Origin: Streptomyces sp. NBC_00461
GTDB taxonomy: Bacteria > Actinomycetota > Actinomycetes > Streptomycetales > Streptomycetaceae
DNA length: 64,000 bases
Direction of reading: 5' to 3'
Assembly (NCBI RefSeq): GCF_036013935.1
Contig: NZ_CP107902.1
Location: 7,163,001-7,227,000 of the forward strand
The notes beneath the pieces were generated by a model, which was given only the letters and a program-made list of their open reading frames with translations, was not told the origin of the DNA and made no database searches. Within the stretch, counting starts at the first letter, position 1. Each line of letters starts with the position of its first letter. The position numbers and the translations under genes were made by a program. This document shows positions 1 through 64,000 of this stretch, piece after piece.

Positions 1-809
1 ACATACGCCCCGGGGACGGCGGAAAACCGGACGCCGTCGTCGTACGGGACGCACTCGGAGTCGGCGTCGCCGTAGGACTGTCCGGCTTCGCCTTCGGGGT
101 GACCTCGGCCGGCAGCGGGCTCACGGTGCTGCAGACCTGCGCGCTCAGCCTCCTGGTGTTCACCGGAGCGTCCCAGTTCGCGCTCGTGGGGGCGCTCTCG
201 GCCGGGGGCAACCCGCTCACGGCAGCGGCGGGCGCCTTCTTCCTGGGTGTGCGCAACGCCTTCTACGGGCTGCGCCTGTCCCAGTTGCTGGCCCTCCCGC
301 GCGCGGTGCGGCCGTTCGCCGCCCAGTGGGTCATCGACGAGACGACCGCGGTCGCGCTGGCGCAGCCCACACGGCGCAGCACGCGGATCGGGTTCGCCGT
401 CACCGGGCTCAGCCTGTACGTGCTGTGGAACCTCACCACGCTGCTCGGCGCACTGGGCGCCAAGGCCATCGGGGACACCGACGCATGGGGCCTCGACGCG
501 GCAGGCCCCGCCGTCTTCCTGGCGCTGCTCGCGCCGATGCTCAAGACCACCACCGAGCGCACCGTCGCCGGCCTCGCAGTCCTCCTGGGGCTCGGTCTGC
601 TGCCCGTGCTGCCCGCCGGAGTGCCCGTCCTGGTGGCTGCGCTCGCGGCGCCCGCCGTCCTCTGCCTGGAAGGCCGCCGCAAGGGAACATCACACAACGA
701 CGCGCGCGGGAACGACGTACCGGGCGACGCGCACGAGGACCACGTACCGGGCGACGCGCACCGCAACGACATACCGCGCGAGAACGACGTACCAGAGGAG
801 GACCGTTGA
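1..809 (+). CDS. azlC: AzlC family branched-chain amino acid exporter large subunit (5' partial)
   Basis: The frame is open from the window edge, so the N-terminus is missing. The start of the visible protein (GLSGFAFGVTSAGSGL) and the following segment with FTGASQFALVG are the hallmark of AzlC, the multi-spanning large subunit of AzlCD exporters for branched-chain amino acids and their analogues. About five hydrophobic segments are visible. The C-terminal ~35 residues are hydrophilic and built of imperfect 9-residue repeats (NDVPGDAHE, DHVPGDAHR), which is unusual for the family and probably a disordered cytoplasmic tail. The stop overlaps the TTG start of the next gene, so AzlD is translationally coupled. 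Family call is firm; substrate is inferred from the family. Confidence 0.88.
   Translation, partial: IRPGDGGKPDAVVVRDALGVGVAVGLSGFAFGVTSAGSGLTVLQTCALSLLVFTGASQFALVGALSAGGNPLTAAAGAFFLGVRNAFYGLRLSQLLALPRAVRPFAAQWVIDETTAVALAQPTRRSTRIGFAVTGLSLYVLWNLTTLLGALGAKAIGDTDAWGLDAAGPAVFLALLAPMLKTTTERTVAGLAVLLGLGLLPVLPAGVPVLVAALAAPAVLCLEGRRKGTSHNDARGNDVPGDAHEDHVPGDAHRNDIPRENDVPEEDR
711..800 (+). repeat. In-frame tandem repeats in the azlC 3' end
   Basis: Two 27-bp units (711-737 and 738-764) are followed by two shortened 18-bp units (765-782 and 783-800). Unit length is a multiple of three, so copy changes keep the frame. They encode the NDVPGDAHE-type tail of AzlC. The last unit also contains the GAGGAG used as ribosome binding site by azlD. 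Confidence 0.8.
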
Positions 810-1114
810 ACACCTGGATCGCGATCGGCGCGACGGCCCTCGGCTGCTACGTCGTCAAGCTCGCCGGACTGCTCGTCCCCGCGGGCGCCCTGGAGAGGCC
901 GCTGGTCAGGCGTCTGGCCGCGCTGCTGCCGGTGGCCCTACTGGCCGCGCTCACGGCCCAGCAGACCTTCGCCGACGGGCACGCCCTGGTGCTCGACGCG
1001 AGGGTCGCGGGGCTTGGCGCGGCGGCTCTGGCGCTGGTCCTGCGCGCTCCGTTCCTACTCGTCGTGGCGGCGGCCGTGGTGGTGACCGCCGGGGTGCGGG
1101 CCATGGGAGGTTGA
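806..1114 (+). CDS. azlD: AzlD domain protein, small subunit of branched-chain amino acid exporter
   Basis: This is a 102-residue membrane protein with three to four hydrophobic segments and the AzlD pattern (N-terminal WIAIGATALGCYVVKLAGLL, then an Arg-rich loop and AALLPVALLAAL). AzlD is the small partner of AzlC in exporting branched-chain amino acids. The TTG start at 806 lies inside the stop of azlC (TTGA overlap) and follows a good GAGGAGG site at 795-803; this fixes the start and implies coupling. No later gene continues the operon; the next gene is convergent. Confidence 0.88.
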   Translation: MNTWIAIGATALGCYVVKLAGLLVPAGALERPLVRRLAALLPVALLAALTAQQTFADGHALVLDARVAGLGAAALALVLRAPFLLVVAAAVVVTAGVRAMGG

Positions 1115-1126
1115 CGGCCTCCGTGG

Positions 1127-2071
1127 TCAGCCGACAGGGCGTCCGTGAGCCCTCAGGGTGCGCAGCGCCTCGATGGTCACCATGGGGCGTGCCTCCAGAG
1201 CCGTGCCCGGCGCCCACTGGCGCCAGTTGACCGGCCAGCCGCCGTCCGCCTCCTGCGCGTCGGCGAGGAAGTCGAGGGAGCGTGCCATCTCGGCATCCGT
1301 GAACCACGCGCGCGCGAGGGAGCCAGGCGTCTTCGCGTAGTCGTGCGGGAAGTGGCGCTCGCCCGGGGCGTATCCGGGCGCGACCGGGTAGGCGGCGAGG
1401 TCGTCCGGGTCCAGCGCCACGAGGCGGTGGTCGCGCACCAGGCGGCCGAGGCGGTCGGCGGCCGCCTCCGCGCGTGGGCGGTCGGGTGTGGAGTCCAGGA
1501 AGGCCACGGCGGCCTCGATCTCGTAGGGGTGGGACTTCTCCAGCGACTCGACCGTGTGCCAGCAGAAGTCCGTGGCCCTGAACAGCCAGGCGTGCCACAC
1601 CTCGTTGCGGTGCAGCAGGCCCACCACCGGCCCCGTGGCGAGGAGTTCGCTCGGCGGATCGTCCACGATCGGGATGAACGGGGCCGCCGGATAGCCACGC
1701 TGGCCGGGGTGGACCGCCGGCAGGGCGCCGTCCGCCGTGGAGACGGACGTCAGATAGCGGCACACGCGTTCCACACGCTGTCCGCCGCAGCGCCCGATGG
1801 AGTCCAGGACACGCAGCGCGTGCGCGGTGTGCAGTGGCTGGCTGACCGGGCCGCGCAGATCGGGCTCCAGCGCGTGGCCGTAGCCGCCGTCCTCGTTGCG
1901 GTAGGCGTCGAGCGCCGTTTCCACCGGGTCGGCGCCCCCGTTCAGGAAGTGGTGGGCGAAGAGGCGCTGTTCCAGTACGCGCGCGGTGAGCCAGACGAAG
2001 TGCTCGGCGCGGAAGAGCGGGGAGCGTGCCGGGGGCGTGGCAGGGAGTGGGGAAGCTCCTGTTTCGGACAT
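1127..2071 (-). CDS. Hypothetical protein of the terpenoid cyclase/prenyltransferase alpha-alpha toroid fold
   Basis: This 314-residue soluble protein has Gly- and Trp-rich helices with NEDGGYGHALEPD near residue 60 and EADGGWPVNWRQW near residue 280. Such QW-like repeats are typical of alpha/alpha-barrel cyclase and protein-prenyltransferase folds. No catalytic DXDD motif or signal peptide is visible, so enzymatic activity cannot be assigned. It is convergent with azlCD and divergent from the DUF3046 gene. The ATG at 2071 gives MSETGASPLP and is the only good start. Fold assignment is moderate; function is unknown. Confidence 0.7.
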   Translation of the reverse strand: MSETGASPLPATPPARSPLFRAEHFVWLTARVLEQRLFAHHFLNGGADPVETALDAYRNEDGGYGHALEPDLRGPVSQPLHTAHALRVLDSIGRCGGQRVERVCRYLTSVSTADGALPAVHPGQRGYPAAPFIPIVDDPPSELLATGPVVGLLHRNEVWHAWLFRATDFCWHTVESLEKSHPYEIEAAVAFLDSTPDRPRAEAAADRLGRLVRDHRLVALDPDDLAAYPVAPGYAPGERHFPHDYAKTPGSLARAWFTDAEMARSLDFLADAQEADGGWPVNWRQWAPGTALEARPMVTIEALRTLRAHGRPVG

Positions 2072-2151
2072 GCGTCAGACCGTAGGGCGGAAAGCGGTCT
2101 CGGCAAGCGGTCCCGGCACAGGCCCACCCCCAGGGGCGGGATACTGGAGTC

Positions 2152-2346
2152 ATGCGGTTGACGGTCTTCTGGCAGCGGATGGCGGAGCACTTCGGTCCGG
2201 GATACGCCGACACCTTCGCGCACGACCACGTGATGGCGGAGCTCGGCGGTCGAACGGTGCACGGGGCGCTGGACTCCGGGTGGGACGCAAAGGACGTGTG
2301 GCGCGTGGTCTGCACAGCCATGGACGTTCCGAGTGAGAAGCGCTGA
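2152..2346 (+). CDS. DUF3046 domain-containing protein
   Basis: This small 64-residue protein is MRLTVFWQRM...FGPGYADTFAHDHVMAELGGRTVHGALDSGWDAKDVWRVVCTAMDVP in outline. The whole sequence matches the actinobacterial DUF3046 pattern: an N-terminal F-x-x-R-M, the central Gly-rich LGGRTV and the C-terminal VWRAVC. The function of the family is unknown; it commonly sits near recA in Actinobacteria, as here. The start is ATG at 2152. Confidence 0.85.
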   Translation: MRLTVFWQRMAEHFGPGYADTFAHDHVMAELGGRTVHGALDSGWDAKDVWRVVCTAMDVPSEKR

Positions 2347-2406
2347 TCGGTCACGAAGATCGCTGGACGGTAGTTGATTGTCAGACGAGTGGGTGAGACT
2401 TGGTCC

Positions 2407-3708
2407 GTGGCACCCACTGACGAGCCTGGGCAGACGGCCCAGCACGCATCCCCGTTCGGCACGACGCCGCCCGGCCCGCCTCCGGCCGACGACGCCGGTC
2501 GGGGCGGGCACATGCCGCGCTGGCTGCCGCGCGCCGTGGCGCTCGTGCTCGCCCTCTACGCCGCCTTCCAGCTGGGCACTTGGGCCTTCCACCAGCTCAC
2601 CGGCCTGCTGATCAACATCCTCATCGCGTTCTTCCTGGCCCTCGCCATCGAGCCCGCGGTGAGTTGGATGGCCTCGCGCGGCCTGCGCAGGGGGCTGGCC
2701 ACCGGCCTCGTCTTCCTCGCCGTGATGATCATGGCGGCGGGCTTCGTCATCCTGCTCGGCTCCATGCTCGCGGGCCAGATCATCAAGATCGTCGAGGATT
2801 TCCCGAACTACCTCGACTCCGTCATCCACTGGATCAACACGCACTTCCACACCGACCTGAAGCGGGTGGACGTCCAGGAGGGCCTGCTCCGCTCCGACTG
2901 GCTGCGCAACTACGTGCAGCACAGCGCCACCGGCGTTCTGGACGTGTCCGCCCAGGTACTCGGCGGCCTCTTCCAGCTGCTGACGATCACACTGTTCTCG
3001 TTCTACTTCGCTGCCGACGGCCCCCGGCTGCGGCGCGCGATCTGCTCCGTACTGCCGCCCGCACGGCAGGCCGAGGTGCTGCGCGCGTGGGAGATCGCCG
3101 TCAACAAGACCGGCGGCTACATCTACTCGCGTGGCCTGATGGCGCTCATCTCCGGTGTGGCGCACTACATCCTGCTGCAGATCCTGGGCGTGCCCTACGC
3201 GCCCGTGCTCGGTGTCTGGGTGGGTCTGGTCTCCCAGTTCATCCCGACCATCGGCACGTATCTCGCGGGCGCTCTGCCCATGCTGATCGCCTTCACCGTC
3301 GATCCCTGGTACGCGCTGTGGGTGCTGATCTTCGTCGTGGTCTACCAGCAGTTCGAGAACTACATGCTGCAGCCCAAGCTGACGGCGAAGACCGTCGACA
3401 TCCACCCCGCCGTCGCCTTCGGTTCGGTCATCGCCGGCACGGCGCTCCTCGGCGCCGTCGGCGCGCTGATAGCCATCCCTGCGGTCGCCACACTGCAGGC
3501 GTTCCTGGGGGCCTACGTGAAGCGGTACGCGGTTACGGACGACCCGCGTGTCCACGGACACCGCAGAGGGGGATCCGGCCGCGGCCTGTTCACGCGCGCG
3601 GGACAGCTGTGGGCACGGCGGCCGGGGGCCGACGAGACCGAACAGGGCGGACAGACCGAGCCGCCGGAGTCCGGGGAGGGCTCCTCCCGGGGGACGACGG
3701 ATTCGTAG
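2407..3708 (+). CDS. AI-2E family transporter (PerM/TqsA-like permease)
   Basis: The protein is about 433 residues with an Ala/Pro-rich N-terminal tail, seven to eight membrane segments and the AI-2E signatures: a central amphipathic region with HWINTHFHTDLKRVDVQE and the C-terminal GVWVGLVSQFIPTIGTYLAGALP and QFENYMLQPKLTAKTVDIHP. Family members export autoinducer-2 or act as Na+/H+ antiporters, so the substrate is not known here. The GTG at 2407 has a GGGTGA upstream; TTG 2374 and ATG 2512 are alternatives, and only the hydrophilic tail changes. The last ~70 residues are also hydrophilic and end in a repeat that continues past the stop. Confidence 0.85.
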   Translation: MAPTDEPGQTAQHASPFGTTPPGPPPADDAGRGGHMPRWLPRAVALVLALYAAFQLGTWAFHQLTGLLINILIAFFLALAIEPAVSWMASRGLRRGLATGLVFLAVMIMAAGFVILLGSMLAGQIIKIVEDFPNYLDSVIHWINTHFHTDLKRVDVQEGLLRSDWLRNYVQHSATGVLDVSAQVLGGLFQLLTITLFSFYFAADGPRLRRAICSVLPPARQAEVLRAWEIAVNKTGGYIYSRGLMALISGVAHYILLQILGVPYAPVLGVWVGLVSQFIPTIGTYLAGALPMLIAFTVDPWYALWVLIFVVVYQQFENYMLQPKLTAKTVDIHPAVAFGSVIAGTALLGAVGALIAIPAVATLQAFLGAYVKRYAVTDDPRVHGHRRGGSGRGLFTRAGQLWARRPGADETEQGGQTEPPESGEGSSRGTTDS

Positions 3709-3746
3709 AGGGCTCCTCCCGAGGGCCGGCGGAGTCCGGGGAGGGC
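3663..3746 (+). repeat. Imperfect duplication across the 3' end of the AI-2E gene
   Basis: The segments GGAGTCCGGGGAGGGC and GAGGGCTCCTCCCG each occur twice, in swapped order, once inside the last codons (3663-3689) and once after the stop (3708-3746). The copies look like a local duplication. The complementary CTCC/GGAG blocks also allow hairpins and may serve as a terminator. Confidence 0.6.
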
Positions 3747-3794
3747 GGGCGTGAGCGCGAGGCGTGGTCGGACGGACGGGCAGGCGCAAGCGGC

Positions 3795-4586
3795 TCAGTA
3801 CGTGAGGACTGCCCATACTCCGGCGCCGATGACGGCGACGACGTAGCAGCCGATCGCCGCGGCCACGATCCGCCGCCGGATCTGCTCGCTCCAGGACGTG
3901 CGGGACAGCAGCCAGGCCAGCGACGGCAGGACCAGGACCGCGTGCAGGCTGACCCCGTGCAGCGGCTTGAGCGGCGCCGTCGAGTGGTACGCCGCCTCCT
4001 GGTGCCCGGTGCGGGTGAGCACCACACCGCGCGCGATCATCGCGGCGCCCGTGGCGAGCGCGACGAGCAGGATCGCGAAGCCGGAACGTACCGCCGGTGC
4101 CATCCCCGCGGGGCCCGAGGGCCGGTGCCGGAACGAGGCGAGGGCGAACAGGGTGAGCAGCACCACGAGGACGCCGCCGCCCACCGCGAGCGTCATCGAC
4201 ACCGCGGTGTCGAACGACGTCTCCATGTCGAGGTGCGAGGGCACCCGGCGCCAGGCCTGAAGGGTGATGCCGCCGACCTCCACGACGCAGTCGGCGGCGA
4301 AGACGGTGAGCAGCAGGGCACGCAGCCGCGGACCGACGCGCAGATACGAAGTGACCCAGGTGACCGCGATCAGGGTCGCCCCGAAGGACAGCCCGAAGGT
4401 GACGGGCTTGCGCCAGGAGACGGGCCCGTCCCACGGGCCGCCGTCGACGGCGAACACCGCCAGGTGCACGAGGCCGGAGACGACCAGGACGAGGCCGACG
4501 GTGTGACAGAGGCGTTCCGCCGGTCGCAGTCCGGCCCGCCACGTCGTCGGGGCCGACGGTCGCGCAGGCACCGTTTCCGCTGTCAT
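3795..4586 (-). CDS. Hypothetical integral membrane protein
   Basis: This 263-residue protein has about seven hydrophobic segments, beginning after a short cytoplasmic tail (LCHTVGLVLVVSGLVHLAVFAV) and containing a conserved-looking WRKPVTFGLSFGATLIAVTWV. I do not recognise a catalytic or transport motif and assign no function. The start is ATG 4586. It is convergent with the AI-2E gene and divergent from recA, with its promoter inside the same 384-bp gap. Confidence 0.65.
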   Translation of the reverse strand: MTAETVPARPSAPTTWRAGLRPAERLCHTVGLVLVVSGLVHLAVFAVDGGPWDGPVSWRKPVTFGLSFGATLIAVTWVTSYLRVGPRLRALLLTVFAADCVVEVGGITLQAWRRVPSHLDMETSFDTAVSMTLAVGGGVLVVLLTLFALASFRHRPSGPAGMAPAVRSGFAILLVALATGAAMIARGVVLTRTGHQEAAYHSTAPLKPLHGVSLHAVLVLPSLAWLLSRTSWSEQIRRRIVAAAIGCYVVAVIGAGVWAVLTY

Positions 4587-4780
4587 CAGGCCTGCGCTCC
4601 TGTCCGCCGGGTGCTCTTCTCGGTCTCCACCTGCATGGCTTCAGGCTTGCGTGACCGCGCGGTCCGGTCATCGTCCGGCAGAAGACACCCGTCGTACATC
4701 AGGGGGAGTATCCCGACCTCGCCTCGGGCCAGGGCCCCAACTCGGCGCGGTCACAGTCTCGGAGGTGCCGCGTGGTGCGC

Positions 4781-4810
4781 TTGACACGAAAATCGAACAT
4801 CCATTCTTAT
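4781..4810 (+). promoter_or_regulatory. recA promoter with LexA (SOS) box
   Basis: A consensus -35 TTGACA lies at 4781-4786 with a -10-like region near 4804-4810. A 16-bp element at 4793-4808, TCGAACATCCATTCTT, fits the actinobacterial LexA operator (TCGAAC-N4-GTTCGA type) and sits between and over the promoter hexamers. LexA bound here would block RNA polymerase until DNA damage. The right half-site is weaker (ATTCTT). Confidence 0.8.
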
Positions 4811-4872
4811 GGAAGTTCCGGCGAGGCTCTCTGCGGGCAATTCGACATGGTTTTGACGGAGAAGTGCCCGAG

Positions 4873-4881
4873 TTATCCACA
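4873..4881 (+). promoter_or_regulatory. DnaA box (TTATCCACA)
   Basis: This is a perfect classical 9-mer DnaA box about 90 bp upstream of the recA start, just downstream of the LexA-controlled promoter. Its role is not known; it may titrate DnaA or modulate recA. Confidence 0.5.
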
Positions 4882-4970
4882 GGCTGGACGGGCGTCGGGG
4901 CGCATTGTCAGTGGCAGGCGTTAGCGTCTTTGACGTGAAGCGATCGACTCAAGCAAACCGGGTGGAACCC

Positions 4971-6098
4971 ATGGCAGGAACCGACCGCGAGAAGGCGCTC
5001 GACGCCGCGCTCGCACAGATTGAACGGCAATTCGGCAAGGGCGCGGTCATGCGCATGGGCGAGCGGCCGAACGAGCCCATCGAGGTCATCCCCACCGGGT
5101 CGACCGCACTCGACGTCGCGCTCGGCGTCGGTGGCATCCCGCGCGGCCGCGTGGTGGAGGTGTACGGACCGGAGTCCTCCGGCAAGACGACCCTGACCCT
5201 GCACGCGGTGGCGAACGCGCAGAAGGCCGGCGGCCAGGTCGCCTTCATCGACGCGGAGCACGCTCTCGACCCCGAGTACGCGAAGAAGCTCGGCGTCGAC
5301 ATCGACAACCTGATCCTGTCCCAGCCGGACAACGGCGAGCAGGCCCTGGAAATCGTGGACATGCTGGTCCGCTCCGGCGCACTCGACCTGATCGTCATCG
5401 ACTCCGTCGCCGCGCTCGTCCCGCGTGCGGAGATCGAGGGCGAGATGGGCGACAGCCATGTCGGTCTGCAGGCCCGTCTGATGAGCCAGGCGCTCCGGAA
5501 GATCACCAGCGCGCTCAACCAGTCCAAGACGACCGCGATCTTCATCAACCAGCTCCGCGAGAAGATCGGCGTGATGTTCGGCTCCCCGGAGACCACGACG
5601 GGTGGCCGGGCACTGAAGTTCTACGCCTCGGTGCGTATGGACATCCGCCGCATCGAGACCCTGAAGGACGGCACGGACGCGGTGGGCAACCGCACCCGCG
5701 TCAAGGTCGTCAAGAACAAGGTCGCGCCGCCCTTCAAGCAGGCCGAGTTCGACATCCTCTACGGCCAGGGCATCAGCCGCGAGGGCGGCCTGATCGACAT
5801 GGGCGTGGAGCACGGCTTCGTCCGCAAGGCCGGAGCCTGGTACACGTACGAGGGCGACCAGCTCGGCCAGGGCAAGGAGAACGCGCGCAACTTCCTGAAG
5901 GACAACCCCGACCTGGCCAACGAGATCGAGAAGAAGATCAAGGAGAAGCTGGGCGTGGGCGTGCGGCCCGAAGAGCCCACCGCCGAGCCGGGTGCGGACG
6001 CCGCCGCCGTCTCCGCCACCGCGGACGACGCCGCGAAGACGGTGCCCGCACCGGCGGCCAAGGCCGCCAAGACCAAGGCACCGGCTGCAAAGAGCTGA
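4971..6098 (+). CDS. recA: Recombinase RecA
   Basis: This 375-residue RecA performs ATP-dependent strand exchange in homologous recombination and stimulates LexA self-cleavage. The Walker A GPESSGKT lies at residues 66-73, the same position as in E. coli RecA, followed by the conserved [18 protein letters not shown] and [13 protein letters not shown] (loop L1/L2 region). The C-terminal ~45 residues are the Ala/Lys/Pro-rich tail usual in Streptomyces. ATG 4971 gives [14 protein letters not shown]; upstream in-frame codons back to 4905 are non-conserved and lie in the leader. recX follows after one base, and the LexA box upstream indicates SOS control. Confidence 0.98.
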
Positions 6099-6099
6099 C

Positions 6100-7047
6100 G
6101 TGACACGGCGAACCGACTGGGCCGAGTACGCCCACTTGGATGCTCCGCGTGAGCGAAGGCGGGGAGGCGACGGGGGTTACGACGGGCCGGGCGACGAGGC
6201 GTACGCGTACGACCCGGCGCACGGCACGGACGGGGGCCGGGGCCGCGTGGAGTCATACAGCTCCGAGGCGTCGTACTCCGGCGCGTCGCACGGCGACGAA
6301 CCGGGCGGCGGAGAGTGGCCGGACGATGACGGCTCTGCGTACGGCTCCGATGCGTACGGTTCCGATTCCTTCGGCTCCGACGCGTCCGGCGGCGGCTCGC
6401 GCCGTCGCGGCGGTGGGTCCCGCGGCGGTGCCGGGGCCCGTGGTGCGGGTGGCTCCCGAGGGCGTCGGCAGCGACGTCGCGGTGAGCCGTCCGGTGAGGA
6501 CGGGGGCTCCTCCTCCTCGTCGAGGGCCGAGCAGGAGGAGTCCTCAGGGGACCCGGTCGAGCGGGCACGGGCGATCTGCCTGCGCCTGCTCACCGGGACC
6601 CCGCGGACGCGCAAGCAGCTCGCCGACGCCCTGCGCAAGCGCGAGATTCCCGACGACGCGGCGGACGAGGTGCTGTCGCGGTTCGAGGAGGTCGGGTTGA
6701 TCAACGACAGCGCGTTCGCGGACGCCTGGGTGGAGTCCCGTCACCACGGCCGAGGACTGGCCCGGCGGGCGCTGGCCCAGGAGCTGCGCACCAAGGGCGT
6801 CGACTCCACGCTGATCGACGAGGCCGTCTCCCAGCTCGACTCCGAGCAGGAAGAGACGACCGCGCGCGAACTCGTCGCGCGCAAGCTGCGTTCCACGCGC
6901 GGCCTGGACCGCGACAAACGGCTGCGGCGCCTCGCGGGCATGCTCGCCCGCAAGGGCTACCCCGAGGGCATGGCCCTGCGGGTGGTCCGGCAGGCGCTGG
7001 AGGAAGAGGGCGAGGACACGGAGTTCCTGGGGGACGAGGGGTTCTGA
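6100..7047 (+). CDS. recX: Regulatory protein RecX with long N-terminal extension
   Basis: RecX binds RecA filaments and tempers recombinase activity. The GTG at 6100 starts one base after the recA stop, so the two are cotranscribed and coupled. The last ~165 residues are a standard RecX (ARAICLRLLTGTPRTRKQLADALRKREIP, then three-helix repeats with GLINDSAFADAWVESR and RKLRSTRGLDRDKRLRRLAGMLARKGY). The first ~145 residues are low-complexity, rich in Gly, Ser, Asp and Arg with repeated GSDAYGSDSFGSD blocks. At 315 residues it is about twice the length of typical bacterial RecX. Confidence 0.95.
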   Translation: MTRRTDWAEYAHLDAPRERRRGGDGGYDGPGDEAYAYDPAHGTDGGRGRVESYSSEASYSGASHGDEPGGGEWPDDDGSAYGSDAYGSDSFGSDASGGGSRRRGGGSRGGAGARGAGGSRGRRQRRRGEPSGEDGGSSSSSRAEQEESSGDPVERARAICLRLLTGTPRTRKQLADALRKREIPDDAADEVLSRFEEVGLINDSAFADAWVESRHHGRGLARRALAQELRTKGVDSTLIDEAVSQLDSEQEETTARELVARKLRSTRGLDRDKRLRRLAGMLARKGYPEGMALRVVRQALEEEGEDTEFLGDEGF

Positions 7048-7240
7048 GGGCGAGGGGTTCTGAGCGGGACAGGGGCCTTCAGGATGTGAGCACACGAATG
7101 CGTGCCGTGCCGTACTCAGTGCAGCGCGACCACCGGGCCCGGCGCTGCGGTCGCTCCTTGCCGCTGCCGCCTTGGTCCGCCACGAAGCCATGGCGGACGG
7201 CACTGAGCACCGGCGTTCACGACGAACGACCGTGAACCGC

Positions 7241-7672
7241 CTACGACGTCACCGGCAGCCCCGCCGCCCTCCACGCCTGGAAGCCGCCGACCAGATCGGT
7301 TGCCCGTGCCAGCCCCAACTGGTGCAGAGACGCAGCAGCGAGGCTCGACGCGTACCCCTCGTTGCAGATCACCACGATCCGCACTTCGTGACCCGTGGCC
7401 TCGGGCAGGCGATGACTGCCCTGCGGGTCGAGGCGCCACTCGAGTTCGTTGCGCTCGACGACGAGGGCGCCCGGAATCACGCCGTCCTGCTCGCGAAGGG
7501 CGGCGTAACGGATGTCCACCAGCAGGGCCTCGCCCGCCCGGGCGGCGTCGTACGCCTCCTTCGGCTCGATCCGCTCGTAGCCCTCGCGCACCCGCTCCAG
7601 CAGCTCGTCGATGCCGACGGGCTGCTGCTTCTCGCCGCTCACTTGCCCGTGGGCCGAACCGCCGCCGCTCAC
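7241..7672 (-). CDS. Rhodanese-like domain protein
   Basis: This single-domain rhodanese has 143 residues. Residues ~20-135 show the fold, with GEALLVDIRYAALREQDGVIPGALVVERNELEWRLDP and the catalytic loop CNEGYASS, whose Cys carries the persulfide. The GTG start at 7672 overlaps the stop of the upstream cysteine dioxygenase gene by 4 bp (GTGA), so the two are translated as a unit. Rhodanese transfers sulfane sulfur, which fits a role in cysteine or sulfur catabolism with its partner. The natural acceptor is unknown. Confidence 0.9.
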   Translation of the reverse strand: MSGGGSAHGQVSGEKQQPVGIDELLERVREGYERIEPKEAYDAARAGEALLVDIRYAALREQDGVIPGALVVERNELEWRLDPQGSHRLPEATGHEVRIVVICNEGYASSLAAASLHQLGLARATDLVGGFQAWRAAGLPVTS

Positions 7673-8226
7673 TGCCAGTCCTCCGGGCGCTCGACCTGCT
7701 CCAGACGCAGGACGGGACCCACGCGGCTGTAACGACGGATCTGCGGCAGCGGCGGGTAGTAGGCGTGGACGGAGATCGCGTGCCGTTCGGTGGACTCGTT
7801 GAGCACCTCGTGGACGTGATGACGGCCGAAGGTCCGGCCCTGGCCGGCCGCCAGCCGCCGCTCCCGGTCCACGCCGTCGGTGAGTTCCAGGGTCTTCCAG
7901 CCGTCGGCAGGCAGCCGGGCGGTGAGCGAGTTCTCCTTGAGCTCACCGGCTGCCGTCAGGAAGGCGCCGACGGATTCGGCGTGGTCGTGCCAGCCGGTGC
8001 CGGTGCCGGGCGGCCAGCCGATCAGCCAGGCCTCGCTGCCGCCGGGCCCCTCCAGACGCACCCAGGTGCGGCCCTCGGGGTCGAGCGGCAGCGAGGAGAT
8101 CAGCTCGGGGTCCGCGGCCATACGCCGTACGAAGTCGAGGAGGTCCGCCTGCGTCGGCGCCTGGGAGGGTGCGGAGGGCACGGAGGGTGCGGAGGCAGAG
8201 GGAGCCGGAGAGGGAGAGACAGACAC
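7669..8226 (-). CDS. Cysteine dioxygenase family protein
   Basis: This 185-residue cupin of the type I cysteine dioxygenase family oxidises cysteine to cysteine sulfinate with Fe(II) and O2. The metal ligands are visible as WHDHAESVGAF (two His of the first cupin motif) and GRHHVHEVLN (third His). The N-terminal ~25 residues are Ser/Ala/Pro-rich. GTG 8226 has AGGACGG a few bases upstream; a frame open further upstream has no good ribosome site. The rhodanese gene overlaps its end, giving a two-gene sulfur operon. Confidence 0.88.
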   Translation of the reverse strand: MSVSPSPAPSASAPSVPSAPSQAPTQADLLDFVRRMAADPELISSLPLDPEGRTWVRLEGPGGSEAWLIGWPPGTGTGWHDHAESVGAFLTAAGELKENSLTARLPADGWKTLELTDGVDRERRLAAGQGRTFGRHHVHEVLNESTERHAISVHAYYPPLPQIRRYSRVGPVLRLEQVERPEDWQ

Positions 8227-8427
8227 GTGACACCGTCCTGAAGAGCATTCGCGTGGGAGCGCGCGGCAGCACTGGGGGCGCGCAGGAGGAGAGGGATGCG
8301 AATTCAGCAGGACGGGCGACACACGCAGCCCGCGTAGCGGACGAGGTCCATATGGACCCTCCGCCACAGGCGCACAAAGGTGTCGGTCACGATCCGGAGT
8401 ACACCATTGGCGGGGCAGAGCGGTCAA

Positions 8428-8464
8428 CTCACCGTCACTATGTGGACCACAGGGTGACGGTGAG
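8428..8464 (-). terminator. Perfect 11-bp hairpin after the FAD oxidoreductase gene
   Basis: CTCACCGTCAC (8428-8438) and GTGACGGTGAG (8454-8464) pair perfectly around a 15-nt loop that itself contains the palindrome TGTGGACCACA. It begins six bases past the oxidoreductase stop on the minus strand, so termination is the simple reading. It also lies ~200 bp upstream of the cysteine dioxygenase start and could be an operator or leader structure. Confidence 0.7.
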
Positions 8465-8469
8465 TAGGG

Positions 8470-10074
8470 TCACTTCGCGGCCGAGCCGGCCGTGGCCTCG
8501 GCTTTCGCGGGGCCTCCTAACGTCGCCTCCGCCGCCGAGTACAGATCGGCTGGGCGCACGCCGCCCAGCGCCGCGACCAGATGGCCGTCGGGCCGGACCA
8601 GCAACACGGTGTGGGCGGCCGCGCCGGGATAGCTCTCGGCGACCAGCAGCTCGGCGGGGTGCGGCAGCGCGGACACCGCAGCCGCCAGCCGGGGCATGAC
8701 CCCGGCCGTCACCCAGTGCTTGCGCTCCCACACTCCTGTGCCCGGGGCGATCAGCACCACCAGCAGTGCACCGCGCCCGAGCCGGTCGCGGAGCCGTACG
8801 AAGGAACCGTCCTCGGCGGTGACCCGTACATCGGCGATCGCCGCACCGGGCGCGGTGGCCACGGGGACCTCCGCTTCGAGGTGCCGGGGCGCGAGCGGCG
8901 AGACGTCGTACGCCCCCGGCGCACCGAGCGCACCGCGCCCCAGATGACCGTCCGCGAGCAGCGCGTCGTGGCCGCGGGTCGAGCCGGGCACGTACGCGCG
9001 CAGCCCTCCGCCGCCGCGCAGCAGCGGCAGCACCTGGTCGGCGGCGCGCAGCCGGCCGGCGACGATCCCGCGCCGCTCCGCCTGGTAGCTGTCGAGCAGC
9101 GCCTCGTGCGGTCCGTGGTGCCAGGCGAGCGCCAGCTTCCAGGCCAGGTTGTCGGCGTCCCTGAGCCCCTCGTCCAGTCCCTGCGTACCCAGCGCACCGA
9201 GCAGGTGTGCCGCGTCCCCGGCGAGGAAGACCCGGCCGACGCGCCACCGGCGGGCCAGCCGGTGGTGGACGGTGTGGACTCCGGTGTCGAGGAGTTCGTA
9301 CGCCGGTGCCGAGCCGCCCTTCCAGCCGGCGAGCGTCTCCCGGACGCGCGCCAGCAGCAGCTCGGGAGTGACCAGGTCCTTTCCCGGCGGCAGCAGCCAG
9401 TCCAGGCGCCACACGCCGTCCGGCAGGGGGCGGGCGGTCACCTCACCGGCCGAGGGCGTGGACGTCCGCCACGGCGGCATCCGATGGAGCAACGCTTCGT
9501 CCGCCCACGGAAGTTCCGTGCGCAGTGCGGCCACGGCGTGTCGCTCCACAGCCGTACGGCCCGGGAAGCGGATGTCCTGGAGTTTGCGCACGGTGGAGCG
9601 CGGGCCGTCGCAGCCGACCAGGTAACTGCCGCGCCACCAGGTGCCCTGCGGGCCGCGGGTGTGCGCCGTGACCCCCGAGGGCTCCTGCTCGACGCTGTCG
9701 AGGCGGCTGTCCACGGCGAGGTCGACGAGCGGTTCGGCGGTCAGGGCGGTGCGCAAGGCGCCGGTCAGGACATGCTGGGCGATGTGCAACGGCGCGGGCT
9801 CGGCGTCGTCGCCGAACGTGACCTCGCGCATCACCTGCTTGCGCCGCAGAGACCGCCATGCGGCCCAGTGCGCGCCCTCCCGCGCGAGCGGCACTCCCGT
9901 CAGCCGCTCCAACAGGGCGGCGGTGTCCTCGCGCAGGACCACGGTGCGCGCGGGGCGCGGATCGTCCTTGCCGGGACCCTCGTCCAGCACTACGGAGGGC
10001 ACTTCCTGACGGGCCAGCGCCAGGGCGAGCGTGAGCCCGACGGGCCCCGCTCCGACGATGATCACCGGGTCCAC
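8470..10074 (-). CDS. FAD-dependent monooxygenase (aromatic hydroxylase type)
   Basis: This 534-residue flavoprotein belongs to the PheA/TfdB/MhpA family of NAD(P)H-dependent aromatic hydroxylases. The N-terminal dinucleotide motif is VIIVGAGPVGLTLALALA, the DG motif is LVGCDGPRSTVRKL near residue 165 and the GD motif is VFLAGDAAHLLGALGTQGLDEGLRDADNLAWKL near residue 290. The C-terminal ~170 residues resemble the thioredoxin-like dimerisation domain of this family. The gene is monocistronic between two hairpins. Neighbours give no substrate; a catabolic or tailoring role is equally possible. Confidence 0.85.
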   Translation of the reverse strand: MDPVIIVGAGPVGLTLALALARQEVPSVVLDEGPGKDDPRPARTVVLREDTAALLERLTGVPLAREGAHWAAWRSLRRKQVMREVTFGDDAEPAPLHIAQHVLTGALRTALTAEPLVDLAVDSRLDSVEQEPSGVTAHTRGPQGTWWRGSYLVGCDGPRSTVRKLQDIRFPGRTAVERHAVAALRTELPWADEALLHRMPPWRTSTPSAGEVTARPLPDGVWRLDWLLPPGKDLVTPELLLARVRETLAGWKGGSAPAYELLDTGVHTVHHRLARRWRVGRVFLAGDAAHLLGALGTQGLDEGLRDADNLAWKLALAWHHGPHEALLDSYQAERRGIVAGRLRAADQVLPLLRGGGGLRAYVPGSTRGHDALLADGHLGRGALGAPGAYDVSPLAPRHLEAEVPVATAPGAAIADVRVTAEDGSFVRLRDRLGRGALLVVLIAPGTGVWERKHWVTAGVMPRLAAAVSALPHPAELLVAESYPGAAAHTVLLVRPDGHLVAALGGVRPADLYSAAEATLGGPAKAEATAGSAAK

Positions 10075-10190
10075 GGCGCGGCGCCTCCTGCCCGCGGCGG
10101 CGTCCTGACGGACCTATGTGAACAGGAAGGTGGAGCAGGGTGCACGATCACAGAACGTATGCAACCCATTGTCGTTGTTTGCGTCAAGTG

Positions 10191-10224
10191 ACGGAGGCAG
10201 TGGCGATCACGCCACTGCCTCCGT
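10191..10224 (-). terminator. Terminator of the gluABCD operon
   Basis: A perfect 15-bp stem (10191-10205 with 10210-10224) with the 4-nt loop ATCA lies 25 bp beyond the gluD stop. It is a strong rho-independent-type hairpin without a marked U tract, as is common in Streptomyces. Confidence 0.85.
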
Positions 10225-10249
10225 ACGGGTCAGATGAGTTGACTGGTCA

Positions 10250-11161
10250 TCAGATGCCGGTGCCGCTGCCGGCGCCGGTCCCGTAGGTGCCGCCGATCGC
10301 CGCGGGGTTGACTTCCACGGTGTCCTCGCCGAGAACCGCGCCCGTGCTCTTCTTGCTGCGCCGCAGCCTGCCCTCCAGCCAGCTCGCGAAGCTGGTGAGG
10401 AGGAAGTTGACCACGATGAAGATGACCGCCACCCCGATGAAGCTCTGGATGACATCGGCGTAGTTGGCCGCGAACGTGCTGCGCGCGTTGAGCAGCTCCG
10501 TGTAGCCGATCATCACGCCGCCCAGCGCGGTGTCCTTCACGATGACCACCAGCTGGCTGACGATGGCCGGCAGCATGGCCGTCACCGCCTGCGGGAGCAG
10601 GATGCTCGTCATCGTCTGGCCCTTGCGCAGGCCGATCGCGTGCGCGGCTTCCGTCTGCCCCTTGGGGAGCGCCAGGATGCCGGCCCGGACGATCTCCGCG
10701 AGGACCGAGGCGTTGTAGAGCACCAGGCCGGTGACGACCGCGTACAGGGGCCGGTCCTCGGTGGATACGCCCGTGGAGCGGGCGTAGAACTCGTTGGCGA
10801 ACAGCATCAGCAGGAGCACCGGGATCGAGCGGAAGAACTCGACCACGACTCCGGCCGGCACGCGCACCCACCGGTGGTCGGACATGCGCGAGATGCCGAA
10901 GAAGGCGCCCAGCGGGAGGGCGATGACCATGGAGAGTGCGGCGGCCTTCAGGGTGTTGCCGAGGCCCGGCAGCAGATACGTCGTCCAGGCCTCGGACGTG
11001 GTGAACGGCTGCCACAGGGACCACTTCAGCTGGCCCTTGTCGTCCATCGTCCGCCAGATCCACCAGGCCAGGACAGCGAGCAGGACGACGAACACCACCG
11101 AGAGGAGGACGTTGCGCCGCTTGGCCCGGGGGCCGGGGGCGTCGTAGAGAACCGAGGTCAT
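10250..11161 (-). CDS. gluD: Glutamate-type ABC transporter permease
   Basis: This 303-residue inner-membrane permease has the HisM/ArtM-type EAA loop region (GQTEAAHAIGLRKGQTMTSILLPQAV) that docks on the ATPase. There are about five to six membrane segments plus a long C-terminal tail ending in Gly/Thr-rich sequence. The start ATG overlaps the gluC stop by 4 bp (ATGA). It is the last gene of a four-gene operon and is followed by a strong hairpin. By order and family this matches gluABCD, characterised in Corynebacterium and conserved in Streptomyces. Confidence 0.92.
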   Translation of the reverse strand: MTSVLYDAPGPRAKRRNVLLSVVFVVLLAVLAWWIWRTMDDKGQLKWSLWQPFTTSEAWTTYLLPGLGNTLKAAALSMVIALPLGAFFGISRMSDHRWVRVPAGVVVEFFRSIPVLLLMLFANEFYARSTGVSTEDRPLYAVVTGLVLYNASVLAEIVRAGILALPKGQTEAAHAIGLRKGQTMTSILLPQAVTAMLPAIVSQLVVIVKDTALGGVMIGYTELLNARSTFAANYADVIQSFIGVAVIFIVVNFLLTSFASWLEGRLRRSKKSTGAVLGEDTVEVNPAAIGGTYGTGAGSGTGI

Positions 11162-11823
11162 CGCTTCACCGCCAGTCGCTTGCCCAGCCAGCCGAGGATG
11201 AGGCCGGTGGGCAGGGTCAGAACCACGAACCCGAAAGCGAAGACCGCGCCGATGAGCAGCGTCTGGGCCTCGTTCTCGATCATCGTCTTCATCAGATACG
11301 CCGCCTCGGCCACGCCGATCGCGGCCGCCACGGTGGTGTTCTTGGTCAGTGCGATCAGTACGTTGGCCAGCGGGCCGATGACCGATCGGAACGCCTGCGG
11401 CAGCACGATGAGCCGGAGGGTCTGGCTGAAGCTCAGCCCGATGGCGCGGGCTGCCTCGGCCTGCCCCAGCGGCACGGTGTTGATGCCGGAGCGCACGGCC
11501 TCGCAGACGAAGGCCGAGGTGTAGGCGATGAAACCGAGCACCGCCAGCCTGAAGCCCTGGACCTTGAAGTCGGAAGCGCCCATCGTCACGCCGAAGATGT
11601 CGGCGAGGCCGAGCGAGTTGAAGACGATGATGACCGTCAGGGGGATGTTCCGGACGATGTTGACGTAGGCGGTGCCGAACCCGCGCATCAGCGGGACCGG
11701 GCTGACCCGCATCCCGGCCAGCAGGGTGCCCCAGACCAGGGAGCCGACGGCGGAGAGGACGGTGAGCTTCACCGTCATCCAGAACGCCCCTAGGACGTCA
11801 TAACCTTGAAGAAAGTCGAACAC
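11158..11823 (-). CDS. gluC: Glutamate-type ABC transporter permease
   Basis: This 221-residue permease is the partner of GluD. It has five hydrophobic segments, an early conserved LRIVRNIPLTVIIVF-like stretch (YVNIVRNIPLTVII) and the EAA loop GQAEAARAIGLSFSQTLRLIVLPQAF. The start is ATG 11823 (MFDFLQGYDVLGAFW). It follows gluB after a 117-bp gap that contains a 14-bp GC hairpin, and it overlaps gluD by 4 bp. Confidence 0.92.
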   Translation of the reverse strand: MFDFLQGYDVLGAFWMTVKLTVLSAVGSLVWGTLLAGMRVSPVPLMRGFGTAYVNIVRNIPLTVIIVFNSLGLADIFGVTMGASDFKVQGFRLAVLGFIAYTSAFVCEAVRSGINTVPLGQAEAARAIGLSFSQTLRLIVLPQAFRSVIGPLANVLIALTKNTTVAAAIGVAEAAYLMKTMIENEAQTLLIGAVFAFGFVVLTLPTGLILGWLGKRLAVKR

Positions 11824-11865
11824 GATCTCCCGCGCTTCCGGGTGTGTGGCGTACGAGAAGGGCGT

Positions 11866-11905
11866 GGCGCGCCGCCGCCGTGATCGCGGCGGGCGGCGGC
11901 GCGCC
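11866..11905 (-). promoter_or_regulatory. GC-rich hairpin between gluB and gluC
   Basis: GGCGCGCCGCCGCC (11866-11879) pairs perfectly with 11892-11905 around a 12-nt loop. It lies between the binding-protein gene and the permease genes. Such intercistronic stems in ABC operons usually act as partial terminators or mRNA stabilisers, so that binding protein is made in excess over permease. That role is inferred. Confidence 0.75.
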
Positions 11906-11940
11906 CCGGTGGACCCCTGCGTGGCCGCGGTTTCCTGGGG

Positions 11941-12783
11941 TTACTTGACGATGACGCCGACCTTCGGGGCGGGCTCGTACTTGTAGTGGGCCGGACCGAA
12001 GTTCTTCTCGACGTCCTTCTTCCAGGTGCCGTCGCTGACCATGGACTTCAGGGCATCGTTGATCTTGTTGAGGGTCGCGGTGTCACCCTTCTTCACACCG
12101 ATGCCGTAGTTCTCGTTGCTGAGCTTGAGCCCGAGGAGCTTGAACTGGCCCTTGTACTTGTCCTGCGCGGCATAGCCCGCGAGGATCGAGTCGTCCGTGG
12201 TCAGCGCGTCCACAGCGCCGCTCTGGAGGCTGGCGATGCACTCCGAGTAGCCGCTGTTCTCCTTGAGGTTGGCCTTGGGGGCGATCGTCTTCTGGACGTT
12301 CTGCGCCGACGTGGAGCCGGTCACGGAGCACAGGTTCTGACCGTTGAGGTCCGTGCCCTTGGTGATCTTCGAGTCCTTCTTCACCAGCAGGTCCTGGTGG
12401 GCCAGGAAGTAGGGGCCGGCGAAGTCGACCTTCTGCTTGCGCTCGTCGTTGATCGAGTACGAGGCCACGATGAACTTGACGTCGCCACGCTGGAGGGCGT
12501 TCTCGCGGTCGGCGCTCTTGGTCTCGACGAAGTCGATCTGGTTCGGCTTGTAGCCGAGCTTGCCTGCCACGTAGGTCGCCACGTCCACGTCGAAGCCGGA
12601 GAAGGAACCGCTCGGCTCCTTCAGGCCCAGGCCGGGCTGGTCGTACTTGATACCGATCTTGATCTTGCCGCCGCCGCTGCTGGAGGAGCCGCTGTCCTTG
12701 TTGTCGCTCGACCCACAGGCCGTGGCGGCCAGGGCAAGGGCGAGGACGGCTGCCGAGGCGGCGGTGACCTTGCGGAGCTTCAT
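11941..12783 (-). CDS. gluB: Glutamate-binding lipoprotein of ABC transporter
   Basis: This is a 280-residue extracellular solute-binding protein of the polar amino acid family. The signal peptide MKLRKVTAASAAVLALALAA runs into a lipobox with Cys (TAC|GSS), followed by a Ser/Gly linker and the binding fold starting IKIGIKYDQPGLGLKEPSGSF. The family motif GFDVDVATYVAGKLGY and the Arg-free YSINDERKQKVDFAGPYF region are present. The ATG at 12783 has AAAGGA eight bases upstream; an ATG three codons earlier (12792) is possible. It sits between gluA and gluC and delivers glutamate or aspartate to the permease. Confidence 0.93.
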   Translation of the reverse strand: MKLRKVTAASAAVLALALAATACGSSDNKDSGSSSSGGGKIKIGIKYDQPGLGLKEPSGSFSGFDVDVATYVAGKLGYKPNQIDFVETKSADRENALQRGDVKFIVASYSINDERKQKVDFAGPYFLAHQDLLVKKDSKITKGTDLNGQNLCSVTGSTSAQNVQKTIAPKANLKENSGYSECIASLQSGAVDALTTDDSILAGYAAQDKYKGQFKLLGLKLSNENYGIGVKKGDTATLNKINDALKSMVSDGTWKKDVEKNFGPAHYKYEPAPKVGVIVK

Positions 12784-12812
12784 GATGAACATCCTTTGGC
12801 TGGTGAAGTGAT

Positions 12813-12874
12813 GCGGGCCGGCGAGGCGACGCGGGCCGGCGAACGACGCGGGCCGGCGAAGCGATGCGAGCCGG
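12813..12874 (-). repeat. Tandem GC-rich repeats between gluA and gluB
   Basis: Three exact copies of GCGGGCCGGCGA (12813-12824, 12831-12842, 12848-12859) and a degenerate fourth (12866-12874) are spaced 17-18 bp apart in the 112-bp gluA-gluB spacer. No open frame uses them. They may be an expanding simple repeat, or each may form a weak stem because GGCCGGC is nearly self-complementary. Confidence 0.75.
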
Positions 12875-12895
12875 TGGTGGCCGGGCGGGCGAACG

Positions 12896-13672
12896 TCAGT
12901 GGTGAAGGATCTTCGACAGGAAGTCCTTGGCGCGGTCGCTGCGCGGATTGCTGAAGAACTGGTCTGGCGCAGCCTCCTCGACGATCCGGCCGTCCGCCAT
13001 GAACACCACGCGATTTGCAGCCGATCGTGCGAAACCCATCTCATGGGTGACGACGATCATGGTCATGCCGTCCCGGGCGAGCTGCTGCATGACCTCAAGG
13101 ACCTCGTTGATCATCTCCGGGTCGAGGGCCGACGTCGGCTCGTCGAAGAGCATGACCTTGGGATCCATGGCCAGGGCCCGCGCGATGGCGACGCGCTGCT
13201 GCTGGCCGCCGGAGAGCTGCGCGGGGTACTTGTCCGCCTGCGTGGCCACGCCGACGCGGTCCAGCAGGGCCCGGGCCTTCTCCTCGGCCGTCTTCTTGTC
13301 GGCCTTGCGGACCTTGATCTGTCCCAGCATCACGTTCTCGAGCACGGTCTTGTGCGCGAAGAGATTGAAGGACTGGAAGACCATCCCGACATCGGCGCGC
13401 AGCCGGGCCAGCGCCTTGCCCTCGTGGGGCAGCGGCTTGCCGTCGATCGCGATCGAGCCCGAGTCGACGGTCTCCAGACGGTTGATGGTGCGGCACAGGG
13501 TGGACTTGCCGGACCCGGAGGGCCCGATGACCACGACGACCTCGCCGCGGGCGATCGTCAGATCGATGTCCTGGAGTACATGCAACGCGCCGAAATGCTT
13601 GTTGACGCTCTTCAGGACGACCAGCTCGCCGGTTGCGGCCGCGTCTTCCTTGGCCACCGATACTTCGGTCAT
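12896..13672 (-). CDS. gluA: Glutamate-type ABC transporter ATP-binding protein
   Basis: This 258-residue ATPase belongs to the polar amino acid uptake class (GlnQ/ArtP). The Walker [11 protein letters not shown]-loop [16 protein letters not shown], signature LSGGQQQR and Walker [14 protein letters not shown] are all intact, followed by the switch His in [12 protein letters not shown]. An N-terminal 15-residue tail precedes the domain. ATG 13672 ([10 protein letters not shown]) follows an AGGAGGAC-like site. It is first in the operon; its promoter must lie in the 289-bp gap shared with the divergent response regulator gene. Confidence 0.94.
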
Positions 13673-13961
13673 GGCTCTCTGGCTCCGTCCTCCTCGGTTG
13701 CGGAGGACAGTAGTGACGCCCGACGACCAGCGTCATTACATCTGAGGGGAATCTGAGCATCACGATCCGATAGCAATCGGACACGTGTCGTAGCAGTTGG
13801 CACGCGCTCGCGTATCGGCCGGGTAACTAAAGCGGCGTGCAACCGGAACCCGCTTGACGCCGTTGTCGTCCATCAGCGTGACTGCCTTGGTGCACGCGCG
13901 CGCGTGCCCGGGTTTTTGTATCCATCCTGATCGTACGGCCGATGAACCGAAGGAGGCCCGG
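13673..13961. promoter_or_regulatory. Divergent promoter region gluA / response regulator
   Basis: The 289-bp gap feeds gluA leftwards and the two-component pair rightwards. A dyad TCCGAT-AGCA-ATCGGA lies at 13766-13781 and is directly followed by ACACGTGT; it is a candidate operator. The 16-bp perfect palindrome GCACGCGCGCGCGTGC spans 13892-13907. I cannot place the hexamers of either promoter with confidence. Confidence 0.5.
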
Positions 13962-14648
13962 ATGAGACTGCTCCTCGTCGAGGACGACAACCATGTCGCC
14001 GCCGCTCTTTCCGCGGTTCTGGCACGGCACGGTTTCGACGTCACGCACGCGCGTAGCGGCGAGGAAGCTCTCCAGGCGCTGGTTCCGGAGAGTGACGGCT
14101 TCGGCGTCGTACTGCTCGACCTGGGGCTGCCCGACCAGGACGGCTACGAGGTCTGCGGCAAGATCCGCAAGCGCACCAGCACCCCGGTGATCATGGTCAC
14201 CGCCCGCTCCGACGTCCGCTCCCGCATCCACGGCCTCAACCTCGGCGCCGACGACTACGTGGTGAAGCCGTACGACACCGGAGAACTGCTCGCCCGGATC
14301 CACGCCGTCAGCCGGCGCACCTCCCACGAGGACGCCGCCGCGGGCACCGAGAGCGGGCTGCGCCTCGGTTCCGTGCTCATCGAGCTGCCCACCCGGCAGG
14401 TCAGCGTGGACGGTTCGGTTGTCCAACTGACCCGCAAGGAGTTCGACCTTCTCGCGCTCCTCGCGCAGCGCCCCGGAGTCGTCTTCCGCCGGGAGCAGAT
14501 CATCAGCGAGGTCTGGCGCACCAGTTGGGAGGGGACCGGACGCACCCTGGAGGTGCACGTCGCGTCCCTGCGCGCCAAACTGCGCATGCCGGCCCTGATC
14601 GAGACCGTACGAGGCGTCGGCTACCGGCTCGTCGCCCCGGCCTCGTAG
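13962..14648 (+). CDS. OmpR/PhoB family response regulator
   Basis: This 228-residue regulator has a receiver domain (residues 1-~118) with the acidic pair E7/D8-D9, phospho-acceptor D53 (LLDLGLPDQDGYE), Thr in MVTARSD and Lys in YVVKPYD. A C-terminal winged-helix DNA-binding domain (~125-225) ends in LEVHVASLRAKL...ETVRGVGYRL. ATG 13962 follows AAGGAGG, so the start is firm. The kinase gene begins nine bases after its stop; the pair is an operon. Target genes are unknown; divergent gluABCD and the convergent TAXI protein are the nearest candidates. Confidence 0.95.
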   Translation: MRLLLVEDDNHVAAALSAVLARHGFDVTHARSGEEALQALVPESDGFGVVLLDLGLPDQDGYEVCGKIRKRTSTPVIMVTARSDVRSRIHGLNLGADDYVVKPYDTGELLARIHAVSRRTSHEDAAAGTESGLRLGSVLIELPTRQVSVDGSVVQLTRKEFDLLALLAQRPGVVFRREQIISEVWRTSWEGTGRTLEVHVASLRAKLRMPALIETVRGVGYRLVAPAS

Positions 14649-14657
14649 CGTGCACGG

Positions 14658-16061
14658 GTGCGTACACGTCTTCTTCCGCTGCTCATCGTCCTGATGGCGG
14701 CCGTGCTGCTCGCTCTCGGCATCCCGCTCGCGGTGAGCGTGGCCGCCGCTCAGCAGCAGAAGGTCGTCGTCGACCGGATCGACGACACGGCACGCTTCGC
14801 GTCCCTGGCCCAGTTCGTCACCGACGCCTGCAGCTCCACGCGTACGTCGACGGACGAGCGCCTGGAGACCCTGGAGAGTGAACTCGGCAGCTACTACGGC
14901 GTCTACGGCATCCGTGCCGGCGTGTTCTGCCGCACCGACATTCCCATGGCCCAGGCGCCGGAGACCTTCTTCCTGCCCGAGACAGGCGTCGTGCGCGATG
15001 CGTTCAACGAGGCGAAGCTCAGCCGCCGCAGCCATGACCCGAAGCAGGTGTGGCCCTGGCAGCGCAGCCGTCTCGTCGTCGCCTCGCCGGTGATCCGGGA
15101 CGGCGACGTCGTCGCGGTCGTCGTCACCGACTCGCCCACCGGAGCGCTGCGTTCGCGGATCCTGCACGGCTGGCTGGTCATCGGCGTGGGCGAGATCGCC
15201 GCGATGCTGCTGGCCGTCGGTGCCGCGCTCAGGCTGACCGGCTGGGTGCTCAGGCCCGTACGCGTACTGGACGCCACCACCCACTCGATCGCGAGCGGCC
15301 GGCTGAAGTCGCGGGTCGCGGCCGCGGGCGGACCGCCGGAACTCAGACGCCTGGCCCGGTCGTTCAACGAGATGGCGGACAACGTCGAGGAGGTCCTGGA
15401 GCAGCAGCGCGCCTTCGTCGCCGACGCCTCGCACCAGCTGCGCAACCCCCTCGCCGCGCTGCTGCTGCGCATCGAGCTGCTCGCACTCGAACTGCCGGAG
15501 GACAACGAGGAGATCGCGTCGGTCCGCACCGAGGGAAAGCGCCTCGCGGAGGTCCTCGACGACCTGCTCGACCTGGCCCTGGCCGAGCACAACGAGGCCG
15601 ACCTCCGGGTCACCGACATCGGCGCGCTGACCGCCGAGCGCGTCGCGGCGTGGACGCCGACCGCCGAGGCCAAGGGCGTGCGCCTCGTGGGCAGTTGCCC
15701 GCCGACCACCGCCTGGGCCGACCCGGTCACTCTCTCCAGCGCCCTGGACGCGGTGATCGACAACGCGGTCAAGTTCACGCCCGAGGACGAGTGCGTCGAG
15801 GTGACGGTCGTGGCCGACGGCGACATCTCGACCGTCGTGGTGACCGACAACGGCCCGGGTCTGACCGACGAGGAGCTCGCCCGCGTCGGCGACCGCTTCT
15901 GGCGCAGCGGCCGTCACCAGAACATCAAGGGCTCCGGCCTCGGCCTGTCCATCTCGCGCACGCTGCTTGCGGCGGGCGGCGGATCCATCTCGTACGACCG
16001 CCACGAGCCGCACGGACTGACGGTGACGGTGTCGGTGCCGAGGAACAGCCCTACGGCCTGA
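14658..16061 (+). CDS. Sensor histidine kinase
   Basis: This 467-residue membrane kinase has TM1 at ~8-30, an extracytoplasmic sensor of ~130 residues containing two Cys (in DACSSTR and GVFCRTD), TM2 at ~170-195 and a HAMP linker (RLTGWVLRPVRVLDATTHSIASG). The phospho-acceptor is H259 in ADASHQLRNPLAALLLRIE. The ATPase domain shows VIDNAVKFTPE (N box), VVTDNGPGLTDEEL (G1) and GSGLGLSISR (G2). The start is GTG 14658. It is the partner of the upstream OmpR-type regulator. The signal is unknown; the adjacent TAXI binding protein could present one. Confidence 0.95.
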   Translation: MRTRLLPLLIVLMAAVLLALGIPLAVSVAAAQQQKVVVDRIDDTARFASLAQFVTDACSSTRTSTDERLETLESELGSYYGVYGIRAGVFCRTDIPMAQAPETFFLPETGVVRDAFNEAKLSRRSHDPKQVWPWQRSRLVVASPVIRDGDVVAVVVTDSPTGALRSRILHGWLVIGVGEIAAMLLAVGAALRLTGWVLRPVRVLDATTHSIASGRLKSRVAAAGGPPELRRLARSFNEMADNVEEVLEQQRAFVADASHQLRNPLAALLLRIELLALELPEDNEEIASVRTEGKRLAEVLDDLLDLALAEHNEADLRVTDIGALTAERVAAWTPTAEAKGVRLVGSCPPTTAWADPVTLSSALDAVIDNAVKFTPEDECVEVTVVADGDISTVVVTDNGPGLTDEELARVGDRFWRSGRHQNIKGSGLGLSISRTLLAAGGGSISYDRHEPHGLTVTVSVPRNSPTA

Positions 16062-16114
16062 CGAGCAGCTCCAGGGCCCGACGGCCCGCCCTGAGCCACG
16101 ACGACCTGCCCTTG

Positions 16115-17113
16115 CTAGGGCTTGACGGACTGGTAGTAGCGCCGGGCGCCCTCGTGCAGTTGCAGCGGGTCGGTGTAGATCGCGGTGCGCAGGTCGACGA
16201 GTTGCGCGGAGTGCACGCGCGTGCCGATGCCGTCGCGGCTCCTGATCACCGTGCGGGTCACCCACTCGGTGAGCCGGGGGTCCATGTCCTTGCGTGTCAT
16301 CAGCAGGTTGGACACCGCCAGTGTCGGCACGGCGAACCCGTTCTGAATGCTGGGGTAGGCCGACTCCGGCATGTTGGTGGCGCGGTAGTAGCGGGTGGCG
16401 CCGCCCTGCTCGTGCAGCTTGGCGACAAGGTCGGGACGGATCGGGACGAAGCGGAAGGTGAAGCGGTCGGCCAGCTGCTGCAGGCCCTGCGTCGGCAGCC
16501 CGCCCGACCAGAAGAAGGCGTCGATCTTGCCCTGCTTCAGCCGGTCCGGCCCGGTGTCGATGCCGTCGGCGAACGGCCTGATGTCCTTCGCCGCGTCTAT
16601 GCCCGCCGCCTTGAGCACCCGGTTCGCGATCAGCCGCACACCCGAGCTGGGCGGCCCGATGGCCACCCGCTTGTCCTTCAGGTCCGCGACGGACCTGATG
16701 CCCGAGTCGCGCGGCACGACGAGCTGCACGTAGTCGTCGTACAGCCGGGCGACCCCGCGCAGCCGGTCGGCACCGGGACCGCCGCCGAGTTCGTACGTCT
16801 CCACGGCGTCGGCCGCGGCGATGGTGAAGTCGGCGCGGCCGGCCGCCACGCGCCGGACGTTCTCCTGCGAACCGTGGCTGGTCTGCAACTCCACCTTCAG
16901 GTTCGGCATGTCCTGGTCGAGCGCGGTGCGCAGCAGCTTGGCGTACTGCTGGTACACCCCGGCCTGTGTTCCCGTGCTGATCGTGATCGTCCCGCTCGGA
17001 GCCGCCTCGCCCAGGGGCAGCAGCCACCACAGCAGCAGCCCGAACGCGACGAAGCCGGCGGCCGCGCCCTGCAGAGCCCGGCGCCGGCCGAACCGGGGGA
17101 ACAACTTGGACAT
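16115..17113 (-). CDS. TAXI family solute-binding protein
   Basis: This 332-residue protein belongs to the TAXI branch of TRAP transporter substrate-binding proteins. An N-terminal membrane anchor or signal (LQGAAAGFVAFGLLLWWLLPLGEA) is followed by the family opening GTITISTGTQAGVYQQYAKLLRTALD and by LKDKRVAIGPPSSGVRLIANRVLKAAGI and KIDAFFWSGGLPTQGL. No TRAP membrane subunits (DctQ/DctM type) are nearby. It is convergent with a two-component pair, 53 bp apart from the kinase stop, so a sensing rather than uptake role is plausible. Confidence 0.88.
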   Translation of the reverse strand: MSKLFPRFGRRRALQGAAAGFVAFGLLLWWLLPLGEAAPSGTITISTGTQAGVYQQYAKLLRTALDQDMPNLKVELQTSHGSQENVRRVAAGRADFTIAAADAVETYELGGGPGADRLRGVARLYDDYVQLVVPRDSGIRSVADLKDKRVAIGPPSSGVRLIANRVLKAAGIDAAKDIRPFADGIDTGPDRLKQGKIDAFFWSGGLPTQGLQQLADRFTFRFVPIRPDLVAKLHEQGGATRYYRATNMPESAYPSIQNGFAVPTLAVSNLLMTRKDMDPRLTEWVTRTVIRSRDGIGTRVHSAQLVDLRTAIYTDPLQLHEGARRYYQSVKP

Positions 17114-17212
17114 GCGAGGGATCCTGCCAGCCGGTAAGCGATGCTGACCAGGGCAGGGGTCACAACCCGATCACGAAGGGGTGTTGTCAGTGCTGGTCGA
17201 TAAGGTCGCCGC

Positions 17213-17617
17213 ATGAGCTCATCGCCCGCCGACCTGGTCCGCCAATTCCACCTCGCCGTCGGGCTGGCCGCCCGCAGCACGCCCGCCGAGGTCTCGCCCG
17301 CGCTGGCGGCCCACCGCGGACAGCTGCTCGCGGAGGAGGCCGCGGAGGTCGCCGAGGTCTCGGTCACGGGCCCGCTCGACAAGCTGGCACACGAACTGGC
17401 CGACGTCGTCTACGTCGCCTACGGCACGGCCCTGGTCCACGGCGTCGACCTCGACGCCGTGATCGCCGAGATCCACCGCTCCAACATGACCAAGCTGGGC
17501 CCCGACGGCCTGGTCGCCCGCAGAGCCGACGGCAAGGTCCTCAAGGGCGAGCACTACGAGGCCCCGGACGTGTCGGCGGTGCTGCGCCGCCAGGGGTGGG
17601 TGCCCGACGGCGCCTGA
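17213..17617 (+). CDS. MazG-like NTP pyrophosphohydrolase
   Basis: This 134-residue all-helical protein shows the MazG/PRA-PH metal motif: LLAEEAAEVAEV (EExxE-type) near residue 45 and LAHELADVVYVAYGTA (ExxD) near residue 65. Such enzymes hydrolyse nucleoside triphosphates to monophosphate and PPi, often cleaning non-canonical nucleotides. Substrate is unknown. The C-terminal SNMTKLGPDG...KVLKGEHYEAPDV motif is typical of the actinobacterial subfamily. The start is ATG 17213, divergent from the TAXI gene. Confidence 0.85.
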   Translation: MSSSPADLVRQFHLAVGLAARSTPAEVSPALAAHRGQLLAEEAAEVAEVSVTGPLDKLAHELADVVYVAYGTALVHGVDLDAVIAEIHRSNMTKLGPDGLVARRADGKVLKGEHYEAPDVSAVLRRQGWVPDGA

Positions 17618-17642
17618 GTCCTGGGGAGGCCCGCTGGCGCCG

Positions 17643-18857
17643 TCAGTCCCGTCCCACCGACACGCTCGGCTCCGCCGCCCGGGAGGCGTCCGTACGGGCC
17701 GTCCGGCGCTCGCTCAGGCGCCGGGCCAACCGCTCCGTGCAGCGCGCGGTGAGCGGGCCGAGGACGACCAGGATGAGGACGTACGCCGTGGCGAGCGGGC
17801 CCAGGGACGGCTCGATCCCGGCACTCACCGCAAGCCCGGCGATGACGATCGAGAACTCGCCGCGTGCCACCAGCGCCCCGCCCGCACGCCAGCGGCCCTT
17901 GACCGAGATCCCGGCCCGCCGAGCCGCCCAGTACCCGGTGGCGATCTTCGTCGCCGCCGTGAGCAGGGCCAGCGCGAGCGCGGGCAGCAGGACGGGCGGG
18001 ATGCTCGCCGGGTCGGTGTGCAGCCCGAAGAACACGAAGAAGACCGCGGCGAACAGGTCGCGCAGCGGGCTCAGCAGGGTGTGCGCGCCCTCCGCGACCT
18101 CCCCGGACAGTGCGATGCCGACCAGGAAGGCACCGACTGCGGCCGACACCTGGAGCTGCTGTGCGACGCCTGCGACCAGGATCGTCAGACCCAGCACGAC
18201 GAGCAGCAGCTTCTCCGGGTCGTCGTTGGAGACGAACCGCGAGATGACACGTCCGTAGCGCACGGCCACGAAGAGGACCAGCCCGGCCGCCCCCAGCGCG
18301 ACGGCCAGCGTCACGCTTCCGGCCAGCAGCCCGGCCCCGGCCACCAGCGCGGTCACGATGGGCAGGTACACCGCCACCGCCAGGTCCTCCAGCACGAGCA
18401 CGCTGAGGATCACCGGGGTCTCCCGGTTGCCGACCCGGCCCAGGTCACCCAGTACCTTCGCGATGACACCGGACGACGAGATCCAGGTGACACCGGCCAG
18501 CACCACGGCGGCCACCGGCCCCCAGCCGAGCAGCAGTGCCGCGACCGCGCCCGGCACGGCGTTGAGCGCGCAGTCGACCAGGCCCGACGGATAGTGCGCC
18601 TTGAGGTTGGTGACCAGGTCACCTGCCGAGTACTCCAGGCCCAGCATCAACAGCAGCAGGATGACGCCGATCTCGGCGCCGATGGCGACGAACTCCTCGC
18701 TCGCCCCGAGCGGCAGCAGACCGCCCTCCCCGAAGGCCAGGCCGGCCAGCAGGTACAGCGGAATGGGGGAGAGCTGGAAGCGGCCCGCGGCCCGGCCGAG
18801 GAGGCCGAGGCCCAGAAGGATGGAACCGAACTCGATCAACAACACGGCGGAGTGCAC
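17643..18857 (-). CDS. Cation:proton antiporter, CPA2/KhtU type
   Basis: This 404-residue integral membrane protein has about twelve hydrophobic segments. Family marks include the first-helix region ...LIEFGSILLGLGLLGRAAGR, the GLEYSAGDL motif and VTWISSSGVIAKVLGDLG, and SVLVLEDLAVAVYLPIV with the conserved Glu-Asp pair near residue 155. It lacks a C-terminal TrkA-N domain; instead a separate TrkA-C-type protein is encoded four bases upstream. That arrangement matches KhtTU K+/H+ efflux systems. The ion is inferred from the family. GTG 18857 is the likely start. Confidence 0.88.
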   Translation of the reverse strand: MHSAVLLIEFGSILLGLGLLGRAAGRFQLSPIPLYLLAGLAFGEGGLLPLGASEEFVAIGAEIGVILLLLMLGLEYSAGDLVTNLKAHYPSGLVDCALNAVPGAVAALLLGWGPVAAVVLAGVTWISSSGVIAKVLGDLGRVGNRETPVILSVLVLEDLAVAVYLPIVTALVAGAGLLAGSVTLAVALGAAGLVLFVAVRYGRVISRFVSNDDPEKLLLVVLGLTILVAGVAQQLQVSAAVGAFLVGIALSGEVAEGAHTLLSPLRDLFAAVFFVFFGLHTDPASIPPVLLPALALALLTAATKIATGYWAARRAGISVKGRWRAGGALVARGEFSIVIAGLAVSAGIEPSLGPLATAYVLILVVLGPLTARCTERLARRLSERRTARTDASRAAEPSVSVGRD

Positions 18858-18861
18858 CCGT

Positions 18862-19287
18862 TCACTCCCGCCCGAGTATCGCCGCGGCGGCGTCGACGCC
18901 CTCGCGGGTGCCGACGACGATGACGATGTCAGCGCCCGCCAGCCGGAAGTCCGGCGTCGGCGACGGTATGGCCTCGGCCCGGCGCAGCACCGCCACCACG
19001 GACGCCCCCGTCTCGGTCCGCATCCGTGTGTCGCCCAGCACCCGCCCGTTCCAGCGCGAGGCCGTGGCCACCTCGATCCGCTCGGCGACCAGGCCCACGT
19101 CGGTGGTGTACAGCAGGCTCGTGCTGTGGTGGGACGGCTTCAGCGCGTCGATCAGGGCTCCCGCGTCGGAGCCGGTCAGCCGCAACGACTGCGCACACGA
19201 GTCGGGATCGTCGGCGCGGTACACGTTCACCGTGCGCGCGCTGTCGCGGTGCGCCACCACGGACAGATGACGTTGGTCGCGGGTCAC
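18862..19287 (-). CDS. TrkA-C domain regulatory subunit of antiporter (KhtT-like), possibly 5' eroded
   Basis: The protein is 141 residues from GTG 19287. The first part, DQRHLSVVAHRDSARTVNVYRADDPDSC, is the usual KhtT N-domain, and residues ~65-140 are a TrkA-C domain (VGLVAERIEVATASRWNGRVLGD...FRLAGADIVIVVGTREGVDAA) that binds a nucleotide ligand. Homologues normally carry another ~18 residues (LPG-IGV-YDL type) before RHLSVVAH. Here the upstream codons include a TGA at about 19324, and the lost LPG-like sequence can be read on its other side. The gene is coupled to the antiporter 4 bp downstream. Confidence 0.82.
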   Translation of the reverse strand: MTRDQRHLSVVAHRDSARTVNVYRADDPDSCAQSLRLTGSDAGALIDALKPSHHSTSLLYTTDVGLVAERIEVATASRWNGRVLGDTRMRTETGASVVAVLRRAEAIPSPTPDFRLAGADIVIVVGTREGVDAAAAILGRE

Positions 19288-19337
19288 CAGGTCGCGGGCG
19301 GCCGCCGGTGACGTCCCCAGCGATCACGTCCCCGGCA

Positions 19338-19991
19338 ATGAGGTCCCCCGCGCGCGTGCTGCTCGCAGACGACCACGCGCTCGTACGCCAGGGAGTGCGC
19401 CTCATCCTGGACGGCGAGCCGGATCTGACGGTCGTCGCCGAGGCCGGGGACGGGGCCGAGGCGGTGGAGCTGGCACGCGCGCGTGAGCTCGATCCGGCCG
19501 TCCTGGACATCGCCATGCCCCGCATGACCGGCCTCCAGGCGGCCCGAGAGCTCTCCCGCCGCCTGCCCGGCCTGCGCATCCTCGTCCTGACGATGTACGA
19601 CAACGAGCAGTACTTCTTCGAGGCCCTCAAGGCCGGCGCCAGCGGCTACGTCCTGAAGTCCGCCGCCGACCGAGACCTGGTCGGGGCGTGCCGGGCCGCC
19701 GGCCGCGACGAACCGTTCGTGTACCCCGGAGCCGAGCGGACCCTCGTCCGCTCCTACCTGGACCGTCTGCACCGGGGCGACGACCTGCCCGCGCGCGCGG
19801 TCACCGAACGCGAGGAGGAGATCCTCAAACTGGTCGCCGAGGGGCACACCTCGAAGGAGATCGGCGAGCTGCTCTTCATCAGCGCGAAGACGGTCGAACG
19901 CCACCGTGCGAACCTGCTGCACAAACTCGGCATGCGCGACCGCCTGGAGCTCACCCGCTACGCGATCCGCGCGGGCCTCATCGAGCCATGA
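19338..19991 (+). CDS. NarL/FixJ family response regulator, no adjacent kinase
   Basis: This 217-residue regulator has a receiver domain with D11-D12, phospho-acceptor D57 ([12 protein letters not shown]), Thr in LVLTMYD and Lys in YVLKSAA. A LuxR-type helix-turn-helix near residues 150-210 reads [50 protein letters not shown] (here starting [10 protein letters not shown]). ATG 19338 has no clear ribosome site; GTG 19308 in frame is an alternative. No histidine kinase gene is adjacent; the region upstream codes on the other strand for the antiporter pair. Confidence 0.9.
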
Positions 19992-19999
19992 GCCCCTGG

Positions 20000-20008
20000 T
20001 TGTCCACA
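20000..20008 (+). promoter_or_regulatory. DnaA box (TTGTCCACA)
   Basis: This 9-mer equals the DnaA box preferred by Streptomyces DnaA. It sits in the 58-bp gap upstream of miaB. An isolated box outside oriC may titrate DnaA or regulate the gene; function here is unknown. Confidence 0.45.
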
Positions 20009-20049
20009 GGGCGACCGGAGGCACTCCCGGCACCGCCTACCCTTGTCAC

Positions 20050-21567
20050 ATGAGCAGCATCGACCGGAGCCAGGCAGTGGGCGTGAAGACCTACGAAGTC
20101 CGCACCTACGGGTGCCAGATGAACGTCCACGACTCCGAGCGATTGTCCGGACTGCTGGAGCAGGCCGGATACGTACGCGCACCCGAGGGCTCCGACGGTG
20201 ACGCGGACGTCGTCGTCTTCAACACCTGCGCGGTCCGGGAGAACGCCGACAACCGGCTGTACGGCAACCTCGGCCGCCTCGCCCCGATGAAGACGAAGCG
20301 GCCCGGCATGCAGATCGCGGTCGGCGGCTGTCTCGCGCAGAAGGACCAGGACACCATCGTGAAGAGGGCGCCCTGGGTGGACGTCGTCTTCGGCACGCAC
20401 AACATCGGCAAGCTGCCGGTCCTGCTGGAGCGGGCGCGTGTGCAGGAAGAGGCCCAGGTCGAGATCGCCGAGTCCCTGGAGGCGTTCCCGTCCACCCTGC
20501 CGACACGGCGCGAGAGCGCGTACGCGGCGTGGGTGTCGATCTCCGTCGGCTGCAACAACACCTGCACCTTCTGCATCGTCCCGGCCCTGCGCGGCAAGGA
20601 GAAGGACCGCCGCACCGGCGACATCCTCGCCGAGATCGAGGCGCTGGTCGGCGAGGGCGTCTCCGAGATCACGCTGCTCGGTCAGAACGTCAACGCGTAC
20701 GGCTCAGACATCGGCGACCGCGAGGCCTTCAGCAAGCTGCTGCGCGCCTGCGGCACGATCGAGGGCCTGGAGCGGGTCCGCTTCACCTCCCCGCATCCGC
20801 GCGACTTCACGGACGACGTGATCGCCGCGATGGCCGAGACCCCGAACGTGATGCCGCAGCTGCACATGCCCATGCAGTCCGGCTCGGACACGGTCCTGAA
20901 GGCGATGCGCCGCTCGTACCGGCAGGAGCGCTATCTCGGGATCATCGAGAAGGTGCGGGCGGCCATCCCGCACGCCGCCATCACCACCGACATCATCGTG
21001 GGCTTCCCCGGCGAGACCGAGGAGGACTTCGAGCAGACCCTGCACGCCGTCCGCGAGGCCAGGTTCGCCCAGGCCTTCACGTTCCAGTACTCCAAGCGCC
21101 CCGGCACCCCGGCCGCGACCATGGAGAACCAGATCCCCAAGGAAGTCGTCCAGGCGCGCTACGAGCGTCTCGTCGCCGTCCAGGAGGAGATCTCCTGGGA
21201 CGAGAACAAGAAGCAGGTCGGCCGCACCCTGGAGCTGATGGTCGCCGAGGGGGAGGGTCGCAAGGACGGCGCCACCCATCGCCTGTCCGGCCGTGCCCCC
21301 GACAACCGCCTGGTCCACTTCACCAAGCCCGAGCAGGAGGTGCGCCCCGGGGACGTGGTCACGGTCGAGATAACGTACGCGGCCCCGCACCACCTCCTCG
21401 CCGAAGGCGCCGTCCTCGACGTGCGCCGCACGCGCGCGGGGGACGCCTGGGAGAAGCGCAACGCGGCCGAGGCGGCGAAGCCGGTGGGTGTCATGCTGGG
21501 CCTGCCGAAGATCGGCGCACCCGAGCCGCTGCCGGTCGCGACGGGGAGCGGCTGCGGCTGCGACTGA
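20050..21567 (+). CDS. miaB: tRNA-2-methylthio-N6-dimethylallyladenosine synthase MiaB
   Basis: This 505-residue radical SAM methylthiotransferase adds the ms2 group to i6A37 of tRNA after MiaA has prenylated it. The N-terminal UPF0004 domain opens [25 protein letters not shown] with its cluster Cys, the radical SAM triad is CNNTCTFC (C168, C172, C175), and a TRAM domain lies near residues 385-455. The extra C-terminal tail ends in SGCGCGD-like Cys-rich sequence (SGCGCD). ATG 20050 ([16 protein letters not shown]) is 58 bp after the regulator gene. miaA lies 2 kb downstream on the same strand. Confidence 0.96.
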
Positions 21568-21619
21568 CCGGAGCCGAGCCGAACGACTTGCCGATGATGT
21601 GGACACGGGGGACGTGCTG

Positions 21620-21907
21620 ATGCCTCGATGGGCATTGCTGCTGGACAAACCGCCTGGTGAGGGGCCGTACCGCAGACAGTTCGAGTTGATGGCGACGATC
21701 GACGGGACGCGCGGGGAGGCCGAGACACGGTTCGGGGAGCTGGTACGGCTCTACCAGCCCCGGCATCCGATGTACCCGCTGCGGATGCGGCGGTTCCGCA
21801 CCGGCGACGGCTGGATGCTGGTCGGGGACGGTTCTTCAGGCGGTGTGTTCACGTACCACTTCCTGCTCACCGAGCTGGAATGGGACTCGGGACCGATCAC
21901 GTACTGA
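21620..21907 (+). CDS. Small hypothetical protein
   Basis: This 95-residue protein reads MPRWALLLDKPPGEGPYRRQFELMATIDG, then GEAETRFGELVRLYQPRHPMYPLRMRRFRTGDGWMLVGDGSSGGVFTYHFLLTELEWD. Codon use is typical of the genome, which supports a real gene. No domain is recognised; compact beta-rich pattern. ATG 21620 and GTG 21614 both sit behind GGGGGA. It lies between miaB and the dioxygenase-like gene, on the same strand with short gaps, so it is probably cotranscribed with one of them. Confidence 0.72.
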   Translation: MPRWALLLDKPPGEGPYRRQFELMATIDGTRGEAETRFGELVRLYQPRHPMYPLRMRRFRTGDGWMLVGDGSSGGVFTYHFLLTELEWDSGPITY

Positions 21908-21924
21908 GGCGTACCCTGCCGATC

Positions 21925-22638
21925 ATGCTTGTCGCTGCCGCCGTCTGCCCCTGCCCGCCGCTTCTCGTGCCCGACGTCGCCGCGGGCGCCGCATCCGAGC
22001 TGGAGGCCGCGCGCGCCGCGTGCACGGACGCGCTCGGCGTGCTCGCCGCGGCGCGGCCCGACCTCCTCGTGGTCGTCGGTCCTGCCGAAGAGAGCGGACG
22101 TGGCACGCATCCGCAGGGCACGCAGGGTTCCTTCCGCGGCTTCGGCGTGGATCTCGGCGTACGGCTCGGGGAGGAGACAGGTGCGGAGTCCGGGCGCGAG
22201 CTGCCGCCGTCCCTCGCCGTGGCCGCATGGCTTCTGCAGCGCACGGGGTGGTCCGACGCACCGATCGAGGGACTCGGCGTGGGGGAACCTCTCGCGGCCG
22301 AGCGGTGTATCGATGTCGGAAGAGGAATCGCGGCCCGGGCGGGGCGGGTGGCGCTGCTGGTGATGGGCGACGCCAGCGCCTGCCGCACGCTCAAGGCGCC
22401 CGGTTACCTCGACGAGCGCGCGGCACCCTTCGACGCGGAGGTCGCGCGTGCGCTGGGGGCTGCGGATCTGGCGGCCATCAGGTCACTCGACGCCGAGCTG
22501 GCGTACGAACTGAAGGCATCGGGGCGGGCCCCCTGGCAGGTCCTCGCGGGCGCGGCCGAGGGCGCGGACCTCGCCGGCGCGCTGCTGTACGAGGACGCGC
22601 CGTACGGGGTGGGATACGTGGTCGCCACGTGGTCGTAG
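21925..22638 (+). CDS. Class III extradiol dioxygenase subunit B-like protein
   Basis: This 237-residue protein resembles the LigB/MEMO fold: MLVAAAVCPCPPLLVPDVAAG (the conserved early PxPPLLVP), RPDLLVVVGPAEE, and VALLVMGDASACRTLKAPGYLDERAAPFDAEVARAL. The His residues that bind Fe(II) in true LigB enzymes are not evident, so catalysis is doubtful. Conserved in Streptomyces near miaA. ATG 21925 is 17 bp after the previous stop. Role unknown. Confidence 0.75.
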   Translation: MLVAAAVCPCPPLLVPDVAAGAASELEAARAACTDALGVLAAARPDLLVVVGPAEESGRGTHPQGTQGSFRGFGVDLGVRLGEETGAESGRELPPSLAVAAWLLQRTGWSDAPIEGLGVGEPLAAERCIDVGRGIAARAGRVALLVMGDASACRTLKAPGYLDERAAPFDAEVARALGAADLAAIRSLDAELAYELKASGRAPWQVLAGAAEGADLAGALLYEDAPYGVGYVVATWS

Positions 22639-22676
22639 CGGCGACGCCCGGTCCGGCGTCGTAGACGCGGCAGGCC

Positions 22677-22751
22677 GGGCAAACGGCGGACGAAGGCCAG
22701 GGCAAACGGCGGACGGCAGACGGGACGGAGGGCGGGGCATACGGCGGACGG
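22677..22751. repeat. Short direct repeats after the dioxygenase-like gene
   Basis: GGGCAAACGGCGGACG occurs twice (from 22677 and about 22699) and a variant, GGGCATACGGCGGACG, occurs a third time (from about 22735). The last copy runs into the terminator stem. No gene uses them. Confidence 0.6.
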
Positions 22752-22781
22752 CCGGGAGCCCTCGGGCCCCGCGGCCGTCCG
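22745..22781. terminator. Bidirectional terminator between convergent genes
   Basis: CGGACGGCCG (22745-22754) pairs with CGGCCGTCCG (22772-22781); the loop holds a further GGG...CCC stem. It lies just past the antitoxin-like gene stop (22794, minus strand) and ~110 bp past the plus-strand dioxygenase-like gene, so it can serve both. Confidence 0.75.
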
Positions 22782-22793
22782 TCGCTGTGCCGC

Positions 22794-23063
22794 TCAGGAA
22801 GCCGGCGGTGGGGAGTCCGGCGGCGCGCTCGTGCCGCCGCCCGCCCCCGTGTCGTCCTTGTGCGCGAGTCGGTCCATGGCGCCCTTGGCCTTGCCGGTCC
22901 CGGTCTGGATCCTGTCGCTGTACTTGCCCTTGGTCTTCTCGTCGACCACCTTCGCGGCCTTGTCGAGACCATGCGTGATCTTGCCCCCGTGCTGCTGCGC
23001 GAGGCCGGAGACCTTGTCCTTGGCCGGGTTGAGCTTGGCCTTGAAATTGTCCAGGAGACCCAT
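22794..23063 (-). CDS. MT0933-like antitoxin family protein
   Basis: This 89-residue hydrophilic protein reads MGLLDNFKAKLNPAKDKVSGLAQQHGGKITHGLDKAAKVVDEKTKGKYSDRIQTGTGKAKGAMDRL in outline, then a Gly/Ser/Pro tail. The Lys-rich helical pattern with VVDEKTKGKYSDRI matches the MT0933 antitoxin family of mycobacteria and Streptomyces. No toxin-like gene is adjacent; the neighbour upstream is another small acidic protein. The antitoxin name is a family label, not a demonstrated activity here. ATG 23063 follows GAAGGTGG. Confidence 0.82.
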   Translation of the reverse strand: MGLLDNFKAKLNPAKDKVSGLAQQHGGKITHGLDKAAKVVDEKTKGKYSDRIQTGTGKAKGAMDRLAHKDDTGAGGGTSAPPDSPPPAS

Positions 23064-23208
23064 GGTCCACCTTCCGTCGTTCCCGGGCTCCGTGCGCCCC
23101 GGGGCACCGCGGCCGATGGCGAGAAGCCGAGCGCGCGGACCCGAAGGCTGAGCACGGCCGGCCTTTCGTCACCGGCGCGCCCCTTCGGCTCACTCGCGCG
23201 CGGGCCTG

Positions 23209-23481
23209 TTACGTGTGGGCGTCCTCACCGGCCTCGCTGTCGGCCGCCTTCTCGGCGGACTGCTGCTTGGGGATCTCGACACCCTCACCGGAGGCGGCCT
23301 CGTCGGTCTCCGGCTCCGCCGGCTCGACCTCGGTCCCCTCCTCGGCCTCGGCCGACCCCTTCGCCTCTGCCACCGCCTCCTCCGCCGCGGGTTCGGCCGT
23401 CGGTGTGTCGGCCTGCGCCTCGGCGGTTGACGCCTCCTCCGTGGTCTTCGACCTCCGAAGAAGTCGTGCGAAAACGCCCAT
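23209..23481 (-). CDS. Small acidic Ala/Glu-rich protein
   Basis: This 90-residue protein begins MGVFARLLRRSKTTEEAS and continues as an Ala/Glu/Pro/Thr-rich acidic tail, closing with GVEIPKQQSAEKAADSEAGEDAH. The basic, amphipathic N-terminus and the C-terminal EIPKQQSAEKAADSEAG look conserved in type among Streptomyces, with the middle variable. It is probably intrinsically disordered. No function is assigned. ATG 23481 or GTG 23487 can start it behind GGAGTGG. Confidence 0.65.
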   Translation of the reverse strand: MGVFARLLRRSKTTEEASTAEAQADTPTAEPAAEEAVAEAKGSAEAEEGTEVEPAEPETDEAASGEGVEIPKQQSAEKAADSEAGEDAHT

Positions 23482-23664
23482 ATCCACTCCATACGTTACT
23501 CGTGCGGGCGAAATCCCGCGTCGTCCGGTGCGGCCGTTTGCGTCGCCCGGGTCGCCGTCTCCTGAAAACCGACGGCGAGAACCTCGCAACGGGCAACGAC
23601 CCCGGCCCCGCGTCGTCACGTAACTCGTTCGAGGAGAGCCCCGGGGGTTTGCGAGACTGGTGCG

Positions 23665-24603
23665 GTGAGCACCGCACCCCCCGCCCCCCGAGTCATCGCC
23701 GTCGTCGGACCGACCGCGGCAGGAAAGTCCGATCTGGGTGTTTTCCTCGCCCGGCAGCTCGGAGGCGAGGTCGTCAACGCCGACTCCATGCAGCTCTACC
23801 GGGGGATGGACATCGGAACCGCCAAGCTGACGCCCGAGGAGCGCGGCGGCATTCCACACCATCTCCTGGACATCTGGGACGTGACGGTCACGGCGTCCGT
23901 CGCCGAGTACCAGCGACTGGCCCGCGCGCGCATCGACGCCCTGCTTGCCGAGGGCCGTTGGCCGATCCTGGTCGGCGGTTCCGGCCTGTATGTCCGCGGG
24001 GCCGTCGACAACCTCGAGTTCCCCGGCACCGACCCCGAGGTCAGGGCCCGCCTGGAGGAGGAGCTCACGCTCCGCGGCTCCGGGGCGCTGCATGCACGTC
24101 TCGCCGCCGCCGACCCAGGGGCGGCGGCGGCGATCCTGCCCAGCAACGGCCGCCGGATCGTCCGGGCCCTCGAAGTGATCGAGATCACCGGGCAGCCCTT
24201 CACCGCCAACCTCCCCGGACACGACTCGGTCTATGACACGGTCCAGATCGGTGTCGACGTGGCTCGCCCCGAGCTCGACGAGCGCATCGCCCGCCGGGTC
24301 GACCGGATGTGGGACGCGGGGCTCGTGGACGAGGTGCGCGCGCTGGAGGCGCAGGGCCTGCGCGAGGGGCGTACGGCCGCCCGCGCGCTCGGCTACCAGC
24401 AGGTGCTCGCGGCCCTCGCCGGGGAGTGCACCGAGGACGAGGCACGGACCGAGACCGTGCGCGCCACCAAGCGCTTCGCGCGCCGCCAGGATTCGTGGTT
24501 CAGGCGCGATCCGCGGGTGCACTGGCTCAGTGGGGCTGCGACGGATCTCACAGAACTTCCGCACCTCGCACTGGCGTTGGTCGAACGACCGGTCACAGCC
24601 TGA
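23665..24603 (+). CDS. miaA: tRNA dimethylallyltransferase MiaA
   Basis: This 312-residue enzyme transfers the dimethylallyl group to A37 of tRNAs reading UNN codons; MiaB then methylthiolates it. The P-loop GPTAAGKS is at residues 15-22, followed by the substrate Asp/Ser region [20 protein letters not shown], the conserved [11 protein letters not shown] and [17 protein letters not shown]. The C-terminal [20 protein letters not shown] is typical. The start is GTG 23665. It shares its ~180-bp upstream gap with the divergent acidic protein gene. Confidence 0.96.
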
Positions 24604-24711
24604 TCACGTCATGGCATCGGGACGCTCCGGCCGCCGTCCGGGCCTCCGGCGCCGTGCCATCATCGAGCTTCGATCGACCAAGTGGAGTCCTAGTTGGGAG
24701 GGCGCGTGGCG

Positions 24712-25215
24712 ATGGAGGCCAGCCCTCGCGACACCGCACAAGGCACCGAGCCCCTCACCGTCGAGAGCGGTGAACAGGAGCGGGACGAGGACCGTCTGAG
24801 CCCCGACGGGCCCGACGAGACGCAGGGCGGAGTGACCGACGACGGCCCTGAGCCCGACGAGATGTTCGCCGGTGGTCCCGAGGTCGAGGTCGAGCTGCGC
24901 CCGCAGCACCGGCTGCGCATCTGGCAGCTCGCCCCCATCGTCGCCCTGGCCGCGGTCGGCTCCCTGATGTTCGCCTTCCCGCTCGCCTTCGACTTCGGCG
25001 ACAGCGGGGCCGTGATCGCCATGCTGGGGCTGCTGATCTGCTCCTGCGCGGCCGGCTGGGGAATGATGGCCGCCCGCCGGGTCGGTTACACGGGGCCCGG
25101 ACTGCCGCAGCGCGGATCCGGGCGGCGCCCGGACTGGCGGGTGGTCCTCGCGTACGTCGTCGTGGTGGCCGCTGTGGTGGTGCTCGCGGTGTGGCGCGTG
25201 GCCCGGCTGCGCTGA
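24712..25215 (+). CDS. Hypothetical membrane protein
   Basis: This 167-residue protein has an acidic N-terminal half (~70 residues rich in Glu, Asp and Gly) and three membrane segments (LAPIVALAAVGSLMFAFPLAF, GAVIAMLGLLICSCAAGWGMMAA, VVLAYVVVVAAVVVLAVW). It lies between miaA and dapF, a position conserved in Streptomyces to my knowledge. ATG 24712 and GTG 24706 follow GGGAGGG. No function assigned. Confidence 0.75.
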   Translation: MEASPRDTAQGTEPLTVESGEQERDEDRLSPDGPDETQGGVTDDGPEPDEMFAGGPEVEVELRPQHRLRIWQLAPIVALAAVGSLMFAFPLAFDFGDSGAVIAMLGLLICSCAAGWGMMAARRVGYTGPGLPQRGSGRRPDWRVVLAYVVVVAAVVVLAVWRVARLR

Positions 25216-25291
25216 CCTGCACGCGCGCGTGGGCGACGGCTGACCTCACCGAGGGCGCCGGGGTGTCGTACCCACCCCGTACGATCGAGGA

Positions 25292-26161
25292 ATGAGCACG
25301 CGGATCGCCTTCCTCAAGGGGCACGGCACGGAGAACGACTTCGTGATCGTCCCGGACCCCGAGAACGCCATCGACCTGCCCCCGGCCGCCGTCGCCGCCC
25401 TGTGCGACCGCCGGGCGGGCATCGGCGGCGACGGCCTGCTGCACGTGGTGCGGTCCGCCGCGCACCCCGAGGCGCGGGACATGGCGGCCGACGCCGAGTG
25501 GTTCATGGACTACCGCAACGGCGACGGCTCGATCGCCGAGATGTGCGGCAACGGCGTCCGGGTGTTCGCGCACTACCTCCAGCGCGCCGGTCACGTCGGT
25601 GAGGGAGATCTCGCCGTGGCCACGCGCGGAGGCGTGAAGAGCGTGCACATCGCGAAGGACGGTGACATCACCGTCGGCATGGGCAAGGCACGCCTTCCCG
25701 AAGGGGATGTCACGGTGAGCGTCGGCGAGCGCAGCTGGTCTGCTCGGAACGTGAACATGGGCAACCCGCACGCGGTCGCGTTCGTCGACGACCTCGCGCA
25801 TGCCGGCAACCTGTTCACGCCGCCGCCGTTCAGCCCGGCCTCCGCGTACCCGGACGGGGTGAACGTCGAGTTCGTGGTCGACCGCGGTCCCCGGCACGTC
25901 GCCCTGCGCGTGCACGAGCGCGGCGCCGGCGAGACCCGCTCGTGCGGCACGGGCGCGTGCGCCGTCGCCGTGGCCGCCGCCCGCAGGGACGGCGCCGACC
26001 CGGCCGTCACCGGGAGCCCGGCGACGTACACCGTCGAGGTGCCCGGCGGGACCCTGGTGATCACCGAGCAGCCCGACGGCGAGATCGAGATGACCGGCCC
26101 CGCGGTGATCGTGGCCGAGGGCGAGATCGATGCCGAGTGGCTGGAAACACTCGCCCGTTGA
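25292..26161 (+). CDS. dapF: Diaminopimelate epimerase DapF
   Basis: This 289-residue PLP-independent epimerase converts LL- to meso-diaminopimelate for lysine and peptidoglycan. Both catalytic Cys are present: EMCGNGVRVFAHY in the N-terminal half and ETRSCGTGACAVAVAA in the C-terminal half. Conserved NMGNPHAV lies between. The N-terminus FLKGHGTENDFVIV fits actinobacterial DapF. (Streptomyces walls carry LL-DAP, so the enzyme mainly feeds lysine synthesis.) The start is ATG 25292. Confidence 0.96.
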   Translation: MSTRIAFLKGHGTENDFVIVPDPENAIDLPPAAVAALCDRRAGIGGDGLLHVVRSAAHPEARDMAADAEWFMDYRNGDGSIAEMCGNGVRVFAHYLQRAGHVGEGDLAVATRGGVKSVHIAKDGDITVGMGKARLPEGDVTVSVGERSWSARNVNMGNPHAVAFVDDLAHAGNLFTPPPFSPASAYPDGVNVEFVVDRGPRHVALRVHERGAGETRSCGTGACAVAVAAARRDGADPAVTGSPATYTVEVPGGTLVITEQPDGEIEMTGPAVIVAEGEIDAEWLETLAR

Positions 26162-26459
26162 CTGATGCCGCGGCTTGGGATCACAGGCGTGTGCGCCAGG
26201 TGGTGCACGCGTCAACTACCGATACGGCGACCAGGCGTTCGAAAGCACGGTCGTCCGCCTGTCATGTGGCGCAAAACCGTAAACCTGCGGACCCTCGCTC
26301 GAATGGGTGATCCGTTTCACGCTCGGCGAGAGGCGGTCAGCCGCACGTGATGGGCTCGGTAGCATCAAGCACCGGCCCGGACGGGGGACCGTTGCCATCC
26401 CCTGAGCCGTGTCCGCCATGGGGCACCCCGTCCGCCGGTCCACGCAGCCGGAGGTGCCC

Positions 26460-28631
26460 ATGAGTGCGGAGGCCACGAATCCCGCGACCCCAGGTCCGGT
26501 AACAGGCTCGGCGGCGCGCTGGCGGGCGCGGATCGACCTGCGCCGCCTGGGCCGTGCCGCCCTGCTCGGCCCCGCCACCCGTGACCGGCTGCCCAGCGCC
26601 ATCGGCCATGTCGTCGAAGCTCACCGGGCCCACTACCCCGGCGCCGACCTCGACCCCCTGCGCCGCGCCTATGTGCTGGCCGAGTCCTCGCACCGCGGCC
26701 AGATGCGCAAGAGCGGTGAGCCGTACATCACACACCCCCTCGCGGTGACCCTGATCCTCGCCGAACTGGGCGCCGAGACCACGACTTTGACGGCTTCTCT
26801 GCTCCACGACACCGTCGAGGACACGGACGTGACGCTCGATCAGGTCGGCGAGGAGTTCGGGGCGGAGGTCCGCTACCTCGTCGACGGCGTCACCAAGTTG
26901 GAGAAGGTCGACTACGGCGCCGCCGCCGAGCCCGAGACCTTCCGCAAGATGCTCGTCGCCACCGGCAGCGACGTCCGTGTGATGTCGATCAAACTCGCCG
27001 ACCGGCTGCACAACATGCGCACCCTCGGTGTGATGCGCCCCGAGAAACAGGCGCGTATCGCCAAGGTGACCCGCGACGTCCTCATCCCGCTCGCCGAACG
27101 GCTCGGCGTCCAGGCACTCAAGACCGAACTGGAAGACCTCGTCTTCGCGATCCTGCACCCCGAGGAGTACGAGCACACACGGGAGTTGATCGTCGACAAC
27201 GCGTCCCGCGCCGACGACCCGCTCGCCGAGATCGCCGACGAGGTACGAGGCGTCCTGCGCGATGCCGACATCCCGGCCGAAGTCCTCATCCGGCCGCGGC
27301 ACTTCGTATCCGTCCACCGTGTCGCCCGCAAGCGTGGCCAGCTGCGCGGTGCAGACTTCGGCCGCCTGCTGGTGCTGGTGAACGAGGACGCGGACTGTTA
27401 CGGCGTACTCGGCGAACTCCACACGTGTATGACGCCCGTCGTCTCGGAGTTCAAGGACTTCATCGCCGTTCCCAAGTTCAACCTGTACCAGTCGCTGCAC
27501 ACGGCGGTCGCGCACGCGGACGGGCAGGTCGTCGAAGTCCTCATCCGTACCCACCAGATGCACAAGGTCGCCGAAGCCGGCGTCGTCGCGCTGGGCAATC
27601 CCTACGCTCCTCCTTCGGAGGAGCAGTCCTCGGTCGACGGCGAGCGCGTCGACCCCACCCGCCCCGGCTGGCTGTCCCGTCTCCTCGACTGGCAGGAGGC
27701 GGCGCCCGACCCCGACACCTTCTGGTCCACCCTCCGCGAGGATCTCGCCCAGGACCGTGAGATCACCGTCTTCCGTCCCGACGGCGGCACGCTCGGCCTG
27801 CCCGAGGGCGCCAGCTGTGTCGACGCCGCGTACGCCCAGTACGGCGAGGACGCGCACGCGTGCATCGGCGCCCGCGTCAACGGCCGCCTGGCGACGCTGA
27901 GTACGGTGCTGCGGGACGGCGACACCGTCCAGCTCCTGATGGGGCAGGACCCGGCCTCCGAGCCCTCCAGGGAGTGGCTGGAGCACGCTCACACGCCCGC
28001 CGCCCGGATCGCGATCCAGCGCTGGCTCGCTACCCACCCGGCGCACGACGACGTGCCGGAGGGGGAGCGGGCCGAGGAGCCGGAGAGGCCGCAGGAGACC
28101 GAGAAAGGGCCCTCGGCCGCTTCCCGGCCCGCCGGGCCCGCCGTCGAGGGGTCGCCCGCCATTGAGGGGACCAGCCGTCCCACCACCGCCGACATCACCG
28201 TCGACCAGCCCGGTGCGACCGTACGCCTCGCCGGCTGCTGCACGCCGGTACCGCCCGACGAGGTGACCGGGTTTGCCGTACGCGGCGGTGTGGTCACCGT
28301 CCACCGCGTCGAGTGCGCCGCGGTGGAGCACATGAAGAGCGGGGGGCGTGCGGAGGTCGACGTGCGCTGGGGGGACACCACCGAGTGCCGGGTCACCTTG
28401 CTGGCCGAATCGTTCAATCGCCCCCACCTGCTGGCGGATCTGACGGAGGCCATGGCCCTGGAAGGCGCCGAGATCGTCTCCGCGACGGTCGAACCCCCGA
28501 CCCAGCAGCGCGTCCGCCACACCTACACGGTCCAACTCCCGGACGCGGCCCAGTTGCCCGCACTGATGCGGGCGATGCGGAACGTGCCGGGCGTGTACGA
28601 CGTGAGCCGGGCGCAGACGCCGGGGGTGTGA
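26460..28631 (+). CDS. RelA/SpoT homologue (bifunctional (p)ppGpp synthetase/hydrolase type), RshA-like
   Basis: The protein has 723 residues. The HD hydrolase domain (~80-240) shows GEPYITHPLAV, LLHDTVEDTDVTLD and RLHNMRTLGVM. The synthetase domain (~280-390) keeps the catalytic Asp (RGADFGRLLVLV) and Glu (VEVLIRT), plus FKDFIAVPKFNLYQSLHTAV, but several basic residues of canonical RelA are replaced. A TGS domain (~430-490), a Pro/Glu-rich linker, a zinc-finger-like CCTPVPPDE and a C-terminal ACT domain follow. This is the second Rsh type of Streptomyces (RshA in S. coelicolor). ATG 26460 follows GGAGGTG. Confidence 0.9.
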   Translation: MSAEATNPATPGPVTGSAARWRARIDLRRLGRAALLGPATRDRLPSAIGHVVEAHRAHYPGADLDPLRRAYVLAESSHRGQMRKSGEPYITHPLAVTLILAELGAETTTLTASLLHDTVEDTDVTLDQVGEEFGAEVRYLVDGVTKLEKVDYGAAAEPETFRKMLVATGSDVRVMSIKLADRLHNMRTLGVMRPEKQARIAKVTRDVLIPLAERLGVQALKTELEDLVFAILHPEEYEHTRELIVDNASRADDPLAEIADEVRGVLRDADIPAEVLIRPRHFVSVHRVARKRGQLRGADFGRLLVLVNEDADCYGVLGELHTCMTPVVSEFKDFIAVPKFNLYQSLHTAVAHADGQVVEVLIRTHQMHKVAEAGVVALGNPYAPPSEEQSSVDGERVDPTRPGWLSRLLDWQEAAPDPDTFWSTLREDLAQDREITVFRPDGGTLGLPEGASCVDAAYAQYGEDAHACIGARVNGRLATLSTVLRDGDTVQLLMGQDPASEPSREWLEHAHTPAARIAIQRWLATHPAHDDVPEGERAEEPERPQETEKGPSAASRPAGPAVEGSPAIEGTSRPTTADITVDQPGATVRLAGCCTPVPPDEVTGFAVRGGVVTVHRVECAAVEHMKSGGRAEVDVRWGDTTECRVTLLAESFNRPHLLADLTEAMALEGAEIVSATVEPPTQQRVRHTYTVQLPDAAQLPALMRAMRNVPGVYDVSRAQTPGV

Positions 28632-28695
28632 GGGGCGCCCGGGGAGGCGTCGCGCCGCGCGAAGCCGGCCCGCGCCGGCCAGAGCCGCACACCTG

Positions 28696-28718
28696 CACCC
28701 GATGTACCCGTTCGGGTG
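28696..28718 (+). terminator. Candidate terminator after the rsh gene
   Basis: CACCCGA (28696-28702) pairs with TCGGGTG (28712-28718) around a 9-nt loop, 64 bp past the rsh stop and 53 bp before the peptidase start. The stem is short, so the call is tentative. Confidence 0.4.
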
Positions 28719-28771
28719 GGTCGGACGCGAGTCGTCGCTGTCCAGGGGCCGCGCGCTGATAGCGGTGATCC

Positions 28772-30346
28772 ATGCCGCTCACCCTCCGTTCCCAGGCCGC
28801 ACACACCGGCAACGACGACCCCCGGGCCGACACTCCGGCTCGCCTCCGCCGTCAGCCCCGCAGCTCCCGCCGCCTGACGGCCACCGCACTGCTCGCCTCC
28901 GCCGTCTCCGTCTGCCTCCTCGCCGCGAGCGCGCCCCCCGCCCCCCTGGGCGTCGGCGACCGCCTCTTCCCGAACCTCGGCAACCCCGGATACGACGTGG
29001 CGTCGTACGACCTCTCGTTCACCTATTCCGGCACCAACAGCAAGCCCCTCCAAGCGGTCACCACCATCAACGCCCAGGTGACCAAGGACCTCGATCACCT
29101 CAACCTCGACTTCGCGCATGGCAATGTCGAGTCGGTCGCGGTGGACGGGGAGCCGGCCAGGTTCGCCGGCGCGGGTGAGGATCTCGTCGTCACGCCCGAC
29201 GCGCCGCTGCGCGAGGGCAGCTGGACGCGGATCACCGTGCGGCACACCAGCGACCCCGTGCCCGCCAAGGGCCAGGACGGCGGCTGGGTGCAGACCGCCG
29301 ACGGGCTGGCGATGGCCAACCAGGCCGACGCCGCGCACCTGGTGTTCCCGTGCAACGACCACCCCTCCGACAAGGCGCTGTTCACCATCCGCATCACCGC
29401 CCCGGACGGCTACACGGCCGTGGCCAACGGTGTGGAGACCGACAGGGAGCGCGTCGGCAAGGCGACCACCTGGACGTACCGGACCCGGCACCCCATGGCC
29501 ACCGAACTCGCCCAGGTGTCCATCGGCCGCTCCAGCGTGCTGCGCCGCAGCGGACCGCACGGCCTGCCCGTACGCGACGTCGTGCCCACCGCGGATCGCA
29601 AAGAGCTCGAACCGTGGCTCGCCGAGACCCCCGACCAGATCGCCTGGATGGAGAGCAAGGTCGGCCGCTACCCCTTCGAGACGTACGGCATTCTCATGGC
29701 GGAGGCGTCCACCGGCTTCGAACTCGAGACGCAGACGCTCTCTCTCTTCGAGAGAGAGCTCTTCGCCGGGCACACCTACCCCAAGTGGTACGTCGAGTCG
29801 ATCATGGTGCACGAGCTGTCCCACCAGTGGTTCGGCGACAGCGTCAGCCCGCGCAGCTGGTCCGACCTGTGGCTCAACGAGGGGCACGCCACCTGGTACG
29901 AGGCCCTGTACGCGGAGGAGAAGGCCGGCAAGCCCATGGAGAAGCGCATGAAGGCCGCGTACGCCGCCTCCGACGGCTGGCGGGACGCCGGGGGCCCACC
30001 GGCCGCGCCCAAGGCGCCCGACGCCGGACAGAAGATCAGCATCTTCCGGCCGAACGTCTACGACGGCGCCGCCCTGGCGCTCTACGCCCTGCGCCAGGAG
30101 ATCGGCCGCACCGCCTTCGAGCGCCTGGAACGCGACTGGGTGAGCCTCCACCGCGACGGCACGGCCGCGACAGCCGACTACGAACGGCTCGCCTCCCAGA
30201 TCTCCGGGCGCGACCTGAGCGGCTTCTTCAAGGCATGGCTGTACGGCAAGAAGACCCCGCCGATGCCCGGTCACCCGGACTGGAGGTCGACGGCGCCCGA
30301 CGCCAAGGCCCCCAAGGACGGCAAGGCGGCCAAGGCCGCGAAATAA
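28772..30346 (+). CDS. Secreted M1 family metallopeptidase
   Basis: This 524-residue protein has an N-terminal signal (basic RLRRQPRSSRRLTATALLASAVSVCLLAASAPPA). The zinc site is HELSHQWFGD (H347, E348, H351) with the third ligand E370 in WLNEGHATWYEALY. The exopeptidase GAMEN motif is changed to a TGFELETQTL region, which is usual in this actinobacterial branch. The C-terminal ERAP-like domain is short. The substrate is unknown; an extracellular aminopeptidase is likely. The start is ATG 28772 with a weak ribosome site; the gene stands alone before hflX. Confidence 0.9.
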   Translation: MPLTLRSQAAHTGNDDPRADTPARLRRQPRSSRRLTATALLASAVSVCLLAASAPPAPLGVGDRLFPNLGNPGYDVASYDLSFTYSGTNSKPLQAVTTINAQVTKDLDHLNLDFAHGNVESVAVDGEPARFAGAGEDLVVTPDAPLREGSWTRITVRHTSDPVPAKGQDGGWVQTADGLAMANQADAAHLVFPCNDHPSDKALFTIRITAPDGYTAVANGVETDRERVGKATTWTYRTRHPMATELAQVSIGRSSVLRRSGPHGLPVRDVVPTADRKELEPWLAETPDQIAWMESKVGRYPFETYGILMAEASTGFELETQTLSLFERELFAGHTYPKWYVESIMVHELSHQWFGDSVSPRSWSDLWLNEGHATWYEALYAEEKAGKPMEKRMKAAYAASDGWRDAGGPPAAPKAPDAGQKISIFRPNVYDGAALALYALRQEIGRTAFERLERDWVSLHRDGTAATADYERLASQISGRDLSGFFKAWLYGKKTPPMPGHPDWRSTAPDAKAPKDGKAAKAAK

Positions 30347-30469
30347 GGCGATGACGAGACGAGGCGTGCCGTGGGACCATCATCAGGTCCGCGACTCGGA
30401 TGCCGGGAATCTCCCGAGGCACCCGAACGTTGTGACCAGTGAAGGAATCCCCATCGACGTAAGGATCCA

Positions 30470-31969
30470 ATGACCTCCTCTTCATCCCCTTCCCAGGACC
30501 AGGACACTGAGCGCTTCGCGCACACCTACCCCGAAGGTCTTCGGGCCGATGCCCTGATGGAAGAGGACGTCGCCTGGAGCCACGAGATCGACGGAGAGCG
30601 GGACGGCGACCAGTTCGACCGCTCCGAGCGCGCGGCCCTGCGCCGCGTGGCGGGCCTCTCCACCGAACTCGAGGACGTCACCGAGGTCGAGTACCGCCAG
30701 CTCCGTCTGGAGCGGGTCGTGCTCGTCGGCGTCTGGACCACGGGGACCGCACAGGACTCGGAGAACTCCCTCGCGGAGCTCGCCGCCCTCGCGGAGACCG
30801 CGGGCGCGCTGGTGCTCGACGGCGTGATCCAGCGCCGCGACAAGCCCGACGCGGCCACCTACATCGGTTCCGGCAAGGCCACCGAGCTGCGGGACATCGT
30901 CATCGAAACGGGCGCGGACACCGTCATCTGCGACGGTGAGCTCAGCCCGGGTCAGCTCATCCACCTCGAAGACGTCGTCAAGGTCAAGGTCATCGACCGT
31001 ACGGCCCTGATCCTCGACATCTTCGCCCAGCACGCCAAGTCCCGAGAGGGCAAGGCGCAGGTGGCGCTCGCGCAGATGCAGTACATGCTGCCCAGGCTGC
31101 GCGGCTGGGGTCAGTCGCTGTCCCGTCAGATGGGCGGCGGCAAGGGCGGCGGCCTCGCCACCCGTGGTCCCGGTGAGACCAAGATCGAGACGGACCGGCG
31201 ACGGATCCGCGAGAAGATGGCGAAGATGCGCCGGGAGATCGCGGAGATGAAGACCGGCCGCGAGATCAAGCGCCAGGAGCGCAAGCGCAACAGGGTGCCG
31301 TCCGTCGCCATCGCGGGCTACACCAACGCCGGCAAGTCCTCGCTGCTCAACCGCCTCACGGGCGCGGGCGTCCTGGTCGAGAACGCCCTGTTCGCGACCC
31401 TGGACCCGACCGTCCGCCGCGCGGAGACCCCGAGCGGCCGCCTGTACACACTGGCGGACACCGTCGGCTTTGTACGGCACCTGCCGCACCACCTGGTCGA
31501 GGCGTTCCGCTCCACCATGGAGGAGGTCGGCGAGTCCGACCTGATCCTGCACGTGGTGGACGGCTCGCACCCGGCCCCGGAGGAGCAGCTGGCCGCCGTG
31601 CGCGAGGTGATCAGGGACGTCGGCGCCACCGGCGTACCCGAGATCGTCGTGATCAACAAGGCGGACGCGGCGGACCCGTTGACGCTGCAGCGGCTCATGC
31701 GGATCGAGAAGCGTTCCATCGCGGTCTCGGCCCGTACCGGCCAGGGCATCGCGCAACTGCTCGCGCTCATCGACAATGAGCTGCCCAGGCCGTCGGTCGA
31801 GATCGAGGCGCTCGTGCCGTACACCCACGGCAAGCTGGTCGCACGCGCCCATGACGAGGGCGAGGTGCTGTCCGAGGAGCACACCCCGGAGGGCACCCTG
31901 CTCAAGGTCCGGGTGCACGAGGAACTGGCGGCCGACCTCGCGCCGTACGTTCCGGCGCCGCTCGCCTGA
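30470..31969 (+). CDS. hflX: GTPase HflX
   Basis: This 499-residue GTPase is a ribosome-splitting/rescue factor. The N-terminal HflX domain shows GVIQRRDKPDAATYIGSGKATELRD and RTALILDIFAQHAKSREGKAQVALAQMQYMLPRLRG. A Gly-rich turn and RGPGETKIETDRRRI follow. The G domain has GYTNAGKSS (G1, from residue 283), DTVGFVRHLP (G3) and VINKADAAD (G4). The start is ATG 30470 after TAAGGATC. A strong terminator follows. Confidence 0.96.
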   Translation: MTSSSSPSQDQDTERFAHTYPEGLRADALMEEDVAWSHEIDGERDGDQFDRSERAALRRVAGLSTELEDVTEVEYRQLRLERVVLVGVWTTGTAQDSENSLAELAALAETAGALVLDGVIQRRDKPDAATYIGSGKATELRDIVIETGADTVICDGELSPGQLIHLEDVVKVKVIDRTALILDIFAQHAKSREGKAQVALAQMQYMLPRLRGWGQSLSRQMGGGKGGGLATRGPGETKIETDRRRIREKMAKMRREIAEMKTGREIKRQERKRNRVPSVAIAGYTNAGKSSLLNRLTGAGVLVENALFATLDPTVRRAETPSGRLYTLADTVGFVRHLPHHLVEAFRSTMEEVGESDLILHVVDGSHPAPEEQLAAVREVIRDVGATGVPEIVVINKADAADPLTLQRLMRIEKRSIAVSARTGQGIAQLLALIDNELPRPSVEIEALVPYTHGKLVARAHDEGEVLSEEHTPEGTLLKVRVHEELAADLAPYVPAPLA

Positions 31970-32035
31970 ACGCTCGCGGGAAACCGGCTCGGGAGCCGTC
32001 GTGGAACTACGTCTCTCGAACCGTCGTAGAACGGC

Positions 32036-32074
32036 CCGAAGGCCCGCCCCCTGTCGCAGGGAGCGGGCCTTCGG
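32036..32074. terminator. Bidirectional terminator after hflX
   Basis: A perfect 12-bp stem, CCGAAGGCCCGC (32036-32047) with GCGGGCCTTCGG (32063-32074), encloses a 15-nt loop with its own CCCTG/CAGGG stem. It lies between convergent hflX and the first protease gene and can end both. Confidence 0.88.
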
Positions 32075-32086
32075 CTTCTGGACGGG

Positions 32087-33292
32087 TCACTGACCGCCGT
32101 AGGTCTTGCTCATGTTCTCGTAGAGCGCTTCGGCGTTCCTGCCGAGCTGCGGGCCCGCGAGCCAGGTGTTGTCGGACGGGCCGATCGACGTGTTCGACAC
32201 CAGTTCGGTCTTGCCGTTGACCACACGGAACCAGCCGCCACCGGACGAGCCGCCGGTCATGCTGCAGCCGATGCGGTACATCGTCGGCAGCGACGTGCTC
32301 AGCGAGAGCCGACCCGGCCTGTCGATGCACTTGAACATCTTCAGACCGCTGTACGGCGGAGCCTGCGGGTAGCCCCAGGCGCCCATCTGGCTCACCTCGG
32401 TCGCGGACGGCGCGGAGAAGTCGACGTCGAGCGCCGCACCGACCGTCTCTTCCAGAGACTTGGAGCCCTGCTCCGGCTTCACGTGCAGGATCGAGTAGTC
32501 GTACGCGGCACCCGCGCCACCCGTCTCCGAGCCGCCCTTGATCCACTGGCTGGAGGTCGAGACCCAGTCCGCCCACCACTGGCCGTACGGAGCGATCTGC
32601 GAGCTGTCGGCGCTGCTCAGCTCGGACTCCGACTTGCCGAGGTCGTTGTAGGCCGGCACGAAGGTGATGTTGCGGTACCAGCCGCCGTTCTCGCCGGCGT
32701 GCACGCAGTGGCCGGCCGTCCACACGAGGTTCGACCTGCCCGGGTGGTTCACGTCCTTGATGACCGTGCCCGAGCAGACCATCGAGCCCTCGGGGGAGTC
32801 GAAGAAGACCTTGCCGACCAGGGCGGCGTGCTGGTGGTACGGCGTCTTCTCCGCCGTTGCCTCGACACGGGCCGGATCCGGGTCGCTCACGCCCTGGTCG
32901 GCGGCCGCGTCCTTCGTCGAGACCGTCTTGTTGGCCTCCTTCGCGGACTTCATCCGCTCCGGCTTCCACAGGCCCTTGATCACCGGGTTGGCGAAGTCCT
33001 TGGCTTCACGAAGCCATTTGTCCTTGTCCCAGTTCTTCCAGCCACCCTTGGCCCACTGGTCGACGTCGATGCCGTGGTCCTTGAGCTTGCTCGCGATGTC
33101 GGCCGGGACCTTGATCTTGCCGTCGCCGGAGGCGGACGCCTGGGACGAGGCGGCGTCGGGCTTGTCGCTCGCCGTGTCGTCACCCGAGTTGCAGGCGGTG
33201 GCGGTCAGCGCCAGGGCGGCGGCGAGGCCGGTGGCGACGAGCGCGGTGCGCCGCCCGCGCCGTGACGCGGCGGGCGTACGTGTGGAACGCAT
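32087..33292 (-). CDS. V8-like trypsin-fold serine protease, lipoprotein (copy A)
   Basis: This 401-residue exported protease has a twin-Arg-like basic start and a signal ending at a lipobox Cys (LALTATACNSG). After a Ser/Ala/Asp linker comes a ~60-residue Trp- and Lys-rich domain (KLKDHGIDVDQWAKGGWKNW). The protease triad is His in WTAGHCVHAG, Asp in YDYSILHV and Ser in GCSMTGGSSGGGWF. This is the glutamyl endopeptidase-like branch of S1. Its paralogue lies 178 bp upstream on the same strand. ATG 33292 starts it; substrate unknown. Confidence 0.88.
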   Translation of the reverse strand: MRSTRTPAASRRGRRTALVATGLAAALALTATACNSGDDTASDKPDAASSQASASGDGKIKVPADIASKLKDHGIDVDQWAKGGWKNWDKDKWLREAKDFANPVIKGLWKPERMKSAKEANKTVSTKDAAADQGVSDPDPARVEATAEKTPYHQHAALVGKVFFDSPEGSMVCSGTVIKDVNHPGRSNLVWTAGHCVHAGENGGWYRNITFVPAYNDLGKSESELSSADSSQIAPYGQWWADWVSTSSQWIKGGSETGGAGAAYDYSILHVKPEQGSKSLEETVGAALDVDFSAPSATEVSQMGAWGYPQAPPYSGLKMFKCIDRPGRLSLSTSLPTMYRIGCSMTGGSSGGGWFRVVNGKTELVSNTSIGPSDNTWLAGPQLGRNAEALYENMSKTYGGQ

Positions 33293-33470
33293 GGTGCGGT
33301 AACCCCCGTTGGAGCGTGCATGTCGTGTTCTTGTCAGTCCTGCGTTGCTTCCGAGCGAAGTCGGCCCCGGTAGCGACACCCCACTATGCCTGCGGAGTTG
33401 AGGGCGAACGGGAATGGGGTGGTGAAGGTTTCCGTGAGGCACCCCAGCCCCGCCCGTACCTATCGGCCTG

Positions 33471-34703
33471 TCACCGGCCCGCGAACTTCTTGCTCACCGA
33501 GTCGTACACGCCCTTGGCCACATCACCCAGGCGCGGGCCTGCCAGCCAGCCCGAACTCACCGGGCCGATCGAGGTGTTGGACACGAGCGCAGGCTTGCCG
33601 TCCGATCCGGCCGCCACCCAGCCGCCACCGGACGAACCACCGGTCATCGTGCAGCCGATGCGGTACATCGTCGGGTCCGAGGCGTTGATCGACAGTCGGC
33701 CCGGTTTGTCGGTGCACTGGTACAGCTTCTGGCCGTCGAACGGCGCGGCGGCCGGATAGCCGGTCGCGGTGATGCCGGCAACCTTCGGCACGGCCGGCGC
33801 GTTGAAGTCGACGGGCAGCGCGGAACCGACCATCTCCTCCAGCGACTTGCCGTTGCCACCCTTCTCCGGCGTCACATGGATGACGGCGTAGTCGTACGAG
33901 GCACCATTGCCGCCCGTCTCACCACCCTGCTCGATCCACTGGGCCGAGGTCTGCGCCCAGTCGCCCCACCAGACGCCGTACGGAGCGGCCTCCTCCTTGG
34001 TGGCGTTCTGCAACTGGGCGGCCGTCTTGCCCGAGTCGTTGTACGACGGCACGAACGCGATGTTGCGGTACCAGCCGCCGTTCTTGCCGGCGTGCACGCA
34101 GTGGCCCGCCGTCCACACGAGGTTCGACTTGCCGGGGTGGGCCGGGTCCTCCACGACCGTCGCCGAGCAGACCATCGTGCCTTCGGGGGAGTCGAAGAAG
34201 ACCTTGCCGGCGGTCGCCGCGTTGGCGTGGTACGTAGGCGCCACGGCCTTCGCGTCCACCGGCGCCGGCGTCGGGTCGGTCACGCCCTGGTCACCGGAGA
34301 GGTCGTTGTCGTCGACGCCCTTGTCCGGGTCGTTGGCCTCCCGCATCCGGTCCGGGTTCCACAGACCCTTGATGATCGGGTTGACGAAGTCGTCGGCCTC
34401 GCGCAGCCAGTCGTCCTTGTCCCAGTTCTTCCAAGCCCCTTTCTTCCACTTGTCGATGTCGATCCCGTGCTCTTTGAGCTTGTTCCTGATGTCGTCCGGG
34501 ATCTTGATCTTGCCGTCGCCGGGGCTCGCCCCGTCGGTGGCGGAGGCGGACGCCTGGCCGTCGGCCTTGGTGTCGCCCGAGTTGCAGGCGGTGGCGGTGA
34601 GCGCCAGCGCCGACGCGAGGGCAACGGCGGCAAGAACGGGGGAGGTTCTGCTGCGGGCACCCCTTCCCTGGCGAACGGTGATCAACGGCCGTATGGATCG
34701 CAT
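33471..34703 (-). CDS. V8-like trypsin-fold serine protease, lipoprotein (copy B)
   Basis: This 410-residue paralogue of the next gene has the same plan: signal and lipobox (LALTATACNSG), the same Trp/Lys-rich domain (KLKEHGIDIDKWKKGAWKNW), then the catalytic domain with WTAGHCVHAG, YDYAVIHV and GCTMTGGSSGGGWV. The two copies share order and most motifs, while linkers and surface regions differ, so the duplication is not very recent. No protease inhibitor or secretion gene is nearby. The start is ATG 34703. It may be cotranscribed with copy A. Confidence 0.88.
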   Translation of the reverse strand: MRSIRPLITVRQGRGARSRTSPVLAAVALASALALTATACNSGDTKADGQASASATDGASPGDGKIKIPDDIRNKLKEHGIDIDKWKKGAWKNWDKDDWLREADDFVNPIIKGLWNPDRMREANDPDKGVDDNDLSGDQGVTDPTPAPVDAKAVAPTYHANAATAGKVFFDSPEGTMVCSATVVEDPAHPGKSNLVWTAGHCVHAGKNGGWYRNIAFVPSYNDSGKTAAQLQNATKEEAAPYGVWWGDWAQTSAQWIEQGGETGGNGASYDYAVIHVTPEKGGNGKSLEEMVGSALPVDFNAPAVPKVAGITATGYPAAAPFDGQKLYQCTDKPGRLSINASDPTMYRIGCTMTGGSSGGGWVAAGSDGKPALVSNTSIGPVSSGWLAGPRLGDVAKGVYDSVSKKFAGR

Positions 34704-35064
34704 GCTCTGACTCCCCCTGAGGTGAACTGAACGAACTGGGCGCTACCGCCGTGACCGCGCGCTCGGCGCAGGTGATCTCACACGAATGCTGATGTCACGC
34801 GACCTCACGCGACTTCACGGCTCCATGGAACGGCATCACACACTATGCGCTCGCTGTGGGGGACTTCCCACGGAACGGCAACGGTTCCGTCACGGCAAGG
34901 ATCTTGAAGCAACCCGTAACCCCGTGAGCCATCGGCGGTTGGTAGCGGTGGGGGTTCTGCTGTCCGTGTGCGGTCCCCTGGTGGGAGGACAGGGAGTCGT
35001 GGCCGAGTCTGCATGCGGCGGGAGTGTGCCCGAGGGATCTCCTGGACGGCGTGGTGTCGGTGCG
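34704..35064. other. Upstream region of the NIS-type operon
   Basis: The 361-bp gap is divergent between the protease pair and the aminotransferase. It holds a tandem 10-bp repeat (TCACGCGACC/T, from 34795 to 34814, with a third partial copy) and a 7-bp dyad ACGGAAC-N7-GTTCCGT at 34870-34890, a candidate operator. I find no match to the DmdR/IdeR iron box. An open frame continuing upstream of 35065 has atypical codon use and is not taken as coding. Confidence 0.55.
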
Positions 35065-36519
35065 GTGTCCGCGACGGCGCGGGCCGTGCACGAGGGGATC
35101 CTCCGGCGCCAGTCGGCGCGCGAATCGGCGGCGCGCACCTATGCGCGCGCCCTGCCGATCGTGCCCGTGCGGGCCCGGGGACTGACCATCGAGGGTGCCG
35201 ACGGGCGCCGCTACCTCGACTGCCTCTCCGGCGCCGGGACGCTCGCCCTGGGTCACAATCACCCCGTCGTGCTGGAGGCCATCCGGAAGGTCCTCGACTC
35301 GGGTGCACCGCTGCACGTCCTCGACCTGGCGACACCCGTCAAGGACGCCTTCGTCACCGAGCTGTTCCACACCCTGCCGCCCGGACTCGCCGACCACGCG
35401 CGCGTGCAGTTCTGCGGACCGGCGGGAACCGACGCCGTGGAGGCGGCGCTCAAGCTGGTCCGCACCGCGACCGGCCGAGCCGGAATCATGGCCTTCACCG
35501 GCGCCTATCACGGTATGACCGCCGGAGCGCTCGAAGCATCCGGGGACGCCTCACACACGCTGGTCGCGCGCCTGCCCTATCCGCAGGACTACCGCTGCCC
35601 GTTAGGCATCGGCGGCCCACAGGGTGCCGAACTCGCCGCCCGCTGGACCGAGTCCGTCCTCGACGACCCCAAGTCGGGTGTGCCGCACCCGGCCGGCATG
35701 ATCCTCGAACCCGTCCAGGGCGAGGGCGGGGTGATTCCCGCGCCGGACGCGTGGATGCGGCGCATGCGGGAGATCACGGCGACCCGCTCCGTCCCGCTGA
35801 TCGCCGACGAAGTCCAGACGGGAGTCGGACGTACGGGCGCCTTCTGGGCGGTGGAGCACAGCGGCATCACCCCCGACGTGATGGTGCTCTCCAAGGCCAT
35901 CGGCGGCAGCCTTCCCCTTGCCGTGGTGGTCTACCACGAGGACCTCGACGTCTGGGAACCCGGCACCCACGCAGGCACCTTCCGCGGCAACCAACTCGCC
36001 ATGGCCGCAGGCACGGCCACCCTGATCTACGTCCGCGAAAACCGCCTGGCCGAACGAGCGGCAACCCTCGGCTCTCGCATGCTCAACCAACTCGCAGCCC
36101 TGGCAGGAGAGTTCTCGTGCATCGGGGAAGTGCGAGGGCGGGGGCTGATGATCGGGGTCGAGTTCGTGGGCGGGGAAGGAGGCGGTGGGGCCCATTCGTC
36201 GGCACCTGAGCCAGGTGGGGTTCTTGACGGCGGGGTGACTCCGGCAGGGAAGCGGGGTCCCAGCGCGGACGGCCCGCGCCCCGCTGCTCCCGAACTCGCC
36301 GCCGCCGTCCAACGGGAGTGCCTGCGACGTGGCTTGATCGTCGAGCTGGGCGGCCGACATGCGAGCGTCGTGCGGCTCCTCCCACCACTGACGATCAGCG
36401 ACGAACAGGCGGCAGCGGTACTCGACCGACTGGCCGACGCGGTGGAGACGGCAGCCCGCGAGCTCGGGAGCGGTCGGGCGAAGGCCGGCGCGACAACTGG
36501 CGTAGGTGCGCACTTATAG
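35065..36519 (+). CDS. Class III PLP-dependent aminotransferase (diaminobutyrate aminotransferase-like)
   Basis: This ~484-residue fold-type I aminotransferase opens YLDCLSGAGTLALGHNHP and shows GPAGTDAVEAALKL, GAYHGMTAGAL, LIADEVQTGVGRTGAFWAVEH and the PLP Lys in VLSKAIGGSLP. It resembles DABA-2-oxoglutarate aminotransferases that feed siderophore pathways. An unusual ~45-residue insertion with Gly/Pro/Ala sequence splits the C-terminal domain near residue 375. Leu180 is a TTA codon (35602-35604), the rare bldA-dependent codon of Streptomyces. GTG 35065 is my choice; earlier starts are possible. It leads a three-gene operon. Confidence 0.85.
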   Translation: MSATARAVHEGILRRQSARESAARTYARALPIVPVRARGLTIEGADGRRYLDCLSGAGTLALGHNHPVVLEAIRKVLDSGAPLHVLDLATPVKDAFVTELFHTLPPGLADHARVQFCGPAGTDAVEAALKLVRTATGRAGIMAFTGAYHGMTAGALEASGDASHTLVARLPYPQDYRCPLGIGGPQGAELAARWTESVLDDPKSGVPHPAGMILEPVQGEGGVIPAPDAWMRRMREITATRSVPLIADEVQTGVGRTGAFWAVEHSGITPDVMVLSKAIGGSLPLAVVVYHEDLDVWEPGTHAGTFRGNQLAMAAGTATLIYVRENRLAERAATLGSRMLNQLAALAGEFSCIGEVRGRGLMIGVEFVGGEGGGGAHSSAPEPGGVLDGGVTPAGKRGPSADGPRPAAPELAAAVQRECLRRGLIVELGGRHASVVRLLPPLTISDEQAAAVLDRLADAVETAARELGSGRAKAGATTGVGAHL

Positions 36520-36628
36520 GCCCTTCTCAGCAGCAACATCTGTGTCCTTACGTTCACTTGGGCCCGTAGCCAATAGGACCAAGGCCCGCCCGCCACCGCA
36601 CAAGCCAGAACCACCCACGAGGATCACC

Positions 36629-39052
36629 TTGATTCCCACCCCCACACCCACCCCCACCCCCGCATCCGCATCCGGCGCCGGCTCTCCTATCCCTGAGGGA
36701 GGTCCCGACGACGCATCTCCCTCCCATCAGATCCGGCCCGCCCCGGCGGTCCCATCGGTGCCTTGTCGGGAGGGACGGGACGTGGGGCGTGCGCAGGAGC
36801 GGGAGCCGGAGCAGGGGCGGGAACAGGAGAGGGCGCAGGAACAGGCGCAGGAACAGGAACAGGAACAGGAGCAGGAGAGGGTCCCGGAGCAACGGAATGC
36901 GCCTGTCGGCGAGTTCCCTCGCCGGGCCCCCGCTGACCTCCTGGAGCACTCCGACACGGGCATCGCGGCCGAGGTCGCGGCCGTCGAGAACCTGCTGCGC
37001 TGCTGGGTGCGCGAAGCCGGCGTCCAGGCTCCCGACGACGGCACACTCCGCATCCCCCTGCCAGCCAGTGGCACTGCCCTCCTCGCCCCGGTCCACTACT
37101 GGTCCCCGACGGGATGGCACCGCTTCGGCCTCCCGTCCCTCGCCAACGCACCCGAGCAATCCCCGTCGGCCGACGCGGTCACAGTCGCCGCACTACTCGC
37201 CAGGGAGACCCCCGAACGCGGGCACGGCACCGCGGCCCTACCTGAGGCTCTCGGTGCTGCAACTGGGCTTGGCAGCGGCTTGCCCCTTGCCTCCTCGGGT
37301 TCTGTGACGATCGCCGAATCAACGGCTCCTGCCCCAGGTCCCGCGCCTATGACCGGGCCGCGGCCGGCTCCGGGTGCGGAGCCCGCGATGACAGCGGGCA
37401 CGCCGCCATGGACGCTCGCCCCGGGACCTGCGGCAACGGCAGGCGCTCCGTTTCCTGCTGCCTCCATGTCCGCCTCGCCGGCTCGTCCGCCATCGACTGC
37501 TGCCACCCCGGCATTCACCCCCACCCCCACCTCCACCCCCGACCTCGTTGTCCGCGTCGCCGACTCTCTCCGTCGCACCGTCACCTTCATTCACGAGCGC
37601 CGCCAGTGCCCCTCCGACGGCCCCGACCTCTTCCTCGCGGCCGAGCAGGCACTCGTACTCGGGCATCCACTGCACCCCACTCCGAAGAGCCGCGAAGGTC
37701 TCTCCGAGGCCGAAGCGTGCCTGTACTCACCGGAGTTGCGCGGCTCCTTCCCTCTGAACTGGCTCGCGGTCGCTCCCTCCTTGCTCGCCACGGACTCTTC
37801 CTGGACCGAGCGCGGTCGCCGTGTTCCCGCGCCACAACTCATGGCACGGCTCGCCGAAACCGAGCCGGCCCGGCCCGACGGCTACGCCCTCTTGCCCGTG
37901 CACCCCTGGCAGCTACGCGATGCCTGCCAACGCCCCGAGACCGCGGCCCTGTTCGACGCCGGGCTCCTCCGCGACCTCGGCACGCATGGCTCCCCATGGC
38001 ACCCCACCTCCTCCGTACGCACCGTCTATCGGTCCGGCTCCCCGGCCATGCTCAAGCTGTCTTTGGGCCTGCGGATCACCAACTCCCGCCGCGAGAACCT
38101 CCGCAAGGAACTGCATCGCGGCGTCGAGGTCCACTGCCTCCTGCGCAGCGGACTGTCCGAGCAGTGGCGGGCCGCCCACCCGGGGTTCGACATCGTCCGC
38201 GACCCGGCCTGGCTGGCGGTCGACACACCCGAGGGCAACCCCGTATCCGGACTCGACGTGATGATCCGGCACAACCCGTTCAGCCCGTCGGACGACGTCT
38301 CCTGCGTGGCAGGGCTCGTCTCGCCCCGGCCACAGGCACATGCACAGAAGCAGGCACACGCGCAGGCACAAACAGGCAGCAGCACCCCAGCGGGCATGGC
38401 GCGCCACCATCCGAAGTCGGCTTCGCAGCCCCTGTGCTCACGACTGGCCATGGTCGTCACGCGCCTTGCCGGTCGAACCGGTCGTCCTCGTGAGGCCGTT
38501 GCCGCCGAGTGGTTCCTGCGCTATCTGCAGCAGGTCGTCCGGCCCGTGCTGTGGCTGGACGCGGAGGCGGGGATCGCCCTGGAAGCCCACCAGCAGAACA
38601 CGCTGGTCCTGCTGGACGCCGACGGCTGGCCTGCGGGCGGCCGCTACCGCGACAACCAGGGCTACTACTTCCGCGAGTCCAGGCGCGCGGAACTCTCCGA
38701 GCGACTGCCCAGTATCGGTGAGCGCAGCGACACCTTCGTGTCCGACGAGGTCACCGACGAGCGTTTCGCCTACTACCTGGCGATCAACAACGTGCTCGGC
38801 CTCATCGGCGCCTTCGGTTCCCAGCGTCTCGCCGACGAACGGCTGCTGCTCGCCGCCTTCCGCCGTTTCCTCAGCGACATTGCCTCCGGACCCGCCCGGC
38901 TGCACACCTCACTCCCAGCCCACCTGCTGGACTCACCGGTCCTGCGCTGCAAGGCCAATCTGCTGACCCGGCTGCACGGCCTCGACGAACTCGTCGGCCC
39001 GGTCGACACCCAGTCCGTCTACGTCACCATCGCGAACCCCCTCCACTCCTGA
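36629..39052 (+). CDS. IucA/IucC family NRPS-independent siderophore (NIS) synthetase
   Basis: NIS synthetases adenylate a carboxylate such as citrate and join it to an amine or alcohol. The family marks are GHPLHPTPKSREGLSE, LPVHPWQL and, in the FhuF-like C-terminal domain, EAHQQNTLVLLDADG and GYYFRES. From TTG 36629 it has 807 residues, against ~600 for the family; the excess is three low-complexity inserts (Thr-Pro and Gln-Glu N-terminal tract, Ala/Pro insert near 37320-37540, Gln/Ala/His insert at 38331-38385). TTG 36629 follows GAGGA; GTG 36782 behind GGGAGGG is an alternative. GTG 36506 would include atypical codons and a TTA. Confidence 0.88.
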   Translation: MIPTPTPTPTPASASGAGSPIPEGGPDDASPSHQIRPAPAVPSVPCREGRDVGRAQEREPEQGREQERAQEQAQEQEQEQEQERVPEQRNAPVGEFPRRAPADLLEHSDTGIAAEVAAVENLLRCWVREAGVQAPDDGTLRIPLPASGTALLAPVHYWSPTGWHRFGLPSLANAPEQSPSADAVTVAALLARETPERGHGTAALPEALGAATGLGSGLPLASSGSVTIAESTAPAPGPAPMTGPRPAPGAEPAMTAGTPPWTLAPGPAATAGAPFPAASMSASPARPPSTAATPAFTPTPTSTPDLVVRVADSLRRTVTFIHERRQCPSDGPDLFLAAEQALVLGHPLHPTPKSREGLSEAEACLYSPELRGSFPLNWLAVAPSLLATDSSWTERGRRVPAPQLMARLAETEPARPDGYALLPVHPWQLRDACQRPETAALFDAGLLRDLGTHGSPWHPTSSVRTVYRSGSPAMLKLSLGLRITNSRRENLRKELHRGVEVHCLLRSGLSEQWRAAHPGFDIVRDPAWLAVDTPEGNPVSGLDVMIRHNPFSPSDDVSCVAGLVSPRPQAHAQKQAHAQAQTGSSTPAGMARHHPKSASQPLCSRLAMVVTRLAGRTGRPREAVAAEWFLRYLQQVVRPVLWLDAEAGIALEAHQQNTLVLLDADGWPAGGRYRDNQGYYFRESRRAELSERLPSIGERSDTFVSDEVTDERFAYYLAINNVLGLIGAFGSQRLADERLLLAAFRRFLSDIASGPARLHTSLPAHLLDSPVLRCKANLLTRLHGLDELVGPVDTQSVYVTIANPLHS
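36632..36661 (-). repeat. C-run tract, G-quadruplex-capable on the minus strand
   Basis: Five runs of three to five C separated by one to three bases (CCC, CCCCC, CCC, CCCCC, CCCCC) begin just after the TTG start of the NIS synthetase. The minus strand therefore has five G runs with short loops, a classical quadruplex pattern. In frame it encodes Pro-Thr repeats. Confidence 0.7.
36791..36893 (+). repeat. GAG/CAG hexamer repeats encoding a Gln-Glu tract
   Basis: About 100 bp are built of near-identical 6-bp units (CAGGAA, CAGGAG, GAGCAG, GCGCAG) encoding a QEQEQEQE-type stretch in the N-terminal tail of the NIS synthetase. Such units are prone to slippage, so length may vary between strains. 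Confidence 0.8.
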
Positions 39053-39140
39053 CAACCAAACCCGACACCGCCGATCATCACCAGCTCCCTTCCGTACCTG
39101 AGGAACATGCCCCACCCCGCCTTCTGAGAGGAGCGTCGTC

Positions 39141-39953
39141 GTGCCTCCCACCGACGCCAGCGCACACGCAGCCACCGCCCCCAGCACCGACACGGGCGCG
39201 GATACGAGCCCCCGTACGGCTGACTGCGGTACCGGCCTGGGCACGGACAGCGAGGACACGCTGGATCTGCGTCTGCCGGACGAGCTGGTTGCGCTCTTCG
39301 CAGCGGAGGCCGACCCAGGCGAGGCACCGAGTCGGCGCGAAGCCATGACTTCGCCCATCCCTCCGGGCACCGTGGCCGTCGACGACCTCCTCGACCGTGT
39401 CGCCGGTTGGGGGCCGGTCGTCACGCCCGTGGGCATGTTCCACCTTGTCCCCGTGCGCGTAGAGCGAGACCTGCCGCTGATCAGCCGCTGGATGAACGAC
39501 CCTGCCGTAGCGGAGTTCTGGGACCTGTCCGGCCCACAGACCGTGACCGAGAGCCACCTGCAGGCCCAGCTGTCCGGTGACGGACGGAGCGTGCCCTGCC
39601 TCGGAGTGCTGGAGGGCAGACCCATGAGCTACTGGGAGATCTACCGGGCAGATCTCGACCCACTGGCCCGCCACTATCCCGCTCGACCTCACGACACCGG
39701 AATCCACCTCCTCATCGGCGGTGTCGCCGACCGTGGCCGCAAGCTCGGCAGCACCCTGCTCAGAGCCGTGGCCGACCTCGCGCTCGACAAGCGGCCTGCC
39801 TGCGCACGCGTCATCGCGGAACCCGACCTTCGCAACACCCCCTCCATCGCTGCCTTTCTGAGCGCCGGCTTCCGGTTCTCCGCCGAGGTCGACCTGCCCG
39901 CCAAACGGGCCGCCTTCATGGTCCGAGACCGGTCCCTGCGTAATCTGCTGTGA
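39141..39953 (+). CDS. GNAT acetyltransferase, siderophore type (IucB/AlcB-like)
   Basis: This 270-residue protein has a variable N-terminal ~90 residues and a GNAT domain of the N6-hydroxylysine acetyltransferase family: HLVPVRVERDLPLISRWMNDPAVAEFW, then YWEIYRADLDPLARHYPARPHDTGIHLLIG, a Gly-rich acyl-CoA loop ADRGRKLGSTLL and VIAEPDLRNTPSIAAFLSAGFRF. It would acylate an amine or hydroxylamine building block used by the NIS synthetase encoded 88 bp upstream. GTG 39141 follows GAGAGGA. No lysine or amine hydroxylase gene is present, so the usual hydroxamate route is not complete here. Confidence 0.88.
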   Translation: MPPTDASAHAATAPSTDTGADTSPRTADCGTGLGTDSEDTLDLRLPDELVALFAAEADPGEAPSRREAMTSPIPPGTVAVDDLLDRVAGWGPVVTPVGMFHLVPVRVERDLPLISRWMNDPAVAEFWDLSGPQTVTESHLQAQLSGDGRSVPCLGVLEGRPMSYWEIYRADLDPLARHYPARPHDTGIHLLIGGVADRGRKLGSTLLRAVADLALDKRPACARVIAEPDLRNTPSIAAFLSAGFRFSAEVDLPAKRAAFMVRDRSLRNLL

Positions 39954-40414
39954 CGCCATGCCGCTGCATCATCACTCTTGGTACACCGCTCACCTCGATC
40001 CGGTTCCCATCACCACCGAACCGATCTTCGGCCGGGCCGGGCTCTCGCGTAGCCGATCTCCGACCGCGCCGGTCTCTACCGAGCCCATCGCTCACCGCGC
40101 CGATCACACCCGAGCCGATCTCTCTCGCGCGGATCCCTCAGGCACCCCGGCAGCCTTCCCCCGCGCCCAAGCCGCTCTCTCTCTCGCACCCCCTCGACCC
40201 GCTCGACCTGGCTGCGCCCGGCTCACGGCTCCACCCCCGCGCCATCCCGCACCCCGCCATCCGCCCCGATCGCCCCCTCCCCCCGGCGGTCCGCCCCACC
40301 GCCTTCCCAGGCAATCCTCCCGACCTCACCCGAGGAGCACACGGTCTTGATCCCGCCCCTCACCCCCGCTTTGATCACCCGTTTGTCAGTGCCGGGTCGT
40401 AGGGTGGTCGCGCT
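39954..40414. other. C-rich, G-poor intergenic stretch before dinG
   Basis: The 461-bp gap holds no convincing gene. Frames that stay open on the plus strand encode Pro/Arg/His-rich sequence without conserved pattern. The plus strand is strongly C-rich and G-poor, with CTCTCTCTCT at about 40170 and repeated ACCGA(A/G)CC(G/C)ATC motifs at 40010-40130. No LexA box is visible upstream of dinG. Confidence 0.6.
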
Positions 40415-42391
40415 ATGACGAAGCCCTCACTCCCCGAACTCCTGCATGCTGCCGTCACTGCCGTTGGCGGTACGGAGCGCCCCGGCCAGGTGACCATGGC
40501 CGAAGCCGTCGCGGAGGCGATCGACGACGGTTCCCATCTGCTGGTCCAGGCCGGCACCGGCACCGGAAAGTCGCTGGGCTATCTCGTGCCCGCGCTCGCG
40601 CACGGGGAGCGTGTCGTCGTCGCGACGGCCACCCTCGCGCTGCAGCGCCAGCTCGTCGAGCGGGACCTGCCGCGCACCGTCGAGGCATTGCACCCCTTGC
40701 TGCGCCGCCGCCCGGAGTTCGCGATGCTGAAGGGCAGATCGAACTACCTCTGCCTGCACCGTCTCCACGAGGGCGTCCCGCAGGACGAGGAGGAGGGACT
40801 CTTCGACCAGTTCGAGGCAGCCGCGCCCACCAGCAAGCTGGGTCAGGACCTGCTGCGGCTGCGCGAATGGTCCGACGAGACCGAGACAGGGGACCGCGAC
40901 AACCTCACGCCCGGAGTGTCCGACCGCGCGTGGGCGCAGGTGTCGGTCTCCTCCCGGGAGTGTCTGGGCGCCACGAAATGCGCATACGGCGCCGAGTGCT
41001 TCGCCGAGATGGCCCGCGAGCGTGCCAAGCTCGCAGAGGTCGTCGTCACCAACCACGCGCTGCTCGCGATCGACGCCATCGAAGGCGCCCCGGTCCTGCC
41101 GCAGCACGAGGTACTGATCGTCGACGAGGCACACGAGCTGGTCTCCCGCGTCACCGGAGTGGCCACGGGCGAACTCACGCCCGGCCAGGTCAACAGAGCC
41201 GTGCGCCGCGCGGCGAAGCTCGTCAACGAGAAGGCCGCCGACCAGCTCCAGACCGCCGCCGAGGGCTTCGAGCGGCTGATGGAGCTGGCTCTGCCGGGCC
41301 GCCTGGAGGAGATCCCGGAGGACCTCGGGTACGCGCTCATGGCGCTGCGCGACGCCTGCCGAACGGTGATCTCCGGGATCGGCGCGACCCGCGACAAGTC
41401 CGTCCAGGACGAGGACGCGGTCCGCAAGCAGGCACTGGCGTCCGTGGAGTCAGTGCACGACGTGGCGGAACGGATCACCAACGGCTCCGAGTGGGACGTC
41501 GTCTGGTACGAGCGCCACGACCGCTTCGGTGCCTCCCTGCGCGTCGCCCCCATGTCCGTGTCGGGCCTGCTCCGGGAGAAGCTCTTCGCAGACCGCTCCG
41601 TGGTCCTGACCTCAGCAACGCTGAAGCTGGGCGGCGACTTCAACGGCGTCGGCGCCTCCCTCGGACTCGGTCCGGAAGGCACGGAGGGCGAGGACCTGCC
41701 GCAGTGGAAGAGCGCCGACGTCGGCTCGCCCTTCGACTACCCCAAGCAGGGCATCCTCTACGTCGCAAAGCATCTGTCGCGGCCCGCGCGGGACGGCGAC
41801 CGCGCGGACATGCTGGACGAGCTGACGGAGTTGATCCAGGCAGCGGGCGGCCGCACCCTCGGCCTCTTCTCCTCCATGCGGGCCGCGCAGCTCGCCGCCG
41901 AGGAACTGCGCTCCAGGATCCCGGAGTTCCCGATCCTCCTCCAGGGCGAGGAGACGCTCGGCGAGCTGATCAAGAACTTCGCCGCCGACCCCAAGACCTG
42001 CCTGTTCGGCACCTTGTCGCTCTGGCAGGGTGTCGATGTCCCGGGCTCCAGCTGTCAGCTGGTGGTCATGGACAAGATTCCGTTCCCGCGCCCGGACGAC
42101 CCTCTGATGAGCGCCCGCCAGAAGGCGGTGGAAGACGCGGGAGGCAACGGCTTCATGGCGGTCGCCGCCACGCACGCCGCGCTCCTCATGGCCCAGGGCG
42201 CCGGCCGCCTCGTACGGGCGTCGGGTGACCGCGGCGTGGTCGCCGTACTGGACCAGCGACTGGCCACCGCCCGCTACGGAAGCTATCTGAAGGCGTCACT
42301 GCCGGAGTTCTGGTACACGACGGACCGCAACCAGGTCCGCAAGTCGCTGGCGGCGATCGACGCGACGGCGAAGAAGACAGAGGCGGAATGA
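40415..42391 (+). CDS. dinG: DinG-family ATP-dependent DNA helicase
   Basis: This 658-residue XPD/DinG superfamily 2 helicase has Walker A AGTGTGKSLGY (near residue 47), the DEAH box VDEAHEL (D237) and the C-terminal helicase motifs LGLFSSMRAAQLAAEEL, LWQGVDVPGSSCQLVVMDKIPF and QGAGRLVRASGDRG. Four Cys (e.g. CLHRLH, SSRECLGATKCAYGAECFAEMA) match the iron-sulfur cluster domain of the family. It unwinds DNA with 5'-3' polarity, likely removing R-loops or other blocks. ATG 40415; convergent with lexA. Confidence 0.92.
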   Translation: MTKPSLPELLHAAVTAVGGTERPGQVTMAEAVAEAIDDGSHLLVQAGTGTGKSLGYLVPALAHGERVVVATATLALQRQLVERDLPRTVEALHPLLRRRPEFAMLKGRSNYLCLHRLHEGVPQDEEEGLFDQFEAAAPTSKLGQDLLRLREWSDETETGDRDNLTPGVSDRAWAQVSVSSRECLGATKCAYGAECFAEMARERAKLAEVVVTNHALLAIDAIEGAPVLPQHEVLIVDEAHELVSRVTGVATGELTPGQVNRAVRRAAKLVNEKAADQLQTAAEGFERLMELALPGRLEEIPEDLGYALMALRDACRTVISGIGATRDKSVQDEDAVRKQALASVESVHDVAERITNGSEWDVVWYERHDRFGASLRVAPMSVSGLLREKLFADRSVVLTSATLKLGGDFNGVGASLGLGPEGTEGEDLPQWKSADVGSPFDYPKQGILYVAKHLSRPARDGDRADMLDELTELIQAAGGRTLGLFSSMRAAQLAAEELRSRIPEFPILLQGEETLGELIKNFAADPKTCLFGTLSLWQGVDVPGSSCQLVVMDKIPFPRPDDPLMSARQKAVEDAGGNGFMAVAATHAALLMAQGAGRLVRASGDRGVVAVLDQRLATARYGSYLKASLPEFWYTTDRNQVRKSLAAIDATAKKTEAE

Positions 42392-42398
42392 CAGAGAC

Positions 42399-42480
42399 CG
42401 AATGCCCGAGGTCGAACGAATGAGGTCGAACGAACGAGGCCCAATGACCGAGGCCAATGACCGAGGCTGAATGATCGGGT
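42399..42480 (+). repeat. Degenerate direct repeats after dinG
   Basis: The segment carries GAGGTCGAACGAA twice and CAATGACCGAGGC twice, in a run of ~13-bp imperfect units starting in the last codons of dinG. The GTCGAACGAA copies resemble half of a LexA box but lack the second half. No gene is supported in the 245-bp gap to lexA. Confidence 0.6.
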
Positions 42481-42563
42481 TGGCCCGTCGCGAGCCGTGA
42501 CAGGCCAACACCGATGCAGAGCCGCCAGCTGATGGGGACTACTGACGGGGCCCGGACAGCACA

Positions 42564-42597
42564 GGGCCCCGGAACCGGCGCAGGGGTCCCGGGGCCC
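42564..42597. terminator. Bidirectional terminator between dinG and lexA
   Basis: GGGCCCCGG (42564-42572) pairs with CCGGGGCCC (42589-42597) around 16 nt, 40 bp from the lexA stop and ~170 bp from the dinG stop, between convergent genes. Confidence 0.75.
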
Positions 42598-42636
42598 GGT
42601 CAGGAGGCGGTTCCCACGAACCGCCCGCCGCAGCCG

Positions 42637-43416
42637 TCATACGCGCCGCAGCACTGCCACCACCTTGCCGAGGATGGTCGCGTCGTCGCCGGGGATCGGC
42701 TCGTACGCCGCGTTGTGCGGGAGGAGCCAGACGTGGCCGTCCTCGCGCTTGAAGCGCTTGACGGTGGCCTCGCCCTCGAGCATGGCCGCGACGATGTCGC
42801 CGTTCTCGGCGACGGGCTGGCGGCGCACCGTGACCCAGTCGCCGTCGCAGATCGCGGCCTCGATCATCGAGTCACCGACGACCTTCAGCACGAACAGCTC
42901 TCCGTCACCGACCAGCTGGCGGGGGAGTGGGAAGACGTCCTCGACCGACTCCTCTGCGAGGATGGGGCCGCCGGCGGCGATACGGCCCACCAATGGGACA
43001 TACGACGCGGCAGGCTTGCCCGCGGTGTCGGTGGGCTGCGCGGAGGCGCCCTGGTCAGAACCGCGGACCTCGTACGCGCGTGGGCGGTGTGGGTCGCGGC
43101 GCAGGAAGCCCTTGCGCTCCAGTGCCATCAGCTGGTGTGCGACCGAGGAGGTGCTGGACAGTCCGACCGCCTGGCCGATCTCCCGCATCGACGGCGGGTA
43201 GCCGCGCCGCTGTACGGAATCCCTGATGACCTCGATCACCCGACGCTGCCGGTCGGTGAGCCCGGAGCTGTCCGCCCGGATGCCTGGAGGTCGGCCCGGC
43301 AAGGAGCGCTTGTGCCCCTCGGGGCTCACGGGTTCATTCATCGCATGCACCGGCTCGAGTCGGCCCTGGGAGCGGTCCTGGGCAGTGATGGTGGCACTGT
43401 CTGCGGTCGTGGTCAC
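42637..43416 (-). CDS. lexA: SOS repressor LexA
   Basis: This 259-residue repressor has a winged-helix N-domain ([53 protein letters not shown]) that binds TCGAAC-type boxes, and an S24 self-cleaving C-domain. The Ala-Gly cleavage site is in GRIAAGGPI; the catalytic Ser is in [11 protein letters not shown] and the Lys in [10 protein letters not shown]. An extended N-terminal ~45 residues is usual in Streptomyces LexA. GTG 43416 follows GAGAGGGG five bases upstream. A LexA box 60 bp upstream indicates autorepression. Confidence 0.96.
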
Positions 43417-43475
43417 GTCGGCCCCTCTCGATGGTCTCCCTGCTGGACAACGGTAGTTGCTTTCGAAAGGTTGCG

Positions 43476-43491
43476 CCAAACACACGTTCGA
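43476..43491 (-). promoter_or_regulatory. LexA (SOS) box upstream of lexA
   Basis: Read on the minus strand the site is TCGAACGTGTGTTTGG, a close match to the actinobacterial TCGAAC-N4-GTTCGA operator. It lies 60 bp upstream of the lexA start and supports autoregulation. Confidence 0.85.
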
Positions 43492-43824
43492 GTGAAAAAC
43501 CGCGAATCGCCTGACTTGATCATGTGTCTGGGTGTATAGCTGACGCTGCGCCCGGCGGACAAAAGTGCCCATTGTTGTACTCTTCACCGCCGAGGTGCTG
43601 ACCTCGTGGGTTCCTGCCCAGTCTGCCATCCGGCATTCCGTCAACCGGGAACCGGTGGTCATCTCTGCCGGAGTCCCACGGGCCCTCCCTCTGGCGCCCA
43701 CGGTATCTCCGCATGTGTCGCAAGGGTACGGCCCCGCACCTGCGGATCCCGTCCGGCGCCACGGCCGCGTGGCACATTCTCGTGCGCACGCGACACGCGC
43801 GCGTGGCGTGTATGTATGGGCCAA

Positions 43825-43840
43825 TCCCTACATCTAGTGG
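43825..43840 (+). promoter_or_regulatory. NrdR box upstream of nrdRJ
   Basis: TCCCTACATCTAGTGG matches the NrdR box core (C-T-A-C-A-T-C-T-A-G). Flanking CCAA at 43821 and TTGG at 43841 extend it into a near-palindrome of 24 bp. NrdR would repress its own operon when dATP is high. A second canonical box is not seen. Confidence 0.7.
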
Positions 43841-43980
43841 TTGGATTTCAGCAGCAGCCCAGAAGTTGTGGTCCCCCGGGTCTTCAGGCTCCTGGCGATC
43901 GCCTATGCTTGGGGCTGCTTCGAGGGGCCCGTGAGGCCCAACGAGGCTATTGAGTCTGCTGTGAGGAGGGTTGGGAGTTC

Positions 43981-44541
43981 ATGCACTGCCCCTTCTGCAG
44001 GCACCCCGACAGCCGTGTCGTCGACAGTCGTACGACCGACGACGGCACGTCCATCCGCAGGCGCCGCCAGTGTCCGGACTGCTCCCGTCGTTTCACGACC
44101 GTGGAGACGTGTTCGCTCATGGTGGTCAAGCGGTCCGGAGTCACCGAGCCTTTCAGTCGCACCAAGGTCATCAACGGCGTGCGCAAGGCATGCCAGGGGC
44201 GACCTGTCACTGAGGACGCACTCGCCCAGCTCGGCCAGCGGGTCGAGGAGGCGGTGCGGGCCACCGGAAGCGCCGAACTGACCACCCACGACGTGGGACT
44301 GGCCATACTCGGCCCGTTGCAGGAGCTCGACCTCGTCGCGTATCTGCGATTCGCCTCCGTCTACCGGGCGTTCGACTCGCTCGATGACTTCGAGGCCGCG
44401 ATCGCGGAACTCAGGGAGGGGACGCGACCCGCCGCCGCGGACAACGACGACCGCGAGGACACCGTTGCGGGGAGCCAGGAAGACGACCGCGGGCGCGGAG
44501 GGACTGCTGAAGTCCCCGAGCCCGCCCACGCCGCCGACTGA
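43981..44541 (+). CDS. nrdR: Transcriptional repressor NrdR
   Basis: This 186-residue regulator of ribonucleotide reductase genes has a zinc ribbon ([17 protein letters not shown] and [13 protein letters not shown], four Cys) and an ATP-cone ([24 protein letters not shown]...) that senses ATP/dATP. The Zn ribbon binds NrdR boxes; one lies ~140 bp upstream. The C-terminal ~35 residues are acidic and disordered. ATG 43981 follows AGGAGGG. nrdJ follows 163 bp later on the same strand, as in other Streptomyces. Confidence 0.96.
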
Positions 44542-44704
44542 CCGGAGGGCCGGAACCGGGCCAAGGCGCCGGAACCGGCCGCGAGGCGGCGATCGAAGAC
44601 CTGTTGCGGGCGGCAGTGCGAGAAGCCCGCAGCATCAGACACCACACCGTGCCACGGGAACATCGGGGCACTTCAGGGCGTTTTAGCCCGTACAGGGAGG
44701 CGGC

Positions 44705-47599
44705 ATGACAGAGACGGCGAGCGGTCCGGCACGGAGTTCCCGCGCCAAGGGCGCCAAGGCGACCAAGGGACTGCGTATCGAGCGCATCCACACCACTCCT
44801 GGCGTGCACCCGTACGACGAGGTGGCCTGGGAGCGCCGTGACGTCGTCATGACCAACTGGCGCGACGGCTCGGTCAATTTCGAGCAGCGCGGCGTCGAGT
44901 TCCCCGACTTCTGGTCGGTGAACGCGGTCAACATCGTCACCAGCAAGTACTTCCGCGGTGCCGTCGGCACCCCGCAGCGTGAGACCAGCCTCAGGCAGCT
45001 GATCGACCGCATCGTGAAGACGTATCGGAAGGCCGGCGAGGACTACAAGTACTTCGCCTCGCCCGCCGATGCCGAGATCTTCGAGCACGAGCTGGCGTAT
45101 GCCCTCCTGCACCAGATCTTCAGCTTCAACAGCCCCGTCTGGTTCAACGTCGGTACCCCGCAGCCCCAGCAGGTCTCCGCCTGCTTCATCCTGGCGGTCG
45201 ACGACTCCATGGAGTCGATCCTCGACTGGTACAAGGAAGAGGGCATGATCTTCAAGGGCGGCTCCGGTGCCGGCCTGAACCTCTCCCGCATCCGCTCCTC
45301 CAAGGAGCTGCTCTCCTCCGGTGGCAACGCCTCCGGCCCCGTCTCCTTCATGCGCGGCGCCGACGCCTCCGCCGGCACCATCAAGTCCGGTGGCGCCACC
45401 CGCCGTGCCGCCAAGATGGTCATCCTCGACGTCGACCACCCCGACATCGAGGACTTCATCGAGACCAAGGTGAAGGAGGAGGAGAAGATCCGCGCGCTGC
45501 GCGACGCGGGCTTCGACATGGACCTCGGCGGTGACGACATCACCTCCGTGCAGTACCAGAACGCCAACAACTCGGTCCGTGTGAACGACGAGTTCATGAA
45601 GGCGGTCGAGCAGGGCGGCAAGTTCGGTCTGCGTGCCCGGATGACCGGCGAGGTCATCGAAGAGGTCGAGGCCAAGTCCCTGTTCCGCAAGATGGCCGAG
45701 GCCGCCTGGGCATGCGCCGACCCGGGCATCCAGTACGACGACACCATCAACCACTGGCACACCTGCCCGGAGTCCGGCCGTATCAACGGCTCGAACCCCT
45801 GCAGCGAGTACATGCACCTGGACAACACGTCCTGCAACCTCGCCTCGCTGAACCTGATGAAGTTCCTGAAGGACGACAGCAAGGGCAACCAGTCCTTCGA
45901 CGGCGAGCGCTTCGCGAAGGTCGTCGAGCTCGTCATCACCGCGATGGACATCTCCATCTGCTTCGCGGACTTCCCGACCCAGAAGATCGGCGAGAACACG
46001 CGCGCGTTCCGCCAGCTCGGCATCGGTTACGCCAACCTCGGCGCCCTGCTGATGGCGACCGGCCACGCCTACGACTCCGACGGCGGCCGCGCCCTCGCCG
46101 GGGCCATCACCTCCCTGATGACCGGCACGTCGTACAGGCGCTCCGCCGAACTCGCCGCGGTCGTCGGCCCGTACGACGGCTACGCGCGCAACGCGAGCGC
46201 CCACAACCGCGTCATGAAGCAGCACGCCGACGCCAACACCGTGGCCGTACGCATGGACGACCTGGACTCGCCGATCTGGGCCGCCGCCACGGAAGCCTGG
46301 CAGGACGTGCTGCGTCTCGGCGAGAAGAACGGTTTCCGTAACGCTCAGGCGTCCGTCATCGCCCCGACCGGCACCATCGGTCTCGCGATGTCCTGCGACA
46401 CCACCGGCCTCGAGCCCGACCTCGCCCTGGTCAAGTTCAAGAAGCTGGTCGGCGGCGGCTCGATGCAGATCGTCAACGGCACCGTTCCGCAGGCCCTGCG
46501 CCGCCTGGGCTACCAGGAGGAGCAGATCGAGGCGATCGTCGCCCACATCGCCGACCACGGCAATGTCGTCGACGCCCCGGGCCTCAAGCACGAGCACTAC
46601 GAGGTGTTCGACTGCGCCATGGGCGAGCGCTCCATCTCCGCGATGGGCCACGTCCGTATGATGGCCGCGATCCAGCCGTGGATCTCCGGCGCGCTCTCCA
46701 AGACGGTCAACCTGCCGGAGTCGGCGACCGTGGAGGACGTCGAAGAGGTCTACTTCGAGGCTTGGAAGCTGGGAGTCAAGGCGCTCGCCATCTACCGCGA
46801 CAACTGCAAGGTCGGCCAGCCGCTCTCCGCCAAGACCAAGGAGAAGGAGAAGGCCGAGGTCACGGAGAAGGCCGAGGCGACCATCCGCGAGACGGTCGAG
46901 AAGGTCATCGAGTACCGACCGGTCCGCAAGCGCCTCCCGAAGGGCCGTCCCGGCATCACCACGTCCTTCACCGTCGGCGGTGCCGAGGGCTACATGACGG
47001 CCAATTCCTACCCGGACGACGGCCTGGGAGAGGTCTTCCTGAAGATGTCCAAGCAGGGCTCGACCCTCGCGGGCATGATGGACGCCTTCTCGATCGCGGT
47101 CTCCGTCGGCCTCCAGTACGGCGTGCCGCTGGAGACGTACGTCTCGAAGTTCACCAACATGCGCTTCGAGCCGGCCGGCATGACGGACGACCCGGATGTG
47201 CGGATGGCCCAGTCGATCGTCGACTACATCTTCCGCCGCCTGGCGCTGGACTTCCTGCCCTTCGAGACCCGCTCCGCGCTCGGCATCCACTCCGCCGATG
47301 AGCGTCAGCGTCACCTGGAGACCGGTTCGTACGAGCCCTCCGACGACGAGATGGACGTCGAGGGCCTGGCCCAGTCGGCGCCGCGCACCCAGGAGCTGAA
47401 GGCCGTCGCCATGCCGCGTGCCGAGGTCGAGGCGGCGAAGCCCGCCCCGATGCAGGCCCACACCAGCGCCGAGCTGGTGGAGATGCAGCTGGGCATCCAG
47501 GCCGACGCCCCGCTGTGCTTCTCCTGCGGTACGAAGATGCAGCGGGCCGGCTCCTGCTACATCTGCGAGGGCTGCGGGTCGACCAGCGGCTGCAGCTGA
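44705..47599 (+). CDS. nrdJ: Adenosylcobalamin-dependent (class II) ribonucleotide reductase
   Basis: This 964-residue enzyme makes deoxyribonucleotides using coenzyme B12 and needs no oxygen. Features include SPVWFNVGTPQPQQVSACFIL (active-site Cys), LNLSRIRSSKELLSSGG, the NPCSEYMHLDNTSCNLASLNL core with conserved Cys and the ASVIAPTGTIGLAMSCDTTGLEP loop. The C-terminus has a Cys cluster (LCFSCGTKMQRAGSCYICEGCGS) that acts as the redox relay. ATG 44705 follows GGGAGGC. I see no cobalamin riboswitch in the 163-bp leader, so NrdR is the visible control. Confidence 0.96.
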   Translation: MTETASGPARSSRAKGAKATKGLRIERIHTTPGVHPYDEVAWERRDVVMTNWRDGSVNFEQRGVEFPDFWSVNAVNIVTSKYFRGAVGTPQRETSLRQLIDRIVKTYRKAGEDYKYFASPADAEIFEHELAYALLHQIFSFNSPVWFNVGTPQPQQVSACFILAVDDSMESILDWYKEEGMIFKGGSGAGLNLSRIRSSKELLSSGGNASGPVSFMRGADASAGTIKSGGATRRAAKMVILDVDHPDIEDFIETKVKEEEKIRALRDAGFDMDLGGDDITSVQYQNANNSVRVNDEFMKAVEQGGKFGLRARMTGEVIEEVEAKSLFRKMAEAAWACADPGIQYDDTINHWHTCPESGRINGSNPCSEYMHLDNTSCNLASLNLMKFLKDDSKGNQSFDGERFAKVVELVITAMDISICFADFPTQKIGENTRAFRQLGIGYANLGALLMATGHAYDSDGGRALAGAITSLMTGTSYRRSAELAAVVGPYDGYARNASAHNRVMKQHADANTVAVRMDDLDSPIWAAATEAWQDVLRLGEKNGFRNAQASVIAPTGTIGLAMSCDTTGLEPDLALVKFKKLVGGGSMQIVNGTVPQALRRLGYQEEQIEAIVAHIADHGNVVDAPGLKHEHYEVFDCAMGERSISAMGHVRMMAAIQPWISGALSKTVNLPESATVEDVEEVYFEAWKLGVKALAIYRDNCKVGQPLSAKTKEKEKAEVTEKAEATIRETVEKVIEYRPVRKRLPKGRPGITTSFTVGGAEGYMTANSYPDDGLGEVFLKMSKQGSTLAGMMDAFSIAVSVGLQYGVPLETYVSKFTNMRFEPAGMTDDPDVRMAQSIVDYIFRRLALDFLPFETRSALGIHSADERQRHLETGSYEPSDDEMDVEGLAQSAPRTQELKAVAMPRAEVEAAKPAPMQAHTSAELVEMQLGIQADAPLCFSCGTKMQRAGSCYICEGCGSTSGCS

Positions 47600-47642
47600 C
47601 ACCGGTCGGCGGGCCACGCCCGCATGACAGGTAGTCCCTGAA

Positions 47643-47683
47643 GAGGAGGGGGGCACCGACCACAGGTCGGTGCCCCCCTCCTC
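47643..47683. terminator. Strong bidirectional terminator after nrdJ
   Basis: A perfect 19-bp stem (47643-47661 with 47665-47683) with a 3-nt loop ACA, starting GAGGAGGGGGGCACCGACC, lies between convergent nrdJ and terD. It is the longest stem in the window besides the 54.9-kb palindrome. Confidence 0.92.
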
Positions 47684-47707
47684 GCCGTATGGCGCCGTAC
47701 GACGCCG

Positions 47708-48241
47708 TCAGGGCCGGCGGGCTCGGCCCATGGTTCTCGTGAACGTCGCCGGGTCGTCGTCGTAACCGTGGATGCCGGGGTGGAAGGTCCAGTCGCCGGA
47801 CCCGTCACGCAGGAACTCCCCGATGGTCGCCGCCGTCGCTCCGAGGACGTCGCCGAAGTCGTCCTCGGCCAGGACGGTGTAACCCTCGCGGATCCGCAGG
47901 CCAGGGTTGATCACGCCGACGAAGGTGCGGTGCACCGAACGCTGCTGGATGACGACACCGATCACCACGCGCGCGTACCGGCCGTCCAGCCGGTCCAGCT
48001 CCAGCGTCATGACCTCGTCCCAGCCGAAGCCCTTGCCGTCCTTGCTGTCTCGGTTGAGGTAGATGGTGCCGTCGGGGGAGCGGCTGTCGAAGTGCACCAC
48101 GTAGGTGGGCTCGCCGTACGGATCGCCCGCCAGGTAGGTGGCGGCGACGATGTCCAGATCCGTGGGCGGCTGTCCCGTCGGACTCGGATCCCACTTCAGC
48201 GCGACTTCGGCCTTACGGATCCCCTTGTTGAGGCCGTTCAC
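47708..48241 (-). CDS. terD: TerD family protein
   Basis: This 177-residue TerD domain protein starts MNGLNKGIRKAEVALKWDPSPTGQPPTDLDIVAATY in type (GTG 48241 for Met/Val, VNGLNKG). It has the Ca2+-binding beta-sandwich features FDSRSPDGTIYLNRDSKDGKGFGWDEVMTLELDRLDG. TerD proteins are linked to tellurite and stress resistance, and to development in Streptomyces; the exact role is unclear. No other ter genes are beside it. GTG 48241 follows GGGGAAGGGGAAG. Confidence 0.9.
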   Translation of the reverse strand: MNGLNKGIRKAEVALKWDPSPTGQPPTDLDIVAATYLAGDPYGEPTYVVHFDSRSPDGTIYLNRDSKDGKGFGWDEVMTLELDRLDGRYARVVIGVVIQQRSVHRTFVGVINPGLRIREGYTVLAEDDFGDVLGATAATIGEFLRDGSGDWTFHPGIHGYDDDPATFTRTMGRARRP

Positions 48242-48321
48242 CAGTCTTCCCCTTCCCCGTTGCCCGTGTGTTGTCTCCGTCCCTAACTGCCGGACGGACA
48301 AGGCCGGTTGTCCATCCTGCC

Positions 48322-48333
48322 ACGCGCGCGTGC
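48322..48333. promoter_or_regulatory. CACGCGCGCGTG palindrome
   Basis: This perfect 12-bp palindrome lies between the divergent terD and YdbC-like genes and is followed by CACGTG. The same 12-mer occurs at 25220-25231 and 43794-43805 in gaps, and a longer form at 13892-13907. Function unknown. Confidence 0.4.
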
Positions 48334-48400
48334 ACGTGTGCCGCCGAGCTGTCCGGCCGAGCGTGACCGACGCCACGCTCCGTGGCCTTACCATGGCGCG

Positions 48401-49006
48401 GTGCTGGTCAAGTGGATTCGCTGCACCGTGGTGGACCGCCGCGGCTTCGAGCGGGGGCAGCGAAAATGGGCGGGGCTTCTGGGGGAGCCGGGGTTTCGGG
48501 GACAAGGTGGTGGCTGGAGCAGGGGACGGACCGGGGTTGCGCACATCTTCGCCTTCTGGGAGAGCCGTGCGTTCTACGACTCCTTCATGGCGCGTTCCCA
48601 CGACCGCCTGGCGGCGGCCCAGTCGGGCACCTTCAAGGATGCCCAGGTCAAGCTCTTCGACTACCGCTTCGACGTGAAGACCGGCTTCGAACCGCGTTTC
48701 ACGGACGCCGACCTGGTGCGGGTCGCCCTCTGCCGAGTCCACGAGGACCGTGCCGAGCACTTCATGCTGATGCAGGAAAAGGTCTGGAACCCGGCCATGG
48801 CAGGCTCTCCGGGCATGATCAGAGGCCTGTTCGGCGAGGCGCCGGGACACGAGTTCCTGGTGCTGTCGATGTGGCGATCGGCCGCCGAACACGGCAAGTA
48901 CCGCGCGGAGCGCGTGGAGCGGCTCGCCCTGCGGGCCCAGACCGAGGCGGACGTCGCGTCGCTCACGGGTGACATCGTCGAGCTGGAGCCGACCTGGACG
49001 GTTTGA
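48401..49006 (+). CDS. DUF4937/YdbC-like protein
   Basis: This 201-residue protein begins VLVKWIRCTVVDRRGFERGQRKWAGL, with two ferredoxin-like (ABM-type) halves: HIFAFWESRAFYDSFMARSHDRLAAAQ and a second FLVLSMWRSAAEHGKYRAERVERL. The pattern matches the YdbC-like/DUF4937 family, whose function is unknown; the dimeric alpha-beta fold resembles antibiotic monooxygenases. GTG 48401 is chosen because upstream codons in the gap are not conserved in type. It is divergent from terD. Confidence 0.78.
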   Translation: MLVKWIRCTVVDRRGFERGQRKWAGLLGEPGFRGQGGGWSRGRTGVAHIFAFWESRAFYDSFMARSHDRLAAAQSGTFKDAQVKLFDYRFDVKTGFEPRFTDADLVRVALCRVHEDRAEHFMLMQEKVWNPAMAGSPGMIRGLFGEAPGHEFLVLSMWRSAAEHGKYRAERVERLALRAQTEADVASLTGDIVELEPTWTV

Positions 49007-49139
49007 CGCGCTGGGTTTGAAATCCGGACCCGCTTATCGTGCGCCCTGGTGTGACCTGTGGTGCAGGAAATATGTGACCTGCGCCGTATAGAGCCCGTAC
49101 GAGTGCTCCATCGGCCGTCATCCGATCTAGGGTTTTGGC

Positions 49140-49799
49140 ATGGCACGACCACGGCGCATCGTCCTTGTCCGGCACGGAGAGTCAACGGGCAATGTTGATG
49201 ACACCGTTTACGAGCGTGAGCCCGACCATGCCCTGGCGCTGACCGAGCGCGGCTGGCAGCAGGCAGAGGAGACCGGTAAACGGCTGCGCGATGTCTTCGG
49301 CCGCGAGCGCGTCAGCGTGTACGTGTCCCCGTACCGCCGCACGCACGAGACCCTGCGCGCCTTCCATCTCGATCCCGAGCTCATACGGGTGCGCGAGGAA
49401 CCCCGGCTGCGCGAGCAGGACTGGGGAAACTGGCAGGACGGCGACGACGTACGCCTCCAGAAGGCCTACCGGGACGCCTACGGTCACTTCTTCTACCGCT
49501 TCGCCCAGGGGGAGTCCGGCGCCGACGTGTACGACCGGGTCGGCGGTTTCCTGGAGAGTCTGTACCGCAGCTTCGAGGCACCCGATCACCCGTCCAACGT
49601 GCTGCTGGTGACCCATGGACTGGCCATGCGGCTGTTCTGCATGCGCTGGTTCCACTGGACGGTCGCGGAATTCGAGTCACTGTCGAATCCCGGGAACGCG
49701 GAGATGAGGATGCTCGTTCTGGGGGACGACGGCAAGTACGTGCTTGACCGGCCTTTCGAACGCTGGCGAGATCCGGAACCGTACGGGATCACCGGATAG
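49140..49799 (+). CDS. Histidine phosphatase family protein
   Basis: This 219-residue phosphoglycerate mutase-like enzyme has the catalytic RHGE motif in RRIVLVRHGESTGNVDD, the conserved Arg in VSPYRRTHETL, Glu in REEPRLREQDWGNWQD and the second His in VLLVTHGLAMRLFCMRWF. These enzymes transfer phosphate through a phospho-His; the substrate is unknown. ATG 49140 gives MARPRRIVL. The ADP-ribosylglycohydrolase gene begins 12 bp after its stop, so they form an operon. Confidence 0.92.
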   Translation: MARPRRIVLVRHGESTGNVDDTVYEREPDHALALTERGWQQAEETGKRLRDVFGRERVSVYVSPYRRTHETLRAFHLDPELIRVREEPRLREQDWGNWQDGDDVRLQKAYRDAYGHFFYRFAQGESGADVYDRVGGFLESLYRSFEAPDHPSNVLLVTHGLAMRLFCMRWFHWTVAEFESLSNPGNAEMRMLVLGDDGKYVLDRPFERWRDPEPYGITG

Positions 49800-49811
49800 A
49801 GTGGCAGAGCC

Positions 49812-50717
49812 ATGACCCCCGATTCCTCTCCCGACGGGCGCCTGGACCGCGCCCTGGCCAGCCTGCGTGGACTCGCGGTCGGTGATGCGCTGGGCTCCCA
49901 GTTCTTCGTCCCGGCGAACTACCCCCTGCTCAAGAGTCGAGAGCTGCCGCCCGGACCCTGGCAGTGGACCGACGACACGGAGATGGCCTGCTCCGTGGTC
50001 GCCGTCCTCGCCGCCCACCACCGCATCGACCAGGACGAGCTGGCGCACTCCTTCGCCGAGCACCACGACTTCGACCGGGGTTACGGCCCTGCCGTCAATC
50101 GCCTGCTGCGGCTGGTCCGGGAGGGCGGCGACTGGCGTGAACTCGCCGCCGAGCTGTTCAAGGGACAGGGGTCGTGGGGCAACGGGGCGGCGATGCGGAT
50201 CGCCCCGCTGGGCGCCTGGTACGCGGACGATCCGGAGCAGGCGACCCACCAGGCGGAGATCTCCGCCTACCCGACGCACCAGCACCGCGAGGCCGTCGTG
50301 GGCTCCATGGCGGTTGCGGCGGCCGCCTCGCTGGTCGCCGCTCCCGGTGGCCCGCCGAGCCCCGAGGCACTCCTCGACGGCGTCGTCGCACTCATCCCGA
50401 AGAGCGCGGTCGGCGCGGGCCTGCGACGCGCGCGGGACATGCTCGACTACGGCGACGCCGGCACCGTCGCGGCTGTCCTGGGCTGCGGACGGCGTACGTC
50501 TGCCCATGACACCGTGCCTTTCGCCCTCTGGTCGGCCGCCCGGGCCCTCGGCGACTACGAGCACGCGTTCTGGACAACCGCGCAGGTCGGCGGTGACGTG
50601 GACACGACCTGCGCCATTGTGGGCGGCGTGATCGCCGCGGGGAAGGCGGGGATGCCGCCGACCGAGTGGGCGGACCTGACCGAGGAGCTGCCGGAGTGGG
50701 TCCGAACGGCGGGGTGA
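49812..50717 (+). CDS. ADP-ribosylglycohydrolase family protein
   Basis: This 301-residue all-helical hydrolase of the DraG/ARH family removes ADP-ribose from proteins or small molecules. Motifs are LRGLAVGDALGSQF (N-terminal), WTDDTEMACSVV (Mg ligands) and the C-terminal TTAQVGGDVDTTCAIVGGVIAA (GDxD Mg site). Both metal sites appear complete. The start is ATG 49812, 12 bp after the phosphatase gene. The substrate is unknown; pairing with a phosphatase may hint at processing of a phosphorylated ADP-ribosyl compound, which is speculative. Confidence 0.93.
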   Translation: MTPDSSPDGRLDRALASLRGLAVGDALGSQFFVPANYPLLKSRELPPGPWQWTDDTEMACSVVAVLAAHHRIDQDELAHSFAEHHDFDRGYGPAVNRLLRLVREGGDWRELAAELFKGQGSWGNGAAMRIAPLGAWYADDPEQATHQAEISAYPTHQHREAVVGSMAVAAAASLVAAPGGPPSPEALLDGVVALIPKSAVGAGLRRARDMLDYGDAGTVAAVLGCGRRTSAHDTVPFALWSAARALGDYEHAFWTTAQVGGDVDTTCAIVGGVIAAGKAGMPPTEWADLTEELPEWVRTAG

Positions 50718-51032
50718 CGCCTGCTTGAGCTTTCCGCGCGGGAAGCGTGCGTGGCAGAGGCTCGGTGGGCACTCTCTGTGGGTATCGGGAACTCTGCGTA
50801 ATCGCCCGTCCGTTGTTCAGGCATCAGGCGTGTGGCACACGGGTCGGCATGTGTGGAGGACACGCGAGGGTTCCTGGGGGTGGTCATGCGGTTCGTGGTG
50901 GTGCTGGTGGCGTTCTTGGCCCTCATGTCGCTGCGCTCTGCAGGGAGGGCGCGGATGGCCGGACCGGCGTCCTCGCCGTCGGTCCCCTGGACCCGGTCCG
51001 GCCATCCGCCGCCTGATGCGGGCATGGCTGGG
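50718..51032. other. Intergenic region between convergent genes
   Basis: The 315-bp gap contains an ATG at 50886 followed by a hydrophobic run (MRFVVVLVAFLALMSLRS), but that frame runs on antisense into the MFS gene without a stop, so I do not call a gene. No long stem is seen. Confidence 0.45.
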
Positions 51033-52580
51033 TCAGCCGGCCGGCACCCCCGCCGTGCCGGCGAGTGCCTCCAGGTCGCTCTTGCGGACCCGGATCACGA
51101 ACCAGGCCGTGCCGAGAGCCAGTACGGCCATGGCCGCGGCCGCCACGAAGCCCATCGAGATGCCCTGGGCGAGCACCTCGTGCCCCCACGCGCCGGGCAG
51201 CTGATGTGTCTTGGCGAACTCCGCCTTCTGCTCCGCCGATCCGTTCGCGAGGAACTTCGGCAGTTGCTTCTCGGCCTCGTCCCTGCTGGCAGAGCCGAAA
51301 ACCGTCGTCAGGATGGACAGGCCGAGCGAACCGCCCACCTGCTGCATCGCGTTGAGCAGTCCGGAAGCCGCACCGGCCTCGTGCTGGGCGACACCGGAGA
51401 CCGCCGTGACGGTCAGCGTCACGAAGTTCAGGCCCATGCCGAAGCCGAATACCAGCATCGGGCCGAGCACCCCGCCGACGTAGGAGCTGTCGGAGCTGAT
51501 GAGGGTCTGCCAGGCCAGTCCGATCACCGCGAGAGCCGAGCCGGTGAGCATGAACGGCTTGGGCCCGAGCACGGGCAGGAATCGCTGCGACAGACCCGCG
51601 CCGAGCGCGATCACGACCGTCACCGGCAGGAAGGCGAGACCGGCCTGGATCGGGCTGTACCCCAGCACGTTCTGCACGAACAGCACGATGTAGAAGAACA
51701 TGCCGAACATCGCCGCGGCCAGGCTGAGCATGATCACGTACGTGCCCGAGCGGTTGCGGTCGGCGAACATCCGCAGTGGGGTGATGGGCTCCTTGGCCCG
51801 GGACTCGATGAGCGCGAAGGAACCCAGCAGGACCACTGCGGCGGCGAAGGAGCCGATGGTCAGACTGTCCCGCCAGCCATCGTCCGCAGCGCGGATGAAG
51901 CCGTAGACGAGGGTTGCCATGCCGGCCGTCGAAGTCGCGGCGCCAGCGATGTCGAAGCGGCCGGTGTGCCGCTCCGACTCGTTGATGTACATCGGTGCCA
52001 GCACGGCGATCAGTACGCCGATCGGCACGTTGACGAAGAGCACCCAGCGCCAGTCGAGCCACTCGGTGAGCATGCCGCCCGCGAGCAGGCCGATCGCGCC
52101 ACCGCCCGCGGAGACCGCGGCGAAGACGCCGAAGGCCCGGTTGCGCTCCGGACCCTCGGGGAACGTCGTGGTGATGAGCGCCAGCGAGGTGGGCGACGCG
52201 ATTGCGCCACCCATGCCCTGCAGGACGCGTGCGGCCAGCAACTGCCAGGGTTCCTGGGCGAGTCCGCCGAGCAGCGAGGCAAACGTGAACAGCAGGATGC
52301 CCGTCATGAAGACCCGGCGGCGGCCGAGGATGTCGCCGGCCCGGCCGCCCAGAAGCAGCAGGCCGCCGAAGGTGAGTGTGTAGGCGCTGACCACCCAGGT
52401 GAGGTCGGTGGTGCTGAACTTCAGTGCGTCTTGAATGTGCGGGAGCGCGATGTTCACAATCGTCGCGTCGAGTACCACCATGAGTTGGCAGGCCGCGATG
52501 ACTGCGAGCGCGATGCCGGGATGCCCGTTCCTGCGAGCCGCACCTGGCTTCTGGTCCTTGATCAACTGAGAGGTTGTCAC
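51033..52580 (-). CDS. MFS transporter, DHA2/EmrB-QacA family (14 TM)
   Basis: This 515-residue drug:H+ antiporter has 14 predicted membrane segments. Motif D1/A-type sequences are visible: LMVVLDATIVNIALPHIQ in TM1, LLGGRAGDILGRRRVFMTG (motif A), LAARVLQGMGGAIASPTSLALI (motif B/C region) and NVPIGVLIAVLAP. GTG 52580 follows GGGGGA. It is divergent from a TetR regulator gene, and two matching palindromic operators lie between, so it is almost surely a TetR-controlled efflux pump. The drug is unknown. Confidence 0.94.
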   Translation of the reverse strand: MTTSQLIKDQKPGAARRNGHPGIALAVIAACQLMVVLDATIVNIALPHIQDALKFSTTDLTWVVSAYTLTFGGLLLLGGRAGDILGRRRVFMTGILLFTFASLLGGLAQEPWQLLAARVLQGMGGAIASPTSLALITTTFPEGPERNRAFGVFAAVSAGGGAIGLLAGGMLTEWLDWRWVLFVNVPIGVLIAVLAPMYINESERHTGRFDIAGAATSTAGMATLVYGFIRAADDGWRDSLTIGSFAAAVVLLGSFALIESRAKEPITPLRMFADRNRSGTYVIMLSLAAAMFGMFFYIVLFVQNVLGYSPIQAGLAFLPVTVVIALGAGLSQRFLPVLGPKPFMLTGSALAVIGLAWQTLISSDSSYVGGVLGPMLVFGFGMGLNFVTLTVTAVSGVAQHEAGAASGLLNAMQQVGGSLGLSILTTVFGSASRDEAEKQLPKFLANGSAEQKAEFAKTHQLPGAWGHEVLAQGISMGFVAAAAMAVLALGTAWFVIRVRKSDLEALAGTAGVPAG

Positions 52581-52603
52581 TATGGGTCCCCCACGAATGC
52601 GTT

Positions 52604-52623
52604 AGTGAACGCTCGCGTTCACT
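52604..52623. promoter_or_regulatory. TetR operator 1
   Basis: AGTGAACGCTCGCGTTCACT is an inverted repeat with 8-bp arms (AGTGAACG/CGTTCACT), 24 bp upstream of the MFS start. Its sequence matches operator 2, 48 bp away. It would overlap the efflux gene promoter. Confidence 0.88.
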
Positions 52624-52651
52624 GCCGCGTCAACGGTAGTGAGTCCCCGAT

Positions 52652-52671
52652 AGTGAACGCAAGCGTTCACT
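52652..52671. promoter_or_regulatory. TetR operator 2
   Basis: AGTGAACGCAAGCGTTCACT is an inverted repeat with 9-bp arms around AA. It lies ~92 bp upstream of the TetR gene start and shares the AGTGAACG/CGTTCACT arms with operator 1, which suggests autoregulation plus control of the pump. Confidence 0.88.
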
Positions 52672-52763
52672 TAAATTGGTGTTGCGTGGCGAATCCCCCA
52701 TGCTGCGTGGCGCACCCTCGCTCCCGAACTCCCCGCTCCCCCCTGCTCGCTGGAGACACTCAG

Positions 52764-53387
52764 ATGGTTACCTCGCGCTGGACGGCCGCCCCCGCTCAGG
52801 CGGCCTCCCTCCGTCGGCGCGGCGCCGTGCTCGAACGCGCGATCCTCGATGCCGCCCTGGAACAACTCAGCACGGTCGGCTGGAGCGGCCTCACCATGGA
52901 GGGCGTCGCCGCCGGTGCCCAAACCGGCAAGGCCGCGGTCTACCGCCGCTGGCCGTCCAAGGAGGATCTCGTGGCGGACGCGCTGCAGGCCGGACTGCCA
53001 CGCCTTGATCAGGCACCCGATCTCGGCAGCGTCCGTGAGGATCTGCTCGCGCTGTGCCGGGACGCCCGGGACGCGATGTTCTCCCGCCCCGGTTTCGCGT
53101 TTCGCTCGGTGATTCACGAATGCGATCCGATCCAGGCGGAGCGCTTCCATGCCGTGATCTTCGACGGGATCGTGGAGCCCACCGTCAAACTGCTCCGCGA
53201 AGTCATCACCCGTGGCATAGAGCGGAACGAGGTCCGCCCCGATGCCGCGAACAGCTACGTCCTCGATGCCATCCCGGCCACCATGATGTACCGCTCCAAG
53301 ATGCGCGGGAGCGAATGGGGTGATCGTGATCTCGAGGAAATGGTCGACCAGTTGATGCTTCCGTTGCTGCGGCCGAGCGGTAGCTGA
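52764..53387 (+). CDS. TetR/AcrR family transcriptional regulator
   Basis: This 207-residue repressor has an N-terminal helix-turn-helix at residues ~25-70: LERAILDAALEQLSTVGWSGLTMEGVAAGAQTGKAAVYRRWPSKEDLVADAL. A C-terminal ligand-binding domain of the TetR_C_11-like type (PDLGSVREDLLALCRDAR...) follows. ATG 52764 is preceded by GGAGAC. Divergent MFS efflux gene and two internal operators define its likely regulon. The stop codon lies inside the first unit of an 11-bp tandem repeat. Confidence 0.94.
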   Translation: MVTSRWTAAPAQAASLRRRGAVLERAILDAALEQLSTVGWSGLTMEGVAAGAQTGKAAVYRRWPSKEDLVADALQAGLPRLDQAPDLGSVREDLLALCRDARDAMFSRPGFAFRSVIHECDPIQAERFHAVIFDGIVEPTVKLLREVITRGIERNEVRPDAANSYVLDAIPATMMYRSKMRGSEWGDRDLEEMVDQLMLPLLRPSGS

Positions 53388-53418
53388 GCGGTAGCTGAGC
53401 GGTAGCTGAGTGGTGGTC
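53375..53418 (+). repeat. 11-bp tandem repeat at the tetR stop
   Basis: GAGCGGTAGCT occurs three times back to back (53375-53385, 53386-53396, 53397-53407) and a fourth, degenerate copy follows (53408-53418). The TGA stop of the TetR gene spans the first unit boundary. Since 11 is not a multiple of three, an indel here that spares the first unit leaves the protein unchanged. Confidence 0.85.
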
Positions 53419-53493
53419 GAGCGCGGGTCGTGGTGCCGCTGAGGGAAGCCGGGGTGTCGCCGGATGATCTGCGGGGCGTAGGCTAAGGGCGCC

Positions 53494-54195
53494 ATGCCGT
53501 ACGAAGCACCTACTCACACCGTCGAGCGCTCCCTTCGCGCCACGACCGGAGCGAAGATCATCGTCGGCGTCGACGAGGTGGGGCGCGGCGCGTGGGCCGG
53601 TCCCGTCACGGTCTGCGCGGCGGTCACCGGACTGCGCCGGCCCCCCGAAGGTCTCACCGACTCCAAGCTGCTCACCGTCAAGCGGCGCACCGTGCTTGCC
53701 GTGGAACTGCGGAAGTGGGTGACCTCGTACGCCCTGGGGCACGCTTCCCCGGAGGAGATCGACGATCTCGGCATGACCGCCGCTCTGCGTCTGGCGGCGA
53801 TGCGCGCCCTCGAGGCTCTGCCGGTCCGTCCTGACGCGGTGATCCTCGACGGGAAGCACAACTATCTCGGCAGTCCCTGGCAGGTCCGTACGGTGATCAA
53901 GGGTGATCAGTCGTGCGTGGCGGTCGCGGCGGCCTCGGTGATCGCCAAGGTTCAGCGCGACAAAATGATGGCCGAACTGGGTGTCGACCATGCAGACTTC
54001 GGTTTTGCGGCCAACGCCGGGTATCCGTCGCCCGTGCACAAGGCCGCACTGGCGGAGCAGGGCCCCACCCCGTACCACCGGTTGTCGTGGGCGTATCTTG
54101 ATGCGCTGCCCCAGTGGCGGCATCTCAAGAAGGTCCGCAGTTGGGCGGACGGAGGCGTTCCGGAAATCGAGGGTCAGCTGGGCTTCGATTTCTGA
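53494..54195 (+). CDS. rnhB: Ribonuclease HII
   Basis: This 233-residue RNase H2 cleaves 5' of ribonucleotides in DNA and RNA-DNA hybrids. Catalytic residues are in [13 protein letters not shown] (D27, E28), the middle Asp in [14 protein letters not shown] and the last Asp near VQRDKMM. SKLL and [11 protein letters not shown] are also conserved. The start is ATG 53494. A helicase-tail-like protein follows 68 bp downstream on the same strand. Confidence 0.96.
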
Positions 54196-54263
54196 CGATT
54201 CCGCTCGCACTCATGTGCCACCCGCCGACGCGAGCCGTACCAGTGTTTGATAAAAATCAGCTC

Positions 54264-54905
54264 ATGCCTCTCATTCCCGAGGAGCCTCAGATTCACGAGA
54301 GTGCCCAGGGTCCCCGCGCCACTCCGGCCAGTGGCCGCACCGCGCCGACCCCCCGTCCTGTACCCGGCCCCCGCCCCGCGGCTCCGCCGCGTCCCGGTCG
54401 TCCTGGTCCGCTCCGGCCCACGCCGCCGGTGCAACGCACGTCGCGTGACGTGGCCACGGTGAAGCCCGGACCCTCGGTCCCGGCTGCTCCTGCCGCCTCC
54501 GTCACGGCTTCGGCCACCCCGCAGATCCAGCTGATCCCGGCTTCGGCGGACGGTGCGCTCGACGCCGCCGAAGAAGCCGTGGACCTCCTTCTGGACTCGG
54601 GGCGCGCCCCTGGCGACGTGCTGGTGATCACCACCGGCGAACAGCACCCGTGGGCCGCCCACGAGCTGTCCTTCGGTGAAACCTCCTACTGGGCGCAGCA
54701 CGACGCAGGCGACGACGTCTTCTATGCGGACGCGTCTGCAGCCGGTCGCGCAGCCTCGCGCCCCGTGGTCGTGGTCGCCGTCAACGGCGGTTCCGACGCG
54801 GCCGCTGTCACTGTCCTGCCGTTGGCCCTCACGCGGGCCGGAGCCTTGCTGATCGTCTGCGGAGACCCGCAGCAGATCAACTCGGTGCTGGGCGCAGGCG
54901 TCTGA
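54264..54905 (+). CDS. Hypothetical protein with helicase C-terminal-like domain
   Basis: This ~213-residue protein has a Pro/Arg/Ala-rich N-terminal ~100 residues and a compact C-terminal domain: QIQLIPASADGALDAAEEAVDLLLDSGRAPGDVLVITTGEQHPWAAHELSFGE, then PVVVVAVNGG...VLPLALTRAGALLIVCGDPQQIN. The end resembles the last motif of superfamily 1 (UvrD/Rep) helicases, where LA-TRA--LLVVCGDP is common, but no Walker A or DExx box is present. It may be a helicase remnant or a conserved non-catalytic domain. ATG 54264 or GTG 54243. Same strand as rnhB. Confidence 0.7.
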   Translation: MPLIPEEPQIHESAQGPRATPASGRTAPTPRPVPGPRPAAPPRPGRPGPLRPTPPVQRTSRDVATVKPGPSVPAAPAASVTASATPQIQLIPASADGALDAAEEAVDLLLDSGRAPGDVLVITTGEQHPWAAHELSFGETSYWAQHDAGDDVFYADASAAGRAASRPVVVVAVNGGSDAAAVTVLPLALTRAGALLIVCGDPQQINSVLGAGV

Positions 54906-54911
54906 GTCTTT

Positions 54912-54939
54912 TCCGGTACGTCCGCGCGGACGTACCGGA
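54912..54939. terminator. 28-bp perfect palindrome, terminator
   Basis: TCCGGTACGTCCGC (54912-54925) is followed directly by its reverse complement (54926-54939). As RNA it folds into a 12-bp stem with a CGCG tetraloop, six bases past the stop of the helicase-like gene. The stem is followed by no U run. Confidence 0.85.
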
Positions 54940-55281
54940 GCGACGTGGGCGCCGCTCCGGCGGCATCGGCACAGCGGGTCTCTTGGCGTGCGCAGAGCAC
55001 ACCGGGTGCCGGGTGTATGCGTTTGTCCGCCCGGGCCGGGGCCGTGCGACGAGCCGAGGGAGAGTCGGCGCGTGAGTCCGTCGTCCCTCGCCCGTGACCA
55101 TGAAGGCGCGATGCCCTGACCCGACCGGGGGCTGCTCGGAATGCCGTCGGCCCTGACTCTCGGGCACGACTCCCCTTTCAACGCCCCCTGACCCTCTGCA
55201 ACTCCCCCCGACTGCCGTGCCGTTAAGGGTTGCGGACGGGGGGAAGCCTTGCGGGCGGGGAGGCAGGGCCCGGCCGTGTCC
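54940..55281. other. Intergenic stretch without recognised elements
   Basis: The 342-bp gap between the terminator and the convergent gene at 55282 has no frame with a ribosome site and conserved look, and no strong stem. Nothing further is supported. Confidence 0.5.
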
Positions 55282-55917
55282 TCAGCGGGCTGCCGCGCGC
55301 CGGAGTACCTCCGAAGCGGCACCGCCCGTCCGTGGCAGCAGAGGCGGTGCCTCCGACATGCCGAAGGGCTCCGGTGACGAGTCCGCGCTGGGGCGGCGGC
55401 CGCCGCGGCCCTCGCCGAGGACCTGCCAGCCGTCCCGGGTCAGAGTGATGTACGCCCCGCAGCGCAGCCCGTGCAGTGTGCACGCGTCGCGCAGGCCCCA
55501 CATCCAGGCGCCGTCCTCTTCGGTCCAACGCGCGTCGCCCTCACGGCAGTAGAGCAGCACGGCGGTGCGCACCGGTGTGCGGCGCCGCAGGTCGTGCGGG
55601 ATCACCCGGCGCAGCTGAGCGAGCAGCGTGTTGCGGAACATCCAGCCGTCGGCCGGAGCCGGGCGGCGGGTGAACGAGGCGCTCGCGCAAAGGCGTTCGT
55701 CCGGGCCGAGGACGGCCACGATCGCAGTCGCGGGCCTGGGGTGGTGCCGGGAATGGAGGCCGCTGACGACTTCCCGGGGGTTGCGCAGCAGAGGGATTCC
55801 GGCGGCGGCCCACTCCGCGGGTTCGAGCATGCGGGCGAGAGGGTTGGCGGATGCGGCGGACAGGTCGGCAGACGTCGACGTGGATGCCGCCGAGGACGGA
55901 GCGAATCCGAAGGTCAC
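55282..55917 (-). CDS. Hypothetical protein near recQ
   Basis: This 211-residue soluble protein has a Ser/Ala-rich N-terminus and a core with NPREVVSGLHSRHHPRPATAIVAVLGPDERLCASASFTRRP, LLAQLRRVIPHDLRRRTPVRTAVLLYCREGDARWTEEDGAWMWGLRDACTLHGLRCGAYITLTRDGWQVLGEG. The pattern of His, Asp and Cys around HSRHHP and CREGD is reminiscent of RadC/JAB-type folds, but I cannot confirm a catalytic set. Function unknown. ATG 55917; same strand as recQ, 308 bp downstream of it. Confidence 0.7.
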   Translation of the reverse strand: MTFGFAPSSAASTSTSADLSAASANPLARMLEPAEWAAAGIPLLRNPREVVSGLHSRHHPRPATAIVAVLGPDERLCASASFTRRPAPADGWMFRNTLLAQLRRVIPHDLRRRTPVRTAVLLYCREGDARWTEEDGAWMWGLRDACTLHGLRCGAYITLTRDGWQVLGEGRGGRRPSADSSPEPFGMSEAPPLLPRTGGAASEVLRRAAAR

Positions 55918-56225
55918 GGTCCTCCCTTCGGCTACGCGCCCACACTGCGGGCGGGGTTTTGTTCAGGGGAGCGCACGCCGCAGCAGAGCCCTACCGGACC
56001 ACGGGCGAGCCGTGCGGGGAGCGGACTCCAATTCTCGCTGTCGAACTGGGATGCGGCAACGAGCAATTGGGGCCACTGACCGGAATCTGATGGTGTGTGG
56101 TTTATATCCCTACCCAGGGTGTCGCGTCGCGACGCGTGAGGCGACCGTTCACCTCACGTTCGTACACCGTTGGGATGGAAGTGGTCCAGAGCGGTGGCCG
56201 ACAGATGTGCGGTGCTGCGCGGCGG
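55918..56225. other. Intergenic region downstream of recQ
   Basis: The 308-bp gap holds a perfect 14-bp palindrome CGCGTCGCGACGCG at 56123-56136 and, on the minus strand nearby, an A/T-rich GGATATAAAC that may be part of the promoter of the 55282-55917 gene. No gene is supported. Confidence 0.5.
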
Positions 56226-58388
56226 TCAGCCCTGAACGGCCAGAACCAGGGGCAACACCCCCTGCGCACCGGCACGTCGGAGCATGCGGGCCGCCACTGC
56301 GAGTGTCCATCCGGTTTCGGTGAAGTCGTCCACGAGGAGGACGGGGCCCGCGGCCTCGGCGAGCGCGGAAGCCAGGGCGGCCGGCACGGTGAGCGTGCCA
56401 TCCAGTGCCTTCAGACGCTGCGCGCTGTTACTGCGGGACACGTGGGGCTCGCCCGTGTATTCCACGGAGCCCAGTAGCGGCAGCCTGCCGACCTCCGCGA
56501 TGCGCGCACCCAGGGAGTTGATCAGCTGCGGTCGGGTGCGGGAGGCGATGGTGACCACTCCCACTGGACGCGGTTGCACGTCCGCCGCTCCCGAGGCCCA
56601 GCCGTCGGGGCCCTTGGCCCAGTCGGTGAGCACGCCCACGACGGCCTTCGCCACGTCGTCCGGCACGGGTCCGTCCGGGGCCTGCGGCGCGAGCATGGGG
56701 CGCAGCCGGTTGCCCCAGCCGATGTCCGACAGACGGCCCAACGCCCGCCCCGAGGCGGCCTGTTCGCCGGCCGGGATACGCCCTTTGAGGTCGACGCCGA
56801 TCGCCGGAAGACCGGTCGGCCACATGCGGCGCGGCTCCACCTCGACGCCCGCCCGGTCGAGATCGACGCGTGCCGCGTCCACAGCGGTCACGGAGGTGTC
56901 CGTGGTGAACCGCGCGCCTGCGCAGTTGTCGCAGCGGCCGCAGGGCTTGGCGCCCTCGTCGTCGAGCTGGCGCTGCAGGAATTCCATACGGCAGACCGTC
57001 GTCGAGGCGTACTCGCTCATCGCCTGCTGCTCGGCCTTGCGCTGCCGCGCGACCCACTCGTATCGCTCGGTCTCGTAGGTCCACGGTTGCCCGGTCGCGA
57101 TCCAACCGCCCTTGACCCGCCTGACTGCCCCGTCCACGTCGAGGACCTTGAGCATCGTCTCCAGACGTGAGCGGCGAAGCTCCACCAAGGGCTCCAGGGC
57201 GGGCAGCGACAAGGGCCTGTCCGCGCGTGCCATGACATCGAGAGTGCGGCGCACCAGATCCTCCGGTGGGAAGGCGAGCGACGCGAAGTACTCCCAGATC
57301 GCCTGGTCCTCCTTGCCCGGAAGGAGAAGTACCTCGGCGTGCTCGACGCCGCGTCCGGCGCGGCCCACCTGCTGGTAATACGCGATCGGGGAGGACGGTG
57401 AGCCGAGGTGCACCACGAACCCGAGGTCCGGTTTGTCGAAGCCCATGCCCAGCGCTGAGGTCGCGACCAGGGCCTTAACCTTGTTGGCCAGGAGGTCCTC
57501 CTCGGCCTGCTGCCGGTCGGCGTTCTCCGTCTTGCCCGTGTAGGAGGCGACATCGTGCCCGCGGTGTCGCAGGAAAGTGGTGACTTCCTCCGCGGCGGCC
57601 ACGGTGAGCGTGTAGATGATGCCGGATCCCGGTAGCTCGCCCAGGTGCTCGGCGAGCCAGGCCATCCGGTGCGCGGCGTCCGGCAGCCGAAGCACATTCA
57701 GGCTCAGGCTCTCCCGGTCCAGTGGGCCGCGCAGCACCAGGGCGTCCGACGCGCCCCCGGTACCGAGTTGTTCCGCGACGTCGGCGGTCACGCGCGCGTT
57801 GGCCGTGGCGGTGGTCGCGAGCACGGGCACTCCCGGCGGCAGATCGCCGAGCATGGTGCGCAACCGTCGGTAGTCCGGGCGGAAATCGTGTCCCCAGTCG
57901 GAGATGCAATGCGCCTCGTCCACCACCAGGAGTCCGGTGGCGGCGGCGAGCTTGGGCAGGACCTGGTCCCGGAAGTCCGGATTGTTGAGCCGCTCCGGAC
58001 TGACCAGCAGGACGTCGACCTCACCCGCGGCGATCTCGTCCTGGACCGTGTCCCACTGCTCGGTGTTGGAGGAATTGATGGTCCGCGCGCGGATGCCGGC
58101 CCGAGCGGCGGCCTCGACCTGGTTGCGCATCAGCGCGAGCAGCGGGGAGACGATCACAGTGGGGCCGCTGCCACGGGCGCGCAGCAGCGAGGTCGCCACG
58201 AAGTAGACCGCGGACTTGCCCCACCCCGTGCGCTGCACGACGAGCGCCCGGCGTCTGTCGGCAACGAGTGCTTCGATCGCCCGCCACTGGTCCTCACGCA
58301 GCCGGGCCATGCCAGTGGCGTCTCCGACGAGGCGGGCGAGGACCGCGTCGGCGGCCGCCCGGAGTTCCGCGTTGCTCGTGTGCTCCAT
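56226..58388 (-). CDS. recQ: RecQ-family DNA helicase with C-terminal phosphoribosyltransferase-like domain
   Basis: This ~720-residue protein has a RecQ helicase core: [11 protein letters not shown] (Walker A), [22 protein letters not shown] (DEAH plus motif II context), [22 protein letters not shown] and [12 protein letters not shown] zinc site ([20 protein letters not shown], Cys set) follows. The last ~200 residues are not HRDC; they end with [25 protein letters not shown], the PRPP-binding loop of type I phosphoribosyltransferases such as ComF. ATG 58388 or 58397 starts it. Convergent/divergent with DUF4192 upstream; the enzymatic role of the C-domain is unknown. Confidence 0.92.
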
Positions 58389-58524
58389 GCGTCCCATCAA
58401 ACAGGACGGCGCTGACAATCCGGACCGGGCCTGTGGAGAAGAGGGAGTGAGACGCCGAGTCGCCATGGTGCGCGGGCAGACAACCCTCACTGAGGTGATC
58501 GGCTTGACGTGTCCCTGGTCCGAG

Positions 58525-58533
58525 TTATCCACA
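58525..58533 (+). promoter_or_regulatory. DnaA box (TTATCCACA)
   Basis: This perfect 9-mer lies in the recQ/DUF4192 divergent gap, in the -10 zone of a possible TTGACG promoter (58504-58509) reading to DUF4192. It matches the box upstream of recA. Confidence 0.45.
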
Positions 58534-58573
58534 GGGCAAAGCGGAATATCGCGATCCGCGAGATCGTCTGCGC

Positions 58574-60268
58574 ATGACGAATCACGGCGAAACCACTGGA
58601 TCCCCCGATAACGGCAAGGCCGGCGGACGTGAGGATCGCGAGTCCAACGACGGACACCACGAGTCGCACGGGCGACGAGAGATGCCCGCCGGCCCGACCT
58701 CACCTGACGATCATGGCGGCCGCTACGACCCAGGGAAGCGCGGCGGGCAGGACGGGTACGCCGAGCGCCCGGGCCGCCGCCCGGACCATGCCGACTGCAC
58801 TGCCTACGACAGCCACGGCGCAGAGCATCAGGTCACGCTGCGCACGCCGGCCGAACTGGCCGACGCACTGCCGTATCTGCTCGGCTACCGCCCCGAGGAC
58901 AGCATCGTCCTGGTCGCCCTGCATGACAGGGACAGCCGGGGCCGGTTCGGCGGCCGTGCCCGGCTCGGCATCCCCACGAGCGCCGACGACTGGGCGTCCG
59001 TGGCCGAGCAGTTGGCGCACGGGCTCGTGACGGGCAGTGAGCGCAGAGGAGCGCGGCCCGAGCAGATGGTCGCCTACCTCTGCCAGGAACCGGCGAAGGG
59101 GGAGACGGGACGCCAGGTCATGGAGCGGTTGCGGCCACTGGCCCAGAAACTGCGCGTCGAGTGCGGTCAGCTCGACGTGCCGGTGATCGAGGCGCTGTGC
59201 ATCTCGGAGGGCCGCTTCTGGTCGTACTGCTGCGTGAACGAGGCATGCTGCCCACCCGCCGGCCTGCCCATGGGGCTGCCCGGCACGTCCGTCCTGGCCG
59301 CCGCTGCCACCTATGCCGGCCTCCAGGTGCGCGGCACGCTGCGCGAACTGCGGGTCAGGCTGCTGCCCTGGGAGACCGCCGCGGCCCTGGAGCAGGAGGG
59401 CGCCCTGGACGCAGCGAGCATGGCGCTGGTCCCCAGGATTCTGGACGACGCCAGTCGCGCGGGCGTGGCCGAGGAGACACTGGAGCTGGCCGCGCTGGTC
59501 ATGCGTCGGCTGGCAGACGCCCCGCCCGTGTCCGGCGCGCTCACAGCGGATCTCCGCGATGACGAACTGCTCGCACACGACGAGGCCGCGACCCTGATTC
59601 TCGGCCTGCAGGACCGCGCGACCCGAGACCGCGCGGCCGAATGGATGGAGGGCGAGACGGCCACCGCCGCGCTCCGGCTCTGGCGTGCCCTGGCACGCCG
59701 ATGCGTCGGGTCGTACGGCGAACACGCGGCGGCACCCTTGACCCTGGCGGGTTGGGTCGCTTGGTCCACGGGCGACGAACTGGAGGCCAGGGAAGCCCTC
59801 GCCATGGCCCTCGGCGCGGACCCTTCCTACCTCTTCGCCCGCCTGCTGCACCAGGCCTGCAACGAAGGCCTGGACCCGGAGTCGATCCGTCGCTGCCTGC
59901 GTGCGGAGCGGAAAGACCGCGCGCGGACGACAGCCCAGCAGGTGCACGGCGAAGAGGAGATCGCAGGGCCGGTGGCAGGCGGGGCCGTTGAGCCGGTGCC
60001 GGTGCCGAAGGGGGCTTCCCGGGCACGGCGCCGTGCCCGCCCCGGCAGCACGGTCGGCAACCAGCCACGCTCGGCGAAGGCAGGGGGCCGGGGGAGTGGT
60101 GCGGGCCTTCCTCGCCCACGCACTCGGGTAGTAGGCGGCACACGTCCGGGCTCCGCCCGCACGGACCGCTCGCGCCCCAGTGTCTCGGGGAAGGACGCCG
60201 CACGCTGTCGCAACGACGGCCTCGGAAGCTTCCAGCCCGGAGGCGACAGCGTCGAGGGGGAGGCGTGA
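58574..60268 (+). CDS. DUF4192 domain-containing protein
   Basis: This 564-residue protein has a hydrophilic N-terminal ~85 residues (Gly, Asp, His-rich) and a DUF4192 domain from ~90 to ~440: [34 protein letters not shown]...[10 protein letters not shown], then [29 protein letters not shown] with conserved Cys-Cys pairs. The C-terminal ~110 residues are basic and disordered. The family is actinobacterial and of unknown function. ATG 58574 is the start. The next gene begins 273 bp later on the same strand. Confidence 0.85.
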
Positions 60269-60541
60269 GCGATGCCCGGAGAACGCCGGCGGGGTCGGTC
60301 CGATCGACGACGGTTGCCGAACGATCCGCTTGCCGCACCAAGAAGTCGACGGAGGCGATCCGGGTCGCCGCCATTCGGTCAGGTCGGCCCGAAGGGGCGT
60401 GACCCGGAGGACTCCCCCTCCGTTCACCTGAGTGGCGGAACGCCCGGATGGCCGTGCCGCCCCACAGACCACGTCCGTCCGGATCCTTCCACCCGGCGCC
60501 GCACACAGCCGAGGCCCACCGAGCGTAGAAGAAGCCACCCC

Positions 60542-63154
60542 ATGAATCAGCCGAATCCGTCCTCCGCCGCTGACGACGACCGCTCCGGCGTCGGCCGATC
60601 CGGGCTGCCTCCGTGCGCGGGTGTCGAACTGCCTACACACTCGGCCGGCATCGGTCGGCACGAGCCCCGTATCGCGACCGACAGCCCGCGTGTCCATCCA
60701 CCCGACGGCCACACCTGGCACCCGCCACCCGACGGCCGGGACCGGCGTCCGCCTGCACCGACGGACCGTCCCGGGTCCGGGCCCCGGGCAGACGATCAGA
60801 ACGGGACCCCTGCCAGGCCGACGGTCCAGGGACGCACCGCCGCTCGACCGACCACCGAGAGCCTCACCACCCCCCGGTCGATCGGCCAGAGCCCCATCAC
60901 GGCCCGACCGGCGGACCAGCGCCCGATCACCGACCGCCCGTGGGACCAGAGCGGCATCGCCGCTCGACCGCTCGCTCCGGGGCAGCCTGCACTGGATCCG
61001 CCCGACCCGAGTCACCTTGCGCTCCCGCCCACGCGCTCGGACCGGCCCCCGGTTCGGGCGGCCGATCCTGACCAGCTCTCGGCTCAGCCTGCGGGCCGTG
61101 ACCAATCCCGGGTGCGATCGCCGAGAGTTGCTGCCCCATCCCCGTCCTCGACTCCGTCCCCGTCCCCGATCCCGTCCCCGGGCCCGCTTCCGGCACTTCG
61201 CCGGTCGGCCGAGCTGCCGTCCACCCACAACGCCATGATCTGCGTCTCGCTCCCGGGTCTCGCCATCTCGACGGAGCAGGGTCAGATGACCGGTCAAGGG
61301 CTGGAGGGGTTCTACCGTGCGGGTCGGCGCCTGCTCTCCCGGTGCCAGGTCCGCGTGGCCGGGCGGGAACCGCTGGCGGTCCAGGCTCGGATGACCGCGG
61401 CCGACCGAGCCCGCTTCGTGGGCACGCTACGTGCCTCCCCGCACTCCGGCCCGGACCCGGACGTCGTTGTCGAGCGCTTGCGCCATGCGGACGGGACGGA
61501 GCGCATCACGTTGCACAGTGCAGCCCTGCGCCCCCTGCGGGTGCCGGTCGAGGTCGCCCTTGGCACGGACCTGGCCGAGCTGGGCGCCATCGCGTCGGGC
61601 GCGGCGCAGCCCGAACTGCCCGCCAGCGTCCACGACTCGGGGCTGCGCTGGTCTTGCCCCACCGGGAACTCGTCGGTCACGGCGGATCCGCCCCCCGCGG
61701 ACGCGCTGGCCTCCGCGGGCCTCCTGCGCTGGGAGCTCGAGCTGCCGCCCGGCGGCAGCAGAAGCGTCGAGCTGCGGGTGCGGCCGGACGGAGCGGGGTC
61801 CGCGCGGGCCGTGGGCCGCGCGGCAACGAGCCCTCTCGCCGCCGCCGGGGCGTCCAGTGACGACCCGAGGATCCAGCCGTTGCTGCGCACAAGCGTCGAG
61901 GACCTCCAGGCCTTGATGCTGCGCGACCGCAGTCACCCCGGCGACCTGCATCTCGCGGCAGGTGCCCCCTGGCGCACCGGTCTCGCACCGGCCGACGCGC
62001 TCGCCGCGGCGCGGATGGCGCTGCCCCTCGGTACCCGCCTCGCCGCAGGCACGCTGCGTACCCTCGCGCGCAGCCAACTCCAGGGCGCAGGACCCCAGTC
62101 CGGCATGCTCCCCGGTCCGCGACGGGACGCGGGCACCCATCTGCCGCCGGGTTGCACCGGTACGGAAGCCACCCTGCTCTTCCCGGTACTTCTGGCGGAG
62201 GCCCGCCGCTGGGGGCTTCCCGAACCCGAGACGGAAGCGTTGCTGCCGGCGGCCGAGCGCTGTCTGGCCTGGCTGCGGACAACCGTCGGCGACGGCACTT
62301 ACTTGCGCGACCCGCATCCGAGTGGCCCCGTCCGTTGCGAGATGCAGGCCCACGCCCACCGCGCGGCCCTGCTGGGCGCCGATCTGCTCGATGCGTACGG
62401 GAGACCGGGCGGCGCCGAGCTGCGGTACTGGGCGCAGACGCTGCGGACGGCGTTCCGGGAGGACTTCTGGATCGACGACCCGGCGGGCGGCCGACCGGCG
62501 GCCGCCCGTGCTCCTGACGGCACCCTGGTGCCGCACCTGGGTGCGGCCGCCGCTCATCTCCTGGACACCGGCCTGCTCGGCGGGGGCGAACTGGCCCCTG
62601 GACTGCTCGACAAGGTGCAGACAGAACAACTCGCACGACTGCTCGGCAGCCCGGCCATGGACTCGGGCTGGGGCCTGCGTGGACTGGGCGCGAAGGAAGC
62701 CGGATACAACCCGTTCGGCCACCGCAGCGGTGCCGTGCGGGTCCACGAGACGGCGATCGCCGTCGCAGGTCTGGCCGCCGCCGGATACGAGAAGGAGGCG
62801 AGTGCGCTCCTGAGAGGCGCGCTGGCGTCGGCAGAGACCTTCGGGCACCGGCTGCCCGAGATGTACGGAGGCGAGCAACGCACCGAAGGGAGCATTCCCC
62901 TCCCGCACCCGGCCGCCTGCCGCCCCGCCGCCACCGCGGCGGCCGCAGGCGTGTTGCTGCCGACCACGCTCGCGGGCATCCGCCCCGACGCCCCCGCCCG
63001 GACCGTCACGCTGAGCCCCATGCGCAGCGCCCCCCTCGGCGAGATCGTCCTGACGGGGCTCCGGGTAGCCGGGGCCTCCTTCTCCGTACGGGTCAGCCGG
63101 CTCGGCCTCGTCATGGTCGAGGAGGCGGCCGACGGGCTGCAACTGGGTGTGTGA
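60542..63154 (+). CDS. Glycogen debranching enzyme-like (amylo-alpha-1,6-glucosidase) protein
   Basis: This 870-residue protein starts at ATG 60542 (MNQPNPSSAADDD). The first ~220 residues are disordered, rich in Pro, Arg, Thr and Ser with a PSPSSTPSPSP tract. Residues ~230-420 match the glycogen debranching N-terminal domain (MICVSLPGLAISTEQGQMTGQGLEGFYRAGRRLLSRCQVRV). The rest is an alpha/alpha toroid glycosidase domain (LHLAAGAPWRTGLAPADALAAARMALPLGTRLAAG, MDSGWGLRGLGAKEAGYNPFGHRSGAVRVHETAI). Key acidic residues cannot be fixed by eye. It likely debranches glycogen or trehalose-related polymers. Confidence 0.85.
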   Translation: MNQPNPSSAADDDRSGVGRSGLPPCAGVELPTHSAGIGRHEPRIATDSPRVHPPDGHTWHPPPDGRDRRPPAPTDRPGSGPRADDQNGTPARPTVQGRTAARPTTESLTTPRSIGQSPITARPADQRPITDRPWDQSGIAARPLAPGQPALDPPDPSHLALPPTRSDRPPVRAADPDQLSAQPAGRDQSRVRSPRVAAPSPSSTPSPSPIPSPGPLPALRRSAELPSTHNAMICVSLPGLAISTEQGQMTGQGLEGFYRAGRRLLSRCQVRVAGREPLAVQARMTAADRARFVGTLRASPHSGPDPDVVVERLRHADGTERITLHSAALRPLRVPVEVALGTDLAELGAIASGAAQPELPASVHDSGLRWSCPTGNSSVTADPPPADALASAGLLRWELELPPGGSRSVELRVRPDGAGSARAVGRAATSPLAAAGASSDDPRIQPLLRTSVEDLQALMLRDRSHPGDLHLAAGAPWRTGLAPADALAAARMALPLGTRLAAGTLRTLARSQLQGAGPQSGMLPGPRRDAGTHLPPGCTGTEATLLFPVLLAEARRWGLPEPETEALLPAAERCLAWLRTTVGDGTYLRDPHPSGPVRCEMQAHAHRAALLGADLLDAYGRPGGAELRYWAQTLRTAFREDFWIDDPAGGRPAAARAPDGTLVPHLGAAAAHLLDTGLLGGGELAPGLLDKVQTEQLARLLGSPAMDSGWGLRGLGAKEAGYNPFGHRSGAVRVHETAIAVAGLAAAGYEKEASALLRGALASAETFGHRLPEMYGGEQRTEGSIPLPHPAACRPAATAAAAGVLLPTTLAGIRPDAPARTVTLSPMRSAPLGEIVLTGLRVAGASFSVRVSRLGLVMVEEAADGLQLGV

Positions 63155-63256
63155 CCTCGGACGACGCAGCATCGCGCAACGGCACCGACGAGATGGGAGG
63201 GTCAGATCGGACCGAAGTGGATCAGCCATCGAAGCGGCCGACGAAGGGAGTGTTTA

Positions 63257-63278
63257 TCGTCAAGCAGACGACTATGAT
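63257..63278 (+). promoter_or_regulatory. Operator-like dyad and -10 of the NUDIX gene
   Basis: TCGTC-AAGCA-GACGA (63257-63271) is an inverted repeat immediately before a -10 TATGAT at 63273-63278. The ATG at 63285 lies only seven bases beyond the -10, so the transcript should be leaderless or nearly so. The dyad may be the operator of the NrtR-type regulator itself. Confidence 0.6.
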
Positions 63279-63284
63279 CGCCGC

Positions 63285-64000
63285 ATGCCCTACGACCCGT
63301 CAGCATTTCCGCCCTTCGCCGTCACCGTGGACCTGGTAGTGCTGACCGTGCGCCGTCATGCGCTGTGCGCGCTGGCGGTACGCAGGGGGGAATCACCGTT
63401 CCAGGGGCGGTGGGCGCTGCCCGGGGGCTTTGTACGGGCCGACGAGGATCTGGCGCAGGCCGCCGCACGCGAGCTGGCCGAGGAGACCGGGCTGCGTGCC
63501 CACGACCCGTCGGTTCCCGCTCAGGACAACGGCGCTCACCTGGAGCAGCTCGCCACCTACGGTGACCCCAAGCGGGACCCTCGCATGCGCGTCGTCAGCG
63601 TCGCCCACCTGGCGCTGGCCCCCGACCTGCCCGCACCCCGCGCGGGCGGCGACGCCAGCAACGCACGCTGGGCACCGGTCGAGGAGCTGCTTCAGCAGGG
63701 CGGCTACGGCCGCGACGGCGAACCGGTGGCACCGCTCGCCTTCGACCACGCACAGATCCTGTCCGACGGTGTGGAGCGAGCCCGTTCCAAGATCGAGTAC
63801 TCGTCCCTCGCCACGGCGTTCTGCCCCACTGAGTTCACCGTCGGAGAGCTGCGCCGGGTCTACGAGGCGGTGTGGGGTGTGGCACTCGACCCGCGCAACT
63901 TCCATCGCAAGGTGACGGGCACACCGGGCTTCCTCGTCCCCACCGGAGGGACCACCACACGCCAGGGCGGTCGCCCCGCCCAGTTGTTCCGGGCCGGGGG
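63285..64000 (+). CDS. NUDIX hydrolase with C-terminal winged helix (NrtR-like), 3' partial
   Basis: The frame is open from ATG 63285 to the window edge (239 codons). Residues 46-69 hold a perfect NUDIX box (G-x5-E-x7-REL-x-EE-x-GL: GGFVRADEDLAQAAARELAEETGL); the start is MPYDPSAFPPFAVTVDLVVL. The C-terminal part, EYSSLATAFCPTEFTVGELRRVYEAVWGVALDPRNFHRKVTGTPGFLVPTG, is the winged-helix of NrtR-type regulators of NAD or ADP-ribose metabolism. It either hydrolyses or only senses its ligand. The promoter looks leaderless. The true C-terminus is beyond the window. Confidence 0.92.
   Translation, partial: MPYDPSAFPPFAVTVDLVVLTVRRHALCALAVRRGESPFQGRWALPGGFVRADEDLAQAAARELAEETGLRAHDPSVPAQDNGAHLEQLATYGDPKRDPRMRVVSVAHLALAPDLPAPRAGGDASNARWAPVEELLQQGGYGRDGEPVAPLAFDHAQILSDGVERARSKIEYSSLATAFCPTEFTVGELRRVYEAVWGVALDPRNFHRKVTGTPGFLVPTGGTTTRQGGRPAQLFRAG

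Follow-up and report, generated by a model that had tools for sequence, protein, structure and literature searches.

Which metabolite is made by a Streptomyces NIS operon that is accompanied neither by hydroxylase and decarboxylase genes nor by an iron box? This question is raised by the csb locus of Streptomyces sp. NBC_00461, which we analysed together with its surroundings in a stretch of 64,000 nucleotides (the window) and compared with the corresponding loci of relatives.

The csb operon and its distribution

The preliminary description of the locus, namely a DABA-type aminotransferase, a NIS synthetase and an IucB-like acyltransferase encoded on one strand, was borne out by Pfam, TIGR00709 and structure matches (Table 1). 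The csbA product matched Aminotran_3 (E 7e-85) and TIGR00709 'dat' (477 bits, cut-off 401.6), its closest solved structure being an EctB-type DABA transaminase (251 bits). The csbB product contains IucA_IucC (E 1e-65) and FhuF (E 2e-36) and is closest to the structure of IucA (177 bits), and the csbC product is a PF13523 acyltransferase (E 7e-48) with MbtK as its closest solved structure (129 bits). The starts of csbA, whose frame is open from 34786, and of csbB, open from 36506 with a low-complexity N-terminus, are uncertain. In six examined loci at least 1 kb separates csbA from csbB. An extra gene in this gap was considered and rejected, since the csbB frame runs through the gap in the four of these loci for which frames were listed (L137, L146, L161, L169), which makes a long CsbB N-terminus likelier.

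Table 1. Positions of the csb genes and neighbouring features in the window.
Feature	Position	Strand	Remarks
Conserved non-coding element	34877..34906	+	~190 bp before csbA; distinct from an iron box
csbA, DABA-type class-III aminotransferase	35065..36519	+	Pfam Aminotran_3; TIGR00709 above cut-off; PLP-lysine motif LSKAIGG
csbB, IucA-type NIS synthetase	36506..39052	+	PF04183 and PF06276; closest solved structure IucA
csbB Arg codon aligned with AcsD R299	38072..38074	+	kept in the window; lost repeatedly in csbD-less relatives
csbC, IucB/MbtK-type N-acyltransferase	39141..39953	+	PF13523; MbtK 128.5 bits
Gap at the missing place of csbD	39954..40414		461 bp; no csbD-like protein piece
Remnant of the csbC-csbD leader, where csbD sits in other species	39973..40008	+	12-base core exact
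dinG/yoaA-type helicase gene	40415..42391	+	conserved downstream flank of csb

The flanks were likewise described correctly: two trypsin-like genes lie upstream (Trypsin_2 being a weak match, E 0.002, under the curated cut-off), as does hflX (30470-31969), and a DinG/YoaA-type helicase is encoded on the other side. The order csbA-csbB-csbC ahead of dinG is that of the cryptic siderophore cluster published as csb (excerpts of PMC9600172), so the operon itself is not new. The csb cluster of Streptomyces sp. YIM 121038 has the same gene order and the same place before dinG, but it possesses csbD, which the window lacks. The S. coelicolor equivalent is SCO5799-SCO5801 (a passage in PMC7324645). 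The three-gene locus near hflX to which the preliminary description had pointed in that species thus exists, but has already been published as csb. In the literature searched no described csb product was found. Csb is a very widespread orphan NIS locus: of the 150 Streptomyces genomes sampled 140 gave csb matches, and all 66 genomes from other genera of the family contain csbB or a close homologue.

Iron box, upstream element and expression

As had been noted before, no iron box lies near the operon. Scored against what we take to be the DmdR/IdeR consensus, the 64-kb window contained no match with up to three mismatches, and none of 140 csbA upstream regions contained one with up to five. By the same scoring the box is present in all eight of the compact paralogous clusters described below (1-4 mismatches), unlike the csbA upstream regions, a difference revealed by sequence comparison that appears to be new; the des cluster of the same genome carries a box with two mismatches. 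The conserved element upstream of csbA recurs with 0-3 mismatches in 44 of the 140 regions and is the sole match in the window, where none is expected by chance.

Csb may not be a siderophore pathway at all, given the lack of an iron box and of a transporter gene at the locus and, in one published data set, an expression opposite to that of iron siderophores. The expression of SCO5799 and SCO5801 changes with development (PMC3610822).

Loss of the second synthetase gene

The usual Streptomyces cluster includes csbD, a DesD/IucC-like second synthetase gene, which was present in 49 of 80 sampled loci. The three-gene description is accurate for the window but overlooked the gene that has been lost here; by sequence comparison the three-gene form is derived, csbD having disappeared in the window's lineage, and this too is new. 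No protein relic of csbD was found in the window's own gap, and among 101 gaps searched a clear piece was detected solely in L119, with a weak 44-residue match in L026. The core of the csbC-csbD leader was found with at most one mismatch in 35/104 csbD-less and 10/56 csbD-bearing loci and in 0/800 shuffles. A second, IucC-type synthetase is absent from the locus; the genome keeps only DesD and the synthetases of other clusters.

The loss of csbD might mean that the siderophore cluster is decaying and no longer functions in the window's lineage. In favour of this, csbA is absent or broken in 10/80 csb loci and csbC is lost in one, the CsbB arginine aligned with AcsD R299 is missing in 17/105 csbD-less versus 0/56 csbD-bearing loci, and dN/dS, measured pairwise only, is higher in csbD-less pairs (csbA 0.198, csbC 0.214) than in 21 csbD-bearing pairs (0.123, 0.136). 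We nevertheless regard decay as unlikely: the window genes are open, dN/dS is about 0.2, a csbC knockout was not obtainable in a csbD-bearing strain according to excerpts of PMC9600172, and the developmental changes of SCO5799 and SCO5801 mentioned above speak against it. Furthermore, CsbB, for which a loss of catalytic residues had been considered, retains in the window the residues aligned with AcsD S279, K293, R305 and H444, which are invariant in 161/161 loci. Arg305 was also examined as the lost residue and rejected, the alignment placing the loss at Arg299.

An unlinked decarboxylase-hydroxylase pair

The reported lack of a hydroxylase and a decarboxylase in the flanks was confirmed, all ten PF13434 and four PF00282 matches in the genome lying outside the window. 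The genome-wide search for the missing enzymes revealed a DABA-decarboxylase-like gene (dec) adjoining a diamine-N-hydroxylase-like gene (hyd) at 2.51 Mb, 4.68 Mb from csb. This pair occupies a fixed pepN-pyk site in Streptomyces and has no NIS gene nearby; neither a transporter nor an iron box was found there or at csb, and a promoter element common to csbA and dec was looked for without success. The nearest solved chain to Dec is 2qma (239 bits), and the nearest matches of Hyd reached 322, 312 and 305 bits, with lysine and ornithine hydroxylases at most at 152 bits. The label DABA decarboxylase has also been given to a DesA homologue (excerpts of PMC6011815), so that the substrate of Dec does not follow from its name. 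For S. coelicolor, SCO2016/SCO2017 as the pair was a guess for which no relevant literature was found, and it is not claimed here.

In the sister genus g3, dec-csbB-csbC-hyd adjoins dinG in 5/5 examined loci, with csbA present in four of them. Among the joint operons the order is csbA-dec-csbB-csbC-hyd-csbD in L334, L374 and L375 and csbA-dec-hyd-csbB-csbC in L339, and by coordinates dec lies within 6 kb of csbB in 23/66 non-Streptomyces genomes of the family. In favour of a link between the two loci, the L339 copies of dec and hyd belong phylogenetically to the same clade as the unlinked pair; against it, those of g3, g4 and g5 lie outside this clade, so that the pair represents a replacement copy rather than the same genes relocated. 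Eight compact paralogous clusters also unite csbA', dec', csbB', hyd' and csbD', but a csbC-like gene was not found in any of them. These comparisons indicate that the operon is probably half of a NIS pathway encoded at two loci, the dec-hyd pair supplying the missing enzymes. The earlier suggestion that enzymes from other parts of the genome contribute thus finds good support in the pair and the joint operons of sister genera. Both the pair at its fixed site and these joint operons emerge as new from the sequence data, and the excerpts of PMC9600172 do not name the pair.

Among 150 Streptomyces genomes a strong dec match was missing in 10/10 without a csbB match versus 10/140 with csbB. This co-occurrence comprises four losses on the tree, with few independent pairs, and the tree-aware test was not significant. 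G014 and G032 keep hyd though they lack csbB, and dec was seen missing at the pair's own site solely in G014, G044 and G131. Since the searches scored 10-20 candidate places per genome, and the dec search missed the dec' genes in the compact clusters of G044 and G121, such absences are provisional.

The distance of 4.68 Mb and the ten csbB-bearing genomes without a strong dec match would also fit a non-hydroxamate compound, as proposed earlier, in which csbABC alone yield an N-acyl-diaminobutyrate-citrate amide chelating via carboxylates and dec-hyd is irrelevant; moreover, excerpts of PMC9600172 describe the YIM 121038 CsbC as acylating non-hydroxylated amines, e.g. ornithine and putrescine. 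The occurrence of dec and hyd within csb operons of sister genera, in g3 at the dinG site, renders this quite improbable.

That the pair serves another NIS system (e.g. desferrioxamine homologues or the L182/L183 NIS pairs), leaving csb without decarboxylase and hydroxylase, appears very improbable. Three further NIS loci exist in the genome, Dec and Hyd share 38-39% identity with its DesA and DesB, and a second type of dec-hyd pair (L284-L288, L297) has no csb-like gene in the stretch examined; however, des possesses its own decarboxylase and hydroxylase, and except for L291, where a hyd homologue adjoins a csbD-like gene, solely csb-type genes were found linked to the dec-hyd set. A main role in N-acylation of amines by CsbC (detoxification or antibiotic modification) is hardly credible: according to excerpts of PMC9600172 the YIM 121038 enzyme inactivates several antibiotics in vitro and its gene confers low-level resistance in E. 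coli but has no effect in S. lividans, and such a role would explain neither the conservation of csbA and csbB nor the linkage of dec and hyd.

Proposed pathway

The best reading of the two loci is a schizokinen/rhizobactin-like pathway that would yield an N-hydroxy-diaminopropane-citrate product and is apparently not subject to classical iron control. CsbA would form L-2,4-diaminobutyrate, which Dec would convert to 1,3-diaminopropane for N-hydroxylation by the flavin monooxygenase Hyd. CsbC would then acylate the hydroxylamine, probably with succinyl-CoA, which the YIM 121038 enzyme uses as an N-succinyltransferase (excerpts of PMC9600172), or possibly with acetyl-CoA, before CsbB joins the acylated product to citrate. 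In csbD-bearing loci the DesD/IucC-like CsbD presumably performs a second coupling to a schizokinen-like bis-amide. As csbD was lost in the window's lineage, the product here is probably a mono-amide, unless CsbB (or DesD) couples a second time. Comparison shows which genes are present, how they are linked in relatives, that csbD was lost and that an iron box is missing; from this we infer the individual reactions and their sequence, the product, and that it serves as a metallophore.

We tentatively extend this to Streptomyces and much of the family, which might possess an undescribed N-hydroxy-diaminopropane-citrate metabolite whose pathway is split over two fixed sites, has escaped classical iron regulation and is activated late in development, csbD-less lineages including that of the window making a shorter single-synthetase product with a relaxed need for one CsbB arginine. 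If true, this would be a metallophore-type pathway outside the iron regulon. Cluster-based mining sees the csb half alone and would therefore mispredict the chemistry. Identification of the second locus provides the full enzyme set for reconstitution and concrete mass predictions, and makes the question of the csb product testable in S. coelicolor.

Comparison with known systems

The NIS set of rhizobactin 1021 and schizokinen comprises a DABA aminotransferase, a DABA decarboxylase, a diamine hydroxylase, an acyltransferase and an IucA-type synthetase. Homologues of all five enzyme types are encoded in the window's genome. The proposed csb pathway differs in its two unlinked loci, the lack of an iron box and of a transporter at the locus, the lack of a second synthetase in the window and perhaps in succinyl-CoA as acyl donor. 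Desferrioxamine biosynthesis employs the same decarboxylase and hydroxylase families as dec and hyd, and CsbD is DesD-like; des forms a separate cluster with its own box in this genome, without a citrate-type synthetase in the 8 kb examined. Rhodochelin and erythrochelin, both NRPS systems, are siderophores built from unlinked loci. The proposed csb pathway would resemble them in this respect, but is a NIS system and near-core in a genus.

The csb operon and its surroundings

The three genes of the window (table) represent an already known orphan cluster. According to the accessible part of its description, the cryptic siderophore cluster csb of Streptomyces sp. YIM 121038 consists of csbA, csbB, csbC and csbD followed by dinG, lexA and nrdR; its CsbC acts as a broad N-succinyltransferase in vitro, disruption of csbC was impossible, no product was seen by LC-MS, and the authors themselves remarked that an iucD-like hydroxylase gene is missing (PMC9600172). 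Excerpts of two further papers term SCO5799-5801 of S. coelicolor a putative siderophore locus (PMC7324645, PMC3224560). New in the present analysis are the probable other half of csb, the derived state of its three-gene form and the finding that neither half carries an iron box.

Features of the window
Feature	Position	Remark
RelA/SpoT homologue	26409-28631	second type; HD, RelA_SpoT, TGS and ACT domains; upstream of csb
conserved non-coding element	34877-34906	upstream of csbA, between it and a divergent trypsin-like gene; inverted repeat around
csbA, aminotransferase	35065-36519	open frame
csbB, IucA-type NIS synthetase	36506-39052	open frame
low-complexity N-terminal part of csbB	36506-36960	length very variable among relatives (L161, L169, L137)
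CsbB arginine aligned with AcsD R299	38072-38074	next to the conserved ITNSRREN motif
csbC, acyltransferase	39141-39953	open frame

By sequence, the nearest solved relatives are an EctB-type DABA transaminase for CsbA, IucA for CsbB and MbtK for CsbC. The preliminary description had seen correctly that these genes are present and that further enzymes are missing there; the gap of 461 bp between csbC and dinG contains neither a family match nor a piece of csbD. Upstream of csb, an M1 peptidase gene and hflX come after the RelA/SpoT homologue. In the relatives L161 and L169 the csbB frame stays open for about 2070 codons.

The single 10.37-Mb contig to which the window belongs carries six NIS genes, namely csbB, one desD-like gene and two further pairs. 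One of these pairs, two divergent genes, lies at G000:C1:7885000-7889000 (L182); the 16 kb fetched there contain no DmdR-like box with up to 6 mismatches, and no transporter was detected among the scanned proteins.

An unlinked decarboxylase-hydroxylase pair

The earlier suggestion that the pathway borrows enzymes encoded elsewhere is well supported, the other half of csb probably being an unlinked pair of a diaminobutyrate-decarboxylase-like gene (dec) and a diamine-N-hydroxylase-like gene (hyd). Only two of the ten PF13434 matches in the genome are strong (>370 bits), one beside the desD-like gene and the other at 2.513-2.514 Mb, where it adjoins one of the four PF00282 decarboxylases. This pair lies 4.68 Mb from csb, has no NIS genes nearby and is neighboured by genes for pyruvate kinase, a cyclic-nucleotide phosphodiesterase and an M1 peptidase. 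The closest relatives of its products are a DABA decarboxylase and diamine N-hydroxylases, respectively, and both share 38-39% identity with the strain's own DesA- and DesB-like proteins. No description of the pair appeared among the results listed for the CC0, CC BY and CC BY-SA literature, although it may still be in print.

Among 150 Streptomyces genomes strong matches were detected for hyd in 133 (E <1e-160) and for dec in 130 (E <=1e-80); a few of these copies are partial or belong to compact clusters. Of 22 Streptomyces stretches that surround the pair (L184, L222-L234, L292-L296, L298, L300, L301), 20 have both genes as neighbours, with hyd alone in L232 and L234; 21 show the M1 peptidase and 20 show pyruvate kinase. 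Six further stretches (L284-L288, L297) hold a second type of dec-hyd pair without a csb-like gene, and in L291 a hyd homologue adjoins csbD-like and glutamine-synthetase-like genes.

A strong dec match is lacking in all ten genomes without a csbB match vs 10 of the 140 with csbB (Fisher p = 1.6e-10). Reading of the dinG flank revealed seven true absences of csb, with csbA retained alone in G092, and three contig ends (G028, G050, G139; csbD at the contig edge in the first two), without which p is 8e-8. However, the tree shows only four csb losses, each in a dec-negative clade, which places significance out of reach of an independent-pairs test. Since the dec and csbB searches scored no more than 10 or 11 candidate places in each genome, and the dec search missed the compact-cluster copies of G044 and G121, dec absence is provisional save in G014, G044 and G131, where it was confirmed at the pair site. 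The hydroxylase gene is less tied to csb, as G014 and G032 possess hyd but not csbB.

Furthermore, eight compact Streptomyces clusters (L215-L221, L290) unite paralogues of csbA, dec, csbB, hyd and csbD. A glutamine-synthetase-like gene and a DmdR-like box (1-4 mismatches) were detected in all eight, a match to the MFS gene of L219 in six (L219 counted), a binding-protein gene in four and a csbC-like gene in none.

Linkage in other genera of the family

All 66 non-Streptomyces genomes of the Streptomycetaceae (16 genera) encode CsbB or a close homologue (E <=1e-40), and 61 have a dec match. By coordinates dec lies <6 kb from csbB in 23 of them (genera g2 2/3, g3 14/14, g4 1/1, g5 4/4, g9 1/2, g12 1/1), the linked g9 copy (G171) being of the compact type. 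In the remaining genomes dec is >100 kb away on the same contig (6), on another contig (32, a count that draft assemblies can inflate) or not found (5).

The five fetched g3 loci (L335, L370-L373) show the order dec-csbB-csbC-hyd beside dinG, so that the csb operon at this very site includes the "missing" genes. Four of the loci carry csbA in front of dec, and in L373 no csbA was detected over the 1.65 kb past dec. The order is csbA-dec-csbB-csbC-hyd-csbD in L334, L374 and L375 (g2, g4, g5) and csbA-dec-hyd-csbB-csbC in L339 (g12), dinG not being within these four stretches. Checking of the frames in L335, L371, L374 and L339 revealed no stop codons. The genes are split differently in g14, with csbA-dec in L336 (G162) and csbB-csbC-hyd in L347 (G214), the latter 1.27 Mb from dec. 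In the small family loci L305-L333, nine of them from Streptomyces, hyd adjoins dec in 29 of 29.

In protein trees the clade of the unlinked pair includes Dec and Hyd of L339. Since those of g2, g3, g4 and g5 fall outside it, the unlinked pair is probably a replacement copy and not a piece excised from the dinG-site operon. A single dec match (E <=1e-75) per dec-positive non-Streptomyces genome, G171 excepted, suggests that linked and unlinked forms replace each other.

Loss of csbD and the CsbB arginine

The three-gene form of the window is derived. Of the 140 csbB loci found in the 150 genomes, which were drawn across the genus, 80 were fetched in handle order, though not without gaps; 49 of them contain csbD and 31 yielded none, two of the latter calls being unsure (L104 stops at a contig end; the rearranged L108 of G012 has a csbD piece of 204 residues adjoining dinG). 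Absent or broken copies of csbA occur in 10 of the 80, of csbC in one. Seven csbD-bearing loci occur among the 80 named ones closest to the window, L074 being cut by a contig end. The gap in L119 holds an 82-residue C-terminal csbD piece, 89% identical to csbD of L131, and many csbD-less loci, including the window, retain the csbD leader, whose 12-base core (<=1 mismatch) was detected in 35/104 csbD-less and 10/56 csbD-bearing loci and in 0/800 shuffles. Presence of csbD requires at least 9 changes on the dinG tree, with the same minimum on the csbB tree. CsbD resembles DesD (332 bits), AlcC (310 bits) and IucC (288 bits).

Four active-site residues of AcsD (S279, K293, R305 and H444) have aligned counterparts in CsbB that are unchanged in 161 of 161 loci; the two locus sets behind this count overlap by one genome or more (L086 and L175). 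The arginine aligned with R299 is kept in all 56 csbD-bearing loci and replaced in 17 of 105 csbD-less loci by C, H, S, P, N, Q or K, while neighbouring residues are fixed; the tree requires at least 15 such losses, and among the 196 columns that do not vary in csbD-bearing loci this one is the most varied and second least conserved. Outside Streptomyces, the csbD-less loci L341, L371, L372 and L373 have lost it, and L335 and L370 retain it. Counter to the trend, W stands at this position in csbD-bearing L277 of Streptomyces and R in csbD-less L274. With further loci of known csbD state the loss amounts to 21/112 vs 1/68 (Fisher 3e-4, uncorrected for descent). The simplest reading would be that the need for this arginine relaxed once CsbD was gone.

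Median pairwise dN/dS is 0.19-0.21 for csbA, csbB and csbC vs 0.06 for dinG. The higher values of csbA and csbC in csbD-less pairs (0.198 and 0.214) than in 21 csbD-bearing pairs (0.123 and 0.136) could indicate some relaxation.

Regulation

No DmdR-like box within 5 mismatches was detected in 140 upstream regions (500 bp) of csbA, the best being 6 in one region; by contrast, a box with 2 mismatches is present in the des region and two with 5 in the strain's NIS cluster L183. In 19 dec upstream regions the best matches had 5-10 mismatches (5 in L296, 6 in L231 and L293) vs 7-10 in shuffles. The linked g3, g4 and g5 operons lack a box as well (best 8 mismatches). However, boxes occur in L334 (3 mismatches), L339 (2) and the g11/g14 stretches L337 (3 and 4) and L336 (3), so that box absence characterises the Streptomyces halves and g3-g5 but does not extend to the family as a whole. 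The conserved element upstream of csbA was not found upstream of dec.

Data from S. coelicolor show log2 increases of 1.3-1.8 for SCO5799 and SCO5801 at 48-72 h, together with decreases of 3.2-3.7 for desA and lowered coelichelin genes (PMC3610822), and part of a copper study gives -1.3 for SCO5800 vs +1 for SCO2783 and +0.6 for SCO2785 (PMC6414726). However, an SCO3201 overexpression strain is described with lowered sco5799-5801, desferrioxamine and coelichelin genes alike (PMC7324645), which counts against a strict opposition of csb and siderophore genes.

Proposed pathway and comparison with known systems

Based on the enzyme families, CsbA would form diaminobutyrate, which Dec would convert to 1,3-diaminopropane, and Hyd would turn the latter into N-hydroxy-diaminopropane; CsbC would then acylate it to N-acyl-N-hydroxy-diaminopropane and CsbB would join this to citrate as an amide. 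Schizokinen is the bis-acetyl form of such a product. The parts seen of two studies report it, or detect it tentatively by LC-MS, in Streptomyces (PMC11865988, PMC13136089); as the gene content of the clusters is not given there, we regard this as a lead only. According to the accessible text on rhizoferrin, that siderophore needs just one NIS synthetase (PMC7857480).
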